Origin: Synergistaceae bacterium OttesenSCG-928-D05
Lineage (GTDB): Bacteria > Synergistota > Synergistia > Synergistales > Synergistaceae
Assembly: GCA_030266985.1 (NCBI GenBank)
Contig: JAJDJB010000003.1
Location: forward strand, 1 to 64,000
Reading direction: 5' to 3'
Length of the DNA stretch: 64,000 nucleotides
Shown here piece after piece: positions 1 through 64,000 of this stretch. Within the stretch, counting starts at the first letter, position 1. Each line of letters begins with the position of its first letter. Below the pieces are notes generated by a model. It was not told the origin of the DNA, ran no database searches, and saw only the letters and a list, made by a program, of their open reading frames with translations. Made by a program: the position numbers and the translations under genes.

Positions 1-194
1 GGATAATACAGGGGGCTTTTTTCCTCCAGAGAAAACTACCATGTTTAAAATAGGCATTTTTCTCAAAATTACGTTCTTATTATTAATCCAAATCTTCATA
101 CCTAGATTACAGCAGGATTTATCGTTAATCTAAGCATAATTACCGAAAAGAGTTTTTATGTAATTTTACGCATGCGGAAGGGGCGCGGACAAAA
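1..194. other. AT-rich left-edge region without a recognisable gene
   Basis: No convincing reading frame, RNA gene or repeat is visible. A G-run followed by six T at about positions 11-22 could be the tail of a terminator belonging to a gene outside the window, but its other arm is missing. The rest is AT-rich spacer downstream of the aminotransferase terminator. Confidence 0.5.
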
Positions 195-223
195 AACCGC
201 CCGGTCGAATCGACCGGGCGGTT
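195..223 (-). terminator. Rho-independent terminator of the aminotransferase gene
   Basis: A near-perfect inverted repeat (AACCGCCCGGTCGA and its complement) is followed on the minus strand by a run of T. It lies just past the stop codon of the aminotransferase gene. Confidence 0.9.
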
Positions 224-248
224 GCTGTCAGCCAATAAAAAGCGTCGT

Positions 249-1469
249 TTAATGGCCCGCTTTGATCTCGCTAATCGCTTCCGCAAGCCTACGCACGCCT
301 TCGTCGATGACGTCCGGTTGGGAATACGTAAAGTTAACGCGCCCGAATCGCTCCCCGAGCTCCTTCTGCACGCAGAAGGGTTCATCCGGAATAAATGCAA
401 CTTGTTTTTCAAGCGCTTTTTTCGCAAGCAGGCTTGCGTTGATGCCGCCAAAATCCAGCCAGTAGAAGAAACCGCCCTCCGGCTTGACCCACGTTACACC
501 AAGCGGCGTAAGGTGTTTGATAAGGCTCTTTTCCATCGCGTCCCGTTTTACCCTGTAATTGTCAATAATCACGGGTAGATGGGAATCGAGATAACCGTTC
601 TTGCAATACTCGTAAGCGAGCGCCTGTGTGATCGGGCTTGAGCAAAGGTCCGTAAACTGCTTGAAGATTGCAAGCTGCCGGATGACATTTTCGTTGCCGC
701 ACACCCAGCCAATGCGCGTTCCGGGCGAAAGGATCTTCGAGAACGAACCCGCGTAGATCGTATTGCCTGCCTTGTCAAACGAAAACACTGACGGCAGGTG
801 TTCGCCATCGTAGCGAATGTAACCGTACGGATCGTCTTCCAGGATTGGCACGCCGTACCGCTCGGAGATCTCCGCCAGCTGCTGCCTGCGCTCGACGGAC
901 ATCGTAGCTCCAGCGGGGTTCTGGAAGTTCACGATCGTATAGATGAACTTCGGGCTTTTCCCTTCGGCGCGAATTTTTTCAATCGTTTGCGGAAGTTTCT
1001 CGACCACCATACCGTGCTCATCCATCGGAACCGTAACGAAACTTGCGCCGTGGTTCACGAAAACGGAAAGCGCGGAAAGATATGTCGGATCTTCCGTAAT
1101 TACGACGGAACCCGGATCGATCATGACCCAACCGAGCAGGTCAAGCGCCTGCTGCGATCCCGTCGTCAGTATCATTTCCTTGTCATTTACCACACGGCCC
1201 AGGCGCGGCTCCTGCCACTCGGCAAGGAATTTGCGCAGGCGCGGGTCGCCCTCCGTCGTTCCATATTGCATGATTTCAGCGCCTTGCGCCTTTATCATCG
1301 TGGAATCCAAGAAGAACTCGTCTACCGGGAACACTTCCGGCGCGGGCATCCCGCCCGCAAACGAAATCATCCCGGGCTGTTTCACGACGTTCAGGATCTC
1401 CCTGATTGGAGAGGGCCTCAGCGTCTTCACCTTCTGGCTGTAATTTTGCTCCCACGCATTACCACCCAT
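249..1469 (-). CDS. PLP-dependent aminotransferase, class I/II (2-aminoadipate aminotransferase/LysN-like)
   Basis: The 406-residue protein has the fold-type I aminotransferase pattern: GSQQALD at about 104-110, the NPAG pocket near 184, EDDPYG near 211 and the Schiff-base lysine in SFSK at about 245. It resembles the MocR-like/LysN group (PLP-dependent transfer between 2-oxoglutarate and amino acids such as 2-aminoadipate, leucine or aromatic amino acids), but without the N-terminal GntR DNA-binding domain. The frame is open 25 codons further upstream. The ATG at 1469 was chosen because AAGGTGGTG sits seven bases before it. It is probably monocistronic, with its own terminator at 195-223. 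The actual substrate cannot be read from sequence. Confidence 0.9.
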   Translation of the reverse strand: MGGNAWEQNYSQKVKTLRPSPIREILNVVKQPGMISFAGGMPAPEVFPVDEFFLDSTMIKAQGAEIMQYGTTEGDPRLRKFLAEWQEPRLGRVVNDKEMILTTGSQQALDLLGWVMIDPGSVVITEDPTYLSALSVFVNHGASFVTVPMDEHGMVVEKLPQTIEKIRAEGKSPKFIYTIVNFQNPAGATMSVERRQQLAEISERYGVPILEDDPYGYIRYDGEHLPSVFSFDKAGNTIYAGSFSKILSPGTRIGWVCGNENVIRQLAIFKQFTDLCSSPITQALAYEYCKNGYLDSHLPVIIDNYRVKRDAMEKSLIKHLTPLGVTWVKPEGGFFYWLDFGGINASLLAKKALEKQVAFIPDEPFCVQKELGERFGRVNFTYSQPDVIDEGVRRLAEAISEIKAGH

Positions 1470-1566
1470 GGATTTCACCACCTTGTAAACTAATTCCCTA
1501 ATTATAATATAGCATGAATTTTCCAATTCCTGTAGAGGGAACAAACACGCTTATAAACAGAAAAAT

Positions 1567-1591
1567 AAAAACCCCGCCTGTGCGGAGTTTT
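1567..1591. terminator. Hairpin terminator after the marR-type gene
   Basis: An inverted repeat (AAAACCCCGC...GCGGAGTTTT, one mismatch) is flanked by A-rich and T-rich ends, so it could work on both strands. It closes the MATE-MarR operon on the minus strand. Confidence 0.75.
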
Positions 1592-2046
1592 CATTTTTCT
1601 GTTTTTAAACTGTCTGCCATCTTCCGACAGAGGATTTCAAGCGTTAGATAGGTGCGGTCAAGTTCCCTGCTCCCGATCGAAGAGAGCGAATCGAGTTCCC
1701 ACCTGTGCAAACCTTCCACCGTTTTCTCCGCAAACTTTTTTCCCTCCGGCGTAAAGCGCACAACCTTGCGCCGGCGGTCCTTCTCATGCGGAAAACGCGC
1801 TAGGAATCCTTTGCTTTCCAGCGAATCGAGCGTCGACGTCATCGTCTGCCGCGGGATTCCCAGATAATCCGCAATTTCAGCGGGCTCCACGCCCTCGGGG
1901 CGAATCAGCATCTCCTCAAGCAGCGTCAGCGCGTTCGTCGAAAGGCCCTGCCGCTGCGACCAGTCTTCGTAGACCTGGTCGTAACGCCGCCACAAGTCGG
2001 ACATTTTCAGCAGCTTTTTCTTTTGTTCAGGCGATATTTTCGACAT
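1591..2046 (-). CDS. MarR-family transcriptional regulator
   Basis: The 151-residue protein has the MarR architecture: helical dimerisation segments at both ends around a winged helix (about residues 35-110). It has a typical recognition stretch (IPRQTMTSTLDSLESKGFL) and a charged wing (HEKDRRRKVV). It lies 24 bp downstream of a MATE exporter gene in the same orientation, so it is probably co-transcribed and controls that exporter, the usual arrangement for MarR-MATE pairs. The ligand is unknown. Repeats in the exporter leader (3470-3500) are candidate operators. The gene is intact and of normal length. Confidence 0.9.
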   Translation of the reverse strand: MSKISPEQKKKLLKMSDLWRRYDQVYEDWSQRQGLSTNALTLLEEMLIRPEGVEPAEIADYLGIPRQTMTSTLDSLESKGFLARFPHEKDRRRKVVRFTPEGKKFAEKTVEGLHRWELDSLSSIGSRELDRTYLTLEILCRKMADSLKTEK

Positions 2047-2070
2047 CCCGCAACACCACTCTCTATCGCA

Positions 2071-3420
2071 TCATAACCACGTTGCCGTCAAAGGGATACG
2101 ACGCCACGATTCCCTGCGCCACATCAACATAAATATACCAGCTAACGCGGCATTTGCGAAGGGCATCGCCATCCACACGCCATCGATCCCGAAGAAATAA
2201 GGAAGTGTCCAAAGGAAGAACGGCAAAAGCACAAAGGGATCGCCATAAGTCAAAAACGATGCGTTACGCAAATTCCCGACGGACTGAAAATAAGACGCAC
2301 CGACCTTCGCGACGCCCAGAAAGGGATACATGGGAACTGAAAGCAGCAGTCCGCGCGCAGCCATCGCCGCCGCGTCGCCGGTCATGGAGAAAAATCCCGG
2401 CACCACCCTGTGCAGCGCAAGCGCCAGCAAAGAACAGGCGAGCCCGACCGCAACGGCAAAGAAAATTCCCATGCGTGCAGTCAATCTGCGGCGCGCCGAA
2501 AGGCTCGCGCCGTGATAATAGCTGACCAGCGGCTGAATCCCCTCCGCGATCCCCTCTTCGAGCATCACGCCCACCGGCACGATATATCCGATCACGGCAT
2601 AGGCCGCGACGCCCATATCGCCGCCGTAAGCAAGCGCCTGCCAGTTGTGCATGATCATCGTCAGCGCGGTCGCGACCTGTACGCCAAACGGAGAAACACC
2701 CATGCCGACGATCGCCTTCGAGAGCTTCGCGTTAAAACGCAGCGCGCGCTTGCGAAGCCGCACGACAGATTTCCCGGAAAGGAAATGCAAAGACAGAAAC
2801 ACAGCGCTGACAAGCTGCGAAACAATCGTCGCAACGGCCGCTCCCGCCACGCCAAACGGAAAAACAATGACCCAAAGCCAGTCGAGCACAATGTTCACCA
2901 AAAACGCCGAGACCATGATATACATGGCCTTGCGCGGAAAACCGTCGTTACGCACGGCGCCTAGCATCCCCATCGTGAACACCTGCGCGGGCGAACCGAC
3001 AAGCAATATCCACGCATAAAGGAAAGACATATTCGCAACCGCAGTATCTTTCACCTCGTAAAGGGAAAGCAGCGGTTTACTCACGCCCGTAAAACCGATT
3101 GCCGTCAACACAGACGCCGCTGCCATCAACGCGACCATCGCGCCAAGGATGCGCTCCGCAAGCTTTTTGCGCCCGCGCCCCATACTGATCGAAATCAGCG
3201 CGCCGCCGCCAACGCCAATCCCAGCGCCAACCGCCGTCACAAACACTGTGAACGGAAACGCCAGGCCGACTGCCGCGAGTCCGGCATCGCCAACGCCCCA
3301 TCCCACGAAGAAACCGTCGACGACCGTGTAGATCGCGCTCAAAAGCTGCGCGCTGACAGACGGAACGACGAACGCGAGAAATATTTTTATCAGATGTTTA
3401 TTGTTCGATGCATGAACCAT
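2071..3420 (-). CDS. MATE-family efflux transporter
   Basis: The 449-residue polytopic protein fits the MATE (MOP superfamily) pattern, with about 12 predicted membrane helices and the N-lobe opening typical of DinF/NorM-like transporters (VPSVSAQLLSAIYTVVDGFF). MATE proteins export cationic drugs or metabolites using sodium or proton gradients. The frame stays open about 115 codons further upstream, but the ATG at 3420 is preceded by a strong GGAGGAG site and gives the normal family length. It is first in an operon with a MarR regulator. A good sigma-70 promoter lies at 3506-3534. Substrate not predictable. Confidence 0.93.
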   Translation of the reverse strand: MVHASNNKHLIKIFLAFVVPSVSAQLLSAIYTVVDGFFVGWGVGDAGLAAVGLAFPFTVFVTAVGAGIGVGGGALISISMGRGRKKLAERILGAMVALMAAASVLTAIGFTGVSKPLLSLYEVKDTAVANMSFLYAWILLVGSPAQVFTMGMLGAVRNDGFPRKAMYIMVSAFLVNIVLDWLWVIVFPFGVAGAAVATIVSQLVSAVFLSLHFLSGKSVVRLRKRALRFNAKLSKAIVGMGVSPFGVQVATALTMIMHNWQALAYGGDMGVAAYAVIGYIVPVGVMLEEGIAEGIQPLVSYYHGASLSARRRLTARMGIFFAVAVGLACSLLALALHRVVPGFFSMTGDAAAMAARGLLLSVPMYPFLGVAKVGASYFQSVGNLRNASFLTYGDPFVLLPFFLWTLPYFFGIDGVWMAMPFANAALAGIFMLMWRRESWRRIPLTATWL

Positions 3421-3772
3421 GATTATCTCCTCCAATATGCATCGCCCGTTTTGTAACTTTGTCCGAAATATGATTGTTCCAACTAATATAATCCGAACAT
3501 GTATTATATTATCAGGGATTTGTTTTTTCGTCAAACGAAATCGCTGCTTATAGCGCGCCGGCTTCGTAGGCGACCGGATGGCAATACTCGAAGTAATCAA
3601 GATTAAACCTCCGCTTGGCATCCGACCGGTTACTTGCACCATCACGCACTCCAGGCTGCGATTGTATTGGGATATGCTTTCGAGAAATAGGGGGATTTTT
3701 ACAAAAAATGATTTTTTTCCCACACTCACGCAGAACGCGGCGATAATGTGCCAGTGGCGACGAAACATGAAG
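3421..3772 (-). other. Leader and upstream region of the MATE operon; possible transposase remnant
   Basis: The part next to the gene holds the MATE promoter and a leader of about 80 nt with TCCGAA direct repeats and a GTTC/GAAC inverted pair, which are candidate MarR operators. Farther upstream (about 3540-3720, minus strand) one frame ends in a peptide with a pattern loosely like the C-terminus of IS3-type OrfB transposases (R..N.DYFEYCHPVAYE then a stop). No complete gene is present. Confidence 0.45.
3506..3534 (-). promoter_or_regulatory. Sigma-70-type promoter of the MATE-marR operon
   Basis: On the minus strand TTGACG (3534-3529) is separated by 17 bp from TAATAT (3511-3506). Predicted transcription starts around 3500, about 80 bases before the MATE start codon. 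Confidence 0.75.
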
Positions 3773-3818
3773 AAAGAGCCCTCAAAAGCGTATTGTCGCT
3801 ACGCAGAGAGGGCTCTTT
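3773..3818. terminator. Bidirectional hairpin terminator
   Basis: An 11-bp stem (AAAGAGCCCTC/GAGGGCTCTTT) encloses a second stem (GCGTA/TACGC). It lies downstream of the thioesterase gene on the minus strand. T-rich sequence also follows on the plus strand. Confidence 0.8.
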
Positions 3819-3888
3819 CAAATGTTTTTTAGCTATTTGCGTGCGGCCTTTAGCCCCGGTAATCTTCCAGCCGGGGCCGCGTTCTGCT

Positions 3889-4623
3889 TTATCGCCAGAG
3901 CGAATGGAATTTAGCGTATTCCAGCGTACCATCCTCGGTGCGAAGTGAATGCAGAAACTCCCGGCCTGTGTCATTCGGCACTTCTTCCGTCTGCGCTTTC
4001 ACGCGCACGCGGGGCACCGGGTGCAGAAACTCGCCCTCGACAAGCATCGGGGAAAGTAATTCCGGAACTTCAAAAGGCACCGTATCGAGCGCCCAGTTGA
4101 AATAAACGGCGTGGTTCGTGTGGTCGTTGACGTCCAAATCCTGCCAGCGCACCTTCCACATCTCTTCAATCTGCGGCGTCGTAAGCTCCGGTATTTTAAC
4201 CTCAGGCGGAAATTCATCCAAAACCTTTTCCGCTTCAAAACTGTATAGATCATTCCGGTCCAATCGCATCGGGCGCATTTTCACGACATCAAGCAGCACC
4301 CACCATGTAGAAGCTTCGCCAAGGTATTCGCCCGCGGCGTTCCAGAGGCGGAACGAACGCAGTGAAAAAAGTTTCCGGTAGGGTTCGTGCCACGTTTTTA
4401 TCTTCAGCGCCTTATCGTCCTTGCACGGATAACGCTCAAGCGAGACGCGATAGTTGCGAAGCACCCACGTGATGTCATTGTCCAGCGTCTGGCGCACGGA
4501 AAGTCCAAATTTCGACGCGTCGACGTCCGCCATCTCCTGAAACATTTCAAGCAGCACGCCGAATTTCATCTTCCCTTTCGGGTCGATCCCGCTGAACGGG
4601 ATCTGCAGTTCAAGCTCAGTCAT
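3889..4623 (-). CDS. Acyl-ACP thioesterase (FatA/FatB-like, double hotdog)
   Basis: The 244-residue protein fits bacterial acyl-ACP thioesterases, which hydrolyse acyl-acyl carrier protein to free fatty acid in the cytoplasm. Two hotdog repeats are expected. The second begins with the family signature DVNDHTNHAVYFNW (about 164-177), placing the catalytic Asn166/His168 pair. A WxxR-containing first hotdog precedes it. The start codon lies inside the end of the upstream CofE-like gene (ATGACTGA, 8-bp overlap), so the two are translationally coupled. How a thioesterase relates to a glutamate-ligase-like enzyme is unclear. The gene is followed by the terminator at 3773-3818. Confidence 0.9.
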   Translation of the reverse strand: MTELELQIPFSGIDPKGKMKFGVLLEMFQEMADVDASKFGLSVRQTLDNDITWVLRNYRVSLERYPCKDDKALKIKTWHEPYRKLFSLRSFRLWNAAGEYLGEASTWWVLLDVVKMRPMRLDRNDLYSFEAEKVLDEFPPEVKIPELTTPQIEEMWKVRWQDLDVNDHTNHAVYFNWALDTVPFEVPELLSPMLVEGEFLHPVPRVRVKAQTEEVPNDTGREFLHSLRTEDGTLEYAKFHSLWR

Positions 4624-5794
4624 CGAGATAATTGTCGAAGTAGCCCTGGATGTAGATGACAGGGGTCCCTTTGTCTCCGGAGCCCGACGTCAGGTCGCAG
4701 AGCGAGCCGATCAGGTCCGTCAGGCACCGCGGCGTCGTGCCGAGCGTTTCATGGCCGAACGGGTCCAGCGCGCCCTTGGATTGGATCGCTTCGCGCACCG
4801 CCTCCGCCGGGTCTTTGTCACCCGCGTTATCGGCGATATATTTGAGTTTGATCTCCTTCGGCATGCCCTCAAGGCCGTCCGTATATCCCGGCGAGACAAC
4901 CGGATCGGCTAGTTCCCAAATGCCGCAGACGGGGTCCTTGAACGCGCCGTCGCCGTAAACGAGCACTTCCGTTTTTTTCCCGGTCCTCTTCTTGAGCTCC
5001 GCCTGCACCTCTTCCGCAAACGCCTTGCTGTCGCGCGGGAAGAGCTTGACGGAATCGTCCGTCGTATAGTTCGAACCGAGCAGGCCGAACGCTTCGTTGT
5101 AGCCAGCTCCGTCGCGCACCGGCGCGCTGCATATTTCGTTCAGCGTCACCACTTTGGCGCCCGCTTTTTCCAGAATGCTGCGGTGCAGTTCACGCGCGTG
5201 GACGCTCGCCACGATTACGTTCTTCGAAAATTTCAGCGCTTCAAGCGGATTATTCGCAAAATGGATCACGATACGCTCCGGGTCGATCCCCTTATAAAGC
5301 TGCACATAGTCGACTCCCGTAAACGGATGCTTGTACTCGCCAAATACCCGGTAGAACGTTTCCTCGTCAAAACCGTCCGCGGACAGGCTTTCCAGCTTCG
5401 TATAATAGTTCATCGGTTCAATCAGCCGATTGCCCACCTCATCGCTGGGATATGAGAGCACGATATGCACCTTACCGCGCACGCCGCGCACAACCGCGCG
5501 CAGGAGCTGGTAAAAACGGTTGCGGCTCAGAATGGGAAAAACAAGCGCAATGTCGCCCTCAGGCACACACCGCCTCACATCCTCCGCGATATCGTCGAGC
5601 GTCACATAGTTGCCCTGCGCACGCGCAAGCAACGACTCCGTCACGCCGACGACGTCCCCGTCCCGGATCGTAAACGCGTCGCGCTCCGACTGCGACGCCG
5701 CAATCACGGCGTCCGCCACGATATTCACGAGATCCGCGCCCTGCGTTACCACCGGAAGCCGTATCCCTCTTGAAATTGTGCCTACCAAACGCAT
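4616..5794 (-). CDS. Coenzyme F420-0:L-glutamate ligase-like protein (CofE family)
   Basis: The 392-residue protein matches the CofE-type gamma-glutamyl ligase family: N-terminal RGIRLPVVTQGADL, a conserved GDVVGVTES stretch, and acidic and GDGAFKDPVCG segments later. True CofE adds glutamates to coenzyme F420, but no F420 biosynthesis gene is present in this window. Many fermentative anaerobes carry homologues of unknown substrate, so the specific reaction is not assigned. The frame is open 50 codons further upstream. The ATG at 5794 was chosen because of the AGGAGGG site seven bases before it. It is the first gene of a two-gene operon with the thioesterase. Confidence 0.8.
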   Translation of the reverse strand: MRLVGTISRGIRLPVVTQGADLVNIVADAVIAASQSERDAFTIRDGDVVGVTESLLARAQGNYVTLDDIAEDVRRCVPEGDIALVFPILSRNRFYQLLRAVVRGVRGKVHIVLSYPSDEVGNRLIEPMNYYTKLESLSADGFDEETFYRVFGEYKHPFTGVDYVQLYKGIDPERIVIHFANNPLEALKFSKNVIVASVHARELHRSILEKAGAKVVTLNEICSAPVRDGAGYNEAFGLLGSNYTTDDSVKLFPRDSKAFAEEVQAELKKRTGKKTEVLVYGDGAFKDPVCGIWELADPVVSPGYTDGLEGMPKEIKLKYIADNAGDKDPAEAVREAIQSKGALDPFGHETLGTTPRCLTDLIGSLCDLTSGSGDKGTPVIYIQGYFDNYLDD

Positions 5795-5974
5795 AAGCAG
5801 CCCTCCTCTTACAGGCTCTTTTTCACACGCACTATATTGTATCACTTTGGGCGCGGCAGCGCGCGAATATATTGCGCCTGGCTGCGCCGCAAGGGATATC
5901 CCCTGTTCCGGATGAAATTCCGGTTGACTTTTTCCGTCTTTCATATTAGCCTATTCAATAGAAAGTAATATATG

Positions 5975-6039
5975 ACTTATATAGGTTCGCGATATGGGCG
6001 GACGTTTCTACCAACTACCGTAAATAGTTGTCTATGAGT
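5975..6039 (+). ncRNA. Purine riboswitch aptamer, guanine-type (C74)
   Basis: The whole purine-riboswitch fold is readable. P1 is ACTTATA (5975-5981) with TATGAGT (6033-6039). P2 is GTTCGC/GCGGAC with loop GATATGG. The J2/3 segment is GTTTCTACC. P3 is CAACTA/TAGTTG (6012-6017/6025-6030) with loop CCGTAAA. The two loop sequences are the ones that form the kissing interaction in known purine riboswitches. The ligand-pairing position of J3/1 is C (6032), which specifies guanine or hypoxanthine rather than adenine. It sits about 105 bases before guanine deaminase. Confidence 0.93.
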
Positions 6040-6090
6040 TGCCCGCCGGGGTCCCGGCGCCGCACTCTGGACAGCGTCGGTAGTTTTTTT
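6013..6090 (+). promoter_or_regulatory. Riboswitch expression platform: terminator that competes with aptamer P3
   Basis: The sequence CGGTAGTT just before and into the run of seven T (6084-6090) is an exact complement of AACTACCG at 6013-6020, which is the 5' strand of P3 plus the start of its loop. This 8-bp terminator stem encloses a small GCCGG/CCGGC hairpin (6045-6058) and cannot coexist with the folded aptamer. Ligand binding should therefore block termination, so this is predicted to be an ON switch. No comparably strong terminator formed only by sequence outside the aptamer was found. Confidence 0.65.
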
Positions 6091-6143
6091 GTCGCTCCGG
6101 CAAACAAAACCCTGCGCCATGCAGGAACCGGGAGGAAAGACAC

Positions 6144-7418
6144 ATGGACAAAAGCTTCGTTTTAAGGGGAAACATTTGCTACAGCAAAAACATGCGCGAA
6201 CTGCACACGGTCCCGCGCGGATATCTGGTATGCGAAAACGGGCGCTCCGCGGGTGTTTTCCGCGAACTGCCGGGCGCGTTTAAACACCTGCCGCTCGAAG
6301 ACTTCGGGGAAAGGATAATAATCCCCGGCCTTATAGACCTGCACATCCACGCTCCGCAGTTCTCCTACCGCGGACTCGGCATGGACCTCGAACTTCTCAA
6401 CTGGCTCGATACCTACACATTTCCGGAAGAGGCAAAATACAAAAACATCGAATACGCGCGGCGCGCCTACGCGGACTTCGTCGAAGACGTTAAAAAAGGA
6501 CCGAACACACGCGCGGTCGTCTTCGCCACGGTGCACGTTCTCGCCACGGAACTCTTGATGGACATGCTCGAAGCGAGCGGGCTCGTCACGATGGTCGGCA
6601 AAGTCAACATGGACCGCAACGCCAGCCCCGACCTCCAGGAAGAAAGCGCCGAAGCCTCGGCGCGCGCAACCTCCGAATGGCTCGCAGACATCGCCGGAAA
6701 ATATAAAAACACATACCCGATCATCACGCCGCGTTTTATCCCGTCGTGCACAGACGAGCTGATGCGCGCGCTCAAAACGATACAGGCGGAACACGGCCTG
6801 CCCATCCAGTCGCACCTCTCCGAAAACAAAAACGAGATCGAATGGGTAAAAGAACTCTGCCCCGGCTCCGCCTCCTACGGCGACGCCTACGACCGCTTCG
6901 GACTCTTCGGCGGCAGCGCCAAAACCATAATGGCGCACTGCGTCTGGTCTGACGAGGACGAAAGCGACCTCATCGAGGAGCGCGGCGTCTTCGTCGCCCA
7001 CTGCCCGCAGTCCAACACCAACATCTGCTCCGGGATCGCGCCAATTCGCCGCTACATTGAAAAAGGGCTGCGCGTAGGGCTCGGAAGCGACGTCGCGGGC
7101 GGCAGCGACACATCCCTCTTCAAAATCATGCGCTCGGCAATCGAAGTATCCAAACTCCGCTGGCGCCTCGTCGACCGCTGCGACACACCGCTCACCGTGG
7201 GAGAAGCGTTCTTCCTCGGCACAATGGGCGGCGGCGAATTCTTCGGCAAAGCGGGTTCCTTCGACGAAGGCTACGAATTCGACGCCGTCGTCCTCGACGA
7301 CACGAACTTAAAATCCCCGCTCGAACTCTCGCTCAAAGACCGCGTCGCAAGAATCGTCATGTACGCGGACGACCGGAACATCGACGCGAAATTTGTCCGG
7401 GGTACGAAAATTTTATAA
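6144..7418 (+). CDS. guaD: Guanine deaminase
   Basis: The 424-residue cytosolic amidohydrolase converts guanine to xanthine and ammonia. Metal and substrate motifs are present: PGLIDLHIHAPQ (His67/His69), the guanine-deaminase signature LGMDLELLNWLDTYTFPEE (78-96), GKVNMDRN, HLSEN (His224, Glu227), AHC (His265) and SDVAGG (Asp316). Length is normal. The ATG at 6144 follows a GGAGGAAAG site. The gene stands alone and is preceded by a guanine-type riboswitch, which independently supports the substrate and implies induction when guanine is abundant. Inverted repeats and a terminator follow (7427-7483). Confidence 0.97.
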   Translation: MDKSFVLRGNICYSKNMRELHTVPRGYLVCENGRSAGVFRELPGAFKHLPLEDFGERIIIPGLIDLHIHAPQFSYRGLGMDLELLNWLDTYTFPEEAKYKNIEYARRAYADFVEDVKKGPNTRAVVFATVHVLATELLMDMLEASGLVTMVGKVNMDRNASPDLQEESAEASARATSEWLADIAGKYKNTYPIITPRFIPSCTDELMRALKTIQAEHGLPIQSHLSENKNEIEWVKELCPGSASYGDAYDRFGLFGGSAKTIMAHCVWSDEDESDLIEERGVFVAHCPQSNTNICSGIAPIRRYIEKGLRVGLGSDVAGGSDTSLFKIMRSAIEVSKLRWRLVDRCDTPLTVGEAFFLGTMGGGEFFGKAGSFDEGYEFDAVVLDDTNLKSPLELSLKDRVARIVMYADDRNIDAKFVRGTKIL

Positions 7419-7426
7419 AGCGCGAA

Positions 7427-7446
7427 TGTAACACATTTGCGTTACA
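7427..7446. repeat. Short inverted repeat after guaD
   Basis: TGTAAC and GTTACA flank an 8-nt spacer ten bases past the guaD stop. It could stabilise the 3' end of the mRNA. On the plus strand it is followed by an A-run, so it is not a classical terminator in that direction. Confidence 0.5.
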
Positions 7447-7457
7447 AAAAATGTGAA

Positions 7458-7483
7458 CGGGCGTGCCGCATATGGCACGCCCG
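7458..7483. terminator. Strong hairpin between guaD and the HTH gene
   Basis: A perfect 10-bp stem (CGGGCGTGCC/GGCACGCCCG) with a 6-nt loop lies between the convergent genes. The downstream T-run is better on the minus strand (ACATTTTTTG a few bases on), so it probably serves both sides. Confidence 0.75.
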
Positions 7484-7585
7484 CTGTTGTTAGCCGCTTG
7501 TTTTGTACGAACGGCTATTCTTTACATATGCAGCGCGTCCTTTTACTTTCCTGATTCCAGCAATTTTTTTCTCAAGGAGTTGCCG

Positions 7586-7885
7586 CTAGCCTCTCAGCAA
7601 CAGCGGTCTGGTTTTCTTTCGGATGTTTGCGAGGCGTTTGGCGACGGCTTGCTGGGAGATGCCGAGCAGTTTTGCGATTTCGGTCTGCGTGTAGCCTTTC
7701 AGGAACGCATCCGCTACTTCGAGTTCGCCGTCGGATACCGCATGACGCAGCATGTCGATAACTTCCATCTCGCGAATCCGGCGACGCGTATTATCGTCCG
7801 GCAGGATCTCTTCGAGTCCTTCAAGTCCGGTTCCGGGGTTTTGTGCATGTGGACATGTAAGAGCAAACAAAAAGAGGCGGCTCAA
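7586..7885 (-). CDS. Small helix-turn-helix protein, sigma-70 region 4-like; start uncertain, possibly a fragment
   Basis: The C-terminal half (about residues 50-95) is a clear sigma-region-4/LuxR-like helix-turn-helix: ADAFLKGYTQTEIAKLLGIS followed by QQAVAKRLANIRKK. The only start giving the full 99 residues is a TTG at 7885, and that codon lies inside the terminator hairpin of the upstream yqeY gene. Its first 15 codons are therefore probably not real coding sequence. The ATG at 7768 would leave about 60 residues with the HTH intact. No separate promoter is obvious. It may be a remnant of a sigma-factor-like gene or be expressed by read-through. Function unknown. Confidence 0.5.
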   Translation of the reverse strand: MSRLFLFALTCPHAQNPGTGLEGLEEILPDDNTRRRIREMEVIDMLRHAVSDGELEVADAFLKGYTQTEIAKLLGISQQAVAKRLANIRKKTRPLLLRG

Positions 7886-7900
7886 TCGAGCGGCCTCTTT
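7871..7900 (-). terminator. Terminator of the rpsU-yqeY operon
   Basis: AAAGAGGCGGCTC pairs with GAGCGGCCTCTTT (one G-G mismatch), followed on the minus strand by TTTTTGTTTG. It lies 24-53 bases past the yqeY stop codon. Confidence 0.85.
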
Positions 7901-7923
7901 CTTGATATTCCGTTATTCGCGTT

Positions 7924-8385
7924 TTAGGATAAAGAATTCAAGTGGTCCTGAACAATGGCCTTAACTCGGTTGCCGTCCGCCTGTCCTGCGACTGCGGACA
8001 TTGCCTTGCCCATTACTTTGCCCATGTCCCGCACGCTCTGCGCGCCAACTTCTTTTGCGACGTTCGCAACGATTTCGCGCAACTGTACGTCGGAAAGCTG
8101 GGCCGGCAGATAGGCTTCTAAAATTTTTGCCTCGTCAAGCTCGTTCTGCGCTCTGTCTTCGGCTCCGCCGTTTTTGTACATTTCGGCCGCTTCGTTACGC
8201 TGCTTGATCAAGCGGCGCAGCAGTACCATGACTTCGTCGTCCGTAAGCGTGCTGTCCTTGCCTTTTTCGACCTGCATCATCTGCATAGATGCTTTTAGCA
8301 TACGCAGGACGGATAGCCGGACCTCTTCTTTATTCTTCATTGCTTTTACCAGGTCGTCCTGGATTTGCTGCATGAGTGTTGACAT
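7924..8385 (-). CDS. GatB/YqeY domain-containing protein
   Basis: The 153-residue protein is a free-standing YqeY domain: an N-terminal helical part (about 1-90) with the typical VRLSVLRMLKA stretch and EAYLPAQLSD, then the small C-terminal helical domain with DMGKVMGKAM. The domain also forms the tail of the GatB amidotransferase subunit, where it contacts tRNA. The free-standing form is widespread and its role is unsettled. It follows rpsU by 3 bp, a pairing conserved in many bacteria that suggests a translation-linked job. It ends at the terminator at 7871-7900. Confidence 0.93.
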   Translation of the reverse strand: MSTLMQQIQDDLVKAMKNKEEVRLSVLRMLKASMQMMQVEKGKDSTLTDDEVMVLLRRLIKQRNEAAEMYKNGGAEDRAQNELDEAKILEAYLPAQLSDVQLREIVANVAKEVGAQSVRDMGKVMGKAMSAVAGQADGNRVKAIVQDHLNSLS

Positions 8386-8388
8386 CGG

Positions 8389-8577
8389 TTAGGCGTCGCT
8401 CCTCCTACCTTTGTTTCGAGCCATTTCAGCCTTCTTGCGCTTTTTGATCTCGCTTGGTTTTTCGTAATGCTCGTGCTTCCTAGCCTCACGGAGCACGCCC
8501 ACCTTGCGAAGCTCGCGCTTGAAGCGTTTCAGCGCGTCTTCGATTGACTCATTTTCGCGTCTGGTTACGGTGGTCAT
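8389..8577 (-). CDS. rpsU: 30S ribosomal protein S21
   Basis: The 62-residue basic protein has the S21 pattern: [21 protein letters not shown] then a lysine/arginine-rich tail ([17 protein letters not shown]). S21 sits on the small-subunit platform and helps initiation. An AAAGGGGGGA site precedes the ATG. It is followed after 3 bp by yqeY and lies 107 bp after the end of mtaB, so it may have its own promoter or share the upstream operon. Confidence 0.97.
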
Positions 8578-8684
8578 CTACATTCCCCCCTTTCTCATCC
8601 ACTTACAATGCACAATAAACCACGTGCAAGTGGGGGTAAACACTAGGCTATTGTAACCCACTATGAGAATCCCGACAAGTAAGA

Positions 8685-10026
8685 TTATAAAAATTCCGCA
8701 ATCTGGTCGCCGAAATTCATCTGGACGTCTATATCGTCCGTCAGAAGCATCTCGTTTTCGTATCTTACGGGCGTGATGGAGACTTCTGCGCCGACTTTCG
8801 CGGAAGGGGCGCTGCCCGCGACGCGGACAAAGTGCGGCGTTAATCCGCGCACGTTTTTTCCTTCCGTTTTTTCGACGAGAACGCTGACGGTTTCGCCGAT
8901 CCATGTTTCGCTGTAATTTTTATGCAGTTCCGACGCAAGCGACAGCGCTTGTCTGACGCGTTCCTGCGCGGTTTTTTGCGGGATCAGCAGCGCGGACTGT
9001 CTTGCGGCGTCCGTTCCTTCGCGCGGCGAGTAGGGAAAAACGTGCACTTTGCCGAATGAGATTTTTTTCAGGAAGTGCATGCTGTTTTCAAACGCGCGTT
9101 CGTCTTCGCCGGGAAACGCGACCATGAGGTCTGTGCTGATGTGCAGGCGTTCTCCCAGTTTTTCCCGCGCACGCGAGACAATTTCGGCAAACTCGTCCGC
9201 GGTATATCCCCTGCGCATGTTTTTCAGGACGCCGTCGTCTCCGCTTTGCAGCGGCAGGTGAAGGTGCGGACAGAAGGTCGGCGTTTCGGCAAGCGCGTCG
9301 AGCAGCGCGTCGTCCAGCGCAAAGGGTTCGATGGAGCCGAAGCGCAGGCGTTTCAGTCCCGGAATCGCGCCGACGCGGCGGACGAGCTCAGGTAATTTTT
9401 CGTAAAGGCCCAGGTGGATGCCTGTCAGTACGATTTCAGGACAGCCGGATGAGACGATTTTGCGCGCCTCTTCGAGCGATTCGTCGAGATCTCTCGATAC
9501 GGGTTTGCCGCGCACGTAGGGAACGATACAGTAGCTGCAGTAGTGGTTACAGCCGTCCTGCACCTTGAGGAACGCCCTTGTGTGAAGGCGCGGTTTGTCC
9601 AATGTGAGGCCGTCCCATGAGAAATCTTCTTGCAGGCCGGATGAAATGTCTGTGATGACCGGCTCTTTTTTTTTCGCTGAATTTTTCCGCCAGCAGCTGC
9701 GGGATTAGGAATTTTCGTCTGTTGCCGACGTAGATATCCGCTTCGAGCCGCTGTTTTTCCGCTTCGTCCATTTTCTGCACGTAGCATCCGCAGACGACGA
9801 TGACCGCGTTTGGATATTCCCTGCGCAGTTTTCTGATCTGCTTGCGGCATTTCCGGTCGGCAACCGCTGTGATCGTGCATGTAACAAAAACGACGATTTC
9901 AGGGTTCGATTCGGCGTATGTGGCGCCGGCGTTTTCCAGCAGAGAGGCGATCGCTTCTCCTTCATACTGGTTCGTACGACAGCCGTGCACGACGATTTGA
10001 AATGTTTTATTTTTTAACGGATACAA
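8685..10026 (-). pseudogene. mtaB: MtaB-type tRNA (N6-threonylcarbamoyladenosine) methylthiotransferase, interrupted by a frameshift
   Basis: Two overlapping frames together make one MiaB/MtaB-family radical SAM enzyme of about 446 residues. The first part (from about 10026) carries the N-terminal UPF0004 domain with HGCRTNQYE, TCTITAVADRK and CGCYVQK cysteines. The second carries the radical SAM cluster motif DGCNHYCSYC and a C-terminal TRAM-like domain. The break is at a run of nine A on the minus strand (9666-9674). Eight A would restore one frame. The upstream frame otherwise runs on out of register to 9547. Possible causes are a sequencing error, a real mutation or transcriptional slippage. 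The start is probably the TTG at 10026, behind AGGTGA. It follows rsmE by 14 bp. The family adds 2-methylthio to t6A37 of tRNA-Lys. Confidence 0.85.
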
Positions 10027-10040
10027 AAAATCACCTGTTT

Positions 10041-10757
10041 TTATTGATCTGCGCTTAGCATGAACCACGAGCAGGCCGCCGAGACGGCTGTGCTTGCGCG
10101 TAAAATGCGTTTCCCCAGGCTGACGGGTGCAAAGCCGCGGGAAAGCAGGAGGGATGATTCTTCCGGGTCCCAGTCCCCTTCGGGGCCGATCGCGATTGCG
10201 ACGCCGTCGCCAAACGCCGCCTCTTTTATGGGGCGTGCGTTTTCGGAGAGGAGCGCGGCAAAGCGGCTTTCCGGCAATGCGGCGATGTCGAGTTCGGAGA
10301 GCGGGACTGGGGTCGAAAGCAAGGGCGCGCGCGTTGCCCCGGCCTGTTTTGTCGCTTCGTCGAGTATCTTGCGCCATCTGCGCATTTTATCTTCGACCCG
10401 CCCTGCGCCGTATTGGGGGACGCACCGTTTGCACTGGAGCAAATGGATTTTGTACACGCCGATCTCCGCCGCGAGACGCAGCGAGAGATCGAACTGATCC
10501 GTTTTGAGCAGTGCGAGCAGGAGGTGTATTTCAGGACGCGGAAGCGGTTCTTGCAGGCGCGACAGTTCTTCCGCGCGCACGGTGTCGCCTTCGCAGATTA
10601 GGCGCAGCTGTATTTTTTGCCCGTCGAGCAGGCCTTCGACCAGAGAGCCGCTGTAGCAACGCCGTACTTTTATAAGGTGGCGCGCTTCTTGTTCATCGAT
10701 GGTCCAGATTCCGTCGTGGAAGGCGCTTTTTTCAAGCCGAAGCCTTGGCGACGACAC
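10041..10757 (-). CDS. rsmE: 16S rRNA (uracil1498-N3)-methyltransferase
   Basis: The 238-residue protein is RsmE: an N-terminal PUA-like part (DEQEARHLIKVRR near 22) and a C-terminal SPOUT methyltransferase domain with the knot motifs AIAIGPEGDWDPEE and LGKRILRASTAVSAA. It methylates U1498 of 16S rRNA using S-adenosylmethionine. Its start overlaps the end of prmA by 26 bp, a common pairing, and mtaB follows after 14 bp. The operon thus groups three translation-apparatus modification enzymes. Length is normal. Confidence 0.96.
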   Translation of the reverse strand: MSSPRLRLEKSAFHDGIWTIDEQEARHLIKVRRCYSGSLVEGLLDGQKIQLRLICEGDTVRAEELSRLQEPLPRPEIHLLLALLKTDQFDLSLRLAAEIGVYKIHLLQCKRCVPQYGAGRVEDKMRRWRKILDEATKQAGATRAPLLSTPVPLSELDIAALPESRFAALLSENARPIKEAAFGDGVAIAIGPEGDWDPEESSLLLSRGFAPVSLGKRILRASTAVSAACSWFMLSADQ

Positions 10758-11601
10758 CCCACCAATCTCCCTTCACATGTTCCTGCACTGGCTGCATCCC
10801 CGCCTCGGAGAGCGCTTTCAGGAAAATCGCTTTTTCCGTTTGCAGCATACCGGAGAAGATTGCGGCGCCGTCGGCGCGCAAAACGCCCGGAACGTCTTTT
10901 ATCATTGTTGAAAGCGGTTCCAGAAGGATGTTCGCCGTCAGAATATCCACTTTGTGGGTGAAGCCCGCAAGCAGGTCGCCGACCGCAAGGTCAATGCCGG
11001 ATTCGTCGAGCGCGTTCAGTTCAAAATTTTTCCTGACTTCTTCGATGACGGTCGGGTCTATGTCGCGCGCGTAAGCTTTGCGCGCTCCCATTTTGAGCGC
11101 TCCGATGGTGAGGATACCCGAGCCGGTGCCGATGTCCGCCGTCGTCGCTTCCTCTTTGATGTACTGCTCGAGCAGTTCGAGCGCGATCTGCGTGCTCTCG
11201 TGGTATCCGGTGCCGAACGCGCTTCCGGGGTTTATGTAGAGCGCGATGCGGTCGTCGGGCTCGTCGCCCTTATGCCACGGCGCGAGTACGACCAGTTTTT
11301 CCCCAACCGGCAGCGGCGGAAACGCTTCTTCGGAAACGACGTTCCACGGCTGGTTTTCAATCTTTCCGAAATCTTCGATCTCGATGGAGCTCCAGGGGAG
11401 CATAGCCTGCATCAGTGCGTTTTTCCAATGAGAGAGGTCTTCGCTGCTCCTATAGTAGGCGCGCAATTTTGCACCCTCGGGCAGGTCGCGGAATTCCGCT
11501 CCGATACTTCCCGTCATATCCGCCAGGGAATGCAGGACTTCCTCCTCTCCCGGACCTGCGGAGAGCGTAATGTACCACCAAAAGTTATCCATGTCCTGCA
11601 T
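10732..11601 (-). CDS. prmA: Ribosomal protein L11 methyltransferase
   Basis: The 289-residue protein has an N-terminal L11-binding domain and a class I methyltransferase domain with the PrmA motifs NPGSAFGTGYHEST, the SAM-binding DIGTGSGIL and ANILLEPL. It trimethylates lysines and the N-terminus of ribosomal protein L11. The 5' end is slightly uncertain: the ATG at 11601 has AAAGGGG eleven bases upstream, and a second ATG follows three codons later. It is the first gene of the prmA-rsmE-mtaB group. The livF terminator lies upstream. Confidence 0.95.
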   Translation of the reverse strand: MQDMDNFWWYITLSAGPGEEEVLHSLADMTGSIGAEFRDLPEGAKLRAYYRSSEDLSHWKNALMQAMLPWSSIEIEDFGKIENQPWNVVSEEAFPPLPVGEKLVVLAPWHKGDEPDDRIALYINPGSAFGTGYHESTQIALELLEQYIKEEATTADIGTGSGILTIGALKMGARKAYARDIDPTVIEEVRKNFELNALDESGIDLAVGDLLAGFTHKVDILTANILLEPLSTMIKDVPGVLRADGAAIFSGMLQTEKAIFLKALSEAGMQPVQEHVKGDWWGVVAKASA

Positions 11602-11689
11602 AAAAATCCAGCCCCTTTCTAATGAGCTTTGGTCGTTCTATTTTAGCGCAAATATTAATTCCTGCGAAGTGGCCGCACTTTGCGACAAA

Positions 11690-11728
11690 AAAACGACCCT
11701 TCGTTCGAAAACGAAGGGTCGTTTTTTT
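11690..11728. terminator. Strong bidirectional terminator at the end of livHMGF
   Basis: A 16-bp stem (AACGACCCTTCGTT with its complement, extended by A/T pairs) around a CGAA loop ends in seven T on the plus strand and six T on the minus strand. It lies just past the livF stop codon and insulates the prmA operon. Confidence 0.95.
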
Positions 11729-11743
11729 AGATTGCGTTCGTAA

Positions 11744-12475
11744 TTATTTTTTGCCGCCAAGGTACGCTTCGACGATGACCGGATCGTTCAGGAGGTCTTT
11801 GGACGCGCCTTCCATCGTGATAGCGCCGGTCTGGATGACATAGGCCCGGTGCGAGAGCATCAGCGCTTTTTTCGCGTTCTGCTCCACGATCAGGATCGTC
11901 ATGCCGAGCTGATGGTTGACTTCGGTCAGCTCTTTAAAAATTTCGTTGATGATGATCGGCGCAAGCCCGAGCGAAGGTTCGTCGAGCAGGAGGACGCGGG
12001 GCTTCGCCATGAGCGCCCTGCCGATTGCAAGCATCTGCTGCTCGCCGCCCGACAGCGTTCCCGCATACTGCGCTTTTCGCTCTTCGAGACGCGGGAAAAG
12101 GCGGAACACTTTCTGCATCTGTTCCTCCACGTCGCTCTGTTTTTTGAGCGGGAAGGCGCCGATTTCCAGATTTTCCAGAACCGTGAGCGGGGCAAAAACT
12201 TTACGGCCTTCCGGTGAAAGGCTGATGCCCGCCGATACGACCTGGAAGCTTTTCGCCGGCAGCGGCGTGCCGTCCAGCGTGATCTCACCCTCCGCTCTGG
12301 GAACGCTTCCCATGATCGCGTTCATCAACGTGGATTTCCCCGCACCGTTCGCGCCGATAACCGCAACGATCTCCCCCGCATAGACGTCGAGGTTCGCATT
12401 TTTCAGTGCGTTGATCGCGCCGTAGTTAACGGAGACATTTTTTACGGAGAGCAGAGGTTTTTTAATTTCACTCAT
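11744..12475 (-). CDS. livF: Branched-chain amino acid ABC transporter, ATP-binding protein LivF
   Basis: The 243-residue ATPase is of the LivF type: Walker A GANGAGKST (near 38-46), signature LSGGEQQMLAIGRALM, Walker B LLLDEPSLGL and the LivF-typical IVEQNAKKAL. With LivG it powers uptake of leucine, isoleucine and valine through LivH/LivM. It is last in the livHMGF operon, three bases after livG, with a GGAGGAG site before its ATG, and is followed by a strong terminator. The matching binding-protein gene livK lies on the other strand at 16.9 kb. Confidence 0.96.
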   Translation of the reverse strand: MSEIKKPLLSVKNVSVNYGAINALKNANLDVYAGEIVAVIGANGAGKSTLMNAIMGSVPRAEGEITLDGTPLPAKSFQVVSAGISLSPEGRKVFAPLTVLENLEIGAFPLKKQSDVEEQMQKVFRLFPRLEERKAQYAGTLSGGEQQMLAIGRALMAKPRVLLLDEPSLGLAPIIINEIFKELTEVNHQLGMTILIVEQNAKKALMLSHRAYVIQTGAITMEGASKDLLNDPVIVEAYLGGKK

Positions 12476-12478
12476 AAT

Positions 12479-13246
12479 CTACTCCTCCTCTCCAAGGTAT
12501 GCCTTGAGGACTTCCGGATGGTTCTGGATTTCTTCGGGAGAACCTTCCGCGATTTTTGCGCCGAAGTTCATGCAGACGATATGCGGACAGATTTCCATGA
12601 CCATGTCCATATGGTGCTCGATCAGCAGAATGGTGAGATTGAAATCTCTGTGAATATCCTTTATCAGGTGATTGAGCTGGTCCACTTCTTCCGCGTTCAT
12701 ACCTGCGGCGGGCTCGTCCAGCAAAAGCAGGTCGGGTTTCAAAGAAATCGCGCGCGCGATCTCAAGTCGGCGCTGCAGGCCGTACGGAAGCGTTCCAGCC
12801 GCCTGGTTCGCCCTGTCCGCCAAACCGACGCGTTCCAAAAGCGTCATGCTTTCGTCGCGCGTTATTTTTTCGTGCGAACGCCATCTTCCTGTATGGCTCA
12901 AAGCTTCGAGGAAGCTGTATTTATGGTGCTGCTGCGCCGCGGTCATAACGTTTTCGATCACGGACGAAGCGGCGAAGAGGCGAAGGTTCTGGAACGTGCG
13001 CGCAATGCCGAGCGAAATGACTTCGTAGGTCCGCAGCTTATTGATATTTTGTCCGCGGTACTCTATATCGCCCGACGTAACGTCGTACACGCCCGTAACG
13101 AGGTTGAAGATCGTCGTCTTGCCGGCGCCGTTCGGGCCGATCAGACCGGCGAGCTCGCCTTGTTTGATTGCGAAAGACATATCCCTGACGGCCTGGATGC
13201 CGCCGAAGGATTTACTAACTCCCTTGAGTTCAAGAATCGTCGTCAT
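12479..13246 (-). CDS. livG: Branched-chain amino acid ABC transporter, ATP-binding protein LivG
   Basis: The 255-residue ATPase is of the LivG type: Walker A GPNGAGKTT (near 37-45), a long insert with the family stretch GIARTFQNLRLF, a signature region LPYGLQRRLEIARA (LPYG replaces the usual LSGG, as is normal for LivG), Walker B LLLDEPAAGM and an IEHHMDMVM H-loop. It forms a heterodimer with LivF on the inner face of the membrane. It starts two bases after the livM stop codon with a GAGGAGG site. Confidence 0.96.
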   Translation of the reverse strand: MTTILELKGVSKSFGGIQAVRDMSFAIKQGELAGLIGPNGAGKTTIFNLVTGVYDVTSGDIEYRGQNINKLRTYEVISLGIARTFQNLRLFAASSVIENVMTAAQQHHKYSFLEALSHTGRWRSHEKITRDESMTLLERVGLADRANQAAGTLPYGLQRRLEIARAISLKPDLLLLDEPAAGMNAEEVDQLNHLIKDIHRDFNLTILLIEHHMDMVMEICPHIVCMNFGAKIAEGSPEEIQNHPEVLKAYLGEEE

Positions 13247-13248
13247 GG

Positions 13249-14127
13249 TTATGCCGCCTCCTCTGCCGTAATTTTTTTCTTACGCCGAAAGAGGCTCTTT
13301 ATGAAGCTCGGCGTGAGCTCGTTGGTGCCGAGCAGGCCTTCGGGACGGAAAACCATGACCAGAACGAGCACGAGACCGTAGATGAGCATCCTGTACTGGG
13401 AGATGGGGCGGAAAACTTCTGTAACGAGCGTTAGGATTGTCGTACCGAGCAGGCATCCGCTCATCGATCCGAGGCCGCCGAAGACGACGATCGAGACAAG
13501 TTCCGTCGATTTTGCCATGTCAAACATGATCGGCTGGATGAAGGACATGAATCCTGCGAGCAGCGCGCCGGAAATTCCGCAGTAGAAGCCGGAGATCGCA
13601 AGGCTCAGTACGCGATAGCGCGCCGTATTGAAGCCGAGCAGCGAAGCAGCCACGTAGTCGTCGCGGCAGGCTTTGAACGCGCGTCCGAAGTTGCTGTTTA
13701 CAAGGAAGAACATTCCAATCGCCATCACGATGAGGAAACCGATCGCGACGGGCAGCGACGTGAAGTTGTCTATCCCGGGATAGCCTCTTGCGCCGCGTGT
13801 GACGCTGTTCCAGTTTTCGATGATGAGCCGGATCGCCTCGCCGAGTCCGAGCGACGCGATCGTATAGTAGTCGCCGACCAGTTTCAGCGTGGGAAGACCG
13901 ATCAGATAGGCAATGATCATGGCGAGAAGTCCCCCCGCCAGAATCGCAGGCAGCCAATGAATGCCGTACTGTATCGTCATGATTGCCGCGGTGTACGCGC
14001 CGATTGCCATGTAGCCCGCGTGTCCAAGAGTGAAAATCCCCGTAAATCCCGTGAAGAGGGAAACGCCCATCGCCGCGATACAGTTAATCGCGAGCAGCGT
14101 TATGATTCCAATTGCATAGCCTCCCAT
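13249..14127 (-). CDS. livM: Branched-chain amino acid ABC transporter, permease LivM
   Basis: The 292-residue polytopic membrane protein begins with LLAINCIAAMGVSLFTGFTG and carries HAGYMAIGAYTAA, the LivM family entry motif. The cytoplasmic coupling region (GRAFKACRDDYVAASLLG) and C-terminal helices (VVFGGLGSMSGCLLG) follow. It pairs with LivH to form the translocation channel for branched-chain amino acids. It is eight bases downstream of livH. The shorter C-terminal tail compared with the E. coli protein is normal for this subgroup. Confidence 0.95.
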   Translation of the reverse strand: MGGYAIGIITLLAINCIAAMGVSLFTGFTGIFTLGHAGYMAIGAYTAAIMTIQYGIHWLPAILAGGLLAMIIAYLIGLPTLKLVGDYYTIASLGLGEAIRLIIENWNSVTRGARGYPGIDNFTSLPVAIGFLIVMAIGMFFLVNSNFGRAFKACRDDYVAASLLGFNTARYRVLSLAISGFYCGISGALLAGFMSFIQPIMFDMAKSTELVSIVVFGGLGSMSGCLLGTTILTLVTEVFRPISQYRMLIYGLVLVLVMVFRPEGLLGTNELTPSFIKSLFRRKKKITAEEAA

Positions 14128-14135
14128 ACCGGCAC

Positions 14136-15020
14136 CTACACTTTCTCGCCGACGGACTTACCGAACAGTCCGGTCGGGCGCACGATAAGCGTGATGATCA
14201 GAAGGCCGAAGACGATCAGGTCACGGAACTGGCTGGAGATGAATCCCGCCGCAAGCATTTCCGCAAGGCCGAGGATCAGGCTTCCCACAACCGCGCCGGG
14301 CAGCGAACCCAGCCCGCCGATGACCGCCGCGACAAACGCCTTTGTCGTGATCATCGCGCCAAGCTGCGGATAAAGCGTGTAACGCACCGAGAGGAATATT
14401 CCGCCGACCGCCGCAAGGAGACCTGCGACAAAGAATACGATGGAAATCAATCTATTGACGTTGACGCCCATTAGGCCCGCAGTTTTTAAGTTATATGCGG
14501 CAGCGCGAATCGCAAGGCCCCATTTTGTTTTCGAAAGGAACAACTGGAGTGCAACTAGAAAAACGACCGCTGTAACAAGCGAAAGCAGGTCGAAAGCGCT
14601 TGTCGTTGCAATACCGAAAAAGTCGACCGGCTGTGTGGGAATAACGGGAGGAAGCGCCCTGAAACGGCCGCCGATCGTGACGACGAAAATATTTTCTATC
14701 ACGATACTCATACCCATTGAAGCGATCAGCATATAGAGCGTAACGGGGGTGCGTTCACGAATCGGTTTATATGCCAGCCTTTCCACAACCACCGCAGAAA
14801 CCCCTGCCCCAATCAGAGCCGCAAAAGCTGCGATCCAGATACTGGACCCCATATTGCGAAGCATAAAGTAACAAATATAGCCCCCAATGACGAGAAACCC
14901 GCCGTGCGCGAAATTCGAAAAAAGCAAAATGGAGTATACGAGAGAGTAACCAACCGCAATGAGGGCGTATACCGAGCCCAAAGACAGGCCGTTGATGACC
15001 TGCTGCATTAAAGTATCCAC
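14136..15020 (-). CDS. livH: Branched-chain amino acid ABC transporter, permease LivH
   Basis: The 294-residue polytopic protein has the LivH opening NGLSLGSVYALIAVGYSLVYS, then FAHGGFLVIGGY, a coupling helix region (GLAIRAAAYNLKTAGLMGVN) and AAVIGGLGSLPGAVVG. It is the first gene of livHMGF. The GTG at 15020 was chosen because AGAGGTG lies six bases upstream. An ATG four codons later is the alternative. The leader upstream is long (see 15021-15559) and holds two possible tiny ORFs. Confidence 0.94.
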   Translation of the reverse strand: MDTLMQQVINGLSLGSVYALIAVGYSLVYSILLFSNFAHGGFLVIGGYICYFMLRNMGSSIWIAAFAALIGAGVSAVVVERLAYKPIRERTPVTLYMLIASMGMSIVIENIFVVTIGGRFRALPPVIPTQPVDFFGIATTSAFDLLSLVTAVVFLVALQLFLSKTKWGLAIRAAAYNLKTAGLMGVNVNRLISIVFFVAGLLAAVGGIFLSVRYTLYPQLGAMITTKAFVAAVIGGLGSLPGAVVGSLILGLAEMLAAGFISSQFRDLIVFGLLIITLIVRPTGLFGKSVGEKV

Positions 15021-15559
15021 AAAGAAACACCTCTACCTTCCCAAGCCGAACGGCAAAAAAGTGCGAAACTGGCCCAAGGGGACGAATCCTCCGAACCGAA
15101 TATTTGTTACAGGGAGCACCTCCAAAATGATCGTATCGCTGGTACGCAGTATGGTTTGAACATTATTTTTGCGGACTGCACCTCACCTCCGTAATCTGTT
15201 TAACGAGTTTACCAATTAAATTTTATTTAATAAAAGGCCTTTTGAACGGACTTTGCACAAGTATATCATAAATACCATCGGCAGGTTCATATTGATTATA
15301 GTGCAAAACACCCAGTTGCAAAGCGTACAAGGTTATTTCTGCGCGGGCTCCTGTGCAAGGCCCACCTTACTTTTCGCAAGATAAGTTTCGTCGCGCAGAC
15401 ATGCCTCGTAAATTTTAAGCCCGCATGCAGGCTTTTTCAGAGAAAGGTGCGCGGGGTATTTTTCAGATTGTAGTAAAATTTCAGGCAGGGATAAAACGTA
15501 ATGGGCGTACGGCGGAGCAATACTTTTCCGCGGCAGGAAGGGACAGGAGGGCAATAAAA
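15021..15559. other. Divergent intergenic region between livH and the M20 peptidase gene
   Basis: No full gene is visible. On the minus strand, near 15030-15180, two very short frames with Shine-Dalgarno-like sites precede livH (24 and 14 codons). They may be leader peptides or chance. TATAAT on the minus strand near 15296-15301 could be the liv -10 box. The 15190-15300 stretch is AT-rich. The M20 frame is open upstream of its chosen start, from 15425, but without a good ribosome site. Confidence 0.4.
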
Positions 15560-16747
15560 ATGAATCAAACGGCTATGACCGATCCACAGAAACGGGCGCT
15601 CGAACATTTGGAAAACCTGATACGCATACCGTCAGCGTCCGGCAACGAAAACGCGCTTGCGGACTACTGTTTCGACGCGCTCGAAAAGACGGATTTTACG
15701 CCGCGCAGGATCGAGACGGGGGACGGAAGATACACGGTGTATGCGGAGATGCAGGGCGCAAAAAAAGGTAAAACCCTGATGTTCGCCGGGCATATCGACA
15801 CCGTGCCCGTTGTGGAAGGCTGGGAGACCGACCCGTTCGAACCCGTCCGCAAAGAAGTAAAAAATGAATCCGGCGTGATGGAAGAACGGCTGTACGGACT
15901 GGGAGCAAATGACATGAAACCCGGCGTGGCGCTCATGCTGACGCTTGCGGAAGCGCTAACGGGCCAGTCGGAAAAATTCTCCGGCGTCATTTCAATGGCG
16001 TTCCTTCCGGACGAAGAAGCCTATTCCGTCGGCGCAAGAGCCCTGATAAAAAGCGGCGTCAAAGCGGATTTCTGCATCATGGCTGAACCGACCTACAAAT
16101 ATATATATATCGGCGGGCCGGGCAAAATGCTTTTTTCCGCGCGTACGCACGGCAAGGCTGCGCACGGCGCGCGGCCGCAGGAAGGGATCAACGCGATCGT
16201 CGAAATGGGGAGTTTCCTCGCTTCCCTTGAAAATATTCCCGTTCAAAACGACCCGGAGATGGGAAAGCAATCTTTCGTGCCGTTCCGCGTCAAGGGCGGG
16301 CCGGATCATTACTCCCTTTCGATTCCGGAAGAATGCGAATGCGTCGTCAGCAAGCAGCTCGTACCGGGAGAACACCGGGAAAGCATATTCCAGGCGCTCG
16401 AACGACATGTAAGCGCTCTTGGGCTGCGCGGCAGCATGACGTTCGAAATCGGACAGCCCTACTATCTTCCTTACCGCGAAGACGAACATTCTCCCGCGTT
16501 CAAACTTTTTGAGACCGTTTACCGGCAAAGGCTCGGGCGGACGCCGCCGTACAAAATCGGCTCCAGCGTGAGCGACGCAAACTGTTTGTCGGCGGAGGCG
16601 GGAATCCCCGTTCTCACGTTCGGCGCGGACGGTTACGGAAGTCACCAGAAAAACGAGTATATGAAGATCGAATCGCTCTCTTACGTCTTCGACATTTACA
16701 TGCGTTTCACTTTCGAATTTCTGGGGGATTTCTCCGCGCAGGCTTAA
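15560..16747 (+). CDS. M20-family metallopeptidase (ArgE/DapE/ACY1-like deacylase)
   Basis: The 395-residue cytosolic enzyme has the M20 dinuclear-metal pattern: GHIDTVP, the bridging-Asp region GLGANDMKPG, the catalytic/metal DEEAY segment, the dimerisation-lid stretch HGKAAHGARPQEG and a C-terminal GSHQKNEYM histidine. The family hydrolyses N-acyl amino acids or small peptides. Whether this is a succinyl-diaminopimelate desuccinylase, an acetylornithine deacetylase or a peptidase cannot be decided. The ATG at 15560 follows AGGAGGG. It lies between the divergent livHMGF operon and livK, so a role in processing or salvage of amino acids is plausible but inferred. Confidence 0.9.
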   Translation: MNQTAMTDPQKRALEHLENLIRIPSASGNENALADYCFDALEKTDFTPRRIETGDGRYTVYAEMQGAKKGKTLMFAGHIDTVPVVEGWETDPFEPVRKEVKNESGVMEERLYGLGANDMKPGVALMLTLAEALTGQSEKFSGVISMAFLPDEEAYSVGARALIKSGVKADFCIMAEPTYKYIYIGGPGKMLFSARTHGKAAHGARPQEGINAIVEMGSFLASLENIPVQNDPEMGKQSFVPFRVKGGPDHYSLSIPEECECVVSKQLVPGEHRESIFQALERHVSALGLRGSMTFEIGQPYYLPYREDEHSPAFKLFETVYRQRLGRTPPYKIGSSVSDANCLSAEAGIPVLTFGADGYGSHQKNEYMKIESLSYVFDIYMRFTFEFLGDFSAQA

Positions 16748-16799
16748 TAAAGCAGGATTATAACGCGATTTGGCTTTAGCACGCTTGCATATTGTCTCG

Positions 16800-16828
16800 T
16801 TGACACGCTTTTTAGTTTGTGATAGCAT
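16800..16828 (+). promoter_or_regulatory. Sigma-70-type promoter of livK
   Basis: A perfect TTGACA (16800-16805), a 17-bp spacer and TAGCAT (16823-16828) lie 39 bp before the livK start. Confidence 0.75.
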
Positions 16829-16867
16829 GTGCGAACCAAAATTTTTTATCATGGGGAGGTTTCTGCT

Positions 16868-18019
16868 TTGCGAAAGATTCTTGTCGTACTTACCATTGCT
16901 TTTGTTTTTTGCTTCACAGTTTCCGCTTTTGCTGCCGAACCGATTAAAATCGGTTATCTGGCAACCCTGACCGGTGACGGCGCCTCATACGGCGTTGCCG
17001 AGGTGCAGTCTGCGCAGATGTTTGTCACAGAGCAGAACAAGAAAGGCGGCGTTCTTGGCCGTCAGTTGGAGCTCGTACCCTATGACGCGAAGTCGCGTCC
17101 GGAAGATGCCGTTAATGCCGTTCGCCGTATGTGCGACAACGACAAAGTCGTTGCAATCGTAGGCGCGAATACCAGCGGTATCAACATCGCAACAGCAGCA
17201 ATCGTGGAACGCGCAAAAGTCCCTCAGATCGGCACGGCGACGACAAACCCGCTCGTCACAGTCGACCAGAACGGTAAAGTGCGGCCCTACTCTTTCCGCC
17301 TCACCTTCGACGACCCCTATCAGGGAACGCTCGGCGCGGAATTTGCGTACAACGATCTTGGCGCAAAGAAGGCAGCAATTCTCTACAATATCGGCTCGGA
17401 TTACGCACATGGTCTGCGTGAATTCTTCATCGAGAACTTCGAGAGACTCGGCGGAAAAATCGTGGCGGATGAAAGCTTCCGTCCCGACGACGTCGACTTC
17501 CGCGCGCAGCTGACGAAAATCAGGAACGCCGGCGCGGACGTAATCTTCCTTCCCGGCATGGGTAAGGACATGGCGCTCACGATCAAGCAGGCACGCGAAC
17601 TCGGAATGAACACGCAGTTCCTCGGCGGCGACGGCTACGGCGAATTTATGGCGGAGATCGCGGGAAAATCCCTTGAAGGTGCATTCTTCATCCTCGCGTC
17701 CGGATACTTGGAGAAACCCTCTCTGCAGCCGATTTTCCAGATGTACAGAGACACTTATAAAGACGAGCCGAAGGAATTCGGCAACATCTCGCTGGCCTAC
17801 GACGCGATGACGTGGCTCTGCAACGCAATCGAACGCGCCGGCTCGACAGACGGAACGGCGATCGCGAAAGCGCTGGAAACAACGACGGATCTGCAGCTTG
17901 CGATTTCACCGCTTACGGTCAATCCGGAGAACCATAATCCCTACAAAAAGACCGGATTCATCCTGCGCGTGAACGAAGAGCTGACCGCGAAGTTCTACAA
18001 AGAAGTCACCCCGAAATAA
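16868..18019 (+). CDS. livK: Branched-chain amino acid ABC transporter, periplasmic substrate-binding protein LivK
   Basis: The 383-residue protein starts with a signal peptide (basic RK, hydrophobic core, cleavage after AFA) and continues with the type I periplasmic binding fold of LivJ/LivK: IKIGYLATLTGDGASYG, IVGANTSGIN, TTNPLVT and LPGMGKDMAL. It captures amino acids for the LivHMGF channel, whose genes lie divergently 1.8 kb away. The frame is open to an ATG at 16829, but the TTG at 16868 has GGGGAGG eight bases upstream and puts the signal peptide at the N-terminus. It has its own promoter (16800-16828) and terminator (18053-18084). Confidence 0.95.
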   Translation: MRKILVVLTIAFVFCFTVSAFAAEPIKIGYLATLTGDGASYGVAEVQSAQMFVTEQNKKGGVLGRQLELVPYDAKSRPEDAVNAVRRMCDNDKVVAIVGANTSGINIATAAIVERAKVPQIGTATTNPLVTVDQNGKVRPYSFRLTFDDPYQGTLGAEFAYNDLGAKKAAILYNIGSDYAHGLREFFIENFERLGGKIVADESFRPDDVDFRAQLTKIRNAGADVIFLPGMGKDMALTIKQARELGMNTQFLGGDGYGEFMAEIAGKSLEGAFFILASGYLEKPSLQPIFQMYRDTYKDEPKEFGNISLAYDAMTWLCNAIERAGSTDGTAIAKALETTTDLQLAISPLTVNPENHNPYKKTGFILRVNEELTAKFYKEVTPK

Positions 18020-18052
18020 TATCGTTTCACAAACAGGCAAAAACGTATAGCG

Positions 18053-18084
18053 AACGCCCCGGAATTTTTTCCGGGGCGTTTTTT
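18053..18084 (+). terminator. Terminator of livK
   Basis: AACGCCCCGGAA and TTCCGGGGCGTT form a stem with a short T-rich loop, followed by six T. Confidence 0.95.
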
Positions 18085-18149
18085 GCGATCGATACACCGG
18101 GGCTTTCTAATCCGCAAGTTAGAATAATCGCCGATGCGGCGTACGAAAG

Positions 18150-18191
18150 AACGGGCGCGAAAGGGTCGGTAATATCCCCTCCGCGCCCGTT
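18150..18191 (-). terminator. Probable terminator of the hrcA-grpE-dnaK-dnaJ operon
   Basis: AACGGGCGCG and CGCGCCCGTT form a 10-bp stem with a 22-nt loop about 37 bp past the dnaJ stop. The minus-strand tail TTCTTTCG is only moderately T-rich. Confidence 0.7.
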
Positions 18192-18227
18192 TGGCGTCGT
18201 TAAATTTTTATCGATATTCGGGAACCG

Positions 18228-19334
18228 CTATTTTTTGCCCTTCCGGATCGGAACCTTCAGTTCGTCCGCGATTTGCGCGAGCAGTTCTTTTTCTTTTGCG
18301 GTCGGGTTCTTCGAAATACTGACGCGAACAAGGATGTTCATGTCGCCGTTCCCCTTGCCGCGCAGCCTCGGCATGCCGCGCCCCTTGATGCGCAGCTTAG
18401 AGCCCGGCTGCGTACCGGCTGGGATATCCAGCGTCTGCTGACCGTCGAAGGTCGGAATTTTGACTTCGCATCCAAGTGCCGCCTGCGGATACGCGATATC
18501 GACCGTCGTGTTCAAATCGTCGCCGCGGCGCTGGAAGCGCTTGTCCATCTTCACCTCTATCAGCAGGAAGAGGTCTCCCGCCGGACCGCCGTTGATACCC
18601 GATTCTCCCTGACTCGACACCCGCAAACGCACGCCTGTGTCGACGCCGGGCGGAATTTTTACTTCCACAGAGTGCTTTTTCCGAACGCGGCCCTGCCCTT
18701 TGCATTCGCGGCACGGCGTTTTTATAATCTTTCCCTTGCCGTGGCATTGCGGGCACGTCGTTACCTGCGCCATCTGGCCAAAAGGCGTGTTCACAACCTG
18801 CTGCACCTGCCCGTTTCCGTTACAGGTCGGGCACGTTTCCGCGCTTGTCCCCGGCTCCGCGCCAGTGCCGGAGCACCGATCGCAGGTCTCAAGACGCGGG
18901 ATCTCGATTTTCTGGGATATGCCGCGATAAGCGTCTTCAAGGGAAATCGACATCGTATATTCAAGGTCGTTTCCTCTGCGGGGTGCGTTGGGGTTCGAGG
19001 AACGCCTGCCGGCGCCGCCAAACGCGCTGCCGAATAAATCGCCGAACAAATCTCCGAAATCCGCTCCGCCAAAGCCGCCGAAACCGCCGCCGCCGGGAGG
19101 CATATCTCCGACATAACCGAACTGGTCGTACTGCGCGCGTTTGTCCGGATCGCTCAGGATTTCGTTCGCTTCGTTTATTTCCTTATACTTGGCCTCCGCC
19201 GCGGCATCACCCGGATTTGCATCCGGGTGATATTTCCGCGTCAGTTTACGGTAGGCTTTTTTTATATCGTCAGCCGAGGCGTCTCGCCCAACACCCAGTG
19301 TTTCGTAGTAATCTTTTTTGCCGGGAGCAGCCAT
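18228..19334 (-). CDS. dnaJ: Chaperone DnaJ (Hsp40)
   Basis: The 368-residue protein shows all type I DnaJ parts in order: a J domain (about 5-70) with the HPD motif in KYHPDANPG, a Gly/Phe-rich linker (about 85-120), four CxxCxGxG zinc repeats ([32 protein letters not shown]) and the C-terminal peptide-binding domains. It delivers unfolded clients to DnaK and stimulates its ATPase. It is the last gene of the heat-shock operon, 18 bp after dnaK. Confidence 0.98.
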
Positions 19335-19352
19335 CAGCCCTCACTCCTTAAA

Positions 19353-21188
19353 CTATGCGTTGTCCGATTCGTGGAATTCAGCGTCCACCGTGGGCCCTTC
19401 CGAAGCCGAGGTCTGCGGCTGGTCCGCTTCCGGCGCTGCCTGTCCCTGCTGCTCGGCCTGCGCTTTCGCGTACGCTTTCTGCGCGATGGGATGCATTGCC
19501 GTCATCAGCGCTTCGACCGCCGATTTTATCGCTTCTGCGTCTTCGCCTGTGAGAAGGTCGCGCAGCGCTTTGATCTTTTCTTCCACTGCTGCTTTCTCTT
19601 CCGGCGTCGCTTCGTCGCCGAGTTCTTTCAGCGATTTTTCCGCGTTGTATGCGGCGGAGTCGCCTTCGTTGCGCGCTTCCACGAGTTCTTTCTTTTTCTT
19701 GTCCGCGTCTTCGTTCACTTCGGCGTCGCGGCGCAGCTTTTCGATTTCGTCGTCCGAAAGTCTGGAGGACTGGATCGTAATGTTCTGCTGCTTGTTCGTC
19801 GCCTTGTCCTTCGCGCTGACGTTTACGATACCGTTCGCGTCGATGTCGAAGGTTACTTCTATCTGCGGGATTCCGCGCGGCGCGGGTGCGATTCCGTCAA
19901 GGAAGAATCTTCCCAGCGAAACGTTGTCGCCCGCCATTGCGCGCTCCCCCTGCAGGACATGGATCTCTACCTGCGGCTGGTTGTCCGCTGCCGTCGTGAA
20001 GACCTGGCTCTTGGACACCGGGATTGCGCTGTTCTTTTCGATGATCTTCGTAAAGACGCCGCCCAGTGTTTCAAGGCCCAGCGAAAGCGGCGTTACGTCG
20101 ACGAGGACGATGCCCTTGTGCTCGCCGGAAAGGATCGCGCCCTGGAGCGCCGCGCCGATTGCGACGCATTCGTCCGGGTTGATGCCCTTCGTAGGCTCTT
20201 TGCCGAGCAGCTCTTTGACCTTGCGCTGCACCATCGGCATACGCGTGGAGCCGCCGACAAGAAGGATCTTGTCTACCTGCGAAGCTTCCAGCCCCGCGTC
20301 CTTGAGCGCCGTGCGCACTGGCGTCACGGTTCTGTCGAGCAGTTCGCGCGTCAGTTCTTCGAATTTCGCGCGCGTAAGCGTCATTTCAAGGTGTTTCGGT
20401 CCGTTCTGGTCCGCCGTGATGAAGGGCAGCGAAATCGACGTCTCAGGCATCGAAGAAAGTTCTATTTTCGCTTTTTCCGCCGCCTCACGCAGACGCTGCG
20501 CGGCCATCTTATCTTTGCGGAGGTCTACGCCGTCCGTTTTCTTGAATTCTTCCGCCATCCAATCGACGACGTTCGCGTCCCAGTCGTCGCCGCCGAGACG
20601 GTTGTCGCCCGATGTGGAAAGCACTTCAAAAACACCGTCGCCCACGTCGAGGATCGAAACGTCGAACGTACCGCCGCCGAGGTCGTAGACCATGATCTTG
20701 TGCTCGCCCTCTTTGTCCGCGCCGTAAGCAAGGCATGCCGCGGTCGGTTCGTTAATGACGCGAAGGACTTCGAGACCCGCAATCGTACCCGCGTCTTTTG
20801 TCGCCTGACGCTGCGCGTCCGTGAAGTACGCGGGGCATGTGATAACTGCCTTTGTAACGGTCGTGCCGAGATATTCTTCCGCATCCCTCTTGAGTTTCTG
20901 AAGGATCATCGAAGAGATCTGCTGCGGCGTGTACTGCTGTCCGTCGACGGTGACTTTATGGTCCGAGCCCATTTCGCGTTTAATCGAAATGACCGTGCGA
21001 TCCGGATTTACGATCGCCTGACGCTTCGCAAGCTGTCCCACAAGGCGCTCGCCGTCTTTTGTAAACGCGACGACCGACGGCGTAGTTCTGCCGCCTTCCG
21101 GATTCGGAATAACGGTGATGTTATCCCCTTCTTTGACTGCAACGCAGCTATTTGTTGTTCCCAAGTCGATACCAATGATTTTTCCCAT
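19353..21188 (-). CDS. dnaK: Chaperone DnaK (Hsp70)
   Basis: The 611-residue Hsp70 has the ATPase phosphate motifs [15 protein letters not shown] (2-16) and [14 protein letters not shown], the [11 protein letters not shown] adenosine motif, the linker region [12 protein letters not shown] and a substrate-binding domain with a helical lid. The C-terminal tail is fairly short. It lies between grpE and dnaJ. AAGGTGGGG before the ATG is a strong ribosome site. Expression follows the CIRCE/HrcA control of the operon. Confidence 0.99.
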
Positions 21189-21219
21189 GTGTTACCCCAC
21201 CTTATACAGTGAATTATTT

Positions 21220-21762
21220 TTATTGTTCGTATCTGCCGACTTTTACCTGAACGGGTCTCAGTACCCGGCCGGCAAGCTTGTATCCTTTTCTAAACGCGTC
21301 CACGATAACGCCGTCCTGCGATTCGTCCTCGACTTTTTCCATCGCGACCGCTTCGTGCAGCGCAGGGTCGAACTGTCCTTCCGAACATATCTGCTCAAGC
21401 CCGAGGCCGCAGAGGACTTCCATAAACTGGCGCGTGATCATGTCGATGCCCTTGTAAAGCTGGCCTTCCTTGTCAGGCGCCGCAGCGCACACGCGCTCCA
21501 GGTTTTCGAAAACGGGAAGAAGCTCCTGCACGGCCTGTTCAGCCGCCAGTTTTCTATCGCGTTCACGGTCGCGCTCGATTCGCGTACGATAGTTGTAAAA
21601 ATCCGCGCGCGCCCTTGCGACTTCCTCGTTCAGTTTTTTTATCTCTTCCTGCGCCGCTTCATATTCGGCGGTCACTTTTTCCTTTTCCGCCAAGACCTCT
21701 TTGCATTTCTCTTCATAATTCTGCTCTTCGTTGTTTGCGGCCTTTTTCTTCTTATCGCTCAT
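21220..21762 (-). CDS. grpE: Nucleotide exchange factor GrpE
   Basis: The 180-residue protein has a long N-terminal charged coiled coil (about 10-85) and the GrpE core with LLPVFENLERV, KEGQLYKGIDMI, FDPALHEAVA and the GYKLAGRVLRPVQVKV ending. It releases ADP from DnaK. Its start overlaps the hrcA end by 11 bp, indicating translational coupling. Confidence 0.97.
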   Translation of the reverse strand: MSDKKKKAANNEEQNYEEKCKEVLAEKEKVTAEYEAAQEEIKKLNEEVARARADFYNYRTRIERDRERDRKLAAEQAVQELLPVFENLERVCAAAPDKEGQLYKGIDMITRQFMEVLCGLGLEQICSEGQFDPALHEAVAMEKVEDESQDGVIVDAFRKGYKLAGRVLRPVQVKVGRYEQ

Positions 21763-22783
21763 TTTCTATGCCCTCCTCTTCAGGCGATTCGTCCATCGTC
21801 TGAAGAACTTTTTCGATCGCGGCGATCACACGCTCGTAATCCATGCGCTCCGGTCCTATGACGCCAATCATGGCGCGCTGGCCGTTGGCAACCGTCGACG
21901 CGGCTACCAGCGAAGATTTTTTCATCGCGGGCGATTCATTCTCCTCACCGATTACGACCTTGATCCCGCCGTTCAGCGTACACTTCTGCAGCATATCCGC
22001 CATACCCTGTTCCTGTTCAAGGAAAGAATAAAGCGTCTGGATTCTCCCCAAATCCTGAAAATCCGGCAAATTCAGCATATGGCTCATAGACCCGGTAAAA
22101 ACTTTCATCACGGGAGAGACCATGATGCCTTCCAGTTCCCTGAGCGCACTGGCGCAGGCGTCGCGATACTCGCGGAGCTCCTGCAGAATATACCGCTGGA
22201 GAGTCTCTTTCAGATCGGTCCATGTGCGCCCCGCAAACAGGTTAATCCTGCGACCGAGGTCGTCGAGATAGTCCTGCGACATATCCCAGGGAATGGAGAT
22301 AATTTTGTGATGCACCAAGCCGCCCTGCAAAATTACAAGCATCAGCACGTTCTTTTCTCCGACGCGGACAAAATCCACGCGCTGGAATTTTACGGAATCC
22401 AGAGGCGAGATCGCCGCGATCCCGACGTAATTCGACATGCGGCTCAGCATCTCGGACGCCTGTGCAAGCGCGCCCTCCAGACCCTGCCTGTGCTCTCCCA
22501 GCGTCATCGTCCAGTCTTTGCTGCTGTTTTTCGCCGCCAGGCGCTGCAGCACCGAGTCCACGTAAAGCCGGAAACCCATCGTCGTCGGAACGCGTCCCGA
22601 TGACGTATGCGTCTGTTTCAGATATCCCATTTCCTCAAGGTCGGACATCTCGTTTCGAATCGTCGCAGAACTGTGACCGGTCAGATAGCGCCTCGAAATC
22701 GTCCTGGAGCCCACGCTTTCGCCGCTCTTGATGTATTCGTATACGACTGAAAGTACGATCTCCAATTGTCTTTCCGTGAGCAC
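21752..22783 (-). CDS. hrcA: Heat-inducible transcription repressor HrcA
   Basis: The 343-residue repressor has an N-terminal winged helix (about 1-75, with SGESVGSRTISRRYLTGHS and SSATIRNEMSDLE), a GAF-like middle domain and a C-terminal dimerisation part (GPERMDYERVIAAIE). It binds CIRCE and needs GroE activity to fold. The GTG at 22783 was chosen because AGGAGGTG lies six bases upstream; upstream alternatives fall into the CIRCE element. It is the first gene of hrcA-grpE-dnaK-dnaJ and is autoregulated through the operator at 22810-22836. Confidence 0.98.
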   Translation of the reverse strand: MLTERQLEIVLSVVYEYIKSGESVGSRTISRRYLTGHSSATIRNEMSDLEEMGYLKQTHTSSGRVPTTMGFRLYVDSVLQRLAAKNSSKDWTMTLGEHRQGLEGALAQASEMLSRMSNYVGIAAISPLDSVKFQRVDFVRVGEKNVLMLVILQGGLVHHKIISIPWDMSQDYLDDLGRRINLFAGRTWTDLKETLQRYILQELREYRDACASALRELEGIMVSPVMKVFTGSMSHMLNLPDFQDLGRIQTLYSFLEQEQGMADMLQKCTLNGGIKVVIGEENESPAMKKSSLVAASTVANGQRAMIGVIGPERMDYERVIAAIEKVLQTMDESPEEEGIENER

Positions 22784-22809
22784 GCCGGTCACCTCCTGTT
22801 TTTGGCCTG

Positions 22810-22836
22810 TTAGCACTCTATGGTTACGAGTGCTAA
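22810..22836. promoter_or_regulatory. CIRCE operator
   Basis: A perfect 9-9-9 CIRCE element: TTAGCACTC, a 9-bp spacer and GAGTGCTAA. It lies between the promoter (22855-22883) and the hrcA start, where bound HrcA would block transcription. Confidence 0.98.
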
Positions 22837-22854
22837 CGCATTTTCAACGGGATA

Positions 22855-22883
22855 AGAATAACAGCACTCACTACAAATGTCAA
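22855..22883 (-). promoter_or_regulatory. Promoter of the hrcA operon
   Basis: On the minus strand a perfect TTGACA (22883-22878) and TATTCT (22860-22855) are 17 bp apart, directly upstream of CIRCE. This is a vegetative sigma promoter, as expected for HrcA-controlled operons. Confidence 0.88.
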
Positions 22884-23023
22884 GACTGGTCAGAGAAATT
22901 TTTATCGTGTTTTTACCGATTCGCTTGCAATCGCTACGCCCCCGCAAAGAGGGTCTTTTTTTCGACCATGCTGTATAATAAGATTCGAATTTTGGCACAG
23001 CAAGTGCGTTTCGAGGTGCAGTC

Positions 23024-23668
23024 TTGGAAAAGCGTACGAAAATCATTATCGTCAGACACGGCGAATGCCCAGGAAATATTGAAGGGCGCGTTAGAGGCAG
23101 AACAGAATTCCCTCTGAACGAAAACGGGATCAAACAGGCGGAGGCCGTAGCCGAAGCCTTAAAAAACGAAGCGATCGAGTGTATTTACACAAGCCCCTTG
23201 AGCCGCGCGAAAAAAACAGCGGAGATCATCGCAGAGAAAGGCGGCTTTAAGGTCAAAGCCGATGCGCGCTTCGACAATATGTTCTTCGGCCCGTGGGAAG
23301 GCAGGAAGAAAGACGATTTGGCGAAAGAGTTTCCCGAAGACTGGAACACCTGGCTTACATCACCCGAGAACCTGCATGTACCCGGCGCGGAAACCTTTGA
23401 CGAGGTACAGGCGCGTGCCGTGGCCGGCATAAACGATCTCCTCCTGCCGCACAAGGGCGGTACGTTTGCGATCGTATCGCACAGGGGGCTGATAAAGCCT
23501 ATGATTGCAGGCATATTAGGAATGCAAAAACCAAGTTTCTGGAAAATTTACGTCGACAACGCCTCGCTCAGCGTGCTCACGCATACGGACCTCCACGGTT
23601 TTACGCTGATGGAGCTTAACAATACCTGCCATCTGAAGGGGCTCTCCCTCGTGCAGGAATTTATATAA
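23024..23668 (+). CDS. Histidine phosphatase family protein (phosphoglycerate mutase-like)
   Basis: The 214-residue protein belongs to the branch-1 histidine phosphatases: phosphorylated histidine in VRHGE (near 10-14), GRVRGRTEFPLNENG, YTSPLSRAKKTAE and the second histidine in IVSHRG. Substrates of the family range from phosphoglycerate to cobalamin and sugar phosphates, so no specific one is assigned. The TTG start at 23024 is supported by GAGGTG five bases upstream. folP follows after 34 bp, so the gene may be part of the folate operon. In that case a phosphatase step of pterin synthesis is a possibility but not shown. Confidence 0.88.
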   Translation: MEKRTKIIIVRHGECPGNIEGRVRGRTEFPLNENGIKQAEAVAEALKNEAIECIYTSPLSRAKKTAEIIAEKGGFKVKADARFDNMFFGPWEGRKKDDLAKEFPEDWNTWLTSPENLHVPGAETFDEVQARAVAGINDLLLPHKGGTFAIVSHRGLIKPMIAGILGMQKPSFWKIYVDNASLSVLTHTDLHGFTLMELNNTCHLKGLSLVQEFI

Positions 23669-23702
23669 CGGCGATGCCGCGCCAACAGACGGAGAAATAA
23701 GC

Positions 23703-24923
23703 ATGTCCCTTTACAATATAAAATTCCTCAACCAGCAAGAACTTTCAGAAGCCCTGCGTGCCCTGGGCGCCGACGCGCGCGCTCTGCCTTTCTTCGAGAA
23801 CAGGCGCGAGGTCAGGGCGCTCTATATCCCCGGCGTGGATACGCGGGGCGCGAACGTGATCAAGCAGGAGATGCTGTCACGCGGCGGAGACGCCGCCGTT
23901 CACGCGCGTGCGGTGGATTTTGGCGTGGAACGCAGCGACTGCATCGTATTCGGGACGAAAAAACAATTGCTTTTCCTTGCGGAAAAACTTTCTACGATGC
24001 CATGGTGGGGTTTCCCGGAAATCGTGACCGATATTAAAAACGCGCTCGCTGCAATTGATAAAAAAATTTCACGTGTTGCGTTGCCCGGCGGACGCTCCAT
24101 CGCTTTTGGCGAACGTACGCAGATCATGGGCATCATCAATTTGACGGACGATTCATTTTTTACGGACAGCAGAATGGGCGGCAGCGTTGAAAAGGTAATG
24201 GTGCTCGCAAAAAAACAGATCGAAGACGGCGTCGATATCATCGACCTTGGCGCGGAGTCGACGCGCCCCGGCTCAGCACGCGTTCCGGAGGAAACGGAAA
24301 AACAACGTATCGCAGAGGCGGTTCGCGCAATAAGAGGCGCGTTTCCTGATATTTTGCTTTCCATCGATACGACGCGGGCGTCAGTCGCAGCGGCGGCGTT
24401 GGAAGCCGGCGCCGACGTCATCAACGATATTTCCGGACTGACGTACGAACCGGAACTCGCAAAAATCACCGCGGAATTCGGCGCGATGTACGTCCTTATG
24501 CATATGCGCGGAACGCCGGAAACGATGCAGACCATGTGCGATTATGACAATCTGTTGCTGGATATCACGCGTTTCTTTGAAGCGGGCATCGAAAAGGCCG
24601 CTTCGCTCGGGCTTGAGCGCAGCCGGATTATTCTTGACCCGGGACTCGGTTTCGCAAAGAACTACAATCAGAATCTTTTCATACTGAAACACCTTGAGGC
24701 GTTCGATTCATTCGGCCTTCCCCTGCTGATCGGCGCGTCGAGAAAGGGCACCGTGGGCAAAGCGACGGAGACCGATGATCCGAAAAACAGACTCGAAGGC
24801 ACCATCGCGCTTACGTCCCTCTGCGCCTGGCAGGGCGTCGATATCGTACGTGTCCATGACGTATACGAAAACAAAAAAGCGGTCATGATGATCGAAGCCG
24901 TCAGGAATGCCGAGTATGCATAG
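23703..24923 (+). CDS. folP: Dihydropteroate synthase with extra N-terminal domain
   Basis: The 406-residue protein is longer than usual (about 270). The C-terminal two thirds (from about 135) are a DHPS TIM barrel: MGIINLTDDSFF, DLGAESTRPGS, SIDTT, INDISG, MHMRG, DPGLGFAKN, GASRKG and RVHDV. It condenses p-aminobenzoate with hydroxymethyldihydropterin diphosphate. Residues 1-130 form an extra domain of unknown role, known from some other anaerobes. The first motif has Asp where most DHPS have Pro (usually NVTPDSF). The gene overlaps folK. Confidence 0.95.
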   Translation: MSLYNIKFLNQQELSEALRALGADARALPFFENRREVRALYIPGVDTRGANVIKQEMLSRGGDAAVHARAVDFGVERSDCIVFGTKKQLLFLAEKLSTMPWWGFPEIVTDIKNALAAIDKKISRVALPGGRSIAFGERTQIMGIINLTDDSFFTDSRMGGSVEKVMVLAKKQIEDGVDIIDLGAESTRPGSARVPEETEKQRIAEAVRAIRGAFPDILLSIDTTRASVAAAALEAGADVINDISGLTYEPELAKITAEFGAMYVLMHMRGTPETMQTMCDYDNLLLDITRFFEAGIEKAASLGLERSRIILDPGLGFAKNYNQNLFILKHLEAFDSFGLPLLIGASRKGTVGKATETDDPKNRLEGTIALTSLCAWQGVDIVRVHDVYENKKAVMMIEAVRNAEYA

Positions 24924-25407
24924 TAAAAAAGTGGCGATCGCACTGGGATCGAACAAAGGAAACCGCCTCGAAATGCTCCGCATGGCGATCAAAATGCTGC
25001 CAAAACTGGGATTTACGACGACGGCCGCGAGCCGTGTATGGGAAACCGCCCCGTGGGGCGTTCTTGAGCAGCCACGCTTCCTTAATATGTGCATTCTGAC
25101 AGAGAGCACGCTTTCTCCGGAAGAGATGCTGCAAAACCTGAAAAAGATCGAGTATGCGCTTGGCCGCAAAAAAACGCAGCAATGGGGACCGAGAGAAATC
25201 GACCTTGATATCCTTCTGATTGATTGCGAAATCGTCGATTCAAAAGATTTACACGTGCCCCACCTCCGCATGCACGAAAGAGCCTTTGTCCTCGTTCCGC
25301 TTGCTGAGATCGCGCGTGATATGGTTCACCCCGAATTAAACAAAACAATTGGAGAGCTCCTCACGAGCTGCGCCGAAACAGATATGGACTGGATTACGAC
25401 GATATGA
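24916..25407 (+). CDS. folK: 2-amino-4-hydroxy-6-hydroxymethyldihydropteridine diphosphokinase
   Basis: The 163-residue HPPK transfers diphosphate from ATP to hydroxymethyldihydropterin, the step before FolP. Motifs are IALGSNKGNR, ETAPWGVLEQPRFLNM, WGPREIDLDILL and PHLRMHERAFVLVPLAE. It overlaps the end of folP. Two ATGs are possible, 24907 and 24916. The latter is preferred because it leaves nine bases after AGGA and gives a normal N-terminus. It is coupled by an ATGA overlap to the next gene. Confidence 0.96.
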   Translation: MHSKKVAIALGSNKGNRLEMLRMAIKMLPKLGFTTTAASRVWETAPWGVLEQPRFLNMCILTESTLSPEEMLQNLKKIEYALGRKKTQQWGPREIDLDILLIDCEIVDSKDLHVPHLRMHERAFVLVPLAEIARDMVHPELNKTIGELLTSCAETDMDWITTI

Positions 25408-26237
25408 ATATTTTCGGAAAGAAACAGGATAACGGCGCTGGCGACAGCGCGCAGGAAAAGAACATGATAACGATGGATAAAAAGATGCTCTCGCGTCTGC
25501 TGCTTCCGCTCATCGTGCTCCTGATCGCACTCGGCATTCCTTTCCTGCCGAAGACGGAAATGCCCGAGACCGGGGCCGTTCTCAGAACGCTAAGCGTTCC
25601 AAACTATCCGCTGGCGCTCGTTCTCGAACAGCGCGGCGGGGTCGTTTCGTCTGCGCTTCTTCGCACACCCGCCGGCACACGGGAGATCGACCAGCTGCGG
25701 GGACTTTCGTTCGTTTCCGAAGGTACATTCTGCGCAAAGGTGGACCAGGACGAGCAGGAAGACCTGCTCTGGAGAAGCTCTTTCACAAATCTGGAGGGCG
25801 ACGGCGTCCATCTGTGGATCGGCATGCTGAGCTGGCCGCCAAAAGTATTCATTAGTACGACCCCGTATCGCCAGACGCGATGGGACGCCATCCCGGCCAA
25901 GATCATCGTGCCGAAGGGAACGGCGCTTTATGTCGCCCCGGCCACGCCCACATATGATTCAAACGATACCCTGCAGGGAAAAGACGCTTATACTTTCGTT
26001 TACACAATTCGTATGACGCCGGAAGGTCCCGCTTATGTCCCCGTTCCTGACGTATACAGTCAGCTTGCGGTCATTCTTCAGGCGGGTATGCGCGGCGAAT
26101 TGACGCGGGCAAAGCGCATCGTTTACCTGCGGATGCTCAGTGAATTTGAGAAACTGGCGGATGGAGAACCTCCGCGCGCCGACACGTTATTAAATTTCCA
26201 GCAAAACAAAATCGACACGCTTGCGTGGGAAAAATAA
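25404..26237 (+). CDS. Membrane-anchored protein of unknown function
   Basis: The 277-residue protein is not recognised. A polar N-terminus (about 1-28) is followed by one membrane helix (about 30-48, LLLPLIVLLIALGIPF) and then a soluble domain of about 225 residues. That domain is likely outside the cytoplasm, with beta-rich character in its middle and helices near the end. The start overlaps the folK stop (ATGA), so it is co-translated with folate genes, but no link to folate is apparent. A shared convergent terminator follows. Confidence 0.8.
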   Translation: MNIFGKKQDNGAGDSAQEKNMITMDKKMLSRLLLPLIVLLIALGIPFLPKTEMPETGAVLRTLSVPNYPLALVLEQRGGVVSSALLRTPAGTREIDQLRGLSFVSEGTFCAKVDQDEQEDLLWRSSFTNLEGDGVHLWIGMLSWPPKVFISTTPYRQTRWDAIPAKIIVPKGTALYVAPATPTYDSNDTLQGKDAYTFVYTIRMTPEGPAYVPVPDVYSQLAVILQAGMRGELTRAKRIVYLRMLSEFEKLADGEPPRADTLLNFQQNKIDTLAWEK

Positions 26238-26249
26238 AGAAAAAGAAGG

Positions 26250-26296
26250 CCTGCAGGATTATTCCTTAAACGTTGTTTTCCTGCGGGTCTTTTTTA
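26250..26296. terminator. Shared convergent terminator
   Basis: GCCTGCAGGA and TCCTGCGGGT pair (two G-U) around a 20-nt loop, with CTTTTTT on the plus strand and CTTCTTTTTC on the minus strand. It ends the folate operon and overlaps the last codons of the deacylase gene on the other strand. Confidence 0.85.
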
Positions 26297-26790
26297 ATAT
26301 CCGCGGCAGTTCCCCCGGTCATTTCCATCAACTTTTCAGGAGATACGGGGAAGAACGCGTGTTCGGTTCCTGCGGCGGACCAAACCGTCTTGTACAAGAA
26401 TAAATCCTGGTCCAGGAAAGTTTTCGGCTGTTCCGGGTATCCGACGGGAGGAACCCCGCCCGGTTTAAACCCTGCCCATGACTCACAATATTCCGGAGCT
26501 GCAAAGGTAACGTTCGACGCGTGTAAAAGATTTTTAATTTTTTTCGCGTCAACGCGATTCACGCCCGACATAAGCGCCAGGACGTAATACTCCCCCTTGT
26601 TCACGCGCAGCAAAATACTTTTCAGAATCTCCGCCTCAGGCGCTCCGACAGCGCGGGAGGCGTCTTGAACCGTAAAAATCGTATCTTCCGTATGAAAGAC
26701 ATCACCGACATATTCGTGCGAATCCAAAAAACTGCGAACTCTTGCGATCGCTTCTTTTTCACCGTTAGATATGCTCACCTTACTGCGCAT
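26266..26790 (-). CDS. YbaK/EbsC-type aminoacyl-tRNA deacylase
   Basis: The 174-residue protein is a single YbaK/ProX editing domain: a conserved lysine in ILKSILLRV, then VNRVDAKKIKNLL, the GFKPGGVPPVGYP loop and FLDQDLFLYKTVWSAAGTE. Members hydrolyse mischarged tRNAs such as Cys-tRNA-Pro or Ala-tRNA-Pro. The exact target is not assigned. The start is uncertain: ATGs at 26790 and 26802 and a GTG at 26778 are all close to one GGGAGG site that overlaps the end of the transglycosylase gene. The two are evidently co-transcribed. The 3' end runs into a shared terminator hairpin. Confidence 0.88.
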   Translation of the reverse strand: MRSKVSISNGEKEAIARVRSFLDSHEYVGDVFHTEDTIFTVQDASRAVGAPEAEILKSILLRVNKGEYYVLALMSGVNRVDAKKIKNLLHASNVTFAAPEYCESWAGFKPGGVPPVGYPEQPKTFLDQDLFLYKTVWSAAGTEHAFFPVSPEKLMEMTGGTAADIKKDPQENNV

Positions 26791-27709
26791 CCTCCCGTTC
26801 ATTGCTTTTTGCGCTCTTCGCGACGGACTGTCCGGGTACCGGCATAAGCGGTTTTGAAACAATATCGCAAAGACGCTGCGTTTTTTTGCTGCCCGTAATC
26901 AGATTATATACTTCGCGATTCTCCAAAACCGAACGGACATACTCGCGCGTTTCGGCATAGGGAATCGCCTCCACCCACTCGATCCAATCCTGCGCTTCAA
27001 GCGTATCCCATCGCGATACACAGGCGGCTCCGGCATTATACGCCGCGACGATTCGCGGCAATTCCCCGTCGAACTGTTTCGCAAGCGACGCAAAATGCGC
27101 CGCGCCGACAAGGATATTATGCCGCGGGGAATACAGATCTTCCGCAGCGATACGCAAATTACCGGCCACCTCATCTGCGGTCGCGGGCATCAACTGCATT
27201 AAACCCACCGCGCCGCGCCGGCTCAGCGCATATTGTTTGAATTTGCTTTCCCGGCGCATCACAGCCCAGATAGTTTCGGACGCAAGTCCGGTCGCCCTGC
27301 TTGCAAACGCGATTTCATCCTTCCACGGCATCGGATAAAAGAGAGCGGCAATCTTCGTGTAGATCCCGGGAGTCAGAACAGCGGCGCCGCCGTTCGGGAA
27401 TACCAGAAAAGTATAGTAATCAAACGGATATTTTTCCGCCAGCGCTTTGTGTAAAACTTGCGCTTCCGAATGCCTGCCGAGCGCGTCAAGCGCCCGTGCC
27501 CTCCAATAGTAGCTTCGGGCGGGACGCGGCACGAAATCCGTAAAGATTCCGTCCTTTGACCACTCTTTCAGCGCCCGTTCCGCGTCGCCGTCTTTCCAGG
27601 CGCTCCAGCCCTTCGACCAGTTGACCGCGGCGTCCTCGACATAACCGGCGTGCGCCTCGACATCCGAGACAAACATGATTAATAATAAGGAAAGAAAAAG
27701 AGAAAGCAA
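26780..27709 (-). CDS. Soluble lytic murein transglycosylase (SLT domain)
   Basis: The protein (about 309 residues) has an exported N-terminus, a helical TPR-like middle part and a C-terminal SLT domain (about 130-270) with the catalytic glutamate in VMRRESKF, then SRRGAVGLMQLMPATA and the AAYNAGAACVSRW active-site stretch. It cleaves the glycan backbone of peptidoglycan, leaving 1,6-anhydro ends. The start is poorly defined. The frame is open well upstream, but only a TTG at 27709 would leave a hydrophobic leader ending in EAHA, and it has no Shine-Dalgarno site. The region is shared with the divergent citG start. Confidence 0.88.
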   Translation of the reverse strand: MLSLFLSLLLIMFVSDVEAHAGYVEDAAVNWSKGWSAWKDGDAERALKEWSKDGIFTDFVPRPARSYYWRARALDALGRHSEAQVLHKALAEKYPFDYYTFLVFPNGGAAVLTPGIYTKIAALFYPMPWKDEIAFASRATGLASETIWAVMRRESKFKQYALSRRGAVGLMQLMPATADEVAGNLRIAAEDLYSPRHNILVGAAHFASLAKQFDGELPRIVAAYNAGAACVSRWDTLEAQDWIEWVEAIPYAETREYVRSVLENREVYNLITGSKKTQRLCDIVSKPLMPVPGQSVAKSAKSNEREDAQ

Positions 27710-27787
27710 GAGAAGAGACGGCTTGCGCTGTCCCCCAAATTGGGTTAATGTTATAGAACGATTTAAGCAGGAACCGGAGGAACAAAA

Positions 27788-28738
27788 TTGCATAAACAGA
27801 GTCCGCCTTTCGATACAAAGCACGTTTGTCGCGACTTGCACAACAAAAGTATCCACTACAACTGCGATAACGTCAAGTCTTATACTGCGAATCAGCTCGG
27901 CGAGGCCGCTCACGACGCCGTGGTGCTGGAGATCGAGACAGCGCCGAAGCCGGGTTTGGTCGACGCCCTGAGTAGCGGATGCCATGGAGACATGGATTAC
28001 GCGACCTTTCTTCGCAGCGCAAACGCTCTCAGGACTTACTGGAAGCTGCCGGCCGAAATCGGCTTGCGCAACATCGCGCCAAAAGACGCCATGCCGGAAC
28101 TCCGATCCATAGGGAAAGAGATGGAAACGGCTATGTTTGCGGCTACAGGCGGCGTCAATACGCACAAAGGGCTGATCTACCACCTTTCGCTGCTCCTGTA
28201 CGGCGCCGGTTATACGCTCGCGCAGAAAAAAACATTCACCGCAAAAGAAATCATGCGATGCGCTTCCCTGCCGGTTGCGGGCAGTGTCGAAAACGAACTT
28301 GAAAGCCTGCGCGAAAAACAGCGTTCGTCTCTCACCAACGGAGAGAAGCTGTTCCTGAAATACGGCGTCACGGGCGCGCGGGGCGAAGCGGAAAGAAGTT
28401 TCCCCTCGGCGCAGTGCGGATTAGAAACATTGCTTGCGTCGCTTTCGCGGGGCGCGGCGCGGAACGACGCTTCGCTTGCCGCCCTTCTTTCCATCATGGC
28501 AGTCTGCGAAGACAGCAACGTCATCCATCGCGCCGGCTATGACTTCTGGAAAAACGAATACGGCGCAATGGTTAAAAACGCGCGGGACGAATTCGACCCG
28601 ATACGTCCGGACTACGAAATTTTACATAATCTGGAAAAACAATTCATGCCGTTCCGAATCAGTCCCGGCGGGGCCGCAGACCTTTTATCCTGCTCACTGT
28701 TTGTCAACATTGTTACAAATCCTACTTGTCAACATTGA
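27788..28738 (+). CDS. citG: Triphosphoribosyl-dephospho-CoA synthase (CitG/MdcB family)
   Basis: The 316-residue protein has the CitG signatures: TAPKPGLVD, GCHGDMDYATFLRS, GGVNTHKGLIYHL, YGVTGARGEAERSFP, a CEDSNVIHR region and ISPGGAADLLS. CitG makes the prosthetic-group precursor of citrate lyase or malonate decarboxylase from ATP and dephospho-CoA. No lyase or decarboxylase genes are nearby, so its client enzyme is elsewhere. The TTG start at 27788 follows GGAGG by seven bases. Its last 38 bp contain the promoter of the next gene. Confidence 0.92.
   Translation: MHKQSPPFDTKHVCRDLHNKSIHYNCDNVKSYTANQLGEAAHDAVVLEIETAPKPGLVDALSSGCHGDMDYATFLRSANALRTYWKLPAEIGLRNIAPKDAMPELRSIGKEMETAMFAATGGVNTHKGLIYHLSLLLYGAGYTLAQKKTFTAKEIMRCASLPVAGSVENELESLREKQRSSLTNGEKLFLKYGVTGARGEAERSFPSAQCGLETLLASLSRGAARNDASLAALLSIMAVCEDSNVIHRAGYDFWKNEYGAMVKNARDEFDPIRPDYEILHNLEKQFMPFRISPGGAADLLSCSLFVNIVTNPTCQH
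28701..28737. repeat. Two 12-bp direct repeats, candidate XRE operators
   Basis: TTGTCAACATTG occurs at 28701-28712 and 28726-28737, a 25-bp period. The second copy contains the -35 box of the xre promoter, and the first also forms an imperfect inverted repeat with TTACAA. They lie in the end of citG and are well placed for autoregulation. Confidence 0.7.
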
Positions 28739-28754
28739 TTTTTTGTTGTATCTT
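28726..28754 (+). promoter_or_regulatory. Promoter of the xre-immA-radical SAM operon
   Basis: TTGTCA (28726-28731), a 17-bp spacer and TATCTT (28749-28754) lie 32 bp before the xre start codon. Confidence 0.7.
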
Positions 28755-28786
28755 ATGGTTATCAGCAACTAGGAAGGATGGATCAT

Positions 28787-29152
28787 ATGAGTTTAGGCAG
28801 CAGAATCAAGTCCCTTCGTAAGGCGCAAAACCTTACGCAGCAAAAACTGGCAGACAGGGTGGAGGTAAGCAGGATATACGTCCAGGCACTGGAGAGCAAT
28901 CGCAGGCTCCCGTCGATGAAACTGCTCCAGAGACTCGCTCCGGCACTCGAAGTCGAAGTCACAGATCTTCTCATGGACCTCTCGGCGCCGGATAAACCGG
29001 GCAGAGTACAGTTGGAATCCATGCTTGACAGCGGAGAACTTGAAATCTGGTATCGTAGCAAGAAATTATCCGATAACGAACTTCGCCGGGTCTATCGCAT
29101 TATCGAAGCAGCACTTGATGACTGGGACGAAGAGGATGCCGCCGGAAAATAA
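28787..29152 (+). CDS. XRE-family transcriptional regulator
   Basis: The 121-residue protein has a classical lambda-repressor-like HTH (about 1-60: LRKAQNLTQQKLADRVEVSR then VQALESNRRLPS). A charged C-terminal helical part follows. It overlaps an ImmA/IrrE-type peptidase gene by 17 bp, the arrangement in which the peptidase inactivates the repressor. The ATG at 28787 is favoured over one three codons upstream because it leaves eight bases after AAGGA. Two direct repeats in its promoter suggest autoregulation. Confidence 0.9.
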   Translation: MSLGSRIKSLRKAQNLTQQKLADRVEVSRIYVQALESNRRLPSMKLLQRLAPALEVEVTDLLMDLSAPDKPGRVQLESMLDSGELEIWYRSKKLSDNELRRVYRIIEAALDDWDEEDAAGK

Positions 29153-29573
29153 TTCCGATTCGGGAGATCATTTCGAGGACCTTCCCACACCACCGGAAAG
29201 AATTGCGGAATGGGCGCTGCATGATGCAAAAGAGTGGCAGCGCCTGAGCGAATTTGACATTCTGGCAAAGGCGGAGGACTTGACCGGGCTTCGTCTTGAA
29301 ATCAAATACGAGTCTCTTCCCAACGGCGTATGGGGGATTCACCTTGTCAGAGGCGACCGCGGGAGGATTTTTGTCAATTCGATACTGCCGCTGGTGTGGC
29401 GGCGTTTCGCGCTGTTCCACGAACTGTATCATCTGATTTCACATCGCAAAGGCGCCCGCTTTTGGACGCATACGTTTGAATCCATGGTCGGATTTGAAAA
29501 CCGTGCGGATATGTTTGCATGGGCCGCGCTTTGGCCCGAGTGGAGCGAGGGGGATTACTCGGATTGGACATGA
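29136..29573 (+). CDS. ImmA/IrrE-family metallo-endopeptidase
   Basis: The 145-residue protein has the zinc-peptidase motif HELYH (His95, Glu96, His99) inside FALFHELYHLISH, preceded by a beta stretch (GRIFVNSILPL), as in ImmA/IrrE proteins. Such proteases cleave or control partner XRE repressors, and the upstream overlapping gene encodes one. The protein is compact, lacking the C-terminal GAF-like part of IrrE. The ATG at 29136 lies inside the xre gene. The stop overlaps the next start (ATGA). Confidence 0.9.
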   Translation: MPPENNSDSGDHFEDLPTPPERIAEWALHDAKEWQRLSEFDILAKAEDLTGLRLEIKYESLPNGVWGIHLVRGDRGRIFVNSILPLVWRRFALFHELYHLISHRKGARFWTHTFESMVGFENRADMFAWAALWPEWSEGDYSDWT

Positions 29574-30514
29574 TGAAAAAGCTCCCCTTTTTCCTCCCGT
29601 TCGGCGCGTGCCGCGGCAGATGCGTTTATTGCGACCAACGCTCCATTACGGGACAAAACGACGCGCCATCCCCCGATGAGATCCAAAATATTCTAAAAGA
29701 ATTAAAAGAGCCGCACGAAATATGCTTTTTCGGCGGATCTTTTTGCAGGTTTGGATATAAAACGGTCAGGAGCTATCTCGACGCGGTTCGTACCCATGCG
29801 CCCCGCGGTAGCCGCATCCACTTCTCAACGCACCCCTGCGATTTCGAAGATCCTGCCATACTTCCACTGATCCTCGAGTACAACATCGGCTGCATCGAGC
29901 TCGGCATTCCCTCACTGGATCCGCAAGTACTCTCCGCCTGCAAACGGCAGGAACGAGCGGACGGTATTTTAGAAAATCTTGCCGCGCTCAGCAACGCGTG
30001 TATGCCGATCGGCGTACAAATCATGATCGGCCTGCCCGGCCAGACGCCCGCCAGCAGCCTGAACGATTTGAAACTTCTGGCGGAAGTCAAAGGGCCGCGC
30101 GGGTGGGACATTCGAATCTATCCCTGTCTGGTCCTCCAAAACACGGAACTTGCCGCCATGCAGCAAGCGGGGCTCTATCAGCCCCTATCTCTCCCGTATG
30201 CGACAGAATGGGGCGGCGCCGTTTTGACGAAAGCGTTGCAATACGGCTTCAACCCGATACGAATCGGCCTGCAGGAAACAACGTCCCTGCGGGCGGAAAT
30301 CTGCGCCGGCCCCTACCACCCCGCCGCCGGCGAACTGATCTTCTCCGATGCGCTTACGCGCCTGCTCGCAAAAAACAGCAAAACCGGCCCCTGGGCGATA
30401 CCGGCAAACGAAATTTCGAAACTGACCGGACATGCCGACGTTGGCCTCAATAAACTCTCCGCATTGACCGACATTGATGTGTCCGCTTGCAGAGACCTTC
30501 TTTCTCTGTTTTAA
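29570..30514 (+). CDS. Radical SAM protein (Elp3/coproporphyrinogen oxidase-like)
   Basis: The 314-residue protein has the CX3CX2C cluster motif CRGRCVYC (Cys14, 18, 21) and an Elp3/MiaB-like barrel: ICFFGGSFCRF, HFSTHPCDF, GCIELGIPSLDPQVL and VQIMIGLPGQTP. Members use a 4Fe-4S cluster and S-adenosylmethionine. The reaction is not assigned. It is translationally coupled to the ImmA-type gene (ATGA). The in-frame upstream extension (from 29519) lies inside immA and was not used. A hairpin at 30526-30551 follows. Confidence 0.88.
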   Translation: MMKKLPFFLPFGACRGRCVYCDQRSITGQNDAPSPDEIQNILKELKEPHEICFFGGSFCRFGYKTVRSYLDAVRTHAPRGSRIHFSTHPCDFEDPAILPLILEYNIGCIELGIPSLDPQVLSACKRQERADGILENLAALSNACMPIGVQIMIGLPGQTPASSLNDLKLLAEVKGPRGWDIRIYPCLVLQNTELAAMQQAGLYQPLSLPYATEWGGAVLTKALQYGFNPIRIGLQETTSLRAEICAGPYHPAAGELIFSDALTRLLAKNSKTGPWAIPANEISKLTGHADVGLNKLSALTDIDVSACRDLLSLF

Positions 30515-30525
30515 ACGGCAAATTT

Positions 30526-30560
30526 GCGCAAAATGCGCGTGCGCATTGCGCCCCTTCTTT
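30526..30560 (+). terminator. Probable terminator after the radical SAM gene
   Basis: GCGCAAAATGCGC and GCGCATTGCGC form a stem with a two-base bulge, followed by CCCCTTCTTT. The tail is only partly T-rich. Confidence 0.55.
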
Positions 30561-30600
30561 AGTACACTTTCTAAAATGACTTTCTAAGGGTGGCTTTTAC

Positions 30601-31746
30601 ATGGACAGAGAACTTGTACTTATGCTTCTATCTCCTCTTTCGACTAAAAAATTCGAGGCGAGAAACCGCTTTTTGCGCTCCGCCACTTGCCTTGCCGCAG
30701 CTGATGACAATTCTGGCGTAATGAGCGAAGCGGGAATCAGCAGAATCGCAGAACTTGCGGCAGGCGGCGTCGGCACGGTCGTATCCGGTTTCGCATACGT
30801 GAGCGACGAAGGCAAAGCCGTAAAAAAACAGTGGGGGCTGCACCACGACGGGCAGATCGACAACGTGCGCGCGCTCTCGGACGCGGTGCACAAACATGAC
30901 GCAAAGCTCGTCGTACAGATTGCGCACGCGGGAGGGCAGAGATTCCTGGAGACCAACACGACGCGCTTTTCACCCTCGGGCCTCCGGCACCCCGGACTAA
31001 ACGCCCCGACAAACGCAATGGACGAATCGGATATCGCAAGCGTCCGGCAAGCCTTTGCCGAGGCCGCGCTGCGGGCGAAAGAAGGCGGAGCCGACGCCGT
31101 TCAGATTCACGGGGGACACGGCTTCCTTCTCACTCAATTCTTGTCGCCGCTGCTGAATAAAAGAGAGGACCAATACGGCGGTTCGCTTGAAAACAGAAGC
31201 CGTTTCTTCTTCGATTTATATCATGACGTCAGGAACGCGGTGGGAGAATCTTTTCCGATATGGTTCAAAGTCAGCATGCGCGAGGGCGTTGACGACGGAT
31301 ACGAAGCGAGCGACGGCCTGTTCGTCTGCAAAAGCCTGCTCGACCTCGGCGCTGACGGAATAGAGATCTCCTCCGGCACGCCTTACGCGAACGCGCAAAA
31401 TATCCCGAGCATAATCGGCGTTTCGGCGGGAGAAAGCGAAGCCCCTTTCAAAGATTACGCGCTTGCAATCAAAAAGCATGCATCCAAAGACCAGATCGTC
31501 ACTTTGACGGGCGGACTCCGCAGTCTGGAAGTCATGTCACATTTGCTCACGGAAGGCTATTGCGACCTCCTGGGCCTCAGCCGCCCGTTGATTGCAGAAG
31601 CAGACCTGATCAACCGCTGGTATGAAGAAGACGCGCGGCCAGCGGCCTGCATTTCCTGCAACGCTTGTTCGAGAACGGCCGAAAAAGGCCCCATCGACTG
31701 CCCCGTATGGCGCGACAAGCATGAAGGAAACTGGGATCCCCTTTAA
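30601..31746 (+). CDS. NADH:flavin oxidoreductase (Old Yellow Enzyme family)
   Basis: The 381-residue flavin TIM barrel has NRFLRSATC, VVQIAHAGGQ, the catalytic/flavin region DAVQIHGGHGFLLTQFLSP, a NKREDQYGGSLENR stretch and a DLLGLSRPLIAE phosphate site. The C-terminus carries four cysteines (CISCNAC and a later CPVW), the cluster-ligand pattern seen in the 2,4-dienoyl-CoA reductase and trimethylamine dehydrogenase branch. The extra C-terminal NAD-binding domains of that branch are absent. An AAGGGTGG site precedes the ATG. It appears monocistronic. Substrate unknown. Confidence 0.9.
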   Translation: MDRELVLMLLSPLSTKKFEARNRFLRSATCLAAADDNSGVMSEAGISRIAELAAGGVGTVVSGFAYVSDEGKAVKKQWGLHHDGQIDNVRALSDAVHKHDAKLVVQIAHAGGQRFLETNTTRFSPSGLRHPGLNAPTNAMDESDIASVRQAFAEAALRAKEGGADAVQIHGGHGFLLTQFLSPLLNKREDQYGGSLENRSRFFFDLYHDVRNAVGESFPIWFKVSMREGVDDGYEASDGLFVCKSLLDLGADGIEISSGTPYANAQNIPSIIGVSAGESEAPFKDYALAIKKHASKDQIVTLTGGLRSLEVMSHLLTEGYCDLLGLSRPLIAEADLINRWYEEDARPAACISCNACSRTAEKGPIDCPVWRDKHEGNWDPL

Positions 31747-31822
31747 GAATGTTTTCCCTCTCTAAAAAATCGTAGTTCTTACTGATTTTTTATGAACATT
31801 TTGATTTTCTAGTTAACTTATG

Positions 31823-31851
31823 TTGACATGCATTTACAAAGCGATTAAACT
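31823..31851 (+). promoter_or_regulatory. Sigma-70-type promoter of the rpiR-type gene
   Basis: TTGACA (31823-31828), a 17-bp spacer and TAAACT (31846-31851) lie 65 bp upstream of the start codon. Confidence 0.7.
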
Positions 31852-31916
31852 TGACACTCGAAATCCAGCAAAAAACGACCTAGAGTTATACAACCATATT
31901 AAGGAGTGTATAGTAG

Positions 31917-32783
31917 ATGGACAACACACAGCTTCAAAATCTGCTTATGGAACGCGCACATACTATGCCGAACAAAGCACGCAGAGTCGCGGAGTACCTG
32001 CTTGCCCATATGCGCGAGGCTTCATTCCGTTCGATTGGCGATATTGCAGATGAATTGAACGTTTCCAAGGCGCAGCTCGTAAGAGTTGCACAAATGCTCG
32101 GGTTCTCAGGCTATGCCGAACTCAAGAGCTGCCTTCAGAATGCGATTTTAGAACAGGTCAACCCTGCCGCATTGCTCGCAAGAGCGGTCAGCACCGGTGA
32201 TTCCCTCCCGGAAGGAATATATGAGGCCGAGCGCGTAAACCTTGACGACACGCTCGCGCAGCTCTCCCCCGACAATATCGACGCCTTCTGCGACATGCTC
32301 AAAGCCGCAAACAACGTTTACTGCGTCGGTTGGGGAATTTCAGCGCTGGTAATGGAACTCATGCAAATGAGACTGGCCGTGCTGGGATGCAAAGTACAGC
32401 TCGTGCAAAGAAGCACGCTCTCCCTCTGGGAGCAAACGCGCAGCATCAAGAAGGGCGACCTCGTCCTCGTATGCGAACTGCCGAGCTATGCGGTGGAAGT
32501 TACCGAAGCGGTCGAACTGGCAAGAGGAAACGGCGCGAATGTGGTCACGATAACGGACAGCGCGGCCGCACCCGTCTGCCGCTTTGCGGACCTCTCCTTC
32601 TTCGTTGCCGCCAACAGCCCGACGTTTGGCAGCAGCACAATCGGACCGATCTTCCTGACGCACGTCCTCACTTCCGCGTACGCCGTCTCTCTCGGCGACG
32701 AAGCGAAGCAGATGTTCGAAGTACAGGCGAACTTCCTGCACGACGAGCGTATTTTCCACCCGATTTTCGGGCTCAAATATTAA
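31917..32783 (+). CDS. MurR/RpiR-family transcriptional regulator
   Basis: The 288-residue protein has an N-terminal RpiR helix-turn-helix (about 1-80, with FRSIGDIADELNVSKAQLVRVAQMLGFSGYAEL) and a C-terminal sugar-isomerase (SIS) domain (about 120-260, VYCVGWGISALVMELMQ). SIS domains sense phosphosugars, but here no sugar gene is adjacent. The HTH segment has Ala-Gln where many family members have Ala-Thr. The ATG at 31917 follows AAGGAG. It has its own promoter and a strong terminator, so it acts as a single-gene unit. Confidence 0.92.
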   Translation: MDNTQLQNLLMERAHTMPNKARRVAEYLLAHMREASFRSIGDIADELNVSKAQLVRVAQMLGFSGYAELKSCLQNAILEQVNPAALLARAVSTGDSLPEGIYEAERVNLDDTLAQLSPDNIDAFCDMLKAANNVYCVGWGISALVMELMQMRLAVLGCKVQLVQRSTLSLWEQTRSIKKGDLVLVCELPSYAVEVTEAVELARGNGANVVTITDSAAAPVCRFADLSFFVAANSPTFGSSTIGPIFLTHVLTSAYAVSLGDEAKQMFEVQANFLHDERIFHPIFGLKY

Positions 32784-32809
32784 TAACGAAACAACACAAC
32801 AAAAAATAT

Positions 32810-32833
32810 CCCCCGGCCTAGCCGGGGGTTTTT
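32810..32833 (+). terminator. Terminator of the rpiR-type gene
   Basis: CCCCCGGC and GCCGGGGG form a stem with a CTA loop, followed by five T. Confidence 0.92.
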
Positions 32834-32840
32834 CATATGC

Positions 32841-32957
32841 GGGTGTAACCCTGGAATACTAGCTACGCCTCACGTGGCGTATCTTGCGGCCTGACGCTCG
32901 CGACTAACTTCGACCACGCGAATGCCTGGGTTGAAAAACGCCCTACGAGCTTTTTTT
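32841..32957. other. Structured intergenic element of unknown type (possible ncRNA or dispersed repeat)
   Basis: This stretch has no gene but folds well. An outer long-range stem pairs AACCC at 32847-32851 with GGGTT at 32928-32932, and the pairing continues inward with interruptions. Inside are two hairpins: TACGCC/GGCGTA (32864-32869/32876-32881) and TCGCG/CGCGA (32898-32902/32917-32921). A run of seven T follows at 32951-32957, so on the plus strand it could be a terminated small RNA. The symmetric pairing would also fit a MITE- or REP-like element. No tRNA, tmRNA, 6S or known riboswitch consensus was matched by eye. The rest of the 32834-33168 gap holds nothing else recognisable. Confidence 0.5.
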
Positions 32958-33168
32958 GGAAAAGCGTTGCACTTCATTTGACAATTCAAGTTCTCCATTC
33001 TGTACTTTCTTTCCTGCAGCTCTTTTCACGCTCTCGCCCTAGCGTCTTCCGCTTCTGGATAGAACAGCGGCATCGTCTTCTTTTTGAATACGTACAAGAC
33101 ACTTCGCCACCATACACTGCGAAAGAATGTATAATAGGCCAATACTGAAAAACAAAGAGGGGCACTTC

Positions 33169-33849
33169 GTGAACACACAACACAAACAGAGAGATTCACA
33201 TCGTATTTTTCGTCTTTTTCTGGGGCTTTTCGTCTATGCCGTCGGCATCGTTCTGACCGTGCACGCTGACATCGGTCTTTCTCCTTGGGACGTCCTGCAT
33301 CAGGGGCTTTCAAAACAACTCGGTATCACGTTCGGCGCAACGAGCATCCTTGTTTCCGCAGTCATCGTGCTGTGCGTGGCAATCTGCAAAGAGCACGTCG
33401 GCATCGGGACGCTTTTCAATATGGTTTTCATCGGCCTCTTTATCGATATTCTGATGCTTGGCGAATTCATCCCGGTTGCGGCGTCGCCTGTTACCGGCGT
33501 ATTGATGATGGTCGCGGGTCTGTTTACGATCGCGGTCGCAAGCGTGCTTTACATTGGCGCGGGATACGGCGCGGGGCCGCGCGATTCTCTGATGGTGGTT
33601 TTCTCGAAGCGCACGGGCAAGCCTGCCGGACTGTGCAGGAGCTGCGTTGAACTGGTCGTTTTGATCGCGGGCTGGTTTCTCGGGGGAAAAGCGGGTATCG
33701 GTACTTTGATTTCAGCGCTCGGAATCGGCGTGGCGGTGCAGATCGTTTTTTCCGCGCTGCATTTCAACGTAAGCTTGATTCGCCAGGAATCTTTTATCGA
33801 AACGTTCCGGCGGATACAATTTTTCTTTTCAGCGCGAAAACAGCATTAG
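33169..33849 (+). CDS. YczE/YitT-like integral membrane protein
   Basis: The 226-residue protein has about five membrane helices and resembles the YczE family (COG2364): RLFLGLFVYAVGIVLTVHADIGLSPWDVL and later GAGYGAGPRDSLMV. Function of the family is not established. The GTG at 33169 was chosen because GAGGGG lies six bases upstream. An ATG at 33127 has no such site. Its stop overlaps the stop codon of the convergent YjiH-like gene by four bases, and no terminator separates them. Confidence 0.85.
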   Translation: MNTQHKQRDSHRIFRLFLGLFVYAVGIVLTVHADIGLSPWDVLHQGLSKQLGITFGATSILVSAVIVLCVAICKEHVGIGTLFNMVFIGLFIDILMLGEFIPVAASPVTGVLMMVAGLFTIAVASVLYIGAGYGAGPRDSLMVVFSKRTGKPAGLCRSCVELVVLIAGWFLGGKAGIGTLISALGIGVAVQIVFSALHFNVSLIRQESFIETFRRIQFFFSARKQH

Positions 33850-35198
33850 CCGAAAAAAAGTTCCGCGAGCGGGACTAGTACGATCAAGGAAAGCGTGACC
33901 CGCATAAAATAGATTACGCCCATCTGCCAAAATTTAAGCGGGATGGTCGAGTGCCAGACATGCAGCCCGACTTCGGTCAAATTGATCAGCCCAGCGGTAG
34001 TCAGACAAATGCAAAGAAACCGTGCCTTCTGCGTTTGGAGTATCAATCCCGTCACAATTGCGATGTAGTGGTCTACGAATGCGAGCACCACACTGTCGCC
34101 CAACCTTACCGCCTCAATAACTCCCATTCCCTGTAACACGCTTGTGATCGGTGTGGCAAGCACCTTCACGATAGGTGTGAGTTCCGCCGCCAGCAGCAGA
34201 GTCGTTCCGACCGTGATGATGAGCGGGATCGTGCTGTATATGAGCGGGACAAGAATCCATATCGATTCCTTGAGATAGCTTTTCACCGTCATATGGCGCG
34301 CCTTGTCCATTCCATGGATAAACGCACGGCGCACCAGCGAAGTTCCGTGGCGAAGCGGATCGTGCGGCATTTGCTCGCGCGGCGAACCGTCTATGTAGCT
34401 GTCCGGGATGCTGCGGAGCGGCCAGATGCGCGGCAGGATTATGGCGAGCAGGAACATGCACAGGTACGTTGAGAAAAGAATGTGCAGAAACGCGTGGCTC
34501 ATCATGAGCAGCGTCGTCACGGCGTAAATATTGTAAACGCCCGCAAGGGAGAAACTTGCAACCATCACAGCGGCTTCGCGGTCGCTGTAATGTTTCCCTT
34601 TGTGCATTTTCGCCGTGATCACGACCGCCATTGAACTGCTGCCCAGCCAAGACGCGATGCAGTCGATGCAGGAGCGTCCCGGCAGCTTGAAAAGGGGGCG
34701 CATGATCGGTGACATAAAGACGGAGACAAATTGCACGAGGCCAAAATCCAAAAGCAGGGGGGCAGCAAGCGCAAGGATAATCGAGAGGATCAGGAGACGT
34801 GCCGCAAGGTGGTTGACGACCATGACGGCGCATTTCAAAAAGACGCCGAACGTCGTATAGTCGCCCCATACGACAAACATCGCGATTGGCAGACTCAGGC
34901 AGCGTACAAGTAGCCAGAAGGGTTCTCCCACCAGGCTTTCATACAGATGTTCGTCCGCCATGATCCATTTCGGTTTTAGGGAAATTGCCATAATGCTTGA
35001 AAAAACGACAAAAAAGCACATGGCAACAACAGCAACACCAAGGTGCGCTTGCAATTTATCCAGAAAAAATTCTTTTACATGACCGATCAAGGTGTTCGTT
35101 TCCCCTTGTATCGAGAAGGGAACCAAAAAAGACCAGACGCCAAAAAAAGACGGCATTAGAAAGAGGGCTATATCCCTTTTGTGAAGTACTGACTCCAC
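33846..35198 (-). CDS. YjiH-family membrane protein (nucleoside-recognition/Gate domain)
   Basis: The 450-residue polytopic protein has about ten membrane helices and the Gate-domain pattern (GRSCIDCIASWLGSSSMAVV and, late, VIEAVRLGDSVVLAFVDH) of YjiH/SpmA-like transporters. The substrate is unknown; such proteins are often near peptidases or amino acid genes in anaerobes. The start is uncertain: the GTG at 35198 lies within the AAGGAGGTGG ribosome site itself, and the next ATG is 14 codons further in. An M19 dipeptidase lies 1.3 kb upstream, but an independent transcript is likely because 110 bp separate it from the ppx-like gene. Confidence 0.85.
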   Translation of the reverse strand: MESVLHKRDIALFLMPSFFGVWSFLVPFSIQGETNTLIGHVKEFFLDKLQAHLGVAVVAMCFFVVFSSIMAISLKPKWIMADEHLYESLVGEPFWLLVRCLSLPIAMFVVWGDYTTFGVFLKCAVMVVNHLAARLLILSIILALAAPLLLDFGLVQFVSVFMSPIMRPLFKLPGRSCIDCIASWLGSSSMAVVITAKMHKGKHYSDREAAVMVASFSLAGVYNIYAVTTLLMMSHAFLHILFSTYLCMFLLAIILPRIWPLRSIPDSYIDGSPREQMPHDPLRHGTSLVRRAFIHGMDKARHMTVKSYLKESIWILVPLIYSTIPLIITVGTTLLLAAELTPIVKVLATPITSVLQGMGVIEAVRLGDSVVLAFVDHYIAIVTGLILQTQKARFLCICLTTAGLINLTEVGLHVWHSTIPLKFWQMGVIYFMRVTLSLIVLVPLAELFFG

Positions 35199-35308
35199 CT
35201 CCTTTTCGAAAAATCGCGAAAACGCAAGAAGGTCGCGCGAGGGATTATCTGTATATTATAACATATTGCAATGTCCTAATAGGATAAATAGACACAGCAC
35301 GAAGAAAT

Positions 35309-36247
35309 TTATTGTTCCCGGAAAAACAGCTCTTCCATGACGCCGTGTCTGAGTCCGCGCGTACTGATTAAAAATTCGTCTTTGCCGAAGAATGAGAGGA
35401 TTTGTTCTACGAGAAGCGTTCCGGCAGGTGCGATAAGGGCGCGATCTGCCGGCATACCGGGGATTTGTTTCCGTGTTTCCAGGGTGCTGCCGATATAAAG
35501 CGAGAGCTGCCGCCTTACTTCGGCAAGATGCAGTGCCATTCCTTCAATTTTCCGTCTGTCGTAATGGCGGAGAGCGAGCGACACGGCGCCAAGCACCGCG
35601 GCCGTTCCGCCTACGCCTACCAGCCGGAAATTCTTTGCGGCAGTTTCTGTCTGAATATTCATAGCATCTGTCCGCGAAAGAAAACGGCGTACGTGTGCGC
35701 GCGCTTTTTCAAGAGCATCAAAAGACAGTTCGTTTTCTGCGTTTAAATACGAATCGAAAAGCGTCAGCGCGCCGATTGGGACGCTGACCCTGCGCATCAC
35801 GCAGCCATTTGCCCCGAAAGCGAATTCCGTGCTGCCTCCCCCCGCGTCAAACATCAGGACTGGCGTTCCTTCGTGAATGCAATTTACCGCCGCGAACGAA
35901 AGGCGCGCCTCTTCGTCGCCATCGATGACACGAATACGCACGCCTGTTTTTTCTTCGACGAGTCCGATAAATTGTGCCGCGTTGCCCGCCGTCCGCAATG
36001 CCGCCGTTCCCACGGCAAGGATATTTTCCGCGCCTGCTGCGCGGGCTTTTTCCGTCAGAGTCAAAATTGCCTGCGCCGTTCGAACCGCGGCCGTTTCCGA
36101 GATCACCCCGCTCTTTTGCAGACCATCGCCCAGGCGGACGACCTGTACGACTTCATCGAGCGTTTGATATCCCCGCTTCTCTTTCTCTGCCACAAGGAGC
36201 TTGACGGAATTTGTTCCGACGTCGATCACGGCGGCGCGTTCAGGCAT
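35309..36247 (-). CDS. Ppx/GppA phosphatase family protein
   Basis: The 312-residue protein has the actin-like fold of exopolyphosphatase/guanosine pentaphosphatase: AAVIDVGTNSVKLLV (P-loop 1), AVGTAALRTAGN, a GDEEARLSF stretch, MFDAGGGSTEFAF (P-loop 2) and VGVGGTAAVL. It is the short form, without the C-terminal helical/HD extension of E. coli Ppx. It hydrolyses terminal phosphates of polyphosphate or pppGpp; which one is open. It follows a HicB-like gene by three bases and an M19 dipeptidase gene, all on the minus strand. Confidence 0.93.
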   Translation of the reverse strand: MPERAAVIDVGTNSVKLLVAEKEKRGYQTLDEVVQVVRLGDGLQKSGVISETAAVRTAQAILTLTEKARAAGAENILAVGTAALRTAGNAAQFIGLVEEKTGVRIRVIDGDEEARLSFAAVNCIHEGTPVLMFDAGGGSTEFAFGANGCVMRRVSVPIGALTLFDSYLNAENELSFDALEKARAHVRRFLSRTDAMNIQTETAAKNFRLVGVGGTAAVLGAVSLALRHYDRRKIEGMALHLAEVRRQLSLYIGSTLETRKQIPGMPADRALIAPAGTLLVEQILSFFGKDEFLISTRGLRHGVMEELFFREQ

Positions 36248-36250
36248 TGC

Positions 36251-36529
36251 TCAGCACTCCGCTTTTTTTATGACGGTCTCAACCAAAATCACTTCTCCGG
36301 CGTTCAGCTTCCGCAATTCTTCGAGATCGGGAGACTTCGGAAGCGGCATGCCCGCTGCAGCCCAAAAGCTGATATACTCCCCCAGCACATCGGGTGCGCG
36401 CGCTATTACATCGGCGCGATCCGTCCCTTCCACCCAGCAGCCGGAAAGCCCGACAAAATTTGCGACCCAAAGCCTGCCGCCGTCATATCCGAATGAAAGA
36501 AGCGCGGGATAGGAAAATTTCTGCGCCAT
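36251..36529 (-). CDS. HicB-family antitoxin-like protein (orphan)
   Basis: The 92-residue protein matches the HicB partial RNase H-like fold: FSYPALLSFGYDGGRLWVANF, GLSGCWVEGTDRADVIARAPDVL and a C-terminal beta strand (EVILVETVIKK). Classical HicB proteins neutralise a HicA mRNA interferase encoded next door. No HicA-like frame is found on either side. Its start overlaps the stop of the M19 gene (TGATG), and ppx-like follows after three bases, so it is embedded in an operon of unrelated enzymes. It lacks an obvious C-terminal DNA-binding domain. Confidence 0.8.
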   Translation of the reverse strand: MAQKFSYPALLSFGYDGGRLWVANFVGLSGCWVEGTDRADVIARAPDVLGEYISFWAAAGMPLPKSPDLEELRKLNAGEVILVETVIKKAEC

Positions 36530-37524
36530 CAGCCAAGCACCTTTTCGAGGACGCGCATAAAATTTTCGCCCAAAAGATTTGCGGAAGTTTTCGGTGAGAA
36601 ATTCGCGCGGATCGGTATGATGAATTTTTCAAGCGCTTCCGTGTGGTCGGCAAAGAGATCTTTTTCATCCGCCGCCGCGTCCATGGATTCTATCGACTGG
36701 ACGCAATCGCAAATATCGAGTCCCAGGCCGACGTGTTCAAATCCGACCATGTTGCCGATATAGGCGAGATGCTCGAGCAGCTTATCCGGGGTACGGTCTT
36801 CGGGCGCACCCGCGGAGAACGGGGCGTAGCAGTTCATGCCGACGACGCCGCCGGATTTTGCGATCGCGCGAATCTGATCGTCCGTCAAATTGCGCGGCAC
36901 GCCGCAGAGCGCACGGCAGTTAGAATGGGACGCGATAAAGGGACCTTCCGCAAGGTTTGCGACTTCCCAAAATCCTGTGTCGTTTAAATGGCTAACGTCA
37001 ATGACCATACCTAGCGCCTGCGCGCCGCGAACGACGTCGCGGCCGAATTTCGTCAGGCCGCCTTCGGTCTTCGGCGCGTTTTCCGCGGAAAAATAAGAAC
37101 CGTCGCCTGCCGCGTTGCGCCTCGACCATGTGAGGCCGACGAGGCGAACGCCCAGGTCATAAAAGGTCCGGAGAAGTAAAATATCGTCGCCAAGGGGCTC
37201 AACGCCCTCGAACGAGAGAAAAATCGCGATCTTGCCTTCCGCCGCAGCCGCACGTGCGCGCGACGCATTCAGGCAAAGCTCGAAGTGATCGGGAGATTCC
37301 GCAATATCTTCTTTCAGCGCGGATATCTGATCGAGCGCATTGCGCAGCGCCATTTCCGGGAGAAAACGGTCGGAAATAAAGATCGAGCAGACCAGTACGT
37401 TGATACCCGCCGTGCGCAAGGCAGGGAGATGGCGCGTTTCAAGGACTTTCGACTCCCCTTTTTTTCTGAAATGGAGCACATCGAGCAAAACGTCAAAATG
37501 TGCGTCCAAAATAATTTCTTTCAT
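36529..37524 (-). CDS. Membrane dipeptidase family protein (peptidase M19)
   Basis: The 331-residue protein is a renal-dipeptidase-type zinc enzyme: DAHFDVLLDV (His9, Asp11), FLSFEGVEPL with the bridging Glu, VIDVSHLND, ASHSNCRAL, GGVVGMN and a C-terminal GLGLDICDC in place of the usual GSDFDG. Family members hydrolyse dipeptides with L- or D-residues. No signal peptide, so it is cytoplasmic. It is co-translated with the HicB-like gene through a TGATG junction. It starts 16 bp downstream of the ThiF-like gene, so all four genes may form one transcript. Confidence 0.92.
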   Translation of the reverse strand: MKEIILDAHFDVLLDVLHFRKKGESKVLETRHLPALRTAGINVLVCSIFISDRFLPEMALRNALDQISALKEDIAESPDHFELCLNASRARAAAAEGKIAIFLSFEGVEPLGDDILLLRTFYDLGVRLVGLTWSRRNAAGDGSYFSAENAPKTEGGLTKFGRDVVRGAQALGMVIDVSHLNDTGFWEVANLAEGPFIASHSNCRALCGVPRNLTDDQIRAIAKSGGVVGMNCYAPFSAGAPEDRTPDKLLEHLAYIGNMVGFEHVGLGLDICDCVQSIESMDAAADEKDLFADHTEALEKFIIPIRANFSPKTSANLLGENFMRVLEKVLG

Positions 37525-37540
37525 TTTGCACCTTCGTTCT

Positions 37541-38368
37541 CTATAATTTTATTTTTTGAAAATTTAAAGTTTGGAGGTCAAACCAGAGCAGTTCTCTGCA
37601 TTGCGCTTCGCTGACGCCGGTTACGATCCCGACCGCAAGGGAAACTTGCAGGGCAGCGACAAACGCGGGCGTGTAGGCAGGATTTCCCAGTTGTACCTCA
37701 ACGCCTTTGTTCGGCGTGTCCGCACTGCCCCAAAGCGGCGCGTCGTTCGGGTAAAAAACGCCGCACTGTCCGAAATTGCCTCCGATCGCGCCGTGTACAA
37801 ACGGAATGCCCGTTTCGGAAGATGCACGGAACAGGTCTTTGCGCGAACTGTTGTTATCGAGCGCGTCGATCACAATATCGCAGCCCTGTAAAAAACGCAG
37901 CGCGCGCGCATAGTCCAAATAATCGGTCTCCGTGTGGACGTCGATCACGGCGTTGAGCTGTCTCACTCTCCGGGCGGCGGCCTCCGCCTTGCGAACGCCG
38001 AGGTTCTCTTCCGTCGCCAGCAGCTGGCGGTTTAAATTGCTGTCGCTGAAGACGTCACCGTCCGCCACGGCGATTTCGCCGAAGCCCATGCGCGCCGCCA
38101 TTTCGACGATCCAGCCGCCAAGCCCGCCGCAGCCGGCCACCGCGACTTTAGAACGCAAAAGTTTCGCCTGCCCTTCCAGACCGGTCGTTCCAATGTTTCG
38201 TTCATAGCGTGAAGGGCAGATACCGTTTTCCAGCGCAAGAATCTCCGCTTCGCGAAAAAAGAGTCCGTTTTCCCGCGCAGCTTCCCTGCACTCAAAAAAA
38301 GGAACGACGGCATACCCTTCTCTTGACTCGCTCTTTTCCGCAATTCGCTCCAGCGCTTTTGCGTTCAT
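37541..38368 (-). CDS. HesA/MoeB/ThiF-family E1-like adenylyltransferase
   Basis: The 275-residue protein has the E1 core: a nucleotide site AVAGCGGLGGWIVE, DGDVFSDSNLNRQLL, a IVIDALDNNSSRKDL stretch with the catalytic Asp, and a later VHGAIGGNFGQCGVF loop. Such enzymes adenylate the C-terminal glycine of small ubiquitin-like sulfur carriers (MoaD, ThiS). The paired CxxC zinc ligands of MoeB are not seen, and no carrier protein gene is adjacent, so the pathway (molybdenum/tungsten cofactor or thiamine) is open. The ATG at 38368 follows GGGGTGGGGA. It is the first gene of a possible four-gene operon. Confidence 0.88.
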   Translation of the reverse strand: MNAKALERIAEKSESREGYAVVPFFECREAARENGLFFREAEILALENGICPSRYERNIGTTGLEGQAKLLRSKVAVAGCGGLGGWIVEMAARMGFGEIAVADGDVFSDSNLNRQLLATEENLGVRKAEAAARRVRQLNAVIDVHTETDYLDYARALRFLQGCDIVIDALDNNSSRKDLFRASSETGIPFVHGAIGGNFGQCGVFYPNDAPLWGSADTPNKGVEVQLGNPAYTPAFVAALQVSLAVGIVTGVSEAQCRELLWFDLQTLNFQKIKL

Positions 38369-38423
38369 TTTTTCCCCACCCCGCAATCTTTTTTACTTCT
38401 ACAGATTATAATATATAGTTACT

Positions 38424-39557
38424 ATGTACAGTGATTTGAAAAGCGACTATCATTTGATTCCGACAAACGACGTTCCGCTTCCCGAGAAAACGGGAGGCAA
38501 GGGGCTTGTTGCTGTGCTGATGAGCGGCGGCGTCGATTCAAGCGCCGCGGCGCTGCTCCTGCAAAACGCGGGATACGATATCGCGGGACTCACGATGCGG
38601 ATCATGGAGTCCGACGAAAACGCGGTCGAGTCAGCCGCCGTCGTTTGCAAAACGCTTTCCGTCCCCCATTTCTGGGTAGATTTAAAAAACGAATTCCACA
38701 AATTTGTGATAGAACCCTTCTGCACATCTTACATGCAGGGCGAAACGCCAAACCCCTGCGCGGACTGCAATGAACGCGTCAAACTCGGACTTTTGTCGGA
38801 AATCGCGGCGACACGCTGGGGCGCGGAGGCCAAAATCGCGACCGGCCACTACGCAAGAATTTTGAGAAGTAATGGCACGACGTGCCTTTGCCGCGCACAA
38901 AACCTGAAGAAAGACCAGTCCTATTTTTTGGCAGGCGTTCGCTATCCCGTCTTGGAGCGCCTCCTCTTTCCGCTTGGAGAAATGGATTCAAAAGAGGAAA
39001 CGCGTAAGCTGGTGCGTGAGGCGGGAATCGCAGTTGCGGACCGCCCGGAGAGTATGGAGATATGTTTTGCGAATGAGCGGGATTATCGCGATTTGAGCGG
39101 ACATTCCGCAACGCCCGGTGTCATTCTCGATACAGAAGGCAAAAAAATCGGGGAGCACACGGGAATCGCGCATTACACCCTTGGGCAGAGAAAAGGACTT
39201 GGGATCGCTTCTCCGCACCCGCTTTATGTGGTGGAGATTCGCCCCCGCGACAATGTCGTCGTAGCCGCACCGCGTGAACTGGCGTTTACGGACGTCGTGA
39301 ATGCAGAGTATGCGAATATCCTGCTGCCCGAAGAAACCCGCTCCGGCGCGCTTCTTTTTGGAAAAATCCGCTCCCAGGGGGAACCCGCGCCATGCAGGAT
39401 CCTCCGCATCGACGAAAACCGCGTATCCGTCCGGTTTGAACGCCCGCTTTTCGCACCCGCCCCGGGGCAGAGGCTTGTTCTTTACACGGAAGAAGGCTGT
39501 GTCGCGCTCGGCGGACGCATCGCGAAGGCCGATTCTGAAAGATTTTTAGATATATAA
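38424..39557 (+). CDS. mnmA: tRNA-specific 2-thiouridylase MnmA
   Basis: The 377-residue enzyme has the PP-loop SGGVDSS (34-40), ETPNPCADCNERVKLG with the catalytic cysteine, ATGHYA, KDQSYFLAG, the second cysteine in ESMEICF and the C-terminal LGQRKGLGI and beta-barrel parts. It places sulfur on U34 of Lys, Glu and Gln tRNAs. The first 25 residues before the PP-loop region are longer than usual. The ATG at 38424 has no Shine-Dalgarno site, and a TATAAT box lies only about 12 bp before it. The message may be leaderless or the true start may lie further in. Confidence 0.95.
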   Translation: MYSDLKSDYHLIPTNDVPLPEKTGGKGLVAVLMSGGVDSSAAALLLQNAGYDIAGLTMRIMESDENAVESAAVVCKTLSVPHFWVDLKNEFHKFVIEPFCTSYMQGETPNPCADCNERVKLGLLSEIAATRWGAEAKIATGHYARILRSNGTTCLCRAQNLKKDQSYFLAGVRYPVLERLLFPLGEMDSKEETRKLVREAGIAVADRPESMEICFANERDYRDLSGHSATPGVILDTEGKKIGEHTGIAHYTLGQRKGLGIASPHPLYVVEIRPRDNVVVAAPRELAFTDVVNAEYANILLPEETRSGALLFGKIRSQGEPAPCRILRIDENRVSVRFERPLFAPAPGQRLVLYTEEGCVALGGRIAKADSERFLDI

Positions 39558-39651
39558 CATCGCGGCGGCGCATACGTTCTTTCGCCAATTCTGTTAAAAT
39601 AGTGATATTCAGAAAGCAGTGAAACTGAGACGGTCCTTCGGAGGAATGCAC

Positions 39652-41343
39652 ATGACGCTGCGAAGAAAAAATTTGATTTTGTTATCTTTAACATTGTTGT
39701 TGCTTTTGCTCCTTCTTGATATTACATTTACCCGCTTCCTGCGAAACTCCGCAAGTGAGCTCGATCAGTCTCGTATGGAACAAAACCTTTCGCGCGTCGT
39801 TCTTTCGATCAACGGTGAGGCTCAGATGCTGAACGCCGTTTCTGAATTATGGGCAAACTCCGACGCCGCGTGGCTTTACATGCGCGGACACAATCCCTCG
39901 TTCCCGGAGCTGGGGCTGGACCGGCAGATTCTAACGACGCTCGGCGTATCTTCCATGATTTTTCTGGATAATGATAAAAAAGTTCGCCTGTTCAAGGACT
40001 ACAGTACGCTGGAAGAACCGTCTTCCCCCGAGAGTGAATTCCTTGCCATTTTCGTGGCGAATCCGCAAAACATGGAACTTTTTAACGACCTGCCGATAAT
40101 GGGAGTCAAAGGAATTGTGCAGCGCGGTAATGAGCCGGTGCTGTTCTCCCTGCAGCCCATTCTGGACTCCGCAATGCAGGGGCCGCAGGCCGGGTATCTG
40201 GTGGTGACCAGGACGCTCAACGCCAGCCTGCTTCTGCATATTACGAGAAATATCAGCTTCAACTTCGCCATCGAACCGGTGACGAATGCCGAGCGAAACG
40301 ACCCCAACCTTCCTGCCGTCGTCTTAAGGGATAACCGCGCAGGAGAGGGCTCGACGGTCGGGCGCAAGCTCGTGCGCGACCACAGGGGAGATCCTTCGTT
40401 CTGGGTCATCGGCATCATGAAGAAAACGGACCTGTCGGACGTCGAACGGAAGATGCAAAAGCTGTTCCTGCTTCTTGCCGGCGTTGCGGTTCTTTTCTGC
40501 CTCCTTTACGACCGTTTCTTCAAACTCGCGTTCACTGATAAGGTAGACCGTCTGCGCGACGAAATCGTGCGCACGCGCGATATTTCGCTGACAAAAGCGC
40601 ATGTGACGACTGACAACGGCAAAGACGAGCTTTCAAGCCTCGCGCGAACGCTCAACGACACGTTCGCTTATCTGGATTTCTCCAAGGAAAGCAAGGAGCA
40701 TCTTGAAGATATCACGCTCAAGGTTTATCAGCGCTTTGCTGATGCGGGGAATCATCTTTGCATGAAAACGCTGGAAGATATCGCGACGCGATTCACCCCG
40801 CGCGATGAGAACATGCGGAGCACAATTCCGCGGGCAGCGGAAAAAGCGCGTGCCTTCGCCGAAAATATGGGAATGGACGGCGAAGAAAGCCTCTATACAT
40901 ATATGGGAGCGCTCTTCAGCCGCATCGGACTTCTAGGGCTTCCGTTCGCGATACGCAGCAAAAACATGCAGCTGACGCCGGAGCAGCTACGCGAATACAA
41001 GAAATACCCCGTTCTTTCAAGGGATTATCTCGAATCAATCGAATTGCTGCGGCCTGCAACGGATATTCCGTATTGCTGGCGGGAGAACTGGGACGGCACC
41101 GGATTCCCGCGCGGACTCAGCGGCAGCGCCATCCCGTTGCCCGCTAGGATTTTCGCGGTCGTCAACGAATGGAACGAACTCACGCGCCCGTGGCTCGGTA
41201 GACGCATCCCGTCGGACGAAGAAGTCGAAACAACGCTGCGGGAAAGGGCGGGCACTCGTTTGGACCCGCAATTGGTTGAGATGTTTATACAAATGCTGAG
41301 AGAAGAAAAGGAAGCCGAGAGGAACGAAGAATGGAAATTGTAG
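39652..41343 (+). CDS. Membrane sensor protein with degenerate HD-GYP domain
   Basis: The 563-residue protein has a membrane helix (about 8-27), an extracytoplasmic sensor region resembling CHASE4 (about 30-265), a second helix (about 270-290), a HAMP-like segment, and a C-terminal HD-GYP-like domain (about 355-530). The latter keeps the WDGTGFPRGLSG stretch (480-491) and IPLPARIFAVVNEWNEL. The HD pair has become SR (SRIGLLGLP near 423), and the HHE before WDGTG is replaced by CWREN. Cyclic-di-GMP hydrolysis is therefore unlikely, and a binding or signalling role is more plausible. The ATG at 39652 follows GGAGGA. It overlaps yedF by 13 bp. Confidence 0.85.
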   Translation: MTLRRKNLILLSLTLLLLLLLLDITFTRFLRNSASELDQSRMEQNLSRVVLSINGEAQMLNAVSELWANSDAAWLYMRGHNPSFPELGLDRQILTTLGVSSMIFLDNDKKVRLFKDYSTLEEPSSPESEFLAIFVANPQNMELFNDLPIMGVKGIVQRGNEPVLFSLQPILDSAMQGPQAGYLVVTRTLNASLLLHITRNISFNFAIEPVTNAERNDPNLPAVVLRDNRAGEGSTVGRKLVRDHRGDPSFWVIGIMKKTDLSDVERKMQKLFLLLAGVAVLFCLLYDRFFKLAFTDKVDRLRDEIVRTRDISLTKAHVTTDNGKDELSSLARTLNDTFAYLDFSKESKEHLEDITLKVYQRFADAGNHLCMKTLEDIATRFTPRDENMRSTIPRAAEKARAFAENMGMDGEESLYTYMGALFSRIGLLGLPFAIRSKNMQLTPEQLREYKKYPVLSRDYLESIELLRPATDIPYCWRENWDGTGFPRGLSGSAIPLPARIFAVVNEWNELTRPWLGRRIPSDEEVETTLRERAGTRLDPQLVEMFIQMLREEKEAERNEEWKL

Positions 41344-41942
41344 ATGCTCGAGGGCTGGAATGTCCGAAGCCAGTCATTAAGACAAAGGAACTCGTAGACA
41401 AGGGCTCACCTGAGCTCATGGTGTACGTCGACAACGAGGTTGCCGCCTCCAACGTCAAGCGTTTTTTGGAGATGCGCGGGTATTCGACCCTGAGAACGGG
41501 CACAGCGCCGGACATTTCAATTTCGGGCGCCCTCACGGCAACGCATGACATCAGCCGCGAAAAGAAAATCGTTCGCTTTGCCTCAAGAACAAAAGTAGAG
41601 GACATTTCATGGTCCCTGCTTCTGTTAAACGACAAAATGGGGGCAGATTCGGACGGTCTCGGTGACGTTTTAATGAAAGCCTATCTCGGCACCATCCAGC
41701 AAAGCGCTGTACCGCCTTCCGTTATCGCGCTGATGAACGAAGCGGTAAAAATGGCTTTGCCGGAGCGCTCGACCAGCGAAATCCTCTCCGAACTCTCGGA
41801 TATGGGTGTTCCGCTTCTCATCTGCGGAACCTGCACTAAACACTTTCAAATTACAGAAAAAATTGAAATCGGCGAGATTTCAAATATGTTTGAAATTACC
41901 GAAGCGGTTTTCGGTGTTTCAAAACCGGTGGTGATCGGATAA
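41331..41942 (+). CDS. yedF: Sulfurtransferase-like selenium metabolism protein YedF
   Basis: The 203-residue protein has an N-terminal TusA domain (1-70) with the conserved cysteine in DARGLECPKP (Cys11), and a C-terminal DsrE-like domain (about 85-200) containing LLICGTCTKHF. This two-domain form is the one linked to selenium-utilising bacteria, where it is thought to handle sulfur or selenium. It begins inside the HD-GYP gene and is followed by a class V aminotransferase that starts on its stop codon (TAATG), another selenium-linked family. Confidence 0.93.
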   Translation: MEIVDARGLECPKPVIKTKELVDKGSPELMVYVDNEVAASNVKRFLEMRGYSTLRTGTAPDISISGALTATHDISREKKIVRFASRTKVEDISWSLLLLNDKMGADSDGLGDVLMKAYLGTIQQSAVPPSVIALMNEAVKMALPERSTSEILSELSDMGVPLLICGTCTKHFQITEKIEIGEISNMFEITEAVFGVSKPVVIG

Positions 41943-43102
41943 TGTCAATTTATATGAACAATGCCGCGACATCGTGGCCAAAGCCGGAGCCCGTCTCCCA
42001 GGCGATGTGCAATTTTATAACGGAGCACGGCGCAAATCTTTCTCGCGGCTCCGCGTCAGAGCGTGATATAGAAAGCCTGGATTATGTTTTTTCATGCCGC
42101 GCAAAACTGGCAAAACTCCTCGGCGGATATGACAGGGCAAATCCAACTTATGTGACGCTCGCGAATAATATTACGGAATCCCTCAATATCGTCATCAAGG
42201 GATATTTGAAACCCGGGATGCGGGTCATTACGACCTCGATGGAGCACAACGCCGTCATCCGGCCGCTGCGCCATCTGGAAAAAGAAGGCGTTCGCGTAGA
42301 CGTGATACAGTGCAGCATACGAGGTTACATGGATCCCAAAGTTCTGGATTCCCTGCTTGAAGAACCGGCCGACATGGTCGTCATGACGCACTGCAGTAAT
42401 GTCTGCGGGGCGCTGCAGGACATCGAAAGCGCCGCCGAAATTTGCTGGAAGAGACACGTTCCCCTTGTGCTCGACTGCGCACAGACAGCCGGCGTCGTTC
42501 CGATCAGCGCTAGCGAACTCGGCCTGGCCGCACTCTGTTTTACCGGACATAAAGGGCTGCTCGGCCCCCAGGGCACGGGCGGCATTATCTGGGAGCCCGG
42601 CTTCGCGCGGAAATGCGATGCGTTTATTGAGGGCGGCACGGGAAGTTTTTCGCACGAAGAGTACCAGCCCGCACAACTGCCCGACAAATTTGAATCAGGA
42701 ACGCCCAACCTGCCCGGCATCACCGGGTTGCTTGCGGCGGTATCCTGGATTGAAAAGGAAGGAATCGATAAGATCCACGCAAGGGAACGAGAGATCGGAG
42801 AACGTCTGGAGAACGGACTTCGCAGCATCAAAGAAGTGAAAGTCCTCGGCCCCTCGGGAGACACACCGAGGCTCCCCGTCTATTCCCTCAACGTGAAAGC
42901 CAAGGACAATGCGTTTCTGGCGCTTGATCTGGCCGACATTTACAGGATCGAGACACGCCCGGGCCTGCACTGTTCGCCGCTTGCGCACCGGACGCTGGGT
43001 TCTTTCCCGAATGGCGCTCTGCGGCTCTCACCCGGTTATTTCACAAAGGAAGATGAAGTCGACGCAACTGTCGAAGCAATAAAAGAACTCGCGGCAAAGT
43101 AG
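41942..43102 (+). CDS. Class V aminotransferase, cysteine desulfurase/selenocysteine lyase-like
   Basis: The 386-residue PLP enzyme has MNNAATSWPKP at its N-terminus, TTSMEHNAVIRPL, LDCAQTAGVVPI and the PLP lysine in TGHKGLLGPQG (Lys204). A cysteine lies in RPGLHCSPLAHR (about 344), where the mobile catalytic cysteine is expected. This matches the desulfurase subfamily that travels with yedF in selenium-using organisms, so selenide delivery is likely but inferred. The start overlaps the yedF stop by one base. A terminator hairpin begins in its last codons. Confidence 0.93.
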   Translation: MSIYMNNAATSWPKPEPVSQAMCNFITEHGANLSRGSASERDIESLDYVFSCRAKLAKLLGGYDRANPTYVTLANNITESLNIVIKGYLKPGMRVITTSMEHNAVIRPLRHLEKEGVRVDVIQCSIRGYMDPKVLDSLLEEPADMVVMTHCSNVCGALQDIESAAEICWKRHVPLVLDCAQTAGVVPISASELGLAALCFTGHKGLLGPQGTGGIIWEPGFARKCDAFIEGGTGSFSHEEYQPAQLPDKFESGTPNLPGITGLLAAVSWIEKEGIDKIHAREREIGERLENGLRSIKEVKVLGPSGDTPRLPVYSLNVKAKDNAFLALDLADIYRIETRPGLHCSPLAHRTLGSFPNGALRLSPGYFTKEDEVDATVEAIKELAAK

Positions 43103-43118
43103 CCGCGAGTTCTTTTTT
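43086..43118 (+). terminator. Terminator of the HD-GYP-yedF-desulfurase operon
   Basis: AACTCGCGGC and GCCGCGAGTT form a 10-bp stem that includes the stop codon, followed by CTTTTTT. Confidence 0.93.
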
Positions 43119-43134
43119 CTTGTCGTTACGGCGC

Positions 43135-43416
43135 TTATGCGACCCAGCCTTTTTGCCGCAGAACGCCGAGCGAATAATCGTCCGCCGGATAATAGCCCTT
43201 CTCCAGCAGATCTTTGACGTAGATGCCGTTGTACAAAAAACAGAGCAAAAAATTTGCCAGCCAAAAGGTCAGCACATCCGCGATCATCATAAAGATCGCC
43301 CACTTTGCGTCGCCGCGAAAAAGCGGAACGAAAAAACCGAAAAACAAAACTGTCCAGCTAAATCCAATTTTTGGCGTTTTAACCTGCCCCGCGTCGTTTT
43401 GAAGTCTGATCTGCAA
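43135..43416 (-). CDS. Small membrane protein, DUF2628/HrgC-like
   Basis: The 93-residue protein has two or three membrane helices with the pattern SWTVLFFGFFVPLFRGDAKWA, then a second helix pair, NGIYVKDLLEKGYYPADD and a short tail. This matches the small DUF2628-type proteins, whose function is unknown. The TTG start at 43416 comes directly after the stop of the upstream small gene, with GAAGGAG a little far upstream. The pair is probably one transcript. Confidence 0.75.
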   Translation of the reverse strand: MQIRLQNDAGQVKTPKIGFSWTVLFFGFFVPLFRGDAKWAIFMMIADVLTFWLANFLLCFLYNGIYVKDLLEKGYYPADDYSLGVLRQKGWVA

Positions 43417-43417
43417 C

Positions 43418-43636
43418 TTATTCCGTCTCTCCTTCTTGCTCCATCACATGGACTGCCGCTTTTGTCGAAGCCATCCATGTGAGGCCGATAAAACATAGCA
43501 TCACCGGCAGTGATATATATTTAAACTCGATCTTCCCCATTGCGTAAAGAGCTGCAAACAGGACAAGCAACAAAAGCGCGGCGCATAGCAATATTTTAGA
43601 AAAGGCAAAGAAACGCTTCGCAGTTTTCAGTTTCAT
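43418..43636 (-). CDS. Small membrane protein of unknown function
   Basis: The 72-residue protein is not recognised. It has a basic N-terminus (MKLKTAKRF) and two hydrophobic helices (about 14-33 and 41-58), then an acidic tail (HVMEQEGETE). The next gene starts one base after its stop, so the two small membrane proteins are likely made together. It is divergent from lemA. Confidence 0.7.
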   Translation of the reverse strand: MKLKTAKRFFAFSKILLCAALLLLVLFAALYAMGKIEFKYISLPVMLCFIGLTWMASTKAAVHVMEQEGETE

Positions 43637-43739
43637 TTGTGTTCACCTCAAACAGATGTTCAAATCCGTATAAATGATAACACATTCAATTGCGGAAATG
43701 GTTATAATCCATACATCAACCTTTAAGGAGGAATACCAT

Positions 43740-44291
43740 ATGGCATTATGGATCATACTCGGAGCCGTCGCTGTTTTAGCCCTGTGGCTCATGGGAACTT
43801 ACAATGGGCTCGTTCGTCTGCGTAACTTGAAAGAAGAAGGCTGGAGCGGGATCGACGTACAGCTCAAAAGAAGGTCCGACCTTGTCCCGAATCTTGTAGA
43901 GACCGTAAAGGGCTATGCGGGCCATGAAAAGGACACTCTGGAAAAAGTGATCGGCGCAAGAAGCGCAGTTATGAGCGCGGGCACCGATCCCGAGGCAAGA
44001 CTAAAGGCGGAAAACGCGCTTACGAGCACGCTGCGTTCCCTTTTTGCCGTGGCCGAGAACTATCCCGATCTGAAGGCAAACGCAAATTTCATAAACTTGC
44101 AGGAGCAGCTCAGCAAGATCGAAGACGAAATCCAGATGTCAAGGCGCTATTACAACGGCGCGGCGCGCAATTACAACACAGCGGCACAGCAGTTCCCGGC
44201 CGTATTGATCGCGGGCGCGATGGGCTTCCACAAAGCCCCTTACTTCGAAGCCGAAGAAGAGGCAAAAGCCGTTCCGCAGGTCAAGTTCTAG
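43740..44291 (+). CDS. lemA: LemA family protein
   Basis: The 183-residue protein has one N-terminal membrane helix (about 3-21) followed by a long alpha-helical bundle with the LemA pattern: [48 protein letters not shown] and [13 protein letters not shown]. It ends in the usual [12 protein letters not shown] part. LemA proteins sit in the membrane and are often paired with a DUF2207 or TPM-domain protein, as here. The exact role is unsettled. The ATG at 43740 follows AAGGAGG; the upstream in-frame extension was rejected. Confidence 0.95.
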
Positions 44292-44301
44292 CGTTCGGCT
44301 G

Positions 44302-46212
44302 ATGATTAAGATTTCTTCGCGGGCAAAACTTTTCCTGGTCATAACGGCGGCGCTTCTTTTTGCCGCCGCAGATGTTTCTTATGCGCGTGAGGTTTTCAAA
44401 ACTTACGACGTGACCGTTCAGATTCATGAAGACAGCACTATGACCGTAACGGAAAATATTGTCGCCGTGGTGGAAAACATAGAAATCAACAGGGGAATCG
44501 TCCGCGTCTTTCCCGTCGAGTACAAAGACGCGAACAACCGTAGGATCACGGTGGGCTTTGACGTGCTTTCCGTAAAACTGGACGGACAGGACACGCCGTT
44601 CCAGGTTTCTTCGAGCGGGCGGTATAAAGAGCTCCGCATCGGAGACGCAAACCGGGTCATTCGCCCCGGCGACCACCTGTTCACGATCGTCTACAAGACG
44701 TCAAAACAGCTCGGTTTTTTCGAAAATCACGATGAACTGTACTGGAACGTGACGGGAAACGACTGGACTTTTCCGATTTTATCCGCATCCTGCAATGTAG
44801 CTTTGCCGGGCGGGAAGTTCGGAGAGGGGTTCAATTCGATCGAATGGTACGTGGGCAAATATGGCGAGAAGGGCAGGAAAAGCGACGCGGCGCTCCTTGC
44901 CGACGGAACGGTGAGGACGACCAGAACGCTCTCGCGGCAGGAAGGCTTCACCGTCGTATACACGTGGCCCAAAGGTATCGTGACGCCTCCCCCGCCGCCA
45001 AGGACAGACAATACGGCGGCGCAGACCGGAATCGCAGCGGCGACTTTTGTACTTTTGACGGGCTGGCTTCTTTTCGCGTGGAAAAAATGGGGAAAAGAAC
45101 CGACTGCAAAGCCGGTCATCCCGCTTTTCTATCCGCCGGAAGGCGGCTCACCCGCATACGCACGCTATATCAAGGATATGAAAGCTGACCAGACAAGTTT
45201 TACGGCGGCAGTAATCGGCCTTGCGGTCAAGGGCGCGCTTCTGATCGAAGAAGAAGAGGGCGTCAAAACGTTTTTCGGAACGGCAAAAAATACGATCACG
45301 CTGGAGAAAGAGGAGCCGACCCCGCAAGGCTTGGCAGTGGAGGAACAGGCCCTGCTGAAGCAGCTCTTCCCGGGTATGATGGACACGCTTGAGCTGAAAC
45401 AGTCCAACCGCGAAAGACTCGTGAACGCGTTCAGGAGCCTTGGAAGAAATCTGCGCACGCGAAACGACGAGCTCTTTACGAAAAACACTTCGAAAATGCT
45501 GCCGGCGCTTTTCATCTATTTCATTGGCGTCGCGGCGCTCATTCCCTTTAGCGGTGAATACCCCGTCACTGTGATTTTTGCTGGACTGGAAGGCCTTTTT
45601 ATACTCCTGTTCGGTATGCGCATGGGGAAAATCAAAAACAATATCTTTGGCGATATTAAACAATTCCTCTTCCGCGTGCTTCCATACGTAATATTGGGGG
45701 TATTCATGTCGGGCGCGCTCATTGAGATCGGTATATCGCCTGCACCGCTCCTTTTCTTCATCGCCGCGGCAGCCGTATTTTCCGTTATGCGGCCGCTCAT
45801 GATGGCGCGTACACAGCACGGCGCGGATCTACTGAGTGAAGTCGAGGGACTACAGCTTTACATGGACACGGCCGAGAAAGAACGGCTTGAAATGTTCAAC
45901 CCGCCAGAGGAAACGCCGCAGCTCTTTGAACGGTTGCTGCCCTATGCGCTCGCGCTCGGCGTCGCAAAAACATGGGGGAACCGTTTTGAAAAAATTCTGG
46001 CGGCGGCGCAGTATGAACCGACCTGGTATGTGGGGCCGTCTCCATATATTTTCATGAACAGCAGGAACTTAAACGCGTTCTCAAACAACCTGCAAAGCCA
46101 AATGACTTCGAGCATGAGCACGCCATCGTCCTCGCCGGGAAGTTCTTCCGGCAGCGGGGGCGGCGGTTTTTCCGGCGGCGGCGGGGGCGGCGGCGGCGGC
46201 CGCGGCTGGTGA
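44302..46212 (+). CDS. DUF2207 domain-containing membrane protein
   Basis: The 636-residue protein has a signal peptide (cleavage near SYA), an extracytoplasmic DUF2207 domain (about 28-230), a membrane helix near 245, a cytoplasmic part and further helices near 395-440 and 460-510. The C-terminus is low-complexity Ser/Gly, ending in a [15 protein letters not shown]-type tail, which is a normal feature of this family. It starts 10 bp after lemA, and the pair recurs across bacteria. Function is unknown; an envelope-stress or membrane-organising role has been suggested for such pairs but is not shown here. Confidence 0.92.
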
Positions 46213-46252
46213 CAGGACGCGGTCCTTACGCACAACTGACTTCGTAACAATT

Positions 46253-46306
46253 GAGAGCGGCTCCTGCGACGTATACCCTACGCCCCGGAACCGCTCTCTT
46301 CATATT
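46253..46306. terminator. Probable terminator between DUF2207 gene and GH18 gene
   Basis: GAGAGCGG and CCGCTCTC pair, with further TCC/GGA pairs inward, around a 30-nt loop. TTCATATTG follows on the plus strand. The T-run is weak. Confidence 0.55.
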
Positions 46307-46346
46307 GCTGCTTCACTTGTACGTTATTTCTGCGGTGAGATTCCCT

Positions 46347-47768
46347 TTAAGGCAGTAGCTTATTGATCGTCTCCCACACCTCGAACTTCTCGTGTCCGCG
46401 CCGCCATGCGGCCATGCCCGCGAGGTCGTATTTCTTGACCAGCCCAAGTTTGCGTTCAATCGACTGCGCGTTTTCAACCCACACTTTGTACGTTTTATTG
46501 TTTTCGATGTAGGAGAAATAGTGCTGCCCCATATCTTCCAGCCAGTGCATCGCGGCACCGGTCCTCTGCGCGACGCTCTCGGCCTCTTCCATCGTCAGCG
46601 TAAAAGATTTCACTTTTACTTTCCCGCCATCCGCGGGCGTTTCTTCCCACCGCCGCATATAGAACGGCACGCCCAGCACAAGTTTATTTTTCGGAACACC
46701 CTCCGCCAGGCTGCCCTGCACGGCGCGTTCAACCCACGGCATTGAGGCCACCGAACCGGATTTCGGCGAGGTCCTCCAATGTTGATCGTACGCCATCAGC
46801 ATGACGTAGTCCGCGTATTTGGCAAGTTCCCCGCGATCATGGCTGCGGGAAGCGTTCGATGTTCCGGGGATATGCACGTCGACGGAACAGGAAAGCCCCT
46901 GCACCTTGAGCTGATCCGACAGAATCGACATGAAACGGACGAACAATTCGCTGTCGTTTGCGTCCAGTCCCTCAAAATCGACGTTGAATCCGTCGAGGTT
47001 ATAAAGTTTCGCGTACGCCAGCAGGCGCGCGATGAGAAGATTCACGCCGCGCGGGTTGCGCAAAAATTGTGTCGTCATCGACCGGCTGAACCCGTTCGAA
47101 ACAAGCGCCCAAACCCGGTATCCGCGCTTGTGCGCCTCTTCCACATAGGCGGCTGACGCGCGATTCGCCATACCGCCGTCCGCGCCGGTCATGTTGAACC
47201 AGGTCGGCGAAATCGCATGAAGTCCTTTTATCTCCGGCTCTTTCGAGAGGTCTTTGTTGTCGCGCACCACGTGGTCCCACACGAGTTTCAGCTTTCCCTG
47301 TATCTTTGCGTTCGGCTTTGCAAGCTTCTGCGGAAGCGGCTCGTTCGGCGTCATCGCGCGCAGCGTTACGCCGTTTTTATTTTGTACCGCAAGCCGCGTG
47401 ACACGCTCCATCCCGGCCACGTTGAAATAGGACACTTCGTCCTCCACCGCGGACGGGAAGTACAGCGTCAAAGTTTTTCCCGCAAGACGCTCCATTTCTT
47501 TGATTTCAAAAATTTTAGCGGGGTCTTGTATCTGAAGCAGAAAGCCTTTGCCGTTGGGGCCGGGAAGCAGCGGAATTCCTGCAAGTTTCGCGCTTTCTTC
47601 GGGGATCCAGACATCCGCGCCGCGCATAAAACCGGCGCCGATCTGTTTTGTTTTGCCTGCTTTCTCGTAATGTACCGCGACCGGAACGTCCCCTTCTGCG
47701 GCAAACGCAGCGGCGCAGGATACGAAGAAAAACACGACGCAGAGCAACCACATCATTTTTTGACGCAT
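46347..47768 (-). CDS. Secreted glycoside hydrolase family 18 protein (chitinase/YaaH-like)
   Basis: The 473-residue protein has a signal peptide (cleavage after AAAFA), an N-terminal region of about 150 residues that may be a copper-amine-oxidase-N-like beta domain, and a GH18 TIM barrel with the catalytic motif LDGFNVDFEGL (DxxDxDxE complete) plus VMLMAYDQHW. It resembles YaaH/SleL-type N-acetylglucosaminidases acting on peptidoglycan or chitin-like chains. The ATG at 47768 follows AAAGGGG; the frame's upstream extension was not used. Appears monocistronic. Confidence 0.92.
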   Translation of the reverse strand: MRQKMMWLLCVVFFFVSCAAAFAAEGDVPVAVHYEKAGKTKQIGAGFMRGADVWIPEESAKLAGIPLLPGPNGKGFLLQIQDPAKIFEIKEMERLAGKTLTLYFPSAVEDEVSYFNVAGMERVTRLAVQNKNGVTLRAMTPNEPLPQKLAKPNAKIQGKLKLVWDHVVRDNKDLSKEPEIKGLHAISPTWFNMTGADGGMANRASAAYVEEAHKRGYRVWALVSNGFSRSMTTQFLRNPRGVNLLIARLLAYAKLYNLDGFNVDFEGLDANDSELFVRFMSILSDQLKVQGLSCSVDVHIPGTSNASRSHDRGELAKYADYVMLMAYDQHWRTSPKSGSVASMPWVERAVQGSLAEGVPKNKLVLGVPFYMRRWEETPADGGKVKVKSFTLTMEEAESVAQRTGAAMHWLEDMGQHYFSYIENNKTYKVWVENAQSIERKLGLVKKYDLAGMAAWRRGHEKFEVWETINKLLP

Positions 47769-47880
47769 CGAAAAAACCCCTTTCTCTTTCAGCGAACTCA
47801 ATCATACTATAAATCGCACGCGAAGATACCCGTTTATGCGATATAATTCATAATGCACAAAAGAGGGGTTGGGTTTTGCG

Positions 47881-48417
47881 ATGCGAAAGCATTTTGTGTT
47901 TTTTCTGATCCTTTTCTCATTGCTTCTTGCGGGCTGCGGCGAAGCGCAGTTCGGTATGAGCGGGGACGAATTTCTGACGCGGCTGGTCAGCGTCTTCTAT
48001 CGGGTACGGGGCGGTTTCAACAGCAACAGCATCTCTCTTGCTGAGAAAACGCCGGAAGGAACGACGATGAGCTATAACAATTCGATCTTCCTGACCGTGC
48101 ACGAAACAAGAGAGCGCAGCGACGTGGAAAGCATCTCCGTGGTTTTGGTCACACAGGACGCTTCCCCCGCCCGGCAGTTTTTGAAAGGGGGTGTTCCCGG
48201 CGACGATATGCTCTTCGAGAATATTTGTTTGCAAGTTATCTTTGCATTGAATCCTCGTATGAGCGACGTAAACGGACAGCGTATCCTCCGCGAAATTGGC
48301 GGCGATTCGCTTTTTCTCGACGGGAAACGACGAAGTGCGAGCGACGGGAAATACCGCTATATTATGAAGTTACATGAGAACGGAATGGCAATTATGGTCG
48401 TGACTTCCACGCAATAA
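47881..48417 (+). CDS. Putative lipoprotein of unknown function
   Basis: The 178-residue protein starts with a lipoprotein signal peptide: basic MRKH, a hydrophobic core and the lipobox LLAGC, so the mature protein begins at Cys19. The rest is not recognised. The ATG at 47881 gives a proper signal peptide. A TTG four codons upstream is nearer to the GAGGGG site and could be used instead. It is 40 bp upstream of the next gene. Confidence 0.78.
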   Translation: MRKHFVFFLILFSLLLAGCGEAQFGMSGDEFLTRLVSVFYRVRGGFNSNSISLAEKTPEGTTMSYNNSIFLTVHETRERSDVESISVVLVTQDASPARQFLKGGVPGDDMLFENICLQVIFALNPRMSDVNGQRILREIGGDSLFLDGKRRSASDGKYRYIMKLHENGMAIMVVTSTQ

Positions 48418-48457
48418 TTTTAAGTCGATAGACAAATAACGAAAGAGGTAAAAACAA

Positions 48458-49387
48458 ATGGTCAAACACAATGGAAATATCGAGGCGCTTTTAGATAGGC
48501 TCGACAACGCACAGACGGACGAAGAGATTTACGCTATCGGAAAGCGGCTGCTCGAACTCGATCCTGCAAACCCTCACGGAAAACTTGCCGTGTGGGAGGC
48601 GATGGGATTTGAAGACAGCATGGCAAACCTGAGTATGCTGCGCGAAGCGCTCATGGCGATCCGCACGATCGTACTGAACAGCGACGAGCCGGCTTTCATC
48701 GAAAATGACCGGGACTCGCAGGTCTACGGCTCTATCATGATGAATCTCGGATATGCGCTGCTTGCCGAAGGAGAAATGGAAGAAGCGCTCAACGTCGCAA
48801 AAGAGCTCGCCAATTTTGACGACGAAGGCTATTATCCAAGCCGGACGCTGCTATACCGCTGCATGCTCGGGCTAGATATGTATGCGGAAATACTCGCAAC
48901 GCTCGAGTCGGACCCGCTGGAATCCGTCGTGGGCGAACACGCGCGCGCGATTGCAATGATAGAGCTGGGCGAAGATCCGCAGGAAATCCGCGAGGCCGTC
49001 GCTTATGCAATCTCCCTTGCGCCGAACGTTCCCTTCTTCGTGCTTGGCATTTGGGATTTCCCGGATGACGGCGATGATCTGGATGACGATGTCGAGGAAG
49101 TCGTGCAATACGCCGCGTACCTTTCCGAACCCTGGACAAGCTCAGACGCTCGCCTTGTGGAGCTTTCCACGCCAACCTTTATGTTCGGTTATCTGACGGA
49201 ACGGCTCGAAGATGAAGAGGAAATTGCATTGCTTGTTGAGGGTTACGAAACGGCGGGCTTGAAAGAAAAGGTCGAAACCGCAAGGGCGAAAGTCAAGAAA
49301 ATGATTGCAGCCAACGAAGATATTGACGAAGTCGATGCGGTGGCGCTCGGCGAAACGGAAGCGATTATCGAAGAACTGATGAGCTAA
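48458..49387 (+). CDS. Cytoplasmic TPR-like helical-repeat protein of unknown function
   Basis: The 309-residue acidic protein has no signal peptide or membrane helix. Its alpha-helical pattern resembles tetratricopeptide repeats (GKRLLELDPANPHGKLAVWE and LGYALLAEGEMEEALNVAKEL), suggesting protein-protein binding. An acidic stretch (DDGDDLDDDVEE) lies near 210. It follows the lipoprotein gene and ends with a strong terminator (49430-49460). GAAAGAGG precedes the start. Confidence 0.75.
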   Translation: MVKHNGNIEALLDRLDNAQTDEEIYAIGKRLLELDPANPHGKLAVWEAMGFEDSMANLSMLREALMAIRTIVLNSDEPAFIENDRDSQVYGSIMMNLGYALLAEGEMEEALNVAKELANFDDEGYYPSRTLLYRCMLGLDMYAEILATLESDPLESVVGEHARAIAMIELGEDPQEIREAVAYAISLAPNVPFFVLGIWDFPDDGDDLDDDVEEVVQYAAYLSEPWTSSDARLVELSTPTFMFGYLTERLEDEEEIALLVEGYETAGLKEKVETARAKVKKMIAANEDIDEVDAVALGETEAIIEELMS

Positions 49388-49429
49388 GTTTCTTAGCGCT
49401 AAAAACGGGCTTCACAAGAGAAAATCGTG

Positions 49430-49460
49430 AAAGCGGGCGGTCTCAGACCGCCCGCTTTTA
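49430..49460. terminator. Strong bidirectional terminator
   Basis: A perfect inverted repeat (AAAGCGGGCGGTCT and its complement) with T-rich ends on both strands separates the TPR-like gene from the convergent PEP/pyruvate-domain genes. Confidence 0.93.
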
Positions 49461-49476
49461 TTTGTTGAAATACTTT

Positions 49477-51252
49477 TTACATCACAAGTCCCATATTGGG
49501 AAACGCCGCGTTTCTGTTGTCGACGATCACGCCGCGATTTTCCGTTCCGTCCATATATGCGGAAAAATCGCCGCGATATATTCGAATTGCCGGATGCGGC
49601 CCATACTCCCATTCGCTGTTATGGAACCATTCCGCATCGATGATATTATTGAGCTCTCCTTCAAAAACAGGCATGTACAGGACGTTATCGACCGATAAAT
49701 CCGAGAAGAAATGCGTTCCGTAAGAGAGTTCCGGCATAAATCCAAATCGGGGAATGCCGAGCTCGACGATGCACTTGCAGCCTGTCAATTCATTATATTG
49801 AACCGGCACGCCAAGCTGCGGATTACTTGAACCGACCCGCCCGGGGGAGACGAGGATGTAGGGTTCGTTTGCGAACTTCGCGTTCAGAGCTCCGATTCCG
49901 CGGGCGATTTTATAGTAGTCTTCCGGGCAGGAATGATAGATTTTATGATCGATATAAATCAGCTTCGTCACGCCCTCCAGCGCACCCGGCGTAACCATCC
50001 TGTCCGCTTGCAGCAGGATGCGTTTTCCCGTCAGGTCGGGAATCCCTTCCGCATTGGATTCACTGTTCCAGAAGGGACGCGATTGAATGAGACCCAGGCT
50101 GTCTTCAAGGGGTTCATAAGCATATTCGATATCCGCAGGGACACCCATCGTTTCTTCTAATAATAGAAGCGTTTTTTTCATGCGTTCGAAAAATTGCGCG
50201 TATCTGCGCGGGAAATTTTCGAACGTAAGGCAAATTTTCGCCCCTTCGGACACGCAGTTCAGGTCTTTGGTAAGAGGCGCGAAAAAACCGCCCTCAGAAG
50301 AATAGTGATAGATTTGCGCGTAGGCCGCGAAGTCGGGATGATATTCCAGAAGCTGTTTCCATTCTTTTTTTATGTCGAGCGTCGTGAGGTCGTTGGGCGC
50401 GTTTTCGTCGATAACCTGAAAACGTTCCTGCGCGTTGAACGCAATTTTATCCGAGTTTTGCCCGTCGGGGCGCAGATAGGGATTTGTCAGCGAAACGGTG
50501 CGTGCATAACCGCGTTTCGTGCTCATCGTCCCCATTCCGAAGACGAGGCGCAGAACGCCGTCCTCCTGTTTTATGCGCGTGCTCCATCGGCGGAAGTTCT
50601 GCGAATATCCAACGCCCGCCACGGTCGGATAATAATATCGGCCTCGCCAGCGCCCCGCCATACGGATCAGGATGATTCCCATATCATCGTCGCCAAGCGC
50701 ATGTTTCTGGCGATAGCTTATCGCTTTTGGAAAATAGACGCGCGAATAGATTTTTTTAATCTCGGCTTCGACAGCCAATGAACGCATCTCCAGATTTCCG
50801 GCGTTGTTTCCCAGAAAAGTTGAAAGATATTTTCCGGCAAAAGAATGTTTGAGCGAATCCTCAAGCCGGCTGCTGCTTCGCACCACTACAGGATCGTGTT
50901 CGCGAAGCAAAAATTGCCGGACCGCGTCCGCCGTGATCCGGGGCAGCGGCGTGGATAAGAAGACGCTTTCCAGCCGCTCGGGATCGCCCGCCGCAATCAG
51001 TTTATCAAGCGAAGGTACGTTTTCAAGAAACTGATGAAAGAGATCGATGCCCAGGTAGATGGATTTCGGCACTTTTGTCCGTGCAAGCTGCTCGTCGCCG
51101 CTGTCGCGCAATTGCCTGAGCGCAAAAAGCAGAGACCGTCCTTTTCCGCCGATCGTCTCTTTCCCGTAAATCAGAGGCGCAAAGTCTTCGTCGTCGAGTG
51201 GATTCCACGAAAAATATCTCTCCTGGATTCTCGCCAGTTCGGTTTTGTTCAT
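49477..51252 (-). CDS. PEP/pyruvate-binding domain-containing protein (second of a tandem pair)
   Basis: The 591-residue protein carries the ATP-grasp-like nucleotide-binding domain of PEP synthase/PPDK (PF01326 type), with ETIGGKGRSL near 33-41 and VVRSSSRLED. The phosphohistidine swivelling domain and the PEP/pyruvate barrel are both missing. Its C-terminal 150 residues are a conserved module shared with the upstream paralogue (LVSPGRVGSSNPQLGVPV, then PELSYGTHFFSDL and LYMPVFEG). No catalytic reaction can be assigned. The ATG at 51252 follows AGGGTGG and lies 10 bp after the paralogue stop. Confidence 0.82.
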   Translation of the reverse strand: MNKTELARIQERYFSWNPLDDEDFAPLIYGKETIGGKGRSLLFALRQLRDSGDEQLARTKVPKSIYLGIDLFHQFLENVPSLDKLIAAGDPERLESVFLSTPLPRITADAVRQFLLREHDPVVVRSSSRLEDSLKHSFAGKYLSTFLGNNAGNLEMRSLAVEAEIKKIYSRVYFPKAISYRQKHALGDDDMGIILIRMAGRWRGRYYYPTVAGVGYSQNFRRWSTRIKQEDGVLRLVFGMGTMSTKRGYARTVSLTNPYLRPDGQNSDKIAFNAQERFQVIDENAPNDLTTLDIKKEWKQLLEYHPDFAAYAQIYHYSSEGGFFAPLTKDLNCVSEGAKICLTFENFPRRYAQFFERMKKTLLLLEETMGVPADIEYAYEPLEDSLGLIQSRPFWNSESNAEGIPDLTGKRILLQADRMVTPGALEGVTKLIYIDHKIYHSCPEDYYKIARGIGALNAKFANEPYILVSPGRVGSSNPQLGVPVQYNELTGCKCIVELGIPRFGFMPELSYGTHFFSDLSVDNVLYMPVFEGELNNIIDAEWFHNSEWEYGPHPAIRIYRGDFSAYMDGTENRGVIVDNRNAAFPNMGLVM

Positions 51253-51262
51253 AATGTCCACC

Positions 51263-52984
51263 CTATCCTCTGTCCACGATGACGCCGCTCTCCGTGTCGC
51301 CGTCAAGCAATACTTCGAAAGTACCGACGTAATGCCGCACGGCAGGATGCAGCGTTTTTTCCCACGGCGTCTTTTCGAACCATTCGCGGTTGTAGATGTT
51401 ATTTTTCATTCCGTCGAACACCGGGAGATAAAGAATGTTGTCGCCGTCCAGATCAAGGAAAAAATGCGTGCCGTACGAAAGCTCCGGCGACATGCCTTTG
51501 CTCGGGATGCCGATTTCAACAAGGCAGCCGGAGTTTGAAAGTTCGCTGTAGCGGACGGGCACCCCCAGAATCGGGTTCGTGCTGCCCCACCGCCCCGGCC
51601 CGACAAGCAAGTAGCGTTCTCCGTCAAGCCTGTCGTTCAGTTCGCCCACCGCGCGCGCGACCTCGTGAAAATCAGCCGTCTTACCGTAAAGTTCCGGGTC
51701 TACATAAACGATATGTTTTACGTTTTCGAGCTTTCCGTTCGCGACCATGCGGTCGCCTTTCAGAATCACCTTTTCCGCAGGCAGGTCGTTGGGAATTTCT
51801 ACTCGCCCAAGATCGGTATAGACAGAAAGCGGGCGAAGCTGCACCAGCGTGAATTTGTCTTGTTCCGCTTCATAAGTGAATTCCATATCGACGGGCAATT
51901 GCAGCTCCGTCTCAAAAAGGGCGAGCAGATTCCGGATGCGCGTAAACAGGTTTGGACAGCGCTTCGGCAGCTCCGCAAAGGTGAAAACCGCGCGGGGCGC
52001 GTACATATCGCTCGTATCCGCCAGCAGCCAGTGAAACATTGAGCCGTCGTACCACTGGATAAACGCCTGCGCCGTTTTATGGCAGCGGATGACATCGAGT
52101 ACACTGTCGCCAAGATAGCTCGTTGTGAAAACGCCCTCTTTGAGGTCCACGTAGTCGAAGCGCTCCTGCGAGTGGCTCACAATTTCCTCCGGCTTGTTTC
52201 CTTCGGGACGGAGGAGCGGGTTTGTCAGATAAAATGTGCGCGCGAAAGAACGGTCTACCGTCCGCGTACCGAGTCCAAAGCATAGGCGAATGACGCCGTC
52301 TTCCTTTTTTATCTTCGGCGAAGGACGCCGGAAGACTTTCGAAAACGCCGCGCCCGCAAGTTCCGGGTAGAAAAAGTGGTCGTTATACGTTTTGCCGACC
52401 AAAGGTTGGATCAGCACGCCCATACGCTCGCCGCCCCACTTGATTCCGTGCTTACGCTTGTACTCCCGGGCCGCCGGATTATAGGTCGACGCATAGATTG
52501 TTTTGATCGCGTTTTTCAATTTTTCCATGCGGCGCGCACGCGAACCCTGATTGTCGATAAAGCGCGTCGCGTACTTTCCCGCGAACGACAGATTGACATC
52601 GTCTTCCAGGATGGAGGAAGATCGGACGGAAATCGGATCGGTAATCGCGTCCAGTATTTTCTCCAGATACGTGTCGAGCCACTTCGGCAGTTCGGATTCA
52701 AGACAGATACGGTAGAGTTCCGGAATGTCGCGCTGATCCGTAAGCCCGAGCAGGCGCTCCCAGAGACCGTTAATCTCCATAAATTCTTCAAAGACGGACG
52801 TCGTTACGCAAAACGAGTACGCCGGGAGAGCCACATCGTCCAGCAAACCTTTGCTGTTCAGTACTGCATGTGCGAAGGCCAGCCCTTTGGCCTTGCCGCC
52901 AAGTTTTCCGTCCCCGATGAGCCAGCCGTTTTTTTCGTAGAACGGCCTCGGGTCGAAACTTCTGTAAAAATCGCCGTATTCCAT
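51263..52984 (-). CDS. PEP/pyruvate-binding domain-containing protein (first of a tandem pair)
   Basis: The 573-residue protein has the same design as its downstream neighbour: the PPDK_N-type domain with GKLGGKAKGL (26-35) and SVRSSSILEDD (119-129), then a C-terminal module with LVGPGRWGSTNPILGVPV and PELSYGTHFFLDLDGDN. The swivelling His domain and PEP barrel are absent. The two proteins are clearly homologous but diverged over most of their length, so the duplication is old and both copies are probably kept for a joint function, perhaps a heteromer. The ATG at 52984 follows GGGAGGTGG. Confidence 0.83.
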   Translation of the reverse strand: MEYGDFYRSFDPRPFYEKNGWLIGDGKLGGKAKGLAFAHAVLNSKGLLDDVALPAYSFCVTTSVFEEFMEINGLWERLLGLTDQRDIPELYRICLESELPKWLDTYLEKILDAITDPISVRSSSILEDDVNLSFAGKYATRFIDNQGSRARRMEKLKNAIKTIYASTYNPAAREYKRKHGIKWGGERMGVLIQPLVGKTYNDHFFYPELAGAAFSKVFRRPSPKIKKEDGVIRLCFGLGTRTVDRSFARTFYLTNPLLRPEGNKPEEIVSHSQERFDYVDLKEGVFTTSYLGDSVLDVIRCHKTAQAFIQWYDGSMFHWLLADTSDMYAPRAVFTFAELPKRCPNLFTRIRNLLALFETELQLPVDMEFTYEAEQDKFTLVQLRPLSVYTDLGRVEIPNDLPAEKVILKGDRMVANGKLENVKHIVYVDPELYGKTADFHEVARAVGELNDRLDGERYLLVGPGRWGSTNPILGVPVRYSELSNSGCLVEIGIPSKGMSPELSYGTHFFLDLDGDNILYLPVFDGMKNNIYNREWFEKTPWEKTLHPAVRHYVGTFEVLLDGDTESGVIVDRG

Positions 52985-53096
52985 ACTGCCACCTCCCGTA
53001 AAAAGCATAAAGGGAATAAGCCTCTATAATATTAAAATGATATACTTTTATCGCGTAAGAAGCAAGGCAATTGTACATAGGTCAGGAGGCGCAAGC

Positions 53097-54059
53097 GTGA
53101 GCATCACAAAAAAAGATATACTGGAAGCAAGGGAGCGGATTTCGGACGCGGTGCGCAGGACGCCGCTGCGCAAGAGCGGTTCGCTCGGGCAGATGGCGGG
53201 CTGCGAGTTGTATTTGAAGCCGGAGTGTCTGCAAAAAACGGGCGCGTTTAAAATTCGCGGCGCGCTTAATAAAATCAGAAGCCTGCGCCCGGAAGAATTG
53301 AAACGCGGCGTCATCACAGCTTCGTCAGGGAACCACGGTCAGGCAGTCGCATGCAGCGCGGCGATGGCCGGCGTCGAAGCGGTCGTCGTAATGCCGGAGG
53401 GCGGTTCCGCTGCGAAGGCGGCCTCGATCCGGAATTATGGCGCAGAGCTCTATTTCTGCGGCAGGACTTCCGACGAACGAATGGTCTTCGCGCATGAAAT
53501 GCAGGAGAAACGCGGCATGACCTTCGTGCACCCCTACGATGATCTTCACGTCATGGCCGGGCAGGGAACGATCGGGCTCGAAGTCGCCGAAGACTTGCCC
53601 GAAATAGACGTTATGCTTGTGCCGACCGGCGGCGGCGGGCTGATCTCGGGTATCGCGACAGCGTTAAAGGAAACTTTACCAAATGTAAAAGTTTACGGCG
53701 TCGAACCGGAGCGCGCCTGCAGCACCTCTATGTCATACGCCGCAAAACAGCGCACGAGACGCGATGTGAACGACAGCATTGCAGACGGCATCCTGACGAG
53801 CATCCCCGGTGAATTAACATTCCCGGTCGTGATGAAATATGTGGATGGTATGATACAGGTTACGGAAGAAGAGATCGCCTACGCGACGCGCATGATTCTG
53901 GAGCGCACAAAACTTCTCGCGGAGCCGACCGGCGCGGTCACAACCGCAGCGGTACTCTCGGGCAGATTCCAGGACGAACTGAAAGGGAAAAAGGTTGTCG
54001 CGCTCATCAGCGGCGGCAACGTAGCGCTCGATAAGCTCGCAAAACTTCTCGGAGAATAA
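53097..54059 (+). CDS. Threonine ammonia-lyase, short catabolic type (IlvA/TdcB family)
   Basis: The 320-residue PLP enzyme deaminates threonine (or serine) to 2-oxobutyrate (pyruvate) and ammonia. It has the PLP lysine in KTGAFKIRGA (Lys52), SSGNHGQAVA, the phosphate-cradle PTGGGGLISG and C-terminal ISGGNV. The regulatory ACT domain of biosynthetic IlvA is absent, which fits a catabolic role in an amino acid fermenter. The GTG at 53097 follows AGGAGG by seven bases; upstream in-frame codons have no such site. A terminator follows directly. Confidence 0.94.
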   Translation: MSITKKDILEARERISDAVRRTPLRKSGSLGQMAGCELYLKPECLQKTGAFKIRGALNKIRSLRPEELKRGVITASSGNHGQAVACSAAMAGVEAVVVMPEGGSAAKAASIRNYGAELYFCGRTSDERMVFAHEMQEKRGMTFVHPYDDLHVMAGQGTIGLEVAEDLPEIDVMLVPTGGGGLISGIATALKETLPNVKVYGVEPERACSTSMSYAAKQRTRRDVNDSIADGILTSIPGELTFPVVMKYVDGMIQVTEEEIAYATRMILERTKLLAEPTGAVTTAAVLSGRFQDELKGKKVVALISGGNVALDKLAKLLGE

Positions 54060-54063
54060 ACGA

Positions 54064-54088
54064 AGGGCCGCAAGAGCGGCCCTTTTTA
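54064..54088. terminator. Terminator between threonine ammonia-lyase and the UPF0182 operon
   Basis: GGGCCGC and GCGGCCC form a stem with an AAGA loop, followed by five T on the plus strand. It also sits just past the last gene of the minus-strand operon. Confidence 0.88.
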
Positions 54089-54112
54089 TATTGCGATTGA
54101 TTCTGTTAAAAA

Positions 54113-54856
54113 CTAAAAACCAAATGACGGGATGAAGAAACTGCTGTCTTCAACGACCTGGTAGAAATATCCCCTGTCTCGATCCCAGGCATAGCGGCCA
54201 TTGTTCGCCATCGAGCCGAAACCGTCGAAATACTGCATTTGTCTCGATTCGACGCCGTTTCTCGAAATAATCCCGCGATACACAGGCAGTAAAGGCATCC
54301 TGCCTCTGCTGCGCACTGTGGACCAGTCGCCGCGAAGCCCCGTCTTTGAGACCACGGAATCGATTACAGGGCGAAATTCCGCGGGCACCTCTTCAATAAA
54401 ATATACTTTTCCGCGACCGGATTTTCCAAACTGCGAGAGCAGATATGCAGCGCCCCATTCGCCGTTCGGAATCGCGTTGAGCGACGCGACCGCGACAAAG
54501 AGTCCGTCCAGCGCCGCAAGCTGACGCGGCTGATAGCTCGTGTTTGACAAGAAGCCCTGCACCTGCTCCCATTTAGAGGGATCGCCGCCCGGAAATATTT
54601 TATCCATCAGCGCAACGCCCGCTGTGGCTCTCGACATCGTATCCCCGACCCAAAGGGCGTTCCACAGCTGCGTTTCAGAAGCGACGGGAGCCTGCGCGCG
54701 CAATTGGTCTACGATGCCCGCGCCTTTTTGTTTGATGTCTTCCTGCTGCTGCATCCCCGCTACAAGATCATCCCAGCTCTGCGCCGCGAGAAGCGGCGTC
54801 GCGAAGGATATCAGGCAGAAAAAGAGCGCTATAGCCAGCGATATTTTTTTCTTCAT
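54113..54856 (-). CDS. Exported protein of unknown function (last gene of the UPF0182 operon)
   Basis: The 247-residue protein starts with a typical signal peptide (MKKKISLAIALFFCLISF, cleavage after LLA). The mature part is not recognised. It has a helical N-terminal half and a C-terminal half rich in Arg, Gly, Tyr and Phe (NNGRYAWDRDRGYFYQVV), and ends with FIPSFGF, resembling an outer-surface or beta-rich tail. The ATG at 54856 follows GGAGGA. It lies 26 bp after the other exported protein gene. Confidence 0.78.
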   Translation of the reverse strand: MKKKISLAIALFFCLISFATPLLAAQSWDDLVAGMQQQEDIKQKGAGIVDQLRAQAPVASETQLWNALWVGDTMSRATAGVALMDKIFPGGDPSKWEQVQGFLSNTSYQPRQLAALDGLFVAVASLNAIPNGEWGAAYLLSQFGKSGRGKVYFIEEVPAEFRPVIDSVVSKTGLRGDWSTVRSRGRMPLLPVYRGIISRNGVESRQMQYFDGFGSMANNGRYAWDRDRGYFYQVVEDSSFFIPSFGF

Positions 54857-54882
54857 GGTAAATTCCTCCAATATTTCTTTGT

Positions 54883-55665
54883 TTATTTTATTTTATCACC
54901 CAGGACAAGGATTTCTTTATGCCAATCCCCGCCCTCCCATTTTTCCCGAACTACTTCTTTTGCGCCAACCCGCCACAATTCGACCGGTGCAGTCTCTCCC
55001 CGCGCATTCAGCGCATCGTCGCCCCAGAGATCCAAGAGGAATTTTTCGACGTCAAAGAACGGAATCATCGCGGTTTCTTCCGTGCTGAAAACCCTGTCGA
55101 GCATATCCACGGTCTGTGTATCAGCAGGCGCTTCCTGCCAGAAGAAAGGACGCCCCGGACTGTAGGACGCGTGACGTGCAACGCCTTCCGTCGTAAAAAT
55201 CAAAACTGCGTTGTTTGGATAGCCTTTCAAAAAATCGGACATGAAAATGGCGAAATCTTCAACGTCCCGCGCAAGCGGCTGCAGCGTCCTTGAAAGCTCT
55301 CCCAGCACGATCCGGGAGCCCTGGTATTTCTGGTTGAAGGCCGAACCGATCGTCCGCGCCGCTTTGGAGTAATCCGCGTTGAAAAGATCGTTGTCGACAC
55401 GCTCGATCAGCGGCCCTGCTTCCGCGAGGTCTCCGCGATAAAGAATTTCCATCGCGGCGGCATGCATATGCGGAAGCCGTGAAAACGCATCGCTTCGCCT
55501 GATTTCATCGTTCTTTCTAACATCGACGAAGCCATATTGCTGCATGTTGGGATATTGGAACACGTCCTCAGAGCCAACGACGAAAGTTTCCGCACAAAGC
55601 GGCGCCGCTGTAAAAAGCAGCGCAAGGAAAAACAAGGATGCTCCAAAATATTTTAACTTAGACAT
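54883..55665 (-). CDS. Exported protein of unknown function
   Basis: The 260-residue protein has a signal peptide (SKLKYFGASLFFLALLF, cleavage near LCA) and a mature domain that is not recognised. It contains mixed helices with Trp/Phe-rich stretches (GRPFFWQEAP and FLLDLWGDDAL). Its ATG overlaps the stop of the upstream small membrane protein by 8 bp (ATGTCTAA), so the two are translationally coupled. It could be a periplasmic partner of the membrane proteins encoded before it. Confidence 0.78.
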   Translation of the reverse strand: MSKLKYFGASLFFLALLFTAAPLCAETFVVGSEDVFQYPNMQQYGFVDVRKNDEIRRSDAFSRLPHMHAAAMEILYRGDLAEAGPLIERVDNDLFNADYSKAARTIGSAFNQKYQGSRIVLGELSRTLQPLARDVEDFAIFMSDFLKGYPNNAVLIFTTEGVARHASYSPGRPFFWQEAPADTQTVDMLDRVFSTEETAMIPFFDVEKFLLDLWGDDALNARGETAPVELWRVGAKEVVREKWEGGDWHKEILVLGDKIK

Positions 55666-56131
55666 CGATATACCGTCCTCCCTGGCCTTTCGGGCCTCCC
55701 TCGAAGGGCATAGAATCGCCAAACGCAAGAATCAGCGCCGGGATGAAAAACAATATCGGCGTGAGGATTCCCCAAAGCCAGGGATTTTTTCCAAATCGCC
55801 CTGCGATATTGCCCCAAATATACGCGGTTCCCAGATAGGTCACGAAGGCCGCGGCATTTTCAAAAAAAGGCGGCGTAATGGATATCCCGAGTTTAGCGAG
55901 CGGCCACAAAACCAACCCTGGCGCAACAACCGCAACCGTGACCCATCGTGTGATTTTCGCGCAATCACAAAGCAGGAACACATTCCAGATCGGAATCAGA
56001 TATTGCAGATATGATCCAACGCCAAACTTTCTGCCGACCCGCCAGAGAATGTACGCCGCGATGAAATATACGCCGAAAAAAATAACAAACCAAATCAAAA
56101 ACGCAATTGAGACAAGAAAACCGTCTACCAT
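55658..56131 (-). CDS. Four-helix membrane protein, DUF5684-like (paralogue 2)
   Basis: The 157-residue protein has four predicted membrane helices. Between the first two is a conserved segment GRKFGVGSYLQYLIPIWNVFLLCDCA, in two adjoining pieces, resembling the DUF5684 family. It ends with a short polar tail (GGRYIDV). It is a duplicate of the gene just upstream, with matching segments (GRKFGVG, LLCDCA, FGKN, the RYI tail). Function unknown. Confidence 0.8.
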   Translation of the reverse strand: MVDGFLVSIAFLIWFVIFFGVYFIAAYILWRVGRKFGVGSYLQYLIPIWNVFLLCDCAKITRWVTVAVVAPGLVLWPLAKLGISITPPFFENAAAFVTYLGTAYIWGNIAGRFGKNPWLWGILTPILFFIPALILAFGDSMPFEGGPKGQGGRYIDV

Positions 56132-56149
56132 TTTTTATTGCTCCTTTAA

Positions 56150-56641
56150 CTAAATTTCGATATAACGTGCGCCTTGTTCATTCGAAGACGCTCCGACTCC
56201 GCTTTTCCGAGGCGAAGCTTCACCAAATGCAAAAACCAGCGCCGGCATCCACAGGAAAAGCGGCGTGATTACGCCCCAGAACCAGAAATTTTTGCCGAAT
56301 TTTTCCGCGATGCTGCCCCAGAGATAGACATTCGCCGCGAAGCAGACGGCGGAAAGGAATGCGCCGCCCGCAAGAAGAACCCCAATCAGCGGCCCGGAAA
56401 AAAGAAAAAATCCCGGCGCTGCGATTGCGAGCGTGGTCCAGCGGGATATGCCCGCACAGTCACAGAGCAGCATAATATTATAAACAGGAACCAGAAACTC
56501 CCAAAAGTTTCCCACGCCGAATTTCCTGCCAATGCGTGTCATGGCATATACGGCAAATAGATAAACCGCAGCCCCGACCACAAAGGCTATAATCACAAAC
56601 AAGAGCCAGGCAAGCAACCCAATTCCATAAAACGTCGTCAA
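56150..56641 (-). CDS. Four-helix membrane protein, DUF5684-like (paralogue 1)
   Basis: The 163-residue protein is the partner of the neighbouring duplicate: four membrane helices, the segment RIGRKFGVGNFWEFLVPVYN, LLCDCAGISRW, EKFGKNFWFWGVITPLF and a C-terminal GARYIEI. The two copies align end to end, indicating an old tandem duplication. The TTG start at 56641 lies three bases after the stop of the UPF0182 gene, so the genes are tightly linked. Function unknown. Confidence 0.78.
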   Translation of the reverse strand: MTTFYGIGLLAWLLFVIIAFVVGAAVYLFAVYAMTRIGRKFGVGNFWEFLVPVYNIMLLCDCAGISRWTTLAIAAPGFFLFSGPLIGVLLAGGAFLSAVCFAANVYLWGSIAEKFGKNFWFWGVITPLFLWMPALVFAFGEASPRKSGVGASSNEQGARYIEI

Positions 56642-56644
56642 TGC

Positions 56645-59506
56645 CTATTGCGTCCTTTCCTCAAGCTCTGCGAGTACTTCGCCGAGCGCTTTGATCTGCT
56701 CTCCGTACGCAGCCCAGTCTCCCGTACGCTGCGCTCTCTGTGCAGAATCGTATAACGCCTGCGCCCGCTTTGCAAGCGCAGAAAGCTCTCCGTCTGCCGC
56801 GGATATGGCGGATTTTTCATCCTGAGTCAGCCTTGTTTCGCTTTTTTCTCCTCGCGCGGGCGGCGCTTCCTGGCCAAGGACCCTGCGTCCCACAAGTTTT
56901 TCGAGCGCCTCGCCGAATGTTTCCGCCCATGCGATACGACCGCCGGTCGAGACGATCACGCGCTTGAGCTCCGGCAGTTCGCCGCGCTCCGCTTTCAGAT
57001 AGAGCGGCTGCACGTAAAGCAGAGATTTCCCGACCGGAACGACCAAAAGATCGCCTCGAATGACATCCGAGCCGCGCTGCCCCCATAGCGAAAGCTGCGC
57101 AGATATTTCGGGATGCTGGTCGATCAGCGCTTCGATTTGCCCCGGGCCATAAATGAGTTTTTGTTTCGGGAATTCATAGACCAGAAGTTCGCCGTAGTTT
57201 TCAGGATCGCAGCGTCCTGCCATCCACCCGATCAAGTTATCGCGGCCAAGCGGCATGTAGGGAACGATAATGGCAAATTCCGGGTCTTCTTCTCCCCATA
57301 GTTTCATCGTCACGTAATTGGGCTGGATACGCCGCGTATGGTTTGCGGGCGTGACCTCCCATACGTCCTCGCGATTGTAATACGTATTCGGATCCGTCAT
57401 GTGGTACGTTCTAAAAATTTCCGTCTGTACCTCGAACAAATTCTCCGGATACCGCATGTGCTTCCAAAGATCAGGGGCCATTTCTTCACCGCTCACAAAA
57501 AGTTTCGGGAAAATTTTACGCCACGTCGCGACAAGCGGGTCTTTTTCATTCACAACATAATAGCGAATCTCGCCCGTGTACGCGTCGACAGTCGCCTTCA
57601 CGCTGTTGCGAAGATAATTTATGCCGCTAAAGCGTCTAAGCGACTGGTCTGTCGATGTAAAAGGCTTCGAATACGGGTAGCGGTGCGACCACGTGAAGCA
57701 GTCCTGCGCCCAAAGAATGCGCCCGTTGTAAAGGATTGGATATGTGTCTTCATCCAGTATCAGGAAAGGCGCGATCTCGGCAATTGCACTGCGAATATCT
57801 CTATGATAAAGAATGCGGCTTTCTTCGTTCAGCGCGCCGGTGAAAAGGATCTCCGAATCGCGGTAACGCAGCGCAAAAAGCAGTCTTCGCCACATAGAGC
57901 CGATCGCAACGCCGCCGGTGCCTTCGTACGTCGTGCGTACGTTCGAATCCCCCATCGGATAGTCGAATTCCTTGACGCCCGTCTTTACGAGAACATAGGA
58001 ATCTTCTTTCGTACCATAATAAATCTCGGGGCGATCCAACTGGATATCCACGGTTGAGCGGGTCGGCAGGTCCTGCATGAAAAAGTTCGGCAGACCGCCG
58101 GGCGCGACTTCGTTGACCGGATTCATCACGACCCCGTAACCATGCGTGAATTCAAGATGCGAGTTCACCCACGTCGGATTCTGTATCTGCGAGAGATCGA
58201 GCTCCCGCACGGAGAGCATGACCTGCCGGTTGCGCCCGTCCATCGTATAGCGGTCGATGAAAACATCCGGAAAATCATAATAAGTACGAATCGCCTGAAG
58301 CTGTTTGTACGTGCGCAGCAGCGGCTCGTAATCCCAAAGGCGGATATTTTGCACCGTCTCCTGTTCGAGAAGCAGGTCCTGCGCTGTGACGGTATCTTCC
58401 GGCGTGACCGACACCGTAGTCACTTGATGAAGGCCATAGCCGCGCCTCGTATAATCTAGATGGTAGCCGATATACGGCCTCTCCAACCCAAATTCGTTCG
58501 GCTTCACCCGATATTGCTGCACAACAGCGGGCACAAACGAACGCGCAACCCAACCCAGCACCAGCAAAACGCCAATGACAATCACAGAAATCTTCCACAT
58601 TGGTTTGAAAAAATTCAAAAAGAGCAGCAGCGCAGCGGCAATCGCCGCAACTACTAAAATATTGAGCGCGGGAAGGAAGACGTGCATATCCGTGTAACCG
58701 GCTCCGAAGACGACGCCTGTCGCGGAGAAAGGCAACTGGAAGCGATCCAGCCAGTAGCCGAATCCCCAGAGCAGCAGAAGAAGGGCGCCAAGCAGCGTCA
58801 GGTGCAGCTTCGGCTTCGACTGTACGGTCAGGGAGCTGCCAACGAACAAGATCGATTTCGTTCTAAAGTAAATGAATAAAGAACCGAGCAGGGAAACGAT
58901 CAGAATCCCGCGCAGCCAGGACTGCAGGAATTCCAGAAACGGGAGCTGAAAAACGTAGAAAGAGATATCCAGCCCGAAAAGCGGATCCGTTTCACCAAAG
59001 GATGTGGGGTTCATAAACTTCAAGAAGGTACTCCAGGCACTCATCGTGCCCAGCGCATTAACGACCGCAATCAGAAACGCGGCGCCATAAATCATCCGCC
59101 TCGCATACTTCCGGAATACCCGCTCCTCTTCTTCATAGACATACATGATGCTCCCATTTTTCAGTGCGAGCCTCCAGTTGAAAAGATAGGCAAAAAAAGC
59201 GGGAACGAGTGATACTGCAAACAGTTCCCATCGGGCCGTAAAGCGACGCCAGAAAACAGTTTCATAGCCGAGAGATTCGTACCAATAGAGGTCGGTCAGG
59301 AATTTCGCCAACCCCGGCAGCACGATCGCAAAAAGTATAAATAATGCAATAAGAATACCCCAAAGTTTTGAAATCTTTGGGAATCCCGGTGATTTATGTG
59401 AGCCGTCCGAATCGTACGGGCGCTGCTGGTTTTCATTGTCTCCGGCCCCCGGATACCATTGCCGGTGCTGGCCTTTTAATTTTTCAAAAATCCCGATGAT
59501 GTCCAT
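56645..59506 (-). CDS. UPF0182 family large membrane protein
   Basis: The 953-residue protein matches UPF0182 (PF03699). A soluble N-terminus of about 45 residues is followed by seven predicted membrane helices (about 48-330), then a very large domain of about 500 residues outside the membrane, with the family-typical TDLYWYESLGY, NILVV and QYRVKPNEF...ERPYIGYHL regions. The C-terminal 80 residues are a charged coiled coil (LTQDEKSAISAADGELSALA). The function of the family is unknown. It heads a five-gene operon with two small membrane proteins and two exported proteins. Confidence 0.92.
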   Translation of the reverse strand: MDIIGIFEKLKGQHRQWYPGAGDNENQQRPYDSDGSHKSPGFPKISKLWGILIALFILFAIVLPGLAKFLTDLYWYESLGYETVFWRRFTARWELFAVSLVPAFFAYLFNWRLALKNGSIMYVYEEEERVFRKYARRMIYGAAFLIAVVNALGTMSAWSTFLKFMNPTSFGETDPLFGLDISFYVFQLPFLEFLQSWLRGILIVSLLGSLFIYFRTKSILFVGSSLTVQSKPKLHLTLLGALLLLLWGFGYWLDRFQLPFSATGVVFGAGYTDMHVFLPALNILVVAAIAAALLLFLNFFKPMWKISVIVIGVLLVLGWVARSFVPAVVQQYRVKPNEFGLERPYIGYHLDYTRRGYGLHQVTTVSVTPEDTVTAQDLLLEQETVQNIRLWDYEPLLRTYKQLQAIRTYYDFPDVFIDRYTMDGRNRQVMLSVRELDLSQIQNPTWVNSHLEFTHGYGVVMNPVNEVAPGGLPNFFMQDLPTRSTVDIQLDRPEIYYGTKEDSYVLVKTGVKEFDYPMGDSNVRTTYEGTGGVAIGSMWRRLLFALRYRDSEILFTGALNEESRILYHRDIRSAIAEIAPFLILDEDTYPILYNGRILWAQDCFTWSHRYPYSKPFTSTDQSLRRFSGINYLRNSVKATVDAYTGEIRYYVVNEKDPLVATWRKIFPKLFVSGEEMAPDLWKHMRYPENLFEVQTEIFRTYHMTDPNTYYNREDVWEVTPANHTRRIQPNYVTMKLWGEEDPEFAIIVPYMPLGRDNLIGWMAGRCDPENYGELLVYEFPKQKLIYGPGQIEALIDQHPEISAQLSLWGQRGSDVIRGDLLVVPVGKSLLYVQPLYLKAERGELPELKRVIVSTGGRIAWAETFGEALEKLVGRRVLGQEAPPARGEKSETRLTQDEKSAISAADGELSALAKRAQALYDSAQRAQRTGDWAAYGEQIKALGEVLAELEERTQ

Positions 59507-59739
59507 ATCATAATCAACCCCGTACTAATTACTATTGGCTATATTTTTATTATACCTTCTGGTGACGTATCCGGCATGCTTTAGAAAAGGAATGCAAGAG
59601 CCGTCTATATAGAATGCAAAAAAACAGGGAGACGTCCTGAAGAAAATTTTGGTACGTTTTTCAACTATATTTTTTCGGCGCGTGTGCGCAGAAAGAGTAT
59701 GAACTGATATGATTATTGCATGGTGGGGATATAAAAAAA

Positions 59740-61284
59740 ATGAAAGCATCTGTAAAAACAATTTTCACCAAACTTATCGGCAAGCAGAGCGCAAGGAACG
59801 CGACTGTCCTCACGACGGGGCTTTCCTTGTTAAGTAAAGTTTTGGGCTGCGCGCGGACATGGCTGCTGGCATATTTGTTCGGGGCGACGGGCGTTGTGGA
59901 CGCGTATTATATTGCGGCGGGCGCTGTTTCCCTGATCCCGCTTTCGCTGAATTCTACGATGGAATCGGCGCTTCTTCCCAACATGATACAAAATGACAAT
60001 GCCACAGCCAAAGATCTGTTTGCATATGCGTTTCGCATATTTTTTATTTTTTCTTTCGTTTTGATTCTTCTGATGTTTTTGTTCCCAACGCAATGCATCA
60101 AACTTTTTGCGCCCACCCTTGATAACGAACGCGTAACCTATGCCGCTGATATGGTGAAATGGCTGCTGCCATATGCGTTTGCAACAGTTGCGATTGGTCT
60201 TTTCAGAGCCTGGGGCGACTACCAAAACCGTTTCGCGGCCGTGGGCACGATTCTTGCCTCGACCAATATTTTCCTGATCGCCGCATTGCTCATCCTCCAT
60301 CCCATCATGGGAGACAAGGCAATCGCGGCCTTCCAAAGCGCCGCGTTTATACCGCTTGTGATTATCTTGCGATATGTTCTCCGGGATATTCCGTTGCAGC
60401 CCAGGCAAAAACTCCCGCAAACGCTGATCCGCAAGGCGTCGCTCGACATGCTGCTATGCATAACTGCTTCCTGCGCAGGTTTTTTGTATATCCTGGTCGA
60501 CCGTTATTTCGCGTCTTCATTGCCAGAAGGAAATATATCCGCCATCAGCTACGCACACCTTATCTTCACCCAGCCTTTGTCCCTGACTGCCGCGGCTTTC
60601 TCAATTTATTTCGTACGCGCAAACGAAACGGTATCGTCATCAAAAAGCGAAAATCAGCGTCTGTTTTCCACCACATTATTCATGGCGTGGAGTTATTTCC
60701 TGCCCGCTGCCGCGCTTCTCTCTACCCTCGCCCGCCCTGTCGTCGCAATTCTGCTGGGGCATGGGGCCTTCGATGCGACAGCCGTCGCACTAACATCCAA
60801 GTGTTTGGCGGTCATTGCGCTCGGTACGCCAATCTTCATCTGCAACAGCATCATCCACAAACACATCATCGCCATAGGCAAACTGAAAACGCTGGTCGCC
60901 TGGAACTACATCGGCATCCTAGGCAATATCATATTGAACGCTTTGCTTGTGAAACGATACGGCGCGCCAGGCCTGTGCGCCGCAACAGTAATTATGTGGC
61001 ATGTGACATCGCTCTGCCTCATCTTTATCTCGGGCGGGGAAATTCTGCTGCCGCTCTTAAAGGGACTTTTGCCGCAGTTTATCATTGTCCTTCTGTGGGC
61101 AGCGCCTCTGTATATAACGATGGGAAGCGGCACGTTCATCCCCCTGCTGGCGGGAATCGTTATCGGGCTCCTGCACTATCTGCTCTGCGACAGATACGGC
61201 GTTTATGCAAAAATACCCGAGCGCTGGAGACCGACCGCCTTTTTAAAACTATTGGCATCGCAGGCAAAATTATTTTCGAAGTAA
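59740..61284 (+). CDS. MurJ-like flippase (MviN/MOP superfamily)
   Basis: The 514-residue polytopic protein (about 14 helices) has the MurJ N-terminal pattern: ARNATVLTTGLSLLSKVLG and AYLFGATGVVDAYYIA, then PLSLNSTMESALLPN. MurJ proteins flip lipid II or related lipid-linked sugars across the inner membrane. Its neighbour is a glycosyltransferase, so it could instead serve an envelope polysaccharide. A close paralogue starts 1.8 kb downstream. The ATG at 59740 follows GGTGGGGA. Upstream (59521-59739) only AT-rich promoter-like sequence is present. Confidence 0.9.
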   Translation: MKASVKTIFTKLIGKQSARNATVLTTGLSLLSKVLGCARTWLLAYLFGATGVVDAYYIAAGAVSLIPLSLNSTMESALLPNMIQNDNATAKDLFAYAFRIFFIFSFVLILLMFLFPTQCIKLFAPTLDNERVTYAADMVKWLLPYAFATVAIGLFRAWGDYQNRFAAVGTILASTNIFLIAALLILHPIMGDKAIAAFQSAAFIPLVIILRYVLRDIPLQPRQKLPQTLIRKASLDMLLCITASCAGFLYILVDRYFASSLPEGNISAISYAHLIFTQPLSLTAAAFSIYFVRANETVSSSKSENQRLFSTTLFMAWSYFLPAAALLSTLARPVVAILLGHGAFDATAVALTSKCLAVIALGTPIFICNSIIHKHIIAIGKLKTLVAWNYIGILGNIILNALLVKRYGAPGLCAATVIMWHVTSLCLIFISGGEILLPLLKGLLPQFIIVLLWAAPLYITMGSGTFIPLLAGIVIGLLHYLLCDRYGVYAKIPERWRPTAFLKLLASQAKLFSK

Positions 61285-61324
61285 CCGATCAGCAACGCAT
61301 TCTATAATCACCGGAGAAATGCAT

Positions 61325-62467
61325 TTGAACAAAAAAATTGCTTTTTTCATATCGGCCTGGTATTTTGGCGGCGCGGAAAAAGTCGTGATTCGACTCGCGA
61401 ACCAATTCATAACAAAAGGTTATGACGTCTGTGTCGTTGTGTGCCACAAATCAGAGAACAGCGCCATGCCTGTGAACGAAGGCTATAAAAATGAATTGCA
61501 CTCTGGCGTCGAATTTACCTTTCTGGACATCGAAGCGCCCGCCTTTATCAAAAGCACAAAATTACGTTTCTATATAGAAGTGCTCTTGAGAATCCCGCAT
61601 ATCGCAAAATACATCATAAGAGAAAAGCCGTTCGCGATTTTCTCGAACAACATCGGCGCCAGCGCGATTATTGCCAATCTTTTTTCGCTTGGAAAAACGA
61701 AAATCATACCGGTCGAACATAATTCCTACACGATTCGAACTGGCAAAGCGAAAACCGCAATGCGCTTTTTTTATCCCTTTGCTTCCTCCATTGTGTGTGT
61801 GTCGAAAGACATGGAGAAAGAGCTCCGCGGACAAATGCCGTGTATCAAAGAAAAAATCATCTCCATTCCGAATCCTATAGATCTTGCGGAAATCCATGGA
61901 AAGGCAACTCAACCCACGAGGCACCCCTGGCTGGAAGAACCGAAGACATTGCCAGTCTTTCTTGGAATCGGCAGGCTGCATCCGCAGAAAAATTTTGAAC
62001 TCCTGCTGCGCGCCTTTGCACTTGTTCGCGAACAGAGAGAGGGCAAGCTCATTATCGCCGGGATAGGCAAACAAGAGTCTTATTTAAAAAATTTGGCAAT
62101 GGAATTGGGTATCGAGACGCATGTCGACTTTGTCGGTTTTCTGGAAAATCCTTATCCGTTCTTCAGAGAAGCCGACGTTTTCGTATTGTCATCGATTCAC
62201 GAAGGTTTTGGACTCGTACTCGCCGAAGCTCTGGCCTGCGGCTGCCAAGTCGTTTCAACAGACTGCCCCGTCGGACCATCCGAAATACTAGAGAATGGGA
62301 AATACGGCTGGCTCATACCAATGAACAATCCGGCCGCCATGGCGAACGCCATGCTGGAAGCCATCGCTCATCCCAAAGCCAAAGAATTACTCTATGAGAG
62401 GGGTCGTGATTTTTCAGACGACAGGACTGCGGAGAAGTATGCGGGGCTTTTGAGAAAAGCACGTTAA
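61325..62467 (+). CDS. Glycosyltransferase family 4 protein
   Basis: The 380-residue GT-B enzyme has an N-terminal acceptor domain (KKIAFFISAWYFGGAEKVV, glycine-rich loop) and a C-terminal nucleotide-sugar domain with FLGIGRLHPQKNFELLL, VDFVGF and the EX7E motif in SSIHEGFGLVLAEALACG. It transfers sugar from a nucleotide donor to a lipid-linked or surface glycan acceptor. The TTG at 61325 is preferred because CCGGAG lies eight bases upstream; an ATG two codons earlier is too close to it. It begins 40 bp after the flippase gene, suggesting a joint role in an envelope glycan. Confidence 0.92.
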   Translation: MNKKIAFFISAWYFGGAEKVVIRLANQFITKGYDVCVVVCHKSENSAMPVNEGYKNELHSGVEFTFLDIEAPAFIKSTKLRFYIEVLLRIPHIAKYIIREKPFAIFSNNIGASAIIANLFSLGKTKIIPVEHNSYTIRTGKAKTAMRFFYPFASSIVCVSKDMEKELRGQMPCIKEKIISIPNPIDLAEIHGKATQPTRHPWLEEPKTLPVFLGIGRLHPQKNFELLLRAFALVREQREGKLIIAGIGKQESYLKNLAMELGIETHVDFVGFLENPYPFFREADVFVLSSIHEGFGLVLAEALACGCQVVSTDCPVGPSEILENGKYGWLIPMNNPAAMANAMLEAIAHPKAKELLYERGRDFSDDRTAEKYAGLLRKAR

Positions 62468-62547
62468 TGGCACGCTCTCTTCTACGTGAGCAAATATATA
62501 AAACACACCGAAGTCATGTTAAAATGCTCTAAGAAAGCGAAACAAGA

Positions 62548-63045
62548 TTGGCAGGCGTTTTTTCGAATGAGTACAAAAGAAAAAAACTCAGAAAACTGGG
62601 AATTGATTTTGAAGTCACAGATTACAACGCTGTTTTCACCATCGAAGAAATGAAACAAATTCGTGAAATCAAAATTAAAGAGTTTTGCAAAAACTTGTTC
62701 TTGCGCGACGACAGTGGGAAACGTCACTTCCTTGTAATCTTGCGTGAGGATAAGGTTGCAGATTTAAAAATGATTCGCGCTCAAATAGCTTCCTCGCGAC
62801 TGGGTTTCGCCTACAAAGACCGCCTAATGAAACATCTGGGACTAACGAAGGGATCTGTTACTCCTTTTGGGCTATTGAACGACAACGATCTCGCCGTTGA
62901 AGTCCTAATCGACGCAGACTTACAGAGCAGGCCCAGATTGGGTTTTCACCTGAATGAGAATACTGCGACTGTTTGGTTATCGTTTGATGATTTGCTGGGA
63001 TTCTTAGAATTTTGCGACAATCAGTTTGTGTACGTAAAACTATAA
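62548..63045 (+). CDS. ProX/PrdX-type prolyl-tRNA editing-domain protein, 5' end possibly frameshifted
   Basis: The 165-residue frame is a free-standing editing domain related to the ProRS insertion: DYNAVFTIEEM, CKNLFLRDDSGKRHFLVIL, LGLTKGSVTPFGLLND and a C-terminal LNENTATVWLSFDDLLGFL. It would hydrolyse mischarged tRNA (for example Ala-tRNA-Pro). The annotated start is a TTG without a good ribosome site. A better start, ATG at 62567, lies in another frame that would join the domain if the A-run at 62580-62586 had eight A instead of seven. The base composition is more AT-rich than that of upstream genes. Confidence 0.8.
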   Translation: MAGVFSNEYKRKKLRKLGIDFEVTDYNAVFTIEEMKQIREIKIKEFCKNLFLRDDSGKRHFLVILREDKVADLKMIRAQIASSRLGFAYKDRLMKHLGLTKGSVTPFGLLNDNDLAVEVLIDADLQSRPRLGFHLNENTATVWLSFDDLLGFLEFCDNQFVYVKL

Positions 63046-63077
63046 TGGCACATCTTTGATTGAAGAAAGCTAAAATT

Positions 63078-64000
63078 ATGCTAACAACAAAAATTAAAAA
63101 TCTCTTTTCTTTTCTACTAGGCAAGCATAACGCTAGAAACGCCACTATAATTACAACTGGCCTTTCTCTTTTCAGCAGAGTTTTCGGCTATGCTAGAACG
63201 TTACTGATAGCATATCTGTTTGGGGCAACTGCATTTGTAGATGCGTACTATGTTGCTTTGGGCGCGGTTAGTTTTATACCTGGCATTTTAAGCTCCACAA
63301 TTGAAACTGCAATCCTGCCAAATATGATCCAAAGCAACGAAGATGACGCAAGAAACCTATTCGGCTTGATTTTTCGTGCATTAGCTATCTTTACTGTACT
63401 CCTTGCCGCGATTCTCCTCACTTTCCCAGAACCTTACATAAGGGTTTTTGCGCGCACATTCGATAGCACACGAATTGCATACGCTTCAGGCATGGTCAAG
63501 TGGCTACTACCACTGGCAATCTCGACATTGGCAATAGCACTTTTCTCTGCTTGGGCAAATTACAAGAATTGTTTCGCGGTACCAAATACGATTATGGCCT
63601 TTGCAAATATTCTATTAATCCCTATTTTGCTCATTCTCTATACGCTTATTGGAGATACTGCTTTGCCCGCGTTCCAGGGGCTTGGTTTTGCGTTGCTTGT
63701 TTTGGTTATGTGGTATACTTTACGGGATGCCCCTTTACAACCAAAGAAACCTCTCCCGCCAGAACTAATTCGTAAAGTTTCGGGGGAAGTATTGCTACGC
63801 ATTCTAGCATCTGGCGCAACTTTTCTATATGTATTGATTGACCGATATTTTGCATCTTCGCTACCTACCGGTAACGTCGCTGCAATTAGCTATGCAAATC
63901 TTTTGTTCGCGCAACCAACAGGACTCACTGCAGCTGCTTTTTCTATCTTCTTTGTCCGAGCCAACGAAAGAATCGCATTATCAGAGGACAGCAAGGAATT
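63078..64000 (+). CDS. MurJ-like flippase, partial (cut by the right edge of the window)
   Basis: The frame is open from the ATG at 63078 to the end of the window (307 codons, no stop). It aligns from its first residues with the flippase at 59740: ARNATIITTGLSLFSRVFG, AYLFGATAFVDAYYVA, SSTIETAILPNMIQ, VKWLLP and YVLIDRYFASSLP. Many synonymous positions differ and A/T endings are much more frequent (for example GCA, CTA and ATT codons), so this copy probably came from elsewhere and is not a recent local duplicate. No strong ribosome site is visible. The C-terminal half lies outside the window. Confidence 0.88.
   Translation, partial: MLTTKIKNLFSFLLGKHNARNATIITTGLSLFSRVFGYARTLLIAYLFGATAFVDAYYVALGAVSFIPGILSSTIETAILPNMIQSNEDDARNLFGLIFRALAIFTVLLAAILLTFPEPYIRVFARTFDSTRIAYASGMVKWLLPLAISTLAIALFSAWANYKNCFAVPNTIMAFANILLIPILLILYTLIGDTALPAFQGLGFALLVLVMWYTLRDAPLQPKKPLPPELIRKVSGEVLLRILASGATFLYVLIDRYFASSLPTGNVAAISYANLLFAQPTGLTAAAFSIFFVRANERIALSEDSKE

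Follow-up and report, generated by a model that had tools for sequence, protein, structure and literature searches.

The leader of the guanine deaminase gene guaD in the window, the 64,000-nt stretch of DNA analysed here, very probably acts as a transcriptional ON riboswitch through which guanine induces guaD. According to this model, the nascent leader would fold into a guanine-type aptamer at 5975–6039. Without guanine, the hairpin at 6044–6059 would start a strand exchange, the segment 6064–6075 would next displace P1 and the 3′ side of P3 and take up C6032, and 6078–6085 would then capture the 5′ side of P3 together with L3. The resulting long terminator, set against the U-tract at 6084–6090, would stop transcription ahead of guaD. 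Guanine bound in the junction would keep P1 and P3 in place until the polymerase clears the tract, and would thus induce the enzyme which converts guanine to xanthine. The guanine-ON direction was foreseen in the original prediction, and the model draws support from the mutually exclusive folds, the recurrence of the arrangement before guaD in several dozen bacteria of the gut, the covariation and the OFF-type biosynthetic leaders. We infer that guanine also activates the gene in the cell. Guanine riboswitches are textbook repressors; a guanine aptamer on an activating platform would show how a riboswitch can reverse its sign and still sense the same ligand.

The guaD leader and its competing folds

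The guaD leader lies within the 349 nt that separate the guanine deaminase gene (6144–7418, plus strand) from a divergent F420-ligase-like gene (4619–5794, minus strand), in a genome assembly of 1.77 Mb which is 67% complete. The RF00167 Purine match found by cmscan (5957–6054, plus strand, 60.5 bits against a gathering threshold of 37, E 5.2e-8) was the sole Rfam match in the window. A consensus promoter scan gave no match at 5924–5952, the site of the candidate listed in Table 1, and neither scan found a strong promoter. The guaD product was identified by its alignments, since TIGR02967, the best-scoring family (ahead of the runner-up, another guanine deaminase family, by about 57 bits), gave 351 bits and lay below its cut-off of 375.4. 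The product matches PF01979, aligns with 2i9u over nearly the full length (390 bits) and, in the alignment to human guanine deaminase 2uz9, keeps the HIHAPQ, TPRF, QSHLSEN and SDVAGG-like motifs; HxHAxQ, PRF, HxSEN and D-V-A-G-G are what we take to be the metal and guanine-site residues.

Table 1 Features of the guaD leader and gene in the window
Feature	Positions	Strand	Basis and remarks
Candidate promoter TTGACT, 17 nt, TAGCCT (8/12)	5924–5952	+	Weak; inferred from a manual hexamer scan
Guanine-type purine aptamer	5975–6039	+	RF00167, 60.5 bits; the MFE structure of 5970–6062 is the aptamer fold
L2 GAUAUGG, canonical kissing loop	5991–5997	+	Rfam alignment
Terminator 5′ arm AACTACCG, P3 5′ strand plus CCG of L3	6013–6020	+	Exact inverted repeat with 6078–6085
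L3 CCGUAAA, canonical kissing loop; CCG shared with the terminator 5′ arm	6018–6024	+	Rfam alignment, fold
P3 3′ strand, J3/1 and P1 3′ strand; re-paired with 6064–6075 in the terminator	6027–6039	+	MFE
Ligand-pairing C, guanine type; pairs with G6070 in the terminator	6032	+	Rfam alignment, fold
Apical GC hairpin CGCCGG-GGUC-CCGGCG, −10.7 kcal/mol; compatible with the aptamer	6044–6059	+	Inverted-repeat and hairpin energy computation
Invading strand, complement of P1 3′/J3-1/P3 3′	6064–6075	+	MFE
Terminator 3′ arm CGGUAGUU (DNA CGGTAGTT)	6078–6085	+	Inverted repeat, MFE, covariation
U-tract, 7 T	6084–6090	+	Sequence
Ribosome binding site GGGAGGAAAG	6130–6139	+	Sequence; position relative to ATG 6144
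Guanine deaminase, 424 aa, amidohydrolase	6144–7418	+	TIGR02967, PF01979, alignments to 2i9u and 2uz9

The aptamer was complete, as originally predicted; cmscan and folding agree on the helices P1 (5975–5981/6033–6039), P2 (5985–5990/5998–6003) and P3 (6012–6017/6025–6030). The junction strand J2/3 (6004–6011) is the canonical 8-nt GUUUCUAC. J3/1 (6031–6032) is the dinucleotide UC, the C of which, also as predicted, occupies the ligand-pairing position in the Rfam alignment; C6032 corresponds to C74 in xpt numbering. The three-way junction, the canonical J2/3, the kissing nucleotides of L2 and L3 and the C at 74 are features of guanine-I aptamers, and the equivalents of U22, U47, U51 and C74 are all canonical. 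The off-consensus positions are U for A at 73 (J3/1) and G for A at 24 (J1/2). The aptamer was assigned to the guanine type because C6032 occupies the position that pairs with the ligand, and its sequence points to guanine as that ligand. An adenine riboswitch, which requires U74, was rejected because of C6032. The guanine-II variant was rejected since its J2-3 and J3-1 insertions are missing (J2/3 has 8 nt and J3/1 2 nt), and the xanthine-II variant since it needs U51G and insertions (the nucleotide at 6009 is U and the insertions are missing). The junctions of the aptamer are also without the deviations of the 2′-dG classes.

An inverted-repeat search showed that 6013–6020 (AACUACCG) and 6078–6085 (CGGUAGUU) are 100% complementary, exactly as had been claimed. 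The 8-bp pairing proposed originally is, however, only one arm of a far larger predicted terminator, which by MFE also pairs 6027–6034 with 6068–6075 and 6036–6039 with 6064–6067 and so takes J3/1, with its C, and the 3′ strands of P3 and P1. The terminator can thus form only by using up P1, P3, the ligand-pairing C and part of L3, which makes it and the aptamer mutually exclusive. Folding with and without the aptamer constraint led to the same conclusion, the MFE of 5970–6092 being −48.0 kcal/mol for the free sequence and −34.3 kcal/mol with the aptamer enforced. The aptamer fold was optimal in transcripts up to 6065 and the alternative was ahead from about 6071, with a terminator lead of 6.1–8.0 kcal/mol at 6077–6080 and 13.7 at 6086; this crossover places the decision within the last 15–20 nt before the U-tract. 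The gap of 13.7 kcal/mol is larger than the equilibrium contribution of guanine, about −3.3 kcal/mol (1 µM guanine, with an assumed KD of 5 nM), which argues for kinetic, co-transcriptional rather than equilibrium control. By analogy with the pbuE switch, the 6044–6059 hairpin is likely to nucleate the strand exchange as the equivalent of P4.

Chance and ALTERNATIVES were addressed for the terminator by a linker-shuffle test plus a comparison with post-aptamer hairpins. An 8-nt complement of the aptamer 3′ half abutting the tract arose in 0.4% of 20,000 dinucleotide shuffles of the linker, and the MFE of 6010–6092 was −39.2 against −23.9 ± 2.8 in the linker-shuffled versions (z −5.5, 0/1000). 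The terminator overlapping the aptamer reached −39.5 versus −13.9 for the best hairpin of post-aptamer sequence only (6043–6083). The original statement that 6078–6085 is the only strong terminator arm is in agreement with these values, and no stronger terminator is formed solely from sequence after 6039; the original prediction, which had named such a terminator as a refutation, thus withstands this check. The weaker post-aptamer hairpin (−12 to −14 kcal/mol), which ends 0–2 nt from the tract, may lead to some guanine-independent termination and hence to leakiness. Taken as a whole, the leader has the layout of a pbuE-type platform: the terminator forms at the cost of P1 and P3, invades L3 and is followed by a U-tract. 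The independent downstream terminator of the usual guanine-I OFF platform, which is typical of that class and does not define the family, was not found.

Purine leaders in other genomes

In the genome collection, the 80 guaD genes closest to that of the window shared 57–64% identity with it and came mostly from Lachnospiraceae; the 80 guaD proteins compared were that of the window and those of 79 of the closest loci. A sequence pattern detected an aptamer within 420 nt upstream in 64 of the 80 guaD genes, the window included. RF00167 was present in 18 of the 20 loci of one Rfam scan, and in another Rfam and the pattern coincided at all 18 guaD loci checked (L013–L058; 13 present, 5 absent). 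Distinct leaders were scored by where the last 8 nt ahead of the first U-tract hairpin find their pairing partner. Among 47 distinct guaD leaders, this partner lay inside the aptamer (ON) in 34 and elsewhere in four, and nine were without a scorable tract. The four leaders called otherwise (L005, L035, L052 and L077) had their partner in the linker; on inspection the first three look ON, with either a later tract of ON type or an arm that overlaps P1.

Several guaD loci differ in their aptamer arrangement. Tandem purine aptamers precede guaD in L018 (2175–2429) and L027 (2154–2416), the first with an ON-type terminator and the second without a clear U-tract. Divergent aptamers were seen in L051 (1955–2439), where they serve guaD and a purine permease-like gene on opposite strands, and in L057 (1956–2439). 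In L012, an aptamer with an ON-type terminator stands both before guaD (2330–2426) and before the xanthine dehydrogenase-like gene which follows (3880–3978). The purine aptamer leaders of L059, L055, L034, L091, L096 and L098 have no clear U-tract and are possibly translational. The canonical loops are replaced in many Lachnospiraceae guaD leaders (L002–L081) by an L3 of 6 nt (CCGUAA) and an L2 resembling UAAUUGG; the loop–loop contact may be weaker there and strand exchange easier.

The direction of control was compared across purine genes in a set of purine riboswitches from 150 Bacillota genomes, from which 90 leaders were fetched, together with the guaD leaders. The same automatic rule (arm-duplex, first-tract) was applied to all of them; purE, guaB, adenine deaminase and xanthine dehydrogenase genes were named with NCBIfam, and the others by clustering and by eye. 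Biosynthetic leaders (purE, purD, purK, purB, guaA, guaB, xpt) gave 16 OFF calls, one ON and one ambiguous, and guaD leaders 21 ON, four OFF and one ambiguous. Xanthine dehydrogenase leaders were ON in five cases and OFF in none, as were the adenine-type (U74) deaminase and efflux leaders in three. The Fisher p value of 5e-7 is optimistic, since related leaders were treated as independent. The OFF calls for biosynthetic genes and the ON calls for adenine-type leaders show that the rule recovers known biology. The direction of the switch follows the metabolism of the gene, and guaD groups with the catabolic and efflux genes. The four guaD leaders called OFF (L004, L005, L023 and L080) fold ON or use the P1 3′ strand on inspection; the counts were left unedited. 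A first classifier comparing the MFE of whole segments had been discarded because long spans always fold well, and so had an interim version which called 16 guaD leaders OFF, many of them through choosing a later T-run. An adenine-type (U74) aptamer with an ON-type terminator was also noted in L082 (1501–1598), before a gene which by eye resembles a relative of chloramphenicol acetyltransferase.

The terminator arm covaries modestly with P3. The fit of the terminator 3′ arm to its own P3 5′ arm was 157 against 151.8 ± 2.0 for shuffled partners (36/5000), and 155 against 149.2 ± 2.2 in a second comparison (36/10,000). Compensatory pairs were observed in the guaD leader L088 (CGGCTGCCG/CGGCAGCCG) and in L050 (CAGCTACCG/CGGTGGCTG), versus CAACTACCG/CGGTAGTTT in the window. 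The signal is modest because P3 is otherwise nearly invariant.

Purine aptamers were found in two of 188 Synergistota genomes, that of the window included, and both genomes have one before guaD; none was detected in 52 other genomes of the family to which the window belongs. The other carrier (G314) represents another family of the order and has aptamers before guaD and before a cyclodeaminase-like gene (loci L263 and L264), the latter with a 27-bp terminator which runs through P3 3′/J3-1/P1 and overlaps the aptamer. A UUAGG-type insertion in J3/1 occurs in this cyclodeaminase-like leader as well as in several xanthine dehydrogenase leaders. Within the family of the window, close guaD homologues (59%) occur in only two other genomes, and an Rfam search detected no aptamer at either guaD locus. 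The flanking genes are family-typical (mostly 65–75% on one side and about 48–70% on the other), although they lie apart in relatives; with such genes on both sides, a mis-joined contig is less plausible. The element was probably acquired horizontally from a Clostridia-like donor. The guaD tree, with its long branches, did not place the sister group of the window gene, and the donor is therefore not named.

Competing explanations and known purine switches

The L2 and L3 loops of the window, which are of the canonical kind, count against the ON reading: a stable xpt-like L2–L3 contact was reported to impede strand exchange of this type (PMC7707468). The reverse direction, in which a post-aptamer hairpin (about 6043–6083 or 6052–6082) is the real terminator and is favoured by the guanine-closed aptamer, seems very improbable. 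Such a hairpin does appear 3 nt before the tract in the aptamer-enforced MFE structure, with isolated energies of −12.5 to −13.9, but it falls short of the overlapping terminator by about 25 kcal/mol, contains either a long loop or internal loops, and is in competition with the 6044–6059 hairpin. Moreover, an OFF switch would need an antiterminator which guanine disrupts, and none is evident, the ligand-free alternative being the terminator itself; the related guaD leaders are also ON-type. We give a slightly higher, though still small, probability to another purine (xanthine, hypoxanthine or 2′-deoxyguanosine) as the main ligand. Guanine-I aptamers discriminate against hypoxanthine and xanthine only about 10-fold (PMC9295807), and the U for A at 73 and G for A at 24 would fit this possibility. 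Against it stand the canonical equivalents of U22, U47, U51 and C74 and the canonical J2/3 as a whole, the missing xanthine-II insertions and U51G, junctions unlike those of the 2′-dG classes, and a gene for guanine deaminase with its guanine-site motifs kept.

It is similarly hard to credit that the leader decayed or became uncoupled after horizontal transfer, with guaD expressed constitutively or from an internal promoter. The near-uniqueness of the element in the phylum (2/188 genomes) and the promoter, weak by consensus, agree with such a history. The aptamer core, the terminator and the U-tract are, however, intact and the arms exactly complementary, an arm arising by chance in 0.4% of the shuffles, and pairing preserved despite divergent sequence indicates selection.

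The closest known system is the adenine switch of pbuE (ydhL) in Bacillus subtilis, in which a P4/P5 terminator with a U-tract forms by strand exchange through P1 and P3 into L3 (PMC7707468). The window switch shares its fold family and ON topology but has C rather than U at the ligand-pairing position and precedes the gene of a degradative enzyme rather than of an efflux pump. Work described in the same paper produced an engineered switch with the xpt guanine aptamer on the pbuE platform (PMC7707468), of which the window switch would be the natural counterpart. Most described guanine riboswitches are OFF switches, as the original prediction had stated (PMC9295807), and all four in C. difficile are of that kind (PMC11477304). 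The guanine-I switches (xpt-pbuX, C. difficile guaA and others; RF00167) have the same aptamer architecture, J2/3, L2, L3 and C74, but generally use separate downstream terminators and are OFF (PMC9295807; PMC11477304), whereas the window terminator overlaps the aptamer and is predicted to be ON.

ON control by guanine has a precedent in the guanine-II variants of Paenibacillus phosphoribosyltransferase genes, which sense guanine and are predicted to be ON (PMC9295807). The window aptamer differs from them in its guanine-I layout without J2-3/J3-1 insertions, and its gene encodes a deaminase and not a phosphoribosyltransferase. Among the 5.39 million papers of an open library, to which most subscription journals do not belong, none was found to describe guanine deaminase under an ON guanine switch. 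The guaD leaders would make up a natural family in which the standard guanine aptamer is joined to an activating platform of pbuE type. Natural guanine-ON devices would thereby be on offer, artificial ones having been built by others. We consider it rather probable that the window switch belongs to a widespread guanine-induced purine-degradation regulon, in which guanine aptamers with ON platforms precede guaD, xanthine dehydrogenase and purine permease genes in Lachnospiraceae and relatives, and that it was carried with guaD horizontally into Synergistota. If so, the guanine aptamer would be a two-way device, the sign of which is set by the metabolic role of the gene. This would also point to direct induction of purine breakdown by guanine in gut Clostridia, with relevance to how purines and urate are turned over in the gut.

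Control of purine-degradation genes is also shared with the xanthine-I and xanthine-II riboswitches. Xanthine-I (NMT1) adjoins guanine deaminase-like genes (PMC7373994) and has an unrelated fold; xanthine-II has an ON-type architecture (PMC9295807), but its U51G and its insertions are both missing from the window aptamer.
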